Below, piece by piece: positions 1 through 23,050 of a stretch of 23,050 nt of DNA. A program made the translations under genes and the position numbers. Numbering within the stretch: the first letter of the stretch is position 1; every line of letters starts with the position of its first letter. This stretch comes from a virus, in the IMG/VR virus record IMGVR_UViG_3300009788_000309, positions 1 to 23,050 of that record; one strand, written 5' to 3'. The notes beneath the pieces were generated by a model. The model had not been told where the DNA came from, made no database searches, and worked only from the letters and a program-made list of their open reading frames with translations.

Positions 1-813
1 ATGCCTTTGGGCAACACGAGCAATCGTTTACCATCAGGTTTGCCTTTAGCGACAACTTCCACTGATTTAAAAAACCTTGTTTTAAAATCTTGGGGGATAA
101 AAGTTGCGTGGAATGTTGAAGAAATTGCAGCATCGTTGTTGAGCGGTGTGCCTCTAGAAATGGAGCAAGTACAAGCAGCAGTTGACGCAGCAATGAAGTT
201 GAAGCGATTAGCAATAACTGTTGGTAAAGCTGGCGCACCTAATCCTGAAAAAGCACTGGCACTTGAGTACCCTGAATTTTCAACGGGTAAATTCAACGAT
301 GCTGGTATTGATGCAGCAACAGCAACACAGACTGTATGGTCTGGTGTTTCTGAGAGTGATGCGCCTAATATCAGAAAAGCAATCACTAATGCAATTGGTG
401 ACGTTTGGGAAGCTTCGCAAGAAACTGTTGGTGAATTAGCGCAGTTTGGCATAGGCATGACTGTCTTTTTACCGCCAGCTCAATATAGGATCGTCAACGA
501 TTTGCTGGATGGCACTTTTAGGAATGATAGCGTCTTAGAAACAGCAGCTAAACGTAATGTTTGGACTTCACAAACTGGCAACTTGGTTAAATTCGTTCCT
601 GTTCGTGAATTAGTCGGTATAGGAGCTGCATCAACTGATCGCATGTGCATTGGCTTTGTTAATCCGAATGTTGATGTGATGAAAATATCTCAAGAATTGA
701 TGCAAGGGCAGCAAGAAAGTAGAGACTTCGTAACGTCAGTGCCTTTCTTGTATGCTCATAGTCCTATCGGTATCAGACAGCCAGTCATGATGAATTACAG
801 GGACGGCATTTAA
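1..813 (+). CDS. Major capsid protein, DUF2184-like, 5'-truncated by window edge
   Basis: The 270 readable residues resemble the middle and C-terminal part of DUF2184-type (HK97-fold) major capsid proteins. There is a region with a WGIKVAWNVEEIAASLLSG pattern followed by an amphipathic helix, then a P-domain-like stretch ending in a C-terminal segment rich in PFLYAHSPIGIRQP. The frame is already open at base 1, and family members are usually 330-400 aa. The ATG at base 1 is therefore probably an internal Met or a chance edge, with roughly the first 60-130 residues missing. Position directly upstream of connector genes and a sheath gene fits the shell protein. It would build the icosahedral head. 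Family assignment is from pattern memory; capsid identity is supported mainly by gene order. Confidence 0.72.
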   Translation: MPLGNTSNRLPSGLPLATTSTDLKNLVLKSWGIKVAWNVEEIAASLLSGVPLEMEQVQAAVDAAMKLKRLAITVGKAGAPNPEKALALEYPEFSTGKFNDAGIDAATATQTVWSGVSESDAPNIRKAITNAIGDVWEASQETVGELAQFGIGMTVFLPPAQYRIVNDLLDGTFRNDSVLETAAKRNVWTSQTGNLVKFVPVRELVGIGAASTDRMCIGFVNPNVDVMKISQELMQGQQESRDFVTSVPFLYAHSPIGIRQPVMMNYRDGI

Positions 814-837
814 ACTAAAGGTCAGAGAGAGATAATT

Positions 838-1107
838 ATGAAAGTTAAAAATACGCTAAAATCACGTTACAGATTTTCTAAAAATCTCACGCTTGAAGCT
901 AACGAAGAAAGACATATTTCATTAAAACAAGTTGTTGAAGATGTTAAGCATGTCACTTTTATTGAACGATGCGTTATTGCTGAAAGCGATGTTGAACAAA
1001 AACAGCTTGATAAAATTCTTGGGAAAGTCGTTGTTGAAACAGACGAGAAGACTAAAAGAAGAGGCAGACCGCCTAAAGTTGAAGACGAACCTGAAATTGA
1101 TGGTTGA
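838..1107 (+). CDS. Small head-module protein with C-terminal AT-hook-like motif
   Basis: An 89-aa, highly charged protein of unknown function lying between the capsid and head-tail connector genes. A purine-rich AGAGAGA ribosome-binding site precedes its ATG. The first 60 residues look like a small mixed alpha/beta domain. The C-terminus carries KRRGRPPK (about residues 74-81), which matches the AT-hook core RGRP flanked by basic residues. AT-hooks bind the minor groove of AT-rich DNA, which this phage has. Short proteins with such tails are common after phage capsid genes, and a role in head completion or contact with packaged DNA is inference. It stops 2 nt before the next ATG, so the two are likely translated together. 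Confidence 0.7.
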   Translation: MKVKNTLKSRYRFSKNLTLEANEERHISLKQVVEDVKHVTFIERCVIAESDVEQKQLDKILGKVVVETDEKTKRRGRPPKVEDEPEIDG

Positions 1108-1109
1108 CA

Positions 1110-1499
1110 ATGGCGATAATTGTCGATAATCTACTCCCGTTGTTTCGGTTGCGTTTTCCTGAGTTCGGCGACTCGGTGGATGCAACCGTTACAATATTCT
1201 TAGAAGAAGCTCTAACGATATTTTGCAAGACTGAAAACGGCGTTTTGTACTTGTCTGCTCATTTATTATCTAGCGCATTAACGCTTAACACTAACACCAC
1301 GGCTAGTCCAACGACAACAAGTAATATCAATTGTGGCGTTGCATCAGCATCATTAAGTTCAGGCAGTAAAAGCCAATCATTCAAGGATATTGTGCGCCGT
1401 CCTCAAGATAATACATATATAACAACACTTTATGGCATTAAGTACTTGCAATTTAGAGATGCAAGTCAAGGTTATGCTGCAAGCATGTTCACGGTATAG
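1110..1499 (+). CDS. Head-tail connector (DUF4054-like)
   Basis: A 129-aa protein whose pattern fits the DUF4054 family, seen in myovirus and podovirus head-tail modules. It starts with a short hydrophobic segment and FRLRFPEFGD (PEF/PxFxD is typical), then an EEAL helix, a YLSAHLLS helix and a Ser/Thr-rich loop. It ends with an RDASQGYAAS-type C-terminus. A TTG at 1104 would add two residues, but the ATG at 1110 sits just after the previous stop and is preferred. Proteins at this position form the adaptor ring between portal and tail. The assignment rests on motif memory and synteny. Confidence 0.68.
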   Translation: MAIIVDNLLPLFRLRFPEFGDSVDATVTIFLEEALTIFCKTENGVLYLSAHLLSSALTLNTNTTASPTTTSNINCGVASASLSSGSKSQSFKDIVRRPQDNTYITTLYGIKYLQFRDASQGYAASMFTV

Positions 1500-1503
1500 C
1501 GTC

Positions 1504-1989
1504 ATGGCATCAGAAATTAAGGCTAGAATATCAGGCGGTTTGAAACTCAAGCGCGTATTAAAAGAAATTAAAACGACAAAGGGCGTTGTATATGATGCTG
1601 AAGTTGGCTTTTTCCCTGCTGATAAATATGATAACGGAATGCCAGTCGCCGAAGTTGCAAAGATAAACAACTTTGGTTTAGGCGTACCACAACGCCCTTT
1701 CTTTTCTCAAGCGATTATTAAATACAAAAACGAAAAGAAAAAGCTTGAAAAAACGCTATTTGCTAAAAAGCTCAATCGGAGACAACAGATAGTCGCTGTT
1801 GAGAAGTTAGCAACAATAATGAGAAATACAATTTTTAATGAAATTAAAGAAGGCAGATTTGTCGCTAACAAGCCAGCCACGATAAGGGCTAAAACTGCTA
1901 AGTCTGGCGGTGAGAAAAATCAACCATTGATTGATACAGGGTTGATGAAGCGAAGCGTTAGACAACAAATAAAGAGCAAAAAAGAATGA
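1504..1989 (+). CDS. Tail completion / minor tail protein (HK97 gp10-like)
   Basis: 161 aa from the ATG at 1504, which follows the previous stop by 4 nt. The frame stays open upstream to 1432, but that part overlaps the connector gene and is unlikely to be used. Features of gp10/virion-morphogenesis proteins are visible: an N-terminal beta segment with GFFP, a VPQRPFF motif (the common iPaRPFl pattern), a long basic central helix, and a C-terminal QPLIDTGLMKRSV (the PLIDTG-l-xxSi motif). Such proteins join the neck or the proximal tail end. It is very basic. The stop overlaps the next start (ATGA at 1986-1989), indicating translational coupling. Confidence 0.72.
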   Translation: MASEIKARISGGLKLKRVLKEIKTTKGVVYDAEVGFFPADKYDNGMPVAEVAKINNFGLGVPQRPFFSQAIIKYKNEKKKLEKTLFAKKLNRRQQIVAVEKLATIMRNTIFNEIKEGRFVANKPATIRAKTAKSGGEKNQPLIDTGLMKRSVRQQIKSKKE

Positions 1990-2369
1990 GTTGCTGTAGT
2001 AGTCAATATCCATCGCTTGCTGATTTAATCAAAACGTCAGTTGTCAGAAGCACCGACACTGGTGATCCTGATAATTATGGCAATAGTGCTGAAACGATAA
2101 CCGAAGAAGAGATAAGCGTTGATTTTCAGCCAGTTCGCAACGCAGCAGGTCGAACAGATAGCTTTGCTGGTGAGCGTGAGAAAGTGGACGCAGTTATGTT
2201 TACAGACACGTTGACAGATATAATGGCGACTAAAGCCACAGCAATGCAGCAAGCTCCTGATAAAATCAGATTTAAAAACGTTTTATATTATGCACTACAA
2301 GTTGAAGACTGGCGCGACACATTGCAGCCACATCAAAAAGTATTCTTAATGCGCGTGGACAATCAATAA
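1986..2369 (+). CDS. Head closure / head-tail joining protein
   Basis: A 127-aa protein starting in an ATGA overlap with the preceding gene and ending in a TAATGG overlap with the next one. There is no strong motif beyond an N-terminal CCSS, a beta-rich centre with VDFQPVRNAAG, and a C-terminal segment with KNVLYYALQVEDWRD followed by a strand ending in FLMRVDN. The short beta-barrel character (strand, loop, Y-x-V-x-D-W, strand) and the position between a gp10-like and a terminator-like gene match head-closure (stopper) proteins. The function is inferred mainly from gene order. Confidence 0.6.
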   Translation: MSCCSSQYPSLADLIKTSVVRSTDTGDPDNYGNSAETITEEEISVDFQPVRNAAGRTDSFAGEREKVDAVMFTDTLTDIMATKATAMQQAPDKIRFKNVLYYALQVEDWRDTLQPHQKVFLMRVDNQ

Positions 2370-2884
2370 TGGCTGTTTTATCAACAAAAATTTTAACAAA
2401 TAGATTGATGGCATTGATTGCAACAGCGACTGGCTTGCAAGTGATCAGAGCTAATGAAAAGATCGGATCGCCTGAAGATGATTATATTGCACTATTGCAA
2501 ATGGGCAGCACACCGCAGGACTTTACGCCTAGAAACACAAAAACATTAAACCAAGGCGATGATACCATTTTGGATGTATCGACAAGCAGCGTTTATTTGG
2601 TCAATTTTCAGCTACAAATATATCAGCGCACAGACAATATAGATGCTTACAACATAGTCGTTGATTTGAGGAATTACATTGGATCACTGCAAGGCACACT
2701 TGATTTTATTACTAAAGAATTTAGTATCCTAAGTTTGACAAACATATTGCAATTTGACACACTCGTTGATAGTACGGTGGAAAAGCGTGTCGTTGCTGAT
2801 ATGATCGTTGAGTTCAAACAGCGGTCAGATAGTCAAATAGATAGGGCAGCAACGGCTGGTTTTTCACAATCCATAGAAAATTGA
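2369..2884 (+). CDS. Neck / tail terminator protein (LIC_12616-like)
   Basis: A 171-aa protein in the position of the tail terminator, directly upstream of the sheath. It begins with a hydrophobic helix (LMALIATATGLQVIRAN), has a YIALLQMG strand and a central YLVNFQLQIYQ strand followed by an AYNIVVDLRNYIGS helix. The C-terminal strand is RVVADMIVEFKQR. This is the usual terminator fold order: helix, strand, helix, and beta-strands ending in an E/F-x-x strand. It would cap the tail tube and sheath and dock to the head. It also contains LNQGDD, encoded by a 17-nt string that recurs exactly in the sheath gene (see findings). Confidence 0.68.
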   Translation: MAVLSTKILTNRLMALIATATGLQVIRANEKIGSPEDDYIALLQMGSTPQDFTPRNTKTLNQGDDTILDVSTSSVYLVNFQLQIYQRTDNIDAYNIVVDLRNYIGSLQGTLDFITKEFSILSLTNILQFDTLVDSTVEKRVVADMIVEFKQRSDSQIDRAATAGFSQSIEN

Positions 2885-2896
2885 GGCGACAATAAA

Positions 2897-4435
2897 ATGG
2901 CATTATCAAATAAAGATTTCTTAGAATTAAATGTTTTGCTACTGGCTGGAAATAAAACCTTAGAAGGGACAGGCGTTGCTTTGTTCGTGTCGACTGATGA
3001 CACGCTGGGAACCTTAGAAAACAAATACAGAGTTTTTGAGACTTTTGGTGAAGTTGAAGAAGTCTATGACAGCACTGATGAGCCTTTTTTGGCACTTGAT
3101 AAATGGTTTTCGCAAACGCCATTGCCTAAAAAAATAATCGTTGCGCGTTATTTGCCTAGTGCTGTTTCAGCAATTCTTGAAGCAGCAGTCAACACAAAGA
3201 CGGCTGTTGAATTTGCAGCAATAACATCAACGTCTAGTTTTAATTTAACAGTTAATGGTTTGTTGGTCGAAAACATTAACCCTGATTTTTCAGGTGTTAG
3301 TGATTTAGCAACAGTTGCAACTATTCTGAGCGCAGCAATTACAGACGTTACAGTAACGTTTAATGCAGTTTCAGGGCGATTTGAATTTGTAAGCGACACA
3401 ACAGGCGCAGCGTCAACGCTAAGTTTTGGACTTGATGCGTCAGCACCGCTCGCCGTTGCTTTGGCTGATTTTATGGGACTAAAAGAAACAGACGGCGCAA
3501 TACTAAACCAAGGCGATGATGCTACTGTTCCTGTTTCAGGATCGCTTGCAATCATCAATGACGCACCGCTTAGCGACTTGATCATGTTTGATAATACGTT
3601 GTTATTCTCAACATTTACCCGTCAAAATAAAATAGATATTTCATCTGCATTTGAAGCACAAAAACAAGACAAATTTAAAATGGTATTTTGGGGCGATGAT
3701 GATGCAGCTAATTTATTATTAAATGACACAAGCGTTTTAGGTTTTGATTTAAAACAATTAGCATTAACAACACCGTCAACTGTTTACAGCTCATTACAAG
3801 ATTACAAGCATGTTGCAGCACCAGCTTATTTAAGCTCAATAAATTTTGATGCAACCAATGGAATGCGTAGCCTCAAGTTTTCAGCATTGGTTGACACAAT
3901 ACCTGATGCGCTGGATGAGACAGGCAAGCAAGCGTTAGATATTAACCGCGTCAATTATTATGCTGAATTTGCATCAGGTAATTTTTACGCGCAAGGCTCG
4001 CAGCCAAAAATCAATGTAACCAGTACGTCAATTTTTGCGCTTTATGCTTGGTTTGTGCCAGAGGTTAATTTTGCAATAGCTAATATATTATCAAGCCGTT
4101 TAATTGGAAATGACGTTGAAGGTCAAGCGGCTGTTGAAGGTGTCATTGGTGGTGTTTCTAATCAAGCAGTCAGAAACGGCTTTATTATTGACGGCTCAAC
4201 AGCAAGCGTTGTGCCTGTTAGCGCAGCGATGAAAGCGGACATTATAGCTGTTACTGGCAACGCTGATTTTAGCGGATTTTTACCAGCAGCAACAGGCTAC
4301 TTGCTTTTTGCAACGCCTTTTACGCAGCAAACACAACAACAGCGCGATAACGAAGAATTGCCACCTTTCTTTTTATGGGCAAAGTTTGACGGGTTTGTTG
4401 GCAAAATTATATTAAACGCTACTTTTGAAAATTAA
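2897..4435 (+). CDS. Tail sheath protein (DUF3383 family)
   Basis: A 512-aa contractile tail sheath subunit. The N-terminus (SNKDFLELNVLLLAGN, then VALFVSTDD and RVFETFGEVEEVYDS) and the following PKKIIVARYLPS strand are typical of DUF3383, a family of myovirus sheath proteins. Residues about 110-206 form an inserted beta-rich domain ending in GAILNQG, with close similarity to residues about 64-161 of the tail-fibre protein at 11573. The C-terminal half has NRVNYYAEFASGNFYAQG and the conserved sheath core through FIIDGS and LPPFFLWAKFDG. Sheath subunits polymerise around the tube and contract at infection. An AGGCGAC-type ribosome-binding site precedes the ATG; a 17-nt gap to the tube gene indicates co-transcription. 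Confidence 0.9.
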   Translation: MALSNKDFLELNVLLLAGNKTLEGTGVALFVSTDDTLGTLENKYRVFETFGEVEEVYDSTDEPFLALDKWFSQTPLPKKIIVARYLPSAVSAILEAAVNTKTAVEFAAITSTSSFNLTVNGLLVENINPDFSGVSDLATVATILSAAITDVTVTFNAVSGRFEFVSDTTGAASTLSFGLDASAPLAVALADFMGLKETDGAILNQGDDATVPVSGSLAIINDAPLSDLIMFDNTLLFSTFTRQNKIDISSAFEAQKQDKFKMVFWGDDDAANLLLNDTSVLGFDLKQLALTTPSTVYSSLQDYKHVAAPAYLSSINFDATNGMRSLKFSALVDTIPDALDETGKQALDINRVNYYAEFASGNFYAQGSQPKINVTSTSIFALYAWFVPEVNFAIANILSSRLIGNDVEGQAAVEGVIGGVSNQAVRNGFIIDGSTASVVPVSAAMKADIIAVTGNADFSGFLPAATGYLLFATPFTQQTQQQRDNEELPPFFLWAKFDGFVGKIILNATFEN

Positions 4436-4452
4436 GAATTGAGGAATATATT

Positions 4453-4908
4453 ATGGCTTTAGCAGTATCACCAGCAGCGGTTAAAATCTATATTTTAGAT
4501 GCACCTAATTTTTTCAATCCGACAGAGCCACTAGACGGTTTTGCAAACAGTGAACCATTAGTTTTTGAAGATGCGAAACAAGTTGCTAATAAACAAATAG
4601 GCGCGACTGGGAAGCATCAAATAGCATTGACTGGAGATAAAGGCACTGAATTTTCAATGAAGTTTCTAGCGTCTTCTTTTGAAGCAGCTAGATTTTCAGA
4701 TATGCGAGCATTAAATGAAGCTGGTGTTTTGCAAAAATTTGATATGACAATCAAATATATCGAAACAGGTTCTCATCATCAGTTGTTGAATGTTGTCATT
4801 CTAACAGCAACAACAGGAATAAACCCAGCAGCAGACGCATCATCAGTTATGACATTTAACTTTGATTGTGAGACTTCGCTTGCAACTTTAATTCAAACAG
4901 AAAGGTAA
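4453..4908 (+). CDS. Tail tube protein (DUF3277-like)
   Basis: A 151-aa protein immediately after the sheath gene, the standard place for the inner tail tube. It is beta-rich and has KIYILDAPNFFNPTEP near the N-terminus, then a strand pattern with DKGTEFSMKFLASSFEAARF. A C-terminal region follows with HQLLNVVILTATTGINPAADASSVMTFNFDCE. The last element resembles the DUF3277 tube family of myoviruses, in which strands line the central channel. The gene has an ATTGAGGAATA ribosome-binding site. Tube subunits stack into hexameric rings inside the sheath and conduct DNA. Function is supported by synteny with a confidently called sheath. Confidence 0.8.
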   Translation: MALAVSPAAVKIYILDAPNFFNPTEPLDGFANSEPLVFEDAKQVANKQIGATGKHQIALTGDKGTEFSMKFLASSFEAARFSDMRALNEAGVLQKFDMTIKYIETGSHHQLLNVVILTATTGINPAADASSVMTFNFDCETSLATLIQTER

Positions 4909-4915
4909 ATAATTG

Positions 4916-5359
4916 ATGCTAGATTTAAGTAGTTTTAAAAAGTTTGAAAGCCCTGATTTTATTATTGAAAGCGTTAAATTCAAATGCAAAAAACTAAACT
5001 CATTTGATGGTGCAGACTTTTTGAAAATTATATTCGGCAAAGAAGTCTTGTCAGATGCGTTAAACGCAATTGGTGATCATGTTGATATGACACCAGCACT
5101 TATCATCACGCTCATTGCTCAAGTTGATATTGATTTTTTAAAAGAAAAAATATTTCCTGTTGTTTTTTCAAACACGATTTGCAGTTATAAGACAAAACTA
5201 GGCGTTGAGATTAAGCCTCAGCCAGTCGAAATATGCAAAGAAGAAGTCGGCGAGATGATCGGGGTTTTTGATGTGTACGAAATATGCTTTCGCTTTATGC
5301 TGGTTAATTTTTTTTCATCTTTCGCCTCAATCAAAACACGTTTCAGCCTGAAGGCGTAA
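4916..5359 (+). CDS. Tail assembly chaperone, short (G-type) product
   Basis: 147 aa from the ATG at 4916; a TTG at 4913 is a less likely start. The gene lies between tail tube and tape measure, where long-tailed phages encode the chaperone that coats the tape measure during tail assembly. The protein has a mainly helical centre with GADFLKIIFGKEVLSDALNA. Close to its 3' end, codons AAT TTT TTT TCA contain eight T in a row (5308-5315). A -1 slip there opens a second frame that continues to 5547, giving the longer product listed separately. The zero-frame product ends at the TAA at 5357-5359. The family is diverse, so assignment depends on position and the frameshift arrangement. Confidence 0.8.
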   Translation: MLDLSSFKKFESPDFIIESVKFKCKKLNSFDGADFLKIIFGKEVLSDALNAIGDHVDMTPALIITLIAQVDIDFLKEKIFPVVFSNTICSYKTKLGVEIKPQPVEICKEEVGEMIGVFDVYEICFRFMLVNFFSSFASIKTRFSLKA

Positions 5360-5547
5360 GTTTCGAGACAGTCGAAACTGTAAATATTGATCCGATTTTA
5401 AGTAATACTGTAGCATGTGGTGGTTGTAGGTTTACTGATTTATTTGATTTAACGCTTGAGCATGTTTTTATGATAATAGAAATATACCAAGTTAAATTTG
5501 AAAATGAACGTAGAGGACGCAAACATGCAGAAAGCAATAGTGAGTAG
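4916..5547 (+). CDS. Tail assembly chaperone, -1 frameshift extended (GT-type) product
   Basis: The fusion is read as 4916-5314 and then, after stepping back one base, 5314-5544 plus the TAG at 5545-5547: 133 + 77 = 210 aa. The -1 frame is open from just after a TAA at 5305-5307 to the stop and reads like real protein (NTFQPEGVSFETVETVNIDP, then VACGGCRF and a basic C-terminus). It has no early ATG of its own. It ends 3 nt before the tape-measure ATG, which lacks a good ribosome-binding site and so is probably coupled to translation in this frame. G/GT frameshifting is known in lambda and many other long-tailed phages, where the T part binds tail protein. A homopolymer sequencing error is an alternative explanation. 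Confidence 0.78.
5308..5314 (+). other. Slippery heptamer T TTT TTT, programmed -1 frameshift site
   Basis: In the chaperone frame the codons are AAT TTT TTT TCA, so positions 5308-5314 form T TTT TTT, a perfect X XXY YYZ slippery sequence in which both P- and A-site tRNAs re-pair after a one-base step back. Slippage bypasses the zero-frame stop at 5357 and enters the open -1 frame. No strong downstream pseudoknot was recognised by eye, which is not unusual for phage sites. Confidence 0.78.
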
Positions 5548-5550
5548 ATA

Positions 5551-7026
5551 ATGGCAACAACTGTTATTGACACACTGATTACCAAACTCAAGTTTGTATC
5601 AGACACCAAGGGCATCAAGAAAGCAGAGCAAGGAATGGGTGGGCTTAGGCGTTCAACTGATTTCTTAAATGCTCGCTTGTTTTCGTTGCGTGGTACGCTT
5701 TTCGGGCTTGCTGGTGCATTTGCAGCTATCAAGTCCATTGACGCATTCACAAGTCAGCAAGAAGCGATACAGGGCGTTACACAAGCATTAAAGAACCTAG
5801 GCGCAACAGCGCCAGCCACACTTGAAGAAATAAACAAGTTTGCGGATACACAAGAACGGCTAACGGGTTTTGGAAATGAAAAAATAATAAAGGACATATC
5901 AGAGCCGTTGTTGGTATCGGGCGAAGCAACAAAGAAAAACTTTCTTCAAATCCAGCAGATAATTTTAAACTTAGCGTCAAAATCAGGGCGTGATTTGCGG
6001 TCAATTTCACAGCAAGTGATCGAGGCATTATCACGACCAACAGGCGCATTAACGCTACTCACACAAGCAGGGATTAAGACTAAGCTTTCGTTTCAACAAC
6101 AAATAACCGCGATGCAGAAAACGGGCAACATCGCTGGCGCAACTAGTCTTGTTTTAAATTTATTGTCTAAGCGATTAAAAGGACTTGCAGCAGCTAATGC
6201 TGATACTGCCTCAGGTTCATTTATTCAATTAAAAAATAATATAGGTGATTTATCAAAGAGCGTTGGATCGTTAATCTTACAAGCGTTAGAGCCGTTTATT
6301 AAACATTTGAATACAATTATATTGGCGATACTTAAAAACAAAAAAGCATTGGACAAGATTGTCTCACGTATCGCAGAATTGACAAAAGTAGTTCTTTTTG
6401 TAACCACGGCATTTATAGCATTTAAAATTGCGATGGGTTTTGCAAGTTTAATTAAAGTATTTACTTTAGCGATAAGAGGTTTAGCGATTGCCTTTGGTTT
6501 TTTATCAGCTAATCCTATTGTGATTATTATCACTCTTTTAATTGCAGCAGTTATTGGATTAGTCTTTGTTTTTGTTACTCACTTTGCAACGATCAAACGA
6601 GTTGTTAAGGAAGTCTTTGGTTTTATTGGAACAGAAGTTGACAAAGCTATTGCAGATTTAAAACGATTTGAGGACTTTTTCAAAAAATCAAAAATTGGAA
6701 AAGCATTTATAGGCGAAGGTAAGCAAATAAAATCAGGAGCAAGTGAAGTCTCTAAGTCGCAAGTTGGCAAAGCATTTTTGGGTGAATTGTCGAAAACTGG
6801 CAGTTTTATATCTAACGAATTTAAAGCTGGAAAATCTTTTTTTACTGGTTCTTTTGTTGCGCCAGCTATCGGCTCATCTCAAGTGCAAAAAACAATTACT
6901 CAGCACAATAATATAACGGTAAGTGCAACAGCAACTAGCCCTGATTTTGCCGAGCGTTTTGCTAGTCATCTTGGAACAATAATTAAAGGTGCTGCTCATA
7001 ATATCGACAGCGGCATTAAACGGTGA
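5551..7026 (+). CDS. Tail tape measure protein
   Basis: 491 aa, starting 3 nt after the stop of the chaperone frameshift frame. The protein has the tape-measure signature: an N-terminal helical segment (TKGIKKAEQGMGGLRRS), a long Ala/Gln/Leu-rich helical middle with QEAIQGVTQALKNLG and LLTQAGIKTKLSFQQQ. A strongly hydrophobic block of several possible membrane segments covers about residues 280-348 (VVLFVTTAFIAFKIAM through VIGLVFVFVTHFA). The C-terminal part is Gly/Ser-rich. The hydrophobic block is common in tape measures and may enter the host membrane at DNA injection. At about 0.15 nm per residue, the usual rule for tape measures, the tail would be near 75 nm, which is short for a myovirus. 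Confidence 0.88.
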   Translation: MATTVIDTLITKLKFVSDTKGIKKAEQGMGGLRRSTDFLNARLFSLRGTLFGLAGAFAAIKSIDAFTSQQEAIQGVTQALKNLGATAPATLEEINKFADTQERLTGFGNEKIIKDISEPLLVSGEATKKNFLQIQQIILNLASKSGRDLRSISQQVIEALSRPTGALTLLTQAGIKTKLSFQQQITAMQKTGNIAGATSLVLNLLSKRLKGLAAANADTASGSFIQLKNNIGDLSKSVGSLILQALEPFIKHLNTIILAILKNKKALDKIVSRIAELTKVVLFVTTAFIAFKIAMGFASLIKVFTLAIRGLAIAFGFLSANPIVIIITLLIAAVIGLVFVFVTHFATIKRVVKEVFGFIGTEVDKAIADLKRFEDFFKKSKIGKAFIGEGKQIKSGASEVSKSQVGKAFLGELSKTGSFISNEFKAGKSFFTGSFVAPAIGSSQVQKTITQHNNITVSATATSPDFAERFASHLGTIIKGAAHNIDSGIKR

Positions 7027-7030
7027 TGAT

Positions 7031-7615
7031 ATGGGCTTAAAATCAACATTCAACACGATATTTTATGGCAACAATGACGTTAGCATTATTGGCGTCTCAG
7101 GCGTTGATTTATACGTTGACGAAAAACACCGCGCAGATAATGAAATAACTGATTTTGCAATTGAAGATGGCGGGAATGTTAGTGACCATGCGGTCAAAAA
7201 GCCTGAAATGGTAACGCTAACGGGTGTAGTTTCTAACTTGTCATCATTTGCTGATCGCTTGTTTATAAAAGATCAAGCCAAAGCACAAAACGGTTATCAA
7301 CAACTAATTGATGCGTTAGAAAGCAAAACGTTATTAAAAGTAATTACACAAGCGCGTGTTTACGATGATATGCTAATCCAAAGTTTGAACAGCAAGACTG
7401 TTGATGTTCTAACAGGAGGCGAGGCAACATTTGAGATTATTCTAAAACGAATAACCTTTGTTAAAACACAAGACGATGAAATAACGCCTGATCAAATTTC
7501 AGGCGATGATAATCCAGCAAAAAATCAATGCAGCGTTATCAATAATGGGCTAAAAAAACCAACGCCAACGCAGCAAACATTGTCTGAATTAACAAAACTA
7601 GGGTTTATATCGTAA
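7031..7615 (+). CDS. Dit-like baseplate protein
   Basis: 194 aa from the ATG at 7031, just 4 nt after the tape-measure stop. The open frame extends upstream to 6989, but that part overlaps the tape measure. Residues about 46-70 (EDGGNVSDHAVKKPEMVTLT) match the N-terminal Dit-like domain, where an E-DGxxVSDH-x-x-x-P sequence leads into a beta-strand that lines the tail lumen. A helix with KAQNGYQQLIDALES and a KVITQARVYDDMLIQSL strand pair follow, also expected for this fold. The protein would form the ring joining tail tube and baseplate hub. The stop overlaps the next start (TAATG). Confidence 0.75.
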   Translation: MGLKSTFNTIFYGNNDVSIIGVSGVDLYVDEKHRADNEITDFAIEDGGNVSDHAVKKPEMVTLTGVVSNLSSFADRLFIKDQAKAQNGYQQLIDALESKTLLKVITQARVYDDMLIQSLNSKTVDVLTGGEATFEIILKRITFVKTQDDEITPDQISGDDNPAKNQCSVINNGLKKPTPTQQTLSELTKLGFIS

Positions 7616-7938
7616 TGCCAGTAATTATCCCTTTGCAAAGTATCCCGCATCAGCGACTAGATATTGCTGTAGCAGGTCAAAGCGTAACGATACAAGTCGA
7701 TTTTCAAGACGTATCAAGCGCATTTTATATGACGCTAACAGATATAGACACAGGCGCAATCATCATTCAAAACCAGCGCATGAATACTGGCGTTAATATT
7801 CTTACAAATAAAGCCTCGTTTTCAGGTAATTTTGCTGTTTTGTCTGTTACTGAAGCAGACAAGCCTTTTACATTGGATAATTTAAACACGACGCACCAGC
7901 TTTATTTTTTGACGCAGGAAGAAATAGACAATGGCTAA
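7615..7938 (+). CDS. Baseplate plug-like protein (Pam3 gp18 / DUF6983-like)
   Basis: A 107-aa beta-rich protein. The order VIIPLQSIPHQRLDIAVAG, then VTIQVDFQ and FYMTLTDIDTG, resembles small baseplate 'plug' proteins encoded between Dit-like and hub genes in simple myoviruses such as cyanophage Pam3. The segment begins I-P-L-x-x-x-P-x-Q-x-x-x-x-x-x-x-G-Q, as in that family. It would be a minor central baseplate component. It starts in a TAATG overlap and its 3' end overlaps the next gene by 8 nt, so translation is tightly coupled. Confidence 0.65.
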   Translation: MPVIIPLQSIPHQRLDIAVAGQSVTIQVDFQDVSSAFYMTLTDIDTGAIIIQNQRMNTGVNILTNKASFSGNFAVLSVTEADKPFTLDNLNTTHQLYFLTQEEIDNG

Positions 7939-8785
7939 TTTCTTTGATCGAAAAATACAACTGAAAATATCTAGCGGTAAAGAAGAGATAACAATACCGC
8001 AAGACGTGACCACGATTAAGCCAATCAGAATAACATTCAGTTGCATGCTTACAAACGATGGTAGTCAGCCGTTTAATTCAGATATTACTATTTTCAATCT
8101 AGCAAAAAAGACAAGGTCATTTATTAAAGACGAGGCTCAAAGTGTAGAATTGTTTGCTGGATATGGAGACAACATATCGCTAATTTATACAGGTAAAATT
8201 ACAAGATTGTTGGCGAATGAGAAGAAGTCGCTAGTTAATAATCAACGCGAAAGTACAGAAATAACAACGCAACTAACTTTGGCTGATGCCATTTTTGACA
8301 TTAACTTAATCGTGTTCAATCGCTTTTATTCAGGATCAATCAGCATTAGATCAATCGTTAGTGATATAGCTAGCGCAATTGGCTTGTCAGTTATCGGCTT
8401 GTCTAATGTTCCTGATATTAAATTCTTAAACTTTGCTTTTGACGGCAAAGCGAGCGATGCGCTTAATCAAGTATTGAGAAAAAGTGGCGTTACATGGGTT
8501 ATTGATCGCAGCGTTATATTGTTGTCGTTGCAAGGTCAGCGATTAAATCAGCGCGTTGTAAAAGTCAATGCTGGCACAGGACTATTAACTGCATCAAGAA
8601 CAGAAGGCGGAGGCATAATATTTAAAACGTTATTGAATATAAACATTTCATTATCCAGTACAATTGATATAAAATCAGAAGATATAGACGGGCAATTTAA
8701 AGTCATATCAATAACGCACAGAGGCGACAATGAAGGCGGTGATTTTACAACGACAGTTGAAGCAATTAACTTTGTGGGCGAGTAG
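7931..8785 (+). CDS. Baseplate hub protein (gp27/gpD-like)
   Basis: A 284-aa protein located between plug and spike genes. The N-terminal part has FFDRKIQLKISSGKEEITI and a RITFSCMLTNDGSQPFNSD strand pattern, followed by DITIFNLAKKTRSFIKD. This N-x-x-x-x-I-x-x-G 'xITIxNL' type element is frequent in phage hub proteins. Next come an AGYGDNISLIYTGKI strand pair and a central SISIRSIVSDIASAIGLSV helix, then ALNQVLRKSGVTWVIDRSV, corresponding to the second barrel domain of hub proteins. The C-terminus returns to beta structure (INISLSSTIDI, ITHRGDNEGGDFTTTVEAI). It should form the trimeric hub carrying the spike. Confidence 0.75.
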   Translation: MANFFDRKIQLKISSGKEEITIPQDVTTIKPIRITFSCMLTNDGSQPFNSDITIFNLAKKTRSFIKDEAQSVELFAGYGDNISLIYTGKITRLLANEKKSLVNNQRESTEITTQLTLADAIFDINLIVFNRFYSGSISIRSIVSDIASAIGLSVIGLSNVPDIKFLNFAFDGKASDALNQVLRKSGVTWVIDRSVILLSLQGQRLNQRVVKVNAGTGLLTASRTEGGGIIFKTLLNINISLSSTIDIKSEDIDGQFKVISITHRGDNEGGDFTTTVEAINFVGE

Positions 8786-9430
8786 ATGAGTAATATATCA
8801 AAAGATAAAAAAATAGACGAATTATCACAGCTATTTAGTCAGTTTGGCGATGAGCTTACAAACAAACTCTATACTGCTATACCTGCTGTCATACAGTCAT
8901 TTGACGCTGAAAAACGCCGTTGTACTATCCTGTTGGGTACTAAGCGAGAATTGAGCGATGGCACTATACGCGACATACAGCAGCTTTTGAACGTGCCTGT
9001 TATCTTCCCAGCGTCTCAAGAATTTACTATCTTTATGCCATTAAAAAAAGGCGATGCGGTTATGGCTATTTTTTCTCATCGTGGGATTGAGAATTTTAAG
9101 CTTAACTTTGAGATCGCGCAAGCCAGCAATAACAGCGTCATGTCGATTGATAGCGCGGTAGTTATTGCAGGGTTTGGCGCAATATCAATCACGCCAGCAG
9201 ATAGCTCTAGCGCATCAATGCAAACGTCAGACGGCACTAATGCTATTATTCTTAACAAGGATCAAATACAATTGAAAGTTGGCAGTGCCACGGCAACATT
9301 AACAAGCAGCTTGTTTAGTTCGTCAGTACCAATTTCAGCCCCTGATTTCACAGCCAACGGCGTATCGCTTAAAACACATGTGCATGGCGGTGTTACAACT
9401 GGCAGTGATCCAACAGGTGTGCCTTTATGA
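8786..9430 (+). CDS. Baseplate spike protein (Gp138 N-terminal domain)
   Basis: 214 aa. Residues about 28-100 fit the Gp138 N-terminal OB-fold domain of membrane-piercing spikes (IPAVIQSFDAEKRRCTI, then LLNVPVIFPASQEFTI and PLKKGDAVMAIFSHRG). The middle is a beta-repeat region (ISITPADSSSASMQTSDG, then IQLKVGSATATLT), as expected for the beta-helix shaft. The C-terminus is THVHGGVTTGSDPTGVPL with H198-x-H200, the H-x-H site that binds an iron ion at the tip of P2 and phi92 type spikes. The trimer would puncture the outer membrane. It starts directly after the hub stop and ends in an ATGA overlap with the wedge gene. Confidence 0.87.
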   Translation: MSNISKDKKIDELSQLFSQFGDELTNKLYTAIPAVIQSFDAEKRRCTILLGTKRELSDGTIRDIQQLLNVPVIFPASQEFTIFMPLKKGDAVMAIFSHRGIENFKLNFEIAQASNNSVMSIDSAVVIAGFGAISITPADSSSASMQTSDGTNAIILNKDQIQLKVGSATATLTSSLFSSSVPISAPDFTANGVSLKTHVHGGVTTGSDPTGVPL

Positions 9431-9792
9431 TAACAATCAACACAACAAAAGATAATAACGATATGTTTTTGGATAACAAAGGAAATATCGCTATTGTTGA
9501 TAATGCAGAAAGTTTGCGATTACGGGTACAACAACGCCTTGATACTTTTTTGGGTGAATGGTTTTTAAATCGAAATGTTGGTGTGCCTTATTTTCAGATT
9601 ATATTTAATAATCCCGAAGAGACTGCAGTTATTACTAATATAATAAATAGCGAGATATTGAAAGAAGATGAGATAATAAGACTTGATAATGTCAACGCAA
9701 CATTTGACGGCAATACTGAAACATATACTTATAATGCTTCTATTGCATCAATTTATAGCACGTTTGATTTTATTTTCATAAAGGCAATATAA
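9427..9792 (+). CDS. Baseplate wedge protein (gp25/GPW family)
   Basis: 121 aa, started by an ATGA overlap with the spike gene. The sequence DNKGNIAIVDNAESLRLRVQQRLDTFLGEWFLN is the classic gp25-like signature: a beta-hairpin, then a helix ending in L-x-T-x-x-GEWF. It is followed by a GVPYFQIIF element, which matches G-x-p-Y-x-x-x-I. Gp25-like proteins nucleate sheath assembly on the baseplate. The C-terminal part is a beta-sheet with NATFDGNTETYTYNA. It is followed immediately by the gpJ-like wedge protein, the usual partner. Confidence 0.88.
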   Translation: MITINTTKDNNDMFLDNKGNIAIVDNAESLRLRVQQRLDTFLGEWFLNRNVGVPYFQIIFNNPEETAVITNIINSEILKEDEIIRLDNVNATFDGNTETYTYNASIASIYSTFDFIFIKAI

Positions 9793-11001
9793 ATGGCAAA
9801 AATTACAGCAACAGGCGTTGAATTAACGCCACTAGACGAATATGTAACGCTGATTAACAATGCGTTTATTACCGCATTCGGCAGCAACATAAGCCTTGAT
9901 CCATCAACGCCACAGGGACAGATTATAGGCGTATTAGCTGAAGCTTTAACACAATTAGATCAAAGCGTAGTTGATGTTGCAAATTCTTATTCATTTAAAC
10001 AAGCGGTCGGCGTAGCATTAGATAATGTCGCAGCTAATCTTAATGTTGAGCGGAAAGAAGCCATAAAAACAATTGTTGAATGCGATTTGCGAGGCGTTGC
10101 ATTTACAGTAATTGCAGCAGGATCAAAAGCTAAAAATTCAGACGATGATACATTTAGTTTATTGAGCGAGGTGCAGCTTGACGGATTGGGTATTGGTTCG
10201 GGTTCTTTTCAATCGGATAAAGAAGGTGAAATTTTTGTTGAAGCCGATACACTAAACCAAGTGGCAACGGCGGTTAACGGATGGGAGACTGTAAACAATC
10301 CAGCCGATGGCGTGACAGGTCAAGATGTCGAAGAAAATTTAAACGTCAGAACACGCTATCAATCATCAGTAACAATAAACGCGCTAGGCTATAAACAAGC
10401 CGTTGAAGCGTCATTAAAAGCAATTAGCAATGTAACCGATGCCAGAGTTTTTGAGAATTTTACCAGTTCAGACAAAATTGTTGAAGGTGTAACATTACTG
10501 CCGCACAGCATCGGAGCGTCAGTCTTAGGTGGTGATGTTGTCGACATAGCAAAGGTTTTGGCATTAAAAAATTCAGAAGGCACAAATTTCACAGGATCAA
10601 CAGTAATTCCAGTCGTTGATTTTGCAAACAATATAAATTTTGACGTTCGATTTTTTGAAACAACAGAAGTTGAAATAATCATTGAATTAGATATTACAAC
10701 AGATAGCACATACCCTGCTGATGGTGATGATCAGATTAAGCAAAACTTGATTGATTATTTTGCTGGCACATTAGATTTAAACAATGCTGGTTTTGATTTA
10801 AGCGGACTAGGCATTGCAGAGAATGTCCGCATTAGTCGATTGTTTACGCCGATTAACCAAGTTGTGGGTTTTGAGGTAAACAGTTTATTGATTGCACGTT
10901 CGGGCGATACGGCGATAGCTTCTGATGCGGTTATAAATTTAGATGAAATATCGCTACTGTTAGAAAGCAATATAACAATAACTAAGACGATAACATTATG
11001 A
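9793..11001 (+). CDS. Baseplate wedge protein, gpJ-like
   Basis: A 402-aa baseplate J-like protein. The N-terminus has FGSNISLDPSTPQGQIIGVLAEAL, the typical 'xPsxxxGqlI' opening, then a helix. The middle has LRGVAFTVIAAGSKAKN, which corresponds to the G-x-x-x-x-x-I-PaGt strand. Next is NGWETVNNPADGVTGQDVEE, the conserved N-P-a-d-g-v-G-x-d-xEs turn, and NVRTRYQSSV (R-x-R). The C-terminal half has DARVFENFTSSD (V-x-n-n) and a ferredoxin-like repeat with VEIIIELDI. This protein links the hub to the wedges and fibres. The stop overlaps the next start (ATGA). Confidence 0.9.
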   Translation: MAKITATGVELTPLDEYVTLINNAFITAFGSNISLDPSTPQGQIIGVLAEALTQLDQSVVDVANSYSFKQAVGVALDNVAANLNVERKEAIKTIVECDLRGVAFTVIAAGSKAKNSDDDTFSLLSEVQLDGLGIGSGSFQSDKEGEIFVEADTLNQVATAVNGWETVNNPADGVTGQDVEENLNVRTRYQSSVTINALGYKQAVEASLKAISNVTDARVFENFTSSDKIVEGVTLLPHSIGASVLGGDVVDIAKVLALKNSEGTNFTGSTVIPVVDFANNINFDVRFFETTEVEIIIELDITTDSTYPADGDDQIKQNLIDYFAGTLDLNNAGFDLSGLGIAENVRISRLFTPINQVVGFEVNSLLIARSGDTAIASDAVINLDEISLLLESNITITKTITL

Positions 11002-11576
11002 GCAGCGTTCAAGATTTACAATTAAGCAATTTAACTGATTTGATTATTGGTCAATATAACGATGCTGAAACATTGCAAACGCTTACTGATGAAATATTAA
11101 AAGTTATACAAGATGAGCAAGTCGATGTTTTAAAAGAAATTCAAGATAGCGTCAATTTGGATAATGCTGGAACGTTCTTTTTAGATGTGATGGGTAATAA
11201 TTTTGGCTATCAACGACCGCTGATTGATGGCGTTATTGCTGATGATGTGTTTTATTTAAAACTGATTAAGGCCTTTATTTTAGGCTTGTTTTTTGATGAT
11301 ATGTCGCAATCAGTGAATAAAGTATTAAAAGCAGCTTATGCAAATGGATTTCTTAGTGATAATTTTAACATGACTTCAACATTAGTCATTGAGCGAGGTG
11401 ATTTAACAACGCAAGCAATTTCTGATATTATAGCGACAGGGTTACCAATACGACCTGCTGGCAAGCGGTATGACGCGATAACAGTGCCGACAGACGGTTG
11501 TTTATTTGGTTTTGATGGCATAGGCAAGGGCTTTGATCAAGCCCCGTACGCCGTAGATTTAGGCACTTTAAAATGA
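10998..11576 (+). CDS. Baseplate protein, DUF2612-like (gpI-type wedge)
   Basis: 192 aa, started by an ATGA overlap with the gpJ-like gene. It has an N-terminal helical region (LTDLIIGQYNDAETLQTL, then DVLKEIQDSVNLDNAGTFFL) ending in DVMGNNFGYQRPLIDG, the characteristic DUF2612 element (l-D-x-x-G-x-i-x-g-x-R-p). A VFYLKLIKAFILG helix is next. The C-terminus has LPIRPAGKRYD, as in proteins where gpI meets the tail fibre. Its role is to connect the wedge to the receptor-binding protein encoded next, with which it again overlaps by ATGA. Confidence 0.83.
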   Translation: MSSVQDLQLSNLTDLIIGQYNDAETLQTLTDEILKVIQDEQVDVLKEIQDSVNLDNAGTFFLDVMGNNFGYQRPLIDGVIADDVFYLKLIKAFILGLFFDDMSQSVNKVLKAAYANGFLSDNFNMTSTLVIERGDLTTQAISDIIATGLPIRPAGKRYDAITVPTDGCLFGFDGIGKGFDQAPYAVDLGTLK

Positions 11577-14017
11577 GCAGAAAAACAGAAGGCTTAATTA
11601 TAACGCTGGATGACGTATGGGCAGAAGTTGGCGATAAGGCGTTACCGCCTTATGATGTTGATGGTGGATTTCCTGCATCGATGAGCGTACCAGCAACGCA
11701 TGCTTTTATCTTATCAAATACAATTACAGCAACAGTCGGAGATTTCAGCGCATTATTAGCAACGGGATTTGGCAAAGCGACCATAAACGGCGTAACGTCT
11801 GAATTTAACGTGGATTTCACAGGCGTATCAACATTTGATCAAGTCGCTGGCGCATTGCAGGGAGCGATGATTGCAGCAGCACCAACGCTTATTGTAACTG
11901 TTAAATACTTGTCTGATGTAAACAAGTTTAAGATTGAAAGTGCCACGACTGGTGAGAGTTCAACAGTCGATTTTTTCATTGTTCCAAGTACAGGCGTTGA
12001 TATTTCTGTTTTGCTTAGAACGTCAGCCGCAGAAGGTGCAGTACTAAACCAAGGGCTAGGCGATTTCCCGCGCAGAACAACGTTTAACTTTGCATATAAC
12101 CAGCTTTATGCGCTAGGGTTTGATGTTAATCGCTATGGTGCTAATTTAGCATGGGATGAAGTCGTTTCTTATGAAATTAGCGCAGTTGTTATTGGCTCAG
12201 ATGATAATCGTTATCTTTCTTTAGTTACAGGAAATATAGCGAATGATCCAGTTGTTGGCGATGCGGTAACATCAATAATTTCTGCAGGCGTTAATTTCCA
12301 AGCAATCGACATACAACCCGGTGGTGATATAATTGTTGTAACTGGCACTGGTAGTGTTTTTAAATCGACTGACAATGGCGTTAATTTTTCGCTTATAAAT
12401 TCAGAAACATTTACAACTAATGATGGAATTGGTGAATTTACTATTGTTTTTAATGACACAATAGTTGTACAAGATTTAACGAGTGGACTTATTAAAATTT
12501 CATCGAATGAAGGCACGAGCTATGCTAATAGCGGTGTTTTCTTTAATTTTCCACAATTAGACACAGTAAATTTTATTGGTTTCCGATTATACGGTGCAAG
12601 AGCTGGTGATGGGCAACAAGCTGGTAATAATCCAACTTATCAAGTTGTTGGATTAACTGTAATCGGTTCTTTGATTTATGTCGTATTGTTTGACTTAATA
12701 ACGCCAAAAGCACGAATAATAAACACAACGCTTGATGTCAATAATATTGATGAAGATGGATTAGATTCAATGGGTGTATTTCTCGATGGAGATGATTTAT
12801 ATATCGCTTTTGACACCGATGGTGGGTTTGAGTTTTCAATCGCTAAATATGATATTACAGACACTGCTATAGAATCAGTTGATATAGAAGTGTTTTCTAG
12901 TATTCCGACACCTGAAGTATTTACAGGATTTGGTGACGGTCGAGGGCTGATCATAATTAAAGAAGATACAGCAGGAAATAAGTGGTTATTTGCATCAGGT
13001 AGAGATGTTAATAATTCGCAAGTTTCAGGTTATTTGAGGGTTGATATAACTAGTTTAACGCAAGCAAACTGGACGCTTGATATTTTAACTGTTTCAAATT
13101 CAAATTTGCCGTCAGTATTAAACAACGCATCTAATACAGACACACTGCCTCAGTCTTATTTTGCAAATGATATTTTTTTATATTTTACTGTTCAAGTTAT
13201 AGGTTCTAGTTTTACACCTGATGTTGCATTTATCAGAACAGATATTAACTCAAAAGATGGACTAGATTATGCGTGGGAGTATTATAATGCTGAACAAAAT
13301 AATTTTAATGATAACGATGGGCGCGCTTTTTTTGTTAAAAGCGATAATTCTGAAATTTTAGTATTAAACGGCGGAGCTAATAATCCTAATCAAGTTACTG
13401 ATCCGCGCGAATTTTTATCTATTTTAGGTGTATCATCTCAAGCTTGGAATGCTCTTGATAGCACAGAAACAACAATAGAAAGCACAACAAATTCATTAAC
13501 TGTAAATGAAGATAATATCTTAAATCGTGTTGATATAAACATAGCACCCAGTCTATTAGCTAAACTAAGTCAATTAGGTAACTTAGACGCAACGCTAACG
13601 CTAGCATTGACTGCTGATATTGTCATTTCTGAAATAGTATCAAAATCTGATCCGTTGCAAAAAATAGATTTAATATATGACTTTACAAATAATCAATTGA
13701 AAGTAACAAATACTGGTGCTAATGATATTCAACTATGGTATCAGGTCGATGCGACTGTTGACGCTATAAACAATCCGTTTATCAGAACATTCGGCGCAAA
13801 TACTGATAAGCAGACCATAACACCAGCATCAACGGGCTTTATGACTGATGACGGGCTTGTTGATATTGATTTATCGTTGCTTGCAATAAATGATAGACAA
13901 GAAATAAAAGGGCATATTATATTTGATAATGGCGATATTACACGCTTTGAATTTGTGGAAATAATCAAACTAACAACCAGCACAATTAAATTGGCTGGAG
14001 GTTTTATCAATGAGTAA
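11573..14017 (+). CDS. Tail fibre / receptor-binding protein with sheath-type domain
   Basis: An 814-aa protein in the fibre position. Residues about 64-161 resemble the inserted domain of the sheath gene (T-[VI]-N-G, DF-[ST]-GVS, TTG-x-x-ST, GA-[VI]-LNQG). Residues about 170-225 hold an anchor-like element, FNFAYNQLYALGFDVN, then a W-x-x-x-x-x-Y start and GSDDNRYLSLVTG with NDP. This resembles the short carbohydrate-binding modules of phage fibres. Two Asp-box-like motifs follow, STDNGVNF (265-272) and SSNEGTSY (310-317), suggesting a sialidase-like beta-propeller at about residues 235-560. The C-terminal 200 residues are Ser/Thr/Asn-rich beta structure. A separate chaperone is not obvious, though the next small gene may serve. 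Receptor binding is inference from gene order and domains. Confidence 0.72.
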   Translation: MSRKTEGLIITLDDVWAEVGDKALPPYDVDGGFPASMSVPATHAFILSNTITATVGDFSALLATGFGKATINGVTSEFNVDFTGVSTFDQVAGALQGAMIAAAPTLIVTVKYLSDVNKFKIESATTGESSTVDFFIVPSTGVDISVLLRTSAAEGAVLNQGLGDFPRRTTFNFAYNQLYALGFDVNRYGANLAWDEVVSYEISAVVIGSDDNRYLSLVTGNIANDPVVGDAVTSIISAGVNFQAIDIQPGGDIIVVTGTGSVFKSTDNGVNFSLINSETFTTNDGIGEFTIVFNDTIVVQDLTSGLIKISSNEGTSYANSGVFFNFPQLDTVNFIGFRLYGARAGDGQQAGNNPTYQVVGLTVIGSLIYVVLFDLITPKARIINTTLDVNNIDEDGLDSMGVFLDGDDLYIAFDTDGGFEFSIAKYDITDTAIESVDIEVFSSIPTPEVFTGFGDGRGLIIIKEDTAGNKWLFASGRDVNNSQVSGYLRVDITSLTQANWTLDILTVSNSNLPSVLNNASNTDTLPQSYFANDIFLYFTVQVIGSSFTPDVAFIRTDINSKDGLDYAWEYYNAEQNNFNDNDGRAFFVKSDNSEILVLNGGANNPNQVTDPREFLSILGVSSQAWNALDSTETTIESTTNSLTVNEDNILNRVDINIAPSLLAKLSQLGNLDATLTLALTADIVISEIVSKSDPLQKIDLIYDFTNNQLKVTNTGANDIQLWYQVDATVDAINNPFIRTFGANTDKQTITPASTGFMTDDGLVDIDLSLLAINDRQEIKGHIIFDNGDITRFEFVEIIKLTTSTIKLAGGFINE

Positions 14018-14489
14018 GATTTTCATTCCAACTGTAAATGTTGATATTGTAACGCGCGGTTTTTCAACGTCGGAGCAATTTGCAGGCACAACAGATCATA
14101 ATATATACATTGATCCTTGTTTGCGTTTGTTTTGGAATGGTAGCGCAGCAACGCCTTGGTTCAAGATTGAGGCTTTAGTTACTGGTAAGTTTTCATTCGG
14201 CAGTTTACTCATTAAAAGTGCCGCAAATCAAGAATATCACGCAACAGTTGATCCGACTGTAGCAAGCACTGAATATTTTTTAAATGACAACACGTCGGTT
14301 GTTCCATCAGTTGTGTTTAATCAAGATCAATTTAATACGTTTAATGCCTCGATGCGTTACAAGCCTGATACTGGTGAAGCTTGTAATTATATTATTAAAG
14401 CGCAATCATCCTCAGGTTTTGCAGCGTCAACAAGTGATGCTTTGGTGATTGTTGTTAGATCATTTATTGGCGACAACATAACAGCATGA
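14010..14489 (+). CDS. Unknown fibre-associated protein
   Basis: 159 aa, starting 8 nt before the stop of the fibre gene after a good GGAGG ribosome-binding site, and overlapping the next gene by ATGA. The protein is beta-rich, with IDPCLRLFWNG, FKIEALVTGKFSFGSLLIKSA and KPDTGEACNYIIKAQS. Only two Cys occur. There is no signal peptide or membrane segment. The tight coupling to the fibre gene suggests a fibre accessory, tip or chaperone protein. The family was not recognised. Confidence 0.68.
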   Translation: MSKIFIPTVNVDIVTRGFSTSEQFAGTTDHNIYIDPCLRLFWNGSAATPWFKIEALVTGKFSFGSLLIKSAANQEYHATVDPTVASTEYFLNDNTSVVPSVVFNQDQFNTFNASMRYKPDTGEACNYIIKAQSSSGFAASTSDALVIVVRSFIGDNITA

Positions 14490-15082
14490 CTATTGATAAA
14501 GAAACAAAAAAATATATTACCATTGCAGGTGCAGCAGTTGGAGTTGCTTTCGTTATATTTCAAAAAATGAACAAGAAAAAAAATTACACAGCAATTATCA
14601 TAACAACTGCACTAGGTTTAATCATTGCAACGATAGGCGTATGGGGTGCAGTTTATGCTGTTAAAACAGACAATGTCATGCAACAAGAACAGCAAAAATC
14701 ATTATTTGTTGATGAAAAAGTGGATCAAGCTTTAATTATTGGACGTGAGAATAAAAACAATATTAGCGATGTTGACAAAGATATTGCAGAGCTAAAAACA
14801 AGTTATAATAGCATAGGTTTGCAGCTTACGAGGATAGACGACAAGCTTGATTTAATGAGTACTCATTATCTAACAAAAGAAGATGCTAATAGATGGATGG
14901 AACGCACAGAGACAAGCAATAAAGAAAGTTACAATCGCTTAGGAAATGTCATGTATAACGATAGACAAGAATTACGAGCTGAAATAAAAAGCAATGAGGC
15001 TGTCAACTCTAATTTTAGACAATACATGATCCCACTTTTAAATGATTATAAAACTAGAGCTAAAATAAAACTCAATGAATAA
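14486..15082 (+). CDS. Membrane-anchored coiled-coil protein, possible i-spanin-like
   Basis: 198 aa, coupled to the preceding gene by ATGA. There are two hydrophobic segments at about residues 10-26 and 34-55, separated by a very basic loop (KMNKKKN). About 140 charged residues with heptad-like spacing follow (DKDIAELKTSYNSIGLQLTRIDDKLDLM), a probable coiled coil. By the positive-inside rule the loop is cytoplasmic and the coiled coil periplasmic. That topology recalls the inner-membrane spanin subunit (Rz type). The lipoprotein gene that follows overlaps it by 8 nt, as Rz/Rz1-type pairs often overlap. A tail-associated or holin-related membrane protein is also possible. No named family was recognised. 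Confidence 0.6.
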   Translation: MTIDKETKKYITIAGAAVGVAFVIFQKMNKKKNYTAIIITTALGLIIATIGVWGAVYAVKTDNVMQQEQQKSLFVDEKVDQALIIGRENKNNISDVDKDIAELKTSYNSIGLQLTRIDDKLDLMSTHYLTKEDANRWMERTETSNKESYNRLGNVMYNDRQELRAEIKSNEAVNSNFRQYMIPLLNDYKTRAKIKLNE

Positions 15083-15650
15083 ATGGCATAAACTCATTTT
15101 GTTATTGTTAGCATGCTTGATGATGGTGAGTTGCCAGCATATTGCAGGTGCTGCTTTAAAAGCATTTGGCGGTGGCAGCAGCAAGTCAGGCGGTACAGAT
15201 GTAACCGCGTCTGCTAATTTTGGCGGTGATCACCAACAAAAATACAAGGCTGGCGGTGAAGAATTAAATGTTGAAAGTAATGAGGGGATAGTTGCTAAAG
15301 AATTAACAGCAGCAGAAGGCGAGTTTATCCAGCAATCAGAAAGCAATGTGTTTGCTAGCACCATTGAAGGCGATGCTGGCGACATAACAACAGCCAGTAC
15401 TGATGCGCCCCCTTGGCATTTCTTCATTCAAACTTATACCCTCATTGGTCTTTTATTTCTTTCTTCTTTGTTGTTTATTGCAATTTTTATTGCTAAAATG
15501 ATGCCGTCAGGAAAGCAGAATGATGTTATAAAAAACTTGAGACAAGATGTTTACGAGAACAAACGTAAACATCGATCATCTGATGTTGTAACAAATGAAC
15601 TTGTCAAAGAAATAGTTAAAGCATTTTTAAAGAAAATAAATAAAGATTGA
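15075..15650 (+). CDS. Phage lipoprotein with C-terminal membrane anchor (spanin-like)
   Basis: 191 aa. The N-terminus MNKWHKLILLLLACLMMVSC looks like a lipoprotein signal with acylated C20 (C14 is an alternative). A Gly/Ser/Thr-rich periplasmic part with TDVTASANFGG and little hydrophobicity runs to about residue 112. A transmembrane segment at about 116-142 is followed by a Lys-rich cytoplasmic tail of about 50 residues. A lipid anchor at one end and a TM segment at the other is the topology of unimolecular spanins (T1 gp11) and resembles 'spanin2'-type proteins. These fuse inner and outer membranes at lysis. The tail is longer than usual for u-spanins. No holin or endolysin adjoins it on this strand. 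The function is inferred. Confidence 0.62.
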   Translation: MNKWHKLILLLLACLMMVSCQHIAGAALKAFGGGSSKSGGTDVTASANFGGDHQQKYKAGGEELNVESNEGIVAKELTAAEGEFIQQSESNVFASTIEGDAGDITTASTDAPPWHFFIQTYTLIGLLFLSSLLFIAIFIAKMMPSGKQNDVIKNLRQDVYENKRKHRSSDVVTNELVKEIVKAFLKKINKD

Positions 15651-15702
15651 TTATTTAAAGATTGATTATTTGTTGTTATTTCCCTATTTCCCTATTTCCC
15701 TA
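15642..15702. repeat. Tandem repeats: 15-bp x2 and 8-bp x3
   Basis: AAAGATTGATTATTT occurs twice, perfectly and head to tail (15642-15656, 15657-15671). The first copy begins within the stop region of the spanin-like gene. Just downstream, TTTCCCTA occurs three times in tandem (15679-15702), followed by a degenerate TTTTCGGG. The block separates the structural module from the next gene and its TATAAT box. The role is unknown; possibilities are regulator binding or a replication-slippage scar. Confidence 0.9.
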
Positions 15703-15716
15703 TTTTCGGGTATAAT
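15687..15716 (+). promoter_or_regulatory. Candidate promoter for the accessory genes at 15752 and 16215
   Basis: A perfect TATAAT lies at 15711-15716, 35 nt before the next ATG, in the only sizeable gap of the rightward module. The region at the -35 position is TTTCCC from the 8-bp repeats, which is a poor match to TTGACA, so an activator or phage-specific factor may be needed. An AAAAGGCG ribosome-binding site follows at 15737-15744. Confidence 0.5.
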
Positions 15717-15751
15717 TATTTTTGATCATAAAAAACAAAAGGCGATAAAAA

Positions 15752-16195
15752 ATGACACCCATTGAAATTAACAACCTTATTCCAGCTCACACCGTTTTAA
15801 CAACTTATAAAGATGTTGAAATAACATACAATCCTACTGTTCAACAAGTTTATTTGAAAAACACAAGCACAACCGAAACCTATTTAATTCAATATAAATT
15901 TCAAGGAAACACGGCAGGACAACCAACCATTACATATACAGCAGTCCCTGCAGGTATAGCTAGTAGCGTCCGCATTAAGCTATCGCCACAGCAAGTCTAC
16001 TATCCATCATTTGACGGCTCAGGCGACTTGGATAGCTCACTCAATATATCGTTTATAAACAACTCAATGATTTGGATTGATATGACGATAACAGACGATC
16101 AAGGATCGACTTGGGGAGCTAACATGAATAATCAGCACATTGATGATAATGTGAATCGGATTCTCATGGCTGATCTTACGACAAGTCAACCTTAA
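15752..16195 (+). CDS. Unknown beta-rich accessory protein
   Basis: 147 aa with no signal peptide or membrane segment. It is preceded by an AAAAGGCG site, a TATAAT box and tandem repeats, which separates it from the virion operon. Alternating polar/hydrophobic strands dominate (VQQVYLKNTSTTETYLIQYKF, then SLNISFINNSMIWIDMTIT). The strand KNTSTTETYLIQYK is loosely similar to TNTGSVPIFYALNY in the following secreted protein, so the two may be distant relatives. No family was recognised. A separately expressed accessory or virion decoration protein fits the context. Confidence 0.68.
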   Translation: MTPIEINNLIPAHTVLTTYKDVEITYNPTVQQVYLKNTSTTETYLIQYKFQGNTAGQPTITYTAVPAGIASSVRIKLSPQQVYYPSFDGSGDLDSSLNISFINNSMIWIDMTITDDQGSTWGANMNNQHIDDNVNRILMADLTTSQP

Positions 16196-16214
16196 TTTAA
16201 AATAGGAATTCAAA

Positions 16215-16721
16215 ATGAAAAAATTTATATTAGGCATTTTATTGTCTGCTTTTTGTTTGTCTTCGTTTGCAACGCCTACTTTTACTGCTGAAAAATTTAT
16301 AATGACAAATACAGGTTCAGTGCCTATATTTTATGCTCTAAATTATTCTTCTAACGAGTATAGCGATTACTTGTGTACAACGATGAATGGAATTGATTTT
16401 AAATCAAAAGTTTTAGGAATGATTTATCCTAAAAATTCAGAAACGATGAGTATGTTACCTCGCGATAATTATATTGATTTTTGCAGAAACACCGAGTTAA
16501 GTTATTCTTTCAGCTTTGGTTTGACACAAGATAGTGCGAGTTACAATGAAAATTCAGCATTGTTATCATGGGCTTTTAACAATATTCCTAACCAACAAGG
16601 AGTTCCACCTTTCACATGGGTAAAACCATACGCAACTGTTACAGCAATCACTCCTGATGAACAAAGCGATGGATCATATATAATATATATATATTCTGAT
16701 TCATCACAATTTGCTTACTAA
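16215..16721 (+). CDS. Unknown secreted protein with signal peptide
   Basis: 168 aa starting with a strong Sec signal peptide (MKKFILGILLSAFCLSSFA, cleavage likely after A19). The mature part is about 149 residues of beta-type sequence with two cysteines (C54, C90) that could form a disulfide in the periplasm. An AGGAATT ribosome-binding site precedes the ATG. It ends in an overlap with the stop codon of the oppositely oriented 57-aa gene. Export of a phage-encoded protein at a module boundary suggests a lysogenic-conversion or superinfection-exclusion role, but this is inference. No family was recognised. Confidence 0.7.
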   Translation: MKKFILGILLSAFCLSSFATPTFTAEKFIMTNTGSVPIFYALNYSSNEYSDYLCTTMNGIDFKSKVLGMIYPKNSETMSMLPRDNYIDFCRNTELSYSFSFGLTQDSASYNENSALLSWAFNNIPNQQGVPPFTWVKPYATVTAITPDEQSDGSYIIYIYSDSSQFAY

Positions 16722-16891
16722 CGAACAATGACAGGGATGTCGCACTCAGCAACGTATCTGCAAGTCGTTTTATCACAAACTCTAGTTTGATGACAAGTTG
16801 AGCCTTGTGGCACGTTAAAGCTATAGACTTCTGTTTGATTGCTTGCAAAAGCCACGCTTAACAGCAGAACGGGTAATAAGATATATTTCAT
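16718..16891 (-). CDS. Small secreted cysteine-rich protein (57 aa)
   Basis: Reading from the ATG at 16891 to the TAG at 16718 gives 57 aa. Residues 1-17 (MKYILLPVLLLSVAFAS) form a clear Sec signal peptide. The mature peptide is about 40 residues with four cysteines at 33, 39, 44 and 50, enough for two disulfides. The start overlaps the stop of the upstream two-TM gene by ATGA, and CAGGT lies upstream as a ribosome-binding site. These features make it a real gene despite its length. It is the last gene of the leftward operon, convergent with the secreted gene at 16215, and their stop codons overlap. The function is unknown; small Cys-rich periplasmic phage proteins can act in lysis control or exclusion. 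Confidence 0.68.
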   Translation of the reverse strand: MKYILLPVLLLSVAFASNQTEVYSFNVPQGSTCHQTRVCDKTTCRYVAECDIPVIVR

Positions 16892-17097
16892 TTTCGATAC
16901 CTGAAAAAGTTAGCGACTAGATAAAAGAATGAGCATGCAACGACAATGACAGCAATAATCGCCATAGTGCTAGTTAAATTTTGTGAGATGAAAGTAGCGC
17001 ATGCGATGCTCAAGAACACGCCAATTGCAGCCGATCCAATCGTTTTAGTTTTGCCGATTACTTTTAAATCAGCAATGAATGTTTTAATAAAGTTCAT
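16888..17097 (-). CDS. Two-TM membrane protein, candidate holin
   Basis: 69 aa from the ATG at 17097, which follows the preceding stop by 4 nt. The open frame reaches 17148, but that part overlaps the upstream gene. Two hydrophobic segments (about 20-37 and 43-64) are joined by a short polar turn (SQNLTST). The N-terminus is basic (KTFIADLKVIGKTK) and the C-terminus ends FFRYRK. Size, two-TM layout and a charged tail match class II holins. No endolysin adjoins it and it lies on the strand opposite the virion and spanin-like genes, so the call is tentative. It could instead be an exclusion or moron membrane protein. Confidence 0.58.
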   Translation of the reverse strand: MNFIKTFIADLKVIGKTKTIGSAAIGVFLSIACATFISQNLTSTMAIIAVIVVACSFFYLVANFFRYRK

Positions 17098-17101
17098 GAA
17101 G

Positions 17102-17467
17102 TCAATGTAGCAACTTTGATGACGCACTGTCAATACTACGAAGCTCACATAATGGATCAGAATCTGTTTGTAAGCTAATTAACTGATTTTCGAAATAGTT
17201 ATTATATATTTCTGTGAAACAAATCAAAAAACGCTCCATATTTTTAGACCTTTTTAGGTATTCTTTGGCTAAAATTTCTACTCCGTCATTTCGATTTGCA
17301 TCTATATCAGCTAGTCGCACTTCTTCGTTCCATACTTCTTTTCTCGCAGCTAATAATTTTGCGATACATTCAGTCAGTCCAATGGCGTGTTTATCTATAA
17401 TATCGCCAAAATGATCTATAACTTCGCTAGTCACACATCCTGCAATTAACTTTTCTTCGATTGTCAT
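17102..17467 (-). CDS. Unknown helical protein (121 aa)
   Basis: Starts at the ATG at 17467 after an AGAGGAT ribosome-binding site, in a gap that also holds a candidate promoter. The protein is acidic and mainly helical (MTIEEKLIAGCVTSEVIDHF, then AKLLAARKEVWNEEVRLADI), with NYFENQLISLQ near the C-terminus. There are no TM segments. It heads a three-gene group with the holin-like and Cys-rich secreted genes. No family was recognised. Confidence 0.65.
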   Translation of the reverse strand: MTIEEKLIAGCVTSEVIDHFGDIIDKHAIGLTECIAKLLAARKEVWNEEVRLADIDANRNDGVEILAKEYLKRSKNMERFLICFTEIYNNYFENQLISLQTDSDPLCELRSIDSASSKLLH

Positions 17468-17489
17468 GAATTATCCTCTAAGTTTTTGG

Positions 17490-17518
17490 ACTGTATCATA
17501 TTTCTTGTCGTTGTTCAA
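17490..17518 (-). promoter_or_regulatory. Candidate leftward promoter before the 17467 gene
   Basis: On the minus strand TTGAAC (17518-17513), a 17-nt spacer and TACAGT (17495-17490) precede the ATG at 17467. Each box matches four of six sigma70 consensus positions. An overlapping TATGAT at 17500-17495 is an alternative -10. It would let the membrane/secreted trio be transcribed separately from the rest of the operon. Confidence 0.4.
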
Positions 17519-17529
17519 TTTTTCAGAAG

Positions 17530-17886
17530 TTAAGGATTATCATGCAGGTTGCCTATTCTTTCCACCCTTAGGCAAATATCCATAGAAAAAAAAGAACTCA
17601 GCGAACGGCTGCCAATTCCAAAATCAACTTCCCATCCGCAATTTTGCCAAACCACGGTAAATGGATGTTGCATGCCACTCCCTCTCACTCTGAATAAATC
17701 ACCTTCAAAAAGTTTCTCACCCAGCAGCATTTCACCCGTAAATTGCCCGATCGTTTCAGGTAAGACGGGCTGTACGTACTGATCATTTTTAATCCACGCC
17801 CAGTCGCTTCCTTTGAGTTGTGATAACTCGCCGTAAATCCATTCACCGCTCCACCGCTGTTTCCCTCTAAACTCAATCTCTCTCAT
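17530..17886 (-). CDS. YopX family protein
   Basis: A 118-aa protein with the YopX signature: MREIEFRGKQRWSGEWIYGEL (the xx-I-x-FRGk-x-x-x-x-x-WvyG opening), then VLPETIGQFTGE (v-x-p-eTiGQyTGl). Next is LFEGDLFRV (i-fEGDiv) and a C-terminal VVWQNCGWEVD (V-x-w-x-x-x-g-f). YopX proteins are common in phage and prophage early regions and their biochemical role is unknown. It starts in a TGATG overlap with the upstream small gene. Confidence 0.88.
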   Translation of the reverse strand: MREIEFRGKQRWSGEWIYGELSQLKGSDWAWIKNDQYVQPVLPETIGQFTGEMLLGEKLFEGDLFRVRGSGMQHPFTVVWQNCGWEVDFGIGSRSLSSFFSMDICLRVERIGNLHDNP

Positions 17887-18098
17887 CAGTGCATCTCCTG
17901 TCTATTTTTCTCATGTTGAAACCGCTTCGCCTGATTAAACAATCCCACAATTTTATCGTGGACATCTTGGGAGTAAAAGGTTTTTCCCATTTCGGGAACA
18001 GTCATACCTTCGCTGGTCGGAATTGTGCCATTGTTTATTAAAGCGTAAGCAGCCATTGCGCCCTGAAAAAACAGATCAAATTCATCGTCATTTTTCAT
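17886..18098 (-). CDS. Unknown small protein (70 aa)
   Basis: An ATG at 18098 follows an excellent AAGGAGA ribosome-binding site, and the stop overlaps the YopX start by one base. It has an acidic N-terminus (MKNDDEFDLF), a short hydrophobic helix (GAMAAYALINNG) and a basic C-terminal helix (NQAKRFQHEKNRQE). No family was recognised. It is probably an accessory protein of the early region. Confidence 0.66.
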   Translation of the reverse strand: MKNDDEFDLFFQGAMAAYALINNGTIPTSEGMTVPEMGKTFYSQDVHDKIVGLFNQAKRFQHEKNRQEMH

Positions 18099-18131
18099 CG
18101 TCTAATCTCCTTTGTAGTCATATGATTGCTG

Positions 18132-18296
18132 TCATTTGAGCAACCCATATACTAGCTCTTCAAACTTTCTTATAAATCGCTGATGTTGCTCTACCATTCG
18201 CCAGCAACGATCCAAATGATTTTCCAATTCTTTGACTTGATATTGAAGACTAGCAATTTTTGGTTCATCTCTCTTTTCTAATATATTATCAGTCAT
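18132..18296 (-). CDS. Unknown small coiled-coil protein (54 aa)
   Basis: This short gene starts at the ATG at 18296 in an ATGA overlap with the stop of the coiled-coil gene upstream. Its sequence is MTDNILEKRDEPKIASL..., followed by heptad-like QYQVKELENHLDRC and a basic WRMVEQHQRFIRK helix. Translational coupling and the clean fit of the frame to the gap between 18098 and 18293 support it. The function is unknown. Confidence 0.6.
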   Translation of the reverse strand: MTDNILEKRDEPKIASLQYQVKELENHLDRCWRMVEQHQRFIRKFEELVYGLLK

Positions 18297-19189
18297 TGTT
18301 TTTCCTCCATTTCATGAGATAAATTAAGCAGCACTTCAATAATAATTCTAGATTTATTGCTCATATTCTCTTGCAACTTTCTATCTTGAATAATAGGTGA
18401 AGTATCGTGTATCACGTTGCTGATATTATCAGCCCAATCCTTTATTTTCTCACGATCAGAGGATGCGTTTGCATCAGTGCATGCTGTCGCATCAGGCGCA
18501 ATCGATGCTTGATGTTCAGCCTCTTTAGCTTTAGCTTCCAGCTCATCGTTCTTTTTTCTCAGGGCTTCAAACTCAAGATCACGCACTGCTTGACGATCAG
18601 TTTCAACCTTCTTTTCGTCTGCTTGACGCTGTCGCTCTTTGGCTTCCAGCTCCCTAATTTCAACAATCTGGCTTTCAGTGCCAGCAAGCTGGGTGAACCA
18701 TACCTCAGCAGGCATCATCCCCAGTTCTTCAATCGTAAGCGGATTGGCAGAGGGAGGATAATTATACTTATTGAAAATATCAACAAGCTGTTTCTGTCTA
18801 GCTTCGCCTGTCTCAATCACTTTCTTATGACGCTGGATAACCTCATAATTCATAATATCTTTAAGCCTCGCCTCCATAGGCTCTATCTGATCCACCACGA
18901 TGAGATTATGTATCTTTTGCACAACCTTACCACCAGCGATGAAGTCCTTTTTTTCGGCATCTTTAGCCCGTTTAACGCTGTTTCTCATTTTAGAAAAATC
19001 AGCTAATAAAACTTTTGCAGCAGCAGACACAGAATCAGTGATCTCTAACACACCATCAATCTCATCAAACCGTGCAGCCAAACTTGGCGCATTGGCAACC
19101 AAAGGCATAAAGACGTTTTCTAAATGCTGCCTGTTATTCTCAGTCGCAGTGACAAGCTGGTGTTTGATGTCTTGTTGTAATTCATTCAT
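18293..19189 (-). CDS. Coiled-coil partner of the RecT-type annealase
   Basis: 298 aa, ATG at 19189, starting directly after the RecT stop. The N-terminal region is helical (KHQLVTATENNRQHLENVFM, then KRAKDAEKKDFIAGGKVVQK). Residues about 190-235 form a long highly charged coiled coil (ELEAKERQRQADEKKVETD). A Cys/Ala/Asp-rich linker and a further helical end follow. Phage genomes often carry a coiled-coil protein of this kind next to a recombinase gene, sometimes assigned to DUF1351, but this family call is not certain. A role in recombination or DNA repair with the annealase is inferred from position only. Its stop overlaps the next start (ATGA). Confidence 0.7.
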   Translation of the reverse strand: MNELQQDIKHQLVTATENNRQHLENVFMPLVANAPSLAARFDEIDGVLEITDSVSAAAKVLLADFSKMRNSVKRAKDAEKKDFIAGGKVVQKIHNLIVVDQIEPMEARLKDIMNYEVIQRHKKVIETGEARQKQLVDIFNKYNYPPSANPLTIEELGMMPAEVWFTQLAGTESQIVEIRELEAKERQRQADEKKVETDRQAVRDLEFEALRKKNDELEAKAKEAEHQASIAPDATACTDANASSDREKIKDWADNISNVIHDTSPIIQDRKLQENMSNKSRIIIEVLLNLSHEMEEKQ

Positions 19190-19993
19190 TTAAAATGCCT
19201 CCTCGTCTTCACTAACAGCACTTTGATCTAATGCCGTATTTCTCAAGCTAGTTAGTTGTTCATCACTAACAATGTAACTCAACTGCATTTTAGCGATCAT
19301 CTGTTCTACATTATCAGGACGTTTGACAGCATATCTAATCGCTTCATGCCATTTTTCATCAGGTAAAGCCACACGCTCAACCTCGACAAGCTCAGGTACC
19401 ACGGGCGCACCTTCAATGGCTTTCTGCTCAAGCACAGCAGCCCTAGGCGTTACATTATGTATAAGCGCGGGTGTTGGATAGTCTTGTGCTTCTTCGCGCG
19501 TTATAAGCCCACACAGCGCGTCAGGGAAGGCATCACGAACAGCAAAGCCTCTAGCCCTCATCTGCAACATCCGTCTTGGGTATAACTTCCAAACCGCTTT
19601 GCTCCACAAGTTGGCTGTTTTAGCATCGCTTACGGAAAACTTAGAAATAGTAGGCGCATCACCTTTTCTTTCGATATGACATGTCGCTACCATCGCATCA
19701 CCAGTGCCTTCGATTATTTCCTCGCATGAGATAAAATCTTTATGATTTTTTGCTAATGCTAGTAACGCATCACCCCACAACGTAGGCTTGCCATTGATTA
19801 TTGCTATGTTCTGCAAGCCGTACATAGGCGTAAGCCCTACTTCAGCAGCGTACTGCATTGCTAACATGCACTCCATCGGCTTGCCCCGTTTTTCCTTCGG
19901 AGCAAATTCACTATTGGAAATCTTCGTGCATATATCTAGCATCTGATCCATGCCTGAAACTTCCAACCCTAATAATGTTATTGTTTTACTCAT
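19190..19993 (-). CDS. recT: RecT family single-strand annealing protein
   Basis: 267 aa from the ATG at 19993, which has an AGAGGTGG ribosome-binding site; a GTG at 20002 would add three residues. RecT features are visible: the helix EKRGKPMECMLAMQYAAEVGLTP, then GLQNIAIINGKPTLWGDALLAL and an ERKGD strand pair. The most typical motif is YPRRMLQMRARGFAVRDAFPDAL, roughly residues 138-160, the conserved P-x-x-M-x-x-xRA-x-xxAxRDAFpd-l. RecT-type proteins pair complementary single strands and drive strand exchange in phage recombination, usually with a 5'-3' exonuclease. No exonuclease gene was recognised in this window. The start overlaps the upstream gene by 8 nt, so expression is coupled. Confidence 0.93.
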   Translation of the reverse strand: MSKTITLLGLEVSGMDQMLDICTKISNSEFAPKEKRGKPMECMLAMQYAAEVGLTPMYGLQNIAIINGKPTLWGDALLALAKNHKDFISCEEIIEGTGDAMVATCHIERKGDAPTISKFSVSDAKTANLWSKAVWKLYPRRMLQMRARGFAVRDAFPDALCGLITREEAQDYPTPALIHNVTPRAAVLEQKAIEGAPVVPELVEVERVALPDEKWHEAIRYAVKRPDNVEQMIAKMQLSYIVSDEQLTSLRNTALDQSAVSEDEEAF

Positions 19994-20324
19994 CTTCACC
20001 ACCTCTTATATTTTCATAATGTTCAATTTCAGATTTTTCTACATATTCAGAAAAACCATCTTCAATTGGTAATCGTTTCCCCATACTCAACAGGTCTATT
20101 TTCTTCAAAAACTTATCTCTATAAACAACGCAATTAGCGCAGCGACATTCATCACTACAACCATTAGCACGTCCCATCCCAAAAATTAGCCCGTTTAGCG
20201 CATAGTGTATTGCATGTACGATACGCTTATGTTCTTTAGTTGTTTTATCATTTGATAAACTATTTTTGCTCATATAAGCCTTAACGTCTTTCGCCCATAC
20301 CTTCATTTTCACTTTATCACTCAT
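19986..20324 (-). CDS. Unknown protein with Cys cluster (112 aa)
   Basis: ATG at 20324, overlapping the preceding gene by 8 nt, and ending within the RecT start region. It has an N-terminal basic region (MSDKVKMKVWAKDVKAYM) and a central helix (HKRIVHAIHYALNGL). A cluster of C56-x3-C60-x-C62-x2-C65 could bind zinc or, less likely, an iron-sulphur cluster. The C-terminus is acidic. Genes sitting just before an annealase are often DNA-binding or recombination accessories, but no family was recognised here. Confidence 0.68.
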   Translation of the reverse strand: MSDKVKMKVWAKDVKAYMSKNSLSNDKTTKEHKRIVHAIHYALNGLIFGMGRANGCSDECRCANCVVYRDKFLKKIDLLSMGKRLPIEDGFSEYVEKSEIEHYENIRGGEDE

Positions 20325-20496
20325 CTAAAAACCTCCAGTCCAATTCATTCTTAACATAATCTTCAGCTTCTCGGGTCAACTCTTCAAAATCGGTAAAAGT
20401 TGCGCCATTCGTGTGAAGAAGTGCTGCATCAACATAAGCTAACCATGCGTTATGCTGCGCCGACCCATGCGCCCATTTTTCAGTAGTCAACTTCAT
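20317..20496 (-). CDS. Unknown small protein (59 aa)
   Basis: Starts at the ATG at 20496 with an AGAGG ribosome-binding site; a TTG at 20502 is a weaker alternative. It has TTEKWAHGSAQHNAW near the N-terminus and ends acidic (NELDWRFLDE). It overlaps the upstream small gene by 17 nt and the downstream gene by 8 nt. No family was recognised. Confidence 0.62.
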   Translation of the reverse strand: MKLTTEKWAHGSAQHNAWLAYVDAALLHTNGATFTDFEELTREAEDYVKNELDWRFLDE

Positions 20497-20659
20497 CGTC
20501 AAACCTCTTTTGAATTACTGCATTTCTTTGCTCAGCTTTTTTGGCATTCGCTTCAAGAATGGCTAGATTGTCATCTCCCCATTCTTCGTCTTTCTTTTTG
20601 ACGCGCAAGCTATTGAAATGGTCTATAGCATCAAAGATATGTTTTTGTGAATTAGTCAT
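20480..20659 (-). CDS. Unknown small charged protein (59 aa)
   Basis: The ATG at 20659 sits in an ATGA overlap with the upstream stop and after a GGAGC ribosome-binding site. The protein reads MTNSQKHIFDAIDHFNSL, then basic/acidic RVKKKDEEWGDDN and an Ala-rich helix ANAKKAEQRNAV. It is very hydrophilic and probably a single helical domain. The function is unknown; the overlap and composition support it being translated. Confidence 0.62.
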   Translation of the reverse strand: MTNSQKHIFDAIDHFNSLRVKKKDEEWGDDNLAILEANAKKAEQRNAVIQKRFDDEVDY

Positions 20660-20865
20660 GATTGCAGCTCCTTTTGTTGTGATGATTTGCTTGTTAAAAA
20701 TTTAGATAAAAAATTGTCTCTCTGTTTTTTCTTCTCGTAAAAATTTTTAAGATGCCACCAGCTAAGCCCACCTTTAATCAGTGCGTAAGTTATAAATTCA
20801 TCTTCAGCTTTATTCACGACAAATTTTGTGAAATTTTCTAAATGTTTGACTTGATGTGTGTTCAT
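20656..20865 (-). CDS. Unknown small basic protein (69 aa)
   Basis: First gene behind the consensus promoter at 20911-20938. The ATG at 20865 follows a GATGAGGAAAT ribosome-binding region; a TTG at 20889 would lie within the palindrome at the presumed transcript start and is rejected. It has a basic, Lys-rich C-terminus (FYEKKKQRDNFLSKFLTSK) and a central GGLSWWHLKNF. As the promoter-proximal gene of an early operon it could be a regulator or host-takeover protein, but the sequence shows no recognised fold. Confidence 0.66.
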   Translation of the reverse strand: MNTHQVKHLENFTKFVVNKAEDEFITYALIKGGLSWWHLKNFYEKKKQRDNFLSKFLTSKSSQQKELQS

Positions 20866-20883
20866 AATGATTTCCTCATCCTT

Positions 20884-20905
20884 TATCAAGCATCATTGCT
20901 TGATA
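20884..20905 (-). promoter_or_regulatory. Palindrome at transcript start (putative operator)
   Basis: TATCAAGC (20884-20891), a 6-nt loop and GCTTGATA (20898-20905) form a perfect 8-bp inverted repeat. It starts 5 nt downstream of the -10 box of the adjacent promoter, so it covers about +1 to +21 of the transcript. It could be a repressor operator or a 5' hairpin stabilising the mRNA. Confidence 0.6.
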
Positions 20906-20910
20906 TGCTC

Positions 20911-20938
20911 ATTATAGTCCTCTTTTGCTTATTGTCAA
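20911..20938 (-). promoter_or_regulatory. Strong leftward sigma70 promoter
   Basis: On the minus strand a perfect TTGACA (20938-20933), 16-nt spacer and perfect TATAAT (20916-20911). The first downstream ATG is at 20865. It should drive the small-gene/recT operon. Both boxes being consensus is rare and indicates a strong early promoter, probably held by a repressor at the adjacent palindrome. Confidence 0.82.
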
Positions 20939-20962
20939 TATACAAATTGAAAATAATACAAG

Positions 20963-20999
20963 TTTTATTATCTTTTCAGAAATTGGCAAGATAATAAAA
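20963..20999. promoter_or_regulatory. 12-bp perfect inverted repeat between HTH gene end and promoter
   Basis: TTTTATTATCTT (20963-20974), 13-nt loop and AAGATAATAAAA (20988-20999). It straddles the stop codon of the HTH gene (20976-20978). The stem is almost all A/T and is not followed by a run of T on the minus strand, so an intrinsic terminator is only one possibility; a bidirectional operator is another. Confidence 0.55.
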
Positions 21000-21188
21000 A
21001 ATCAAGGAGCGGTATATGAGATACCCTGGAAGTCGTTTCTGATTATGGATTCTAAACAGCGTGCTGATTGGTACGTTAACAGCTAGAGATACGTTAATCC
21101 ACGTTCCTTCTTTTTCAAAGATTTTTTTTATCATCTGCCAAGGCTCAGGAATTTTTTTTAACTTTTTTAAAAGCTCTTTATTGTTCAT
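20976..21188 (-). CDS. Small HTH regulator (Cro/C1-like)
   Basis: 70 aa from the ATG at 21188; the frame is open upstream to 21257 but the extra residues look non-conserved. Residues 1-28 are Lys-rich helical sequence. Residues about 30-52 (WINVSLAVNVPISTLFRIHN followed by QKR) match the helix-turn-helix pattern of Cro/C1 proteins, where a V/I-S-x-x-x-x-V-x-x-S-T-L-x-R-I-x-N stretch carries the recognition helix. A hydrophobic helix (LIYRSLIFYYL) completes the fold. It lies between a strong leftward promoter downstream and direct repeats upstream, the expected place for an early-control regulator. The ribosome-binding site is weak. Confidence 0.62.
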   Translation of the reverse strand: MNNKELLKKLKKIPEPWQMIKKIFEKEGTWINVSLAVNVPISTLFRIHNQKRLPGYLIYRSLIFYYLANF

Positions 21189-21193
21189 ATTTT

Positions 21194-21233
21194 TTGTGTC
21201 TCGCCATTTTAACTCAAAGTTTGTTGTGTCTCG
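21194..21233. repeat. Direct repeats TTGTGTCTCG, 30 bp apart
   Basis: TTGTGTCTCG occurs at 21194-21203 and again at 21224-21233, exactly 30 bp (about three helix turns) apart, just upstream of the HTH gene start. Same-face spacing suggests cooperative binding by a regulator, possibly autoregulation. No clear -10/-35 pair was found between them. Confidence 0.55.
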
Positions 21234-21286
21234 TGGTTTGCGTTTCGCTAGATACAACCAGTCAACAGGGGGTATGTCCGCGGTAA

Positions 21287-21304
21287 AGAATGTGACACCA
21301 TTCT
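21287..21304 (-). terminator. Weak hairpin at the end of the 21303 gene
   Basis: AGAATG (21287-21292), 6-nt loop and CATTCT (21299-21304) form a perfect 6-bp stem overlapping the stop of the 80-aa gene. On the minus strand the stem is followed by only TT, so termination would be weak. It could alternatively be an operator. Confidence 0.35.
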
Positions 21305-21545
21305 ATTGTTTCGTTTTTTTTTCATCGCAAACAGGGCGAGAAGCCTGATAATAAAACGCTTTAATTTCATTTGCTGTTCGTTCTAATTCTTCAATTTGTC
21401 TGTAAATTCTTCCCAGAATCTCACTTTTTGTTACGCCTAAATGTTCTCTTACGTCCTGAAAAATACATTCATCTCCCTCGGTAATAACTGTTATTTGATG
21501 CTGTCTTTTATTATTTAAATCGATAATGCTATGTGTTACTTTCAT
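21303..21545 (-). CDS. Unknown small protein (80 aa)
   Basis: ATG at 21545, in an ATGA overlap with the upstream gene. It has an N-terminal beta-hairpin-like part (MKVTHSIIDLNNKRQHQITV), then acidic ECIFQDVREHLGVTK and a long helix with SEILGRIYRQIEELERTANE. No family was recognised. It is the last gene before the HTH control region. Confidence 0.65.
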   Translation of the reverse strand: MKVTHSIIDLNNKRQHQITVITEGDECIFQDVREHLGVTKSEILGRIYRQIEELERTANEIKAFYYQASRPVCDEKKTKQ

Positions 21546-21895
21546 CTTTCTTCCTCAGGATAAATCTTGTCATAATAATCATCTTCAATCAGCCCTTCAT
21601 TTTTGTTTTTTGATGGTAACGTGCGTTTAACAAATACGCCACGGTGAAAATGCGTTTCAAAGTATTTATTTTCAGTAATCAATTTTTCAATGACAACGAC
21701 AATTTCAGCATCAACATTTTCAGCGCATCTGTAATCGATACACAGTACGCCCCAAGTATTAAACTCATCATTTTTTAAATCACGCCTGACAATTTTAAAA
21801 AAAGCAGGTTGTTCAACTTTATATTCTAAACATTGGTAGAGCTTGTCTTTAACTGCTTGATATGATATTGCTTTTTTAATTCTTTTCTTCATCAT
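21542..21895 (-). CDS. Unknown protein (117 aa)
   Basis: Start chosen at the ATG at 21895, which overlaps the upstream stop by one base (TGATG); a second ATG follows immediately, and an earlier GTG at 21898 is less likely. The N-terminus is basic (MMKKRIKKAISYQAVKD). The centre has WGVLCIDYRCAENVDAEIVVV, and the C-terminus is rich in Asp/Glu/Tyr. This could be a small alpha/beta domain. No family was recognised. Confidence 0.65.
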   Translation of the reverse strand: MMKKRIKKAISYQAVKDKLYQCLEYKVEQPAFFKIVRRDLKNDEFNTWGVLCIDYRCAENVDAEIVVVIEKLITENKYFETHFHRGVFVKRTLPSKNKNEGLIEDDYYDKIYPEEER

Positions 21896-22272
21896 CACAC
21901 TTCTTCAGGTTCATAAACGCCGTAATTCTCATATAGCCAGTCTTCGCCGTGCTTTTCATGAAACGCCGTTAAGTAGTCGACAAGGTAGTCACGGGCTATG
22001 TTATCCATTGCATGCCCAATTGTTACTCCGTGTTCTGTCGAAATAACTGAATCACTACTAAACCGATGGTTACCATTAACAACTACTAAACTTTGTCGGA
22101 TGGTGCTTTTTTGTCTATCCGTCAACTCTTCTTCAGCGTATTTTATCAACAACGCTTGATCGTCTTTTCTAAACGTATAAAGCCCTGTAAACATAGCCTT
22201 AGGACGGTTAGGTTCTACCCAGTCCACGTCATTTGCTAGTTCAGCTTCAGCCACTCTGCATCGTTCTGTCAT
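21895..22272 (-). CDS. Unknown acidic protein (125 aa)
   Basis: ATG at 22272 after AAGAGGAAATAGGA. It has an acidic composition with GLYTFRKDDQALLIKYAEEEL, a VVVNGNHRFSSDS element and a C-terminal YLVDYLTAFHEKHGEDWLYE helix. There is no membrane segment or recognised motif. It is coupled to the downstream gene by TGATG. An anti-defence role would fit early-operon position and acidity, but nothing in the sequence shows it. Confidence 0.66.
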   Translation of the reverse strand: MTERCRVAEAELANDVDWVEPNRPKAMFTGLYTFRKDDQALLIKYAEEELTDRQKSTIRQSLVVVNGNHRFSSDSVISTEHGVTIGHAMDNIARDYLVDYLTAFHEKHGEDWLYENYGVYEPEEV

Positions 22273-22291
22273 TCCTATTTCCTCTTTTAAA

Positions 22292-22489
22292 TCATTTAAC
22301 CATTGGTATTATATATTTTTCATTTTCTTGGTGTTGCCTTTTTGCTTTTTCAAAAAGCGCGTCTATTTCTTCTGCTTCTTGATCCCATTCTTGAGTAATA
22401 TCGCTCTCGCCTCCTTCTTTGACCGCGTCCCTCAAACTCCCTGTTAACACCAAGTGTCTATTATGTAACTCATCTAATAATTCTTTCAT
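22292..22489 (-). CDS. Unknown small acidic protein (65 aa)
   Basis: ATG at 22489 in an ATGA overlap with the upstream gene. Mostly helical and acidic (DELHNRHLVLTGSLRDAVKE, then EWDQEAEEIDALFEKAKRQH). No motif was recognised. Confidence 0.62.
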   Translation of the reverse strand: MKELLDELHNRHLVLTGSLRDAVKEGGESDITQEWDQEAEEIDALFEKAKRQHQENEKYIIPMVK

Positions 22490-22698
22490 GTCCTGTCCTC
22501 GTCTAATGCGTCTGCAATTTGGCGCAGAAAATATGAAAAATTTTTGAGCGCATTATGTTTCAACCATTTTCTGTAAAGTTTGCATAAATTATGCTCGTGA
22601 ACTTCCACACCGTTTTTATCAAACAAGGCAGTTGCTTGCTCTCCGATTGCATGCAACTTAAATGCTTCTGCTTCTTGTTTCGTTATCGGCTCGTTCAT
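22486..22698 (-). CDS. Unknown small protein (70 aa)
   Basis: ATG at 22698 with a near-perfect AAGGAGA ribosome-binding site that lies at the end of the zinc-ribbon-like gene. Helical (ITKQEAEAFKLHAIGEQATA, then basic KLYRKWLKHNALKNFSYFLR). No family was recognised. Confidence 0.65.
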   Translation of the reverse strand: MNEPITKQEAEAFKLHAIGEQATALFDKNGVEVHEHNLCKLYRKWLKHNALKNFSYFLRQIADALDEDRT

Positions 22699-22700
22699 TC

Positions 22701-22868
22701 CTATTTCTCCTTTTTAATACAATACGAATCAGTGTCATAGCAATCTTCGCAGACAACAAAATACTTCGCAGATTTTGTATTATAATTATATAAGCATATT
22801 CTCAATTGATCATCTACCCGTGTTGCTCGTGTCTCACCACCGCATAGCTGGCAATCCTGTTCAATCAT
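22701..22868 (-). CDS. Small zinc-ribbon-like protein (55 aa)
   Basis: ATG at 22868 follows GGGAGGAT, a strong ribosome-binding site, and the stop at 22701 lies 2 nt before the next ATG. The 55 residues hold C6-x2-C9 near the N-terminus and C40-x2-C43 (VCEDC) near the C-terminus, a two-knuckle arrangement typical of zinc ribbons, plus C25 and C50. It is the first gene behind a candidate promoter. Zinc-ribbon proteins of this size in phages often bind DNA, RNA or host polymerase; which one applies here is unknown. Confidence 0.64.
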   Translation of the reverse strand: MIEQDCQLCGGETRATRVDDQLRICLYNYNTKSAKYFVVCEDCYDTDSYCIKKEK

Positions 22869-22901
22869 GATTTATCCTCCCTATTTCCTCACTAAACAAC
22901 C

Positions 22902-22931
22902 ATTGTTTCACATTTATTGACTATTGTCAAT
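22902..22931 (-). promoter_or_regulatory. Leftward promoter with palindromic -35 region
   Basis: On the minus strand TTGACA (22930-22925), a 17-nt spacer and AACAAT (22907-22902), 33 nt before the ATG at 22868. The -35 box sits in a perfect inverted repeat, ATTGACTATTGTCAAT (22916-22931). TATTGTCAAT is also present, on the same strand, at the -35 of the 20911-20938 promoter. Confidence 0.62.
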
Positions 22932-22999
22932 CTTTGCAAGCAAGTCTATTTTGCAACTATGGATTTCTTATTGTTGGTTGCGCTTACATAGTTTGCCAG

Positions 23000-23050
23000 T
23001 TATCGTGGCGTTGGCTTCCCGTCATGCTCCCAGAATGCTGTGACGTTCGG
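23000..23050 (-). CDS. Possible C-terminal end of a leftward gene, truncated
   Basis: From the window edge, the frame beginning CCG (23050) encodes PNVTAFWEHDGKPTPR and stops at TAA (23002-23000). Only 16 residues are visible. Composition is more G/C-rich than the adjoining promoter region, as expected for coding DNA, and the orientation agrees with the operon downstream. Too short to identify. Confidence 0.35.
   Translation of the reverse strand, partial: PNVTAFWEHDGKPTPR

Follow-up and report, generated by a model that had tools for sequence, protein, structure and literature searches.

Programmed -1 frameshifts have long been known from many phages, and the tail gene described here adds a well-supported, if unremarkable, case. 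In lambda, two products, G and GT, are made from one start by a -1 slip close to the 3' end of G, as we propose for the window, by which we mean the entire 23,050-base IMG/VR virus record analysed here; the lambda T frame likewise stops just before the tape-measure gene, and the shift occurs at a low level (PMC5009743). The two differ in that lambda has a long non-contractile tail whereas the window carries a contractile-tail module, and the two G sequences are unrelated at the level tested. The lambda slippery site, GGGAAAG, is also different from that of the window. Phage P2 has a contractile tail, as the window does, and its E and E+E' products depend on a -1 slip at a heptamer within a T run, the site lying between the tube gene and that for the tape measure (PMC3091744). 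This heptamer, TTTTTTG, ends in G where that of the window ends in T, and it needs no downstream stem-loop (PMC3091744); no sequence similarity between the P2 proteins and those of the window was demonstrated in this analysis. A further comparison is offered by Burkholderia phage Magia and its relatives with a DUF3383 sheath (including Pantoea PA-1, Edwardsiella GF-2, Acinetobacter Ab105-1phi and ctfzr933), which share with the window the gene order, a homologous T domain and a canonical -1 heptamer at the junction, although their heptamers vary and their G domains are not detectably similar to the G of the window. In Magia, the gene was annotated as a frameshift product by the depositors. An earlier reading of the window, made from the sequence only, had likened the locus to lambda G/GT, and this likeness is borne out by the gene order, the phase, the open T frame and the homology of T.

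The contractile-tail module begins at 2897 and comprises, on the plus strand, a 512-residue tail sheath (DUF3383; 2897..4435; Pfam PF11863, E 1.6e-51; PHROG 205, tail sheath), a probable tail tube protein of 151 residues (4453..4908; PHROG 280, virion structural protein, E 2.7e-8, and a position 3' of the sheath), a short gene, a tape measure protein of 491 residues (5551..7026; PHROG 27166, tail length tape measure, E 2e-23, with a Pfam TMP_2 match below the cut-off), a Dit-like protein, a baseplate hub and baseplate J. Profile and position together identify the first two of these and the tape measure; tube and tape measure flank the short gene, which we call G (4916..5359, plus strand, 147 residues) and which occupies the slot annotated as tail assembly chaperone in relatives. 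Its start is most likely the ATG at 4916, which has AAAGG upstream, the listed TTG at 4913 lying one codon 5' of it, and its stop is the TAA at 5357-5359. Neither PHROGs nor Pfam contained a family match for G, hhalign detected no similarity to the G domains of the relatives, and a structure model of G built from two sequences was too poor to be of use (pLDDT 54). Tail assembly chaperones diverge fast. Since sequence comparison links G to no known chaperone, its identity as one rests on position and on T, and it is in this way that we infer a chaperone function for G and GT. Towards the edge of the record, an open frame with window base 1 as its start (1-813) matches the major capsid protein family PF09950; because it runs from base 1, the record is probably cut there.

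Fifteen codons from its end, G contains the heptamer T TTT TTT (5308..5314, plus strand), the first part of a run of eight T (5308-5315) that in the G frame reads aaT TTT TTT Tca and thus has the phase that a -1 slip requires. From 5308, upstream of which a stop closes it, the -1 frame runs open as far as the TAG at 5545-5547. Beyond the slip it would add an extension, T, of 77 residues (5314..5547, plus strand), base 5314 being read twice in the predicted GT product of 210 residues; T is recognised by its open frame, its conservation in a near relative and a profile match. The sequence-only reading had described much of this correctly: the X XXY YYZ heptamer lies where it was placed, the zero frame ends at 5357 as claimed, the gap of 3 nt before the tape-measure ATG is there (the TAG ends at 5547 and the ATG is at 5551), and the -1 frame has no start of its own in the sense intended, the first ATG, GTG or TTG appearing only at 5470, from where 25 codons remain. 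The frame had been given as open from 5308 to 5545, of which the openness stands and the end needs adjustment, 5545 being the first base of the stop codon.

Slippery heptamers are by themselves poor guides in this AT-rich module, whose 18 genes contain 47 in frame, T TTT TTT accounting for three. Counting heptamers was accordingly rejected as evidence on its own, and the claim of a frameshift rests on the open frame and its conservation. Among the 47, only the T TTT TTT at 5308-5314 precedes a long open frame other than the next ordinary gene. An open stretch of 77 codons arose in 0.2% of first-order Markov trials on sequence of the same make-up, and the conservation in relatives lifts the junction far above chance.

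The nearest relative, L018 (IMGVR_UViG_3300024265_000306), is a separately assembled metagenomic virus contig found by a scan of IMG/VR with the baseplate J protein, in which it is 76% identical to the window. Searching IMG/VR, GTDB genomes and phage records with the GT protein returned no close relative, and queries with sheath, tape measure and hub returned nothing closer than L018. The DNA of the junction region is about 68% identical between the two and their G proteins 54%, and L018 carries the identical AATTTTTTTTCATC (eight T) in the same phase, and there too both frames are open; its zero-frame product has 152 residues, and its -1 extension of 79 codons ends at a stop overlapping the tape-measure start. 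The two T extensions align without gaps over 76 residues with a score of 155, compared with 24 +/- 4.5 and a maximum of 46 in 1000 shuffles. Beyond the zero-frame stops, the -1 frame shows a dN of 0.46 and a dS of 1.34 (dN/dS about 0.34), and the other two frames contain 5-12 stops. The -1 extension is under purifying selection, and its conservation at this ratio argues that the -1 frame is coding.

The same signal extends to more distant phages. A profile of the window and L018 extensions matches the T domains of 12 relatives with a probability of 97% (score 55.9, P 1.1e-10), while none of 200 column shuffles scores above 20, and neither the reversed profile nor either of the remaining frames yields a match. 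PHROG 3976 matches the T of the window weakly (E 0.0036) and the T-frame ORFs of PA-1 and GF-2, in the same slot, strongly. The T domain can thus be recognised by profile even where G escapes detection, a help in locating genes of this kind in divergent phages. At the level of the slippery site, we compared 17 loci at the junction of the chaperone and the tape-measure frame, taken from phages with a related sheath and including the window and L018, with MyoSmar (L012) outside the comparison. A canonical -1 heptamer is present in 14 of the 17: T TTT TTT in the window, L018 and ctfzr933, T TTT TTC in PA-1 and MSO-5, T TTT TTA in GF-2, IKEMa6-1 and AB1 (the record of AB1 ends just past the site), T TTT TTG in a Helicobacter prophage, C CCT TTT in Magia, BgManors32 and WC36-2, A AAT TTT in Ab105-1phi, and A AAA AAG in L020. 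Six further annotated or deposited phages carry T TTT TTN, and five another canonical heptamer. ZHS and ST15-VIM1phi2.1 have a weaker heptamer or none, in neither case canonical, yet a matching T frame, and Gekk3-15 (L016), which has a different layout, shows neither a heptamer nor a recognisable T. A slippery site on a T run is not unusual, as most of the relatives read use T TTT TTN and P2 uses TTTTTTG. The site in L020, a distant virus contig, is of the dnaX type and lies at its chaperone junction (L020:5520-5526), with a T-like frame after it.

These comparisons allow other explanations of the junction to be weighed. Homopolymers are prone to error, and a ninth T lost in sequencing or assembly would make a single uninterrupted gene of G and T; the sequence-only reading had named nine T in the run, and a downstream frame that is not conserved, as the findings that would overturn it. 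L018, however, assembled separately and at some distance in DNA sequence, has exactly eight T in the same phase, relatives with shorter runs at the junction have the same two-frame layout, and the frame is conserved both in L018 and, by profile, in 12 phages. The same T8 in two separate assemblies, together with the conserved extension, makes a shared single-base error very unlikely, and we give this explanation almost no weight. Hardly more credible is an independent small T protein initiated within the -1 frame, or a T that is a decayed remnant. In the relatives, the T slot has often been annotated with a small ORF of its own (for example PA-1 ORF070), and L018 has an in-frame ATG at 3650, but in the window the start at 5470 would leave only 25 codons of the frame, conservation begins right at the slip, and a dN/dS of about 0.34 speaks against decay.

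A mechanism at the level of transcription is the chief rival and deserves somewhat more consideration: RNA polymerase could add one U (or drop two) on U8, so that GT would be translated conventionally from the altered mRNA, with an identical product. The T8 run is long, and slippage of bacterial polymerases is known for nine consecutive A or T (PMC5009743). Eight is nevertheless below the nine usually cited, and in distant relatives that share the gene pair the run is just 4-7 T long but a tandem-codon heptamer stays in phase, in keeping with slipping by the ribosome; we therefore consider polymerase slippage distinctly unlikely. It is likewise improbable, if slightly less so, that ribosome and RNA polymerase both make use of U8, in which case the G:GT ratio in the T8 lineage would be partly transcriptional, unlike that in relatives whose runs are short.

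Programmed -1 ribosomal frameshifting in the tail assembly chaperone gene is thus very probably the correct reading, judging from the sequence comparisons. Most ribosomes would stop at 5357-5359 and yield G, of 147 residues, and a minority, with tRNA-Phe in the P and A sites on TTT TTT, would shift by one base in the 5' direction on T TTT TTT and then read the -1 frame to 5547, yielding GT. By analogy with lambda, G would coat the tape measure protein, to which tube subunits would be brought by the T domain, and for this reason the G:GT ratio may be expected to matter for tail assembly. A point against this reading is that U UUU UUU supports far less shifting than A AAA AAG when placed in E. 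coli constructs (PMC5009743); such a weaker shift, which we infer for the window along with the slip itself, would agree with the low levels on which tail assembly relies. The locus adds an unannotated case of a tail-chaperone frameshift in an uncultivated phage lineage and leaves the known mechanism unchanged.

As to stimulatory elements, no Shine-Dalgarno-like stimulator was seen upstream of the heptamer, and no conserved structure was found downstream of it. The wider region proved no more stable than shuffles. Directly 3' of the zero-frame stop there is a stable hairpin, GTTTCGA-GACAG-TCGAAAC (5360-5378), which is absent as such in L018. It was rejected as a stimulator: it folds well, but lies 45 nt past the heptamer and is not conserved in L018. 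Elsewhere in the window, a T TTA AAA at 11567-11573 is located one codon 5' of the stop of a DUF2612 gene (10998-11576), and a -1 slip there would enter an overlapping gene of 814 residues (11573-14017), an arrangement that is probably due to chance. On the minus strand, the genes at 19190-20002 and 17530-17886 match the RecT and YopX families, respectively, just above the Pfam cut-offs.
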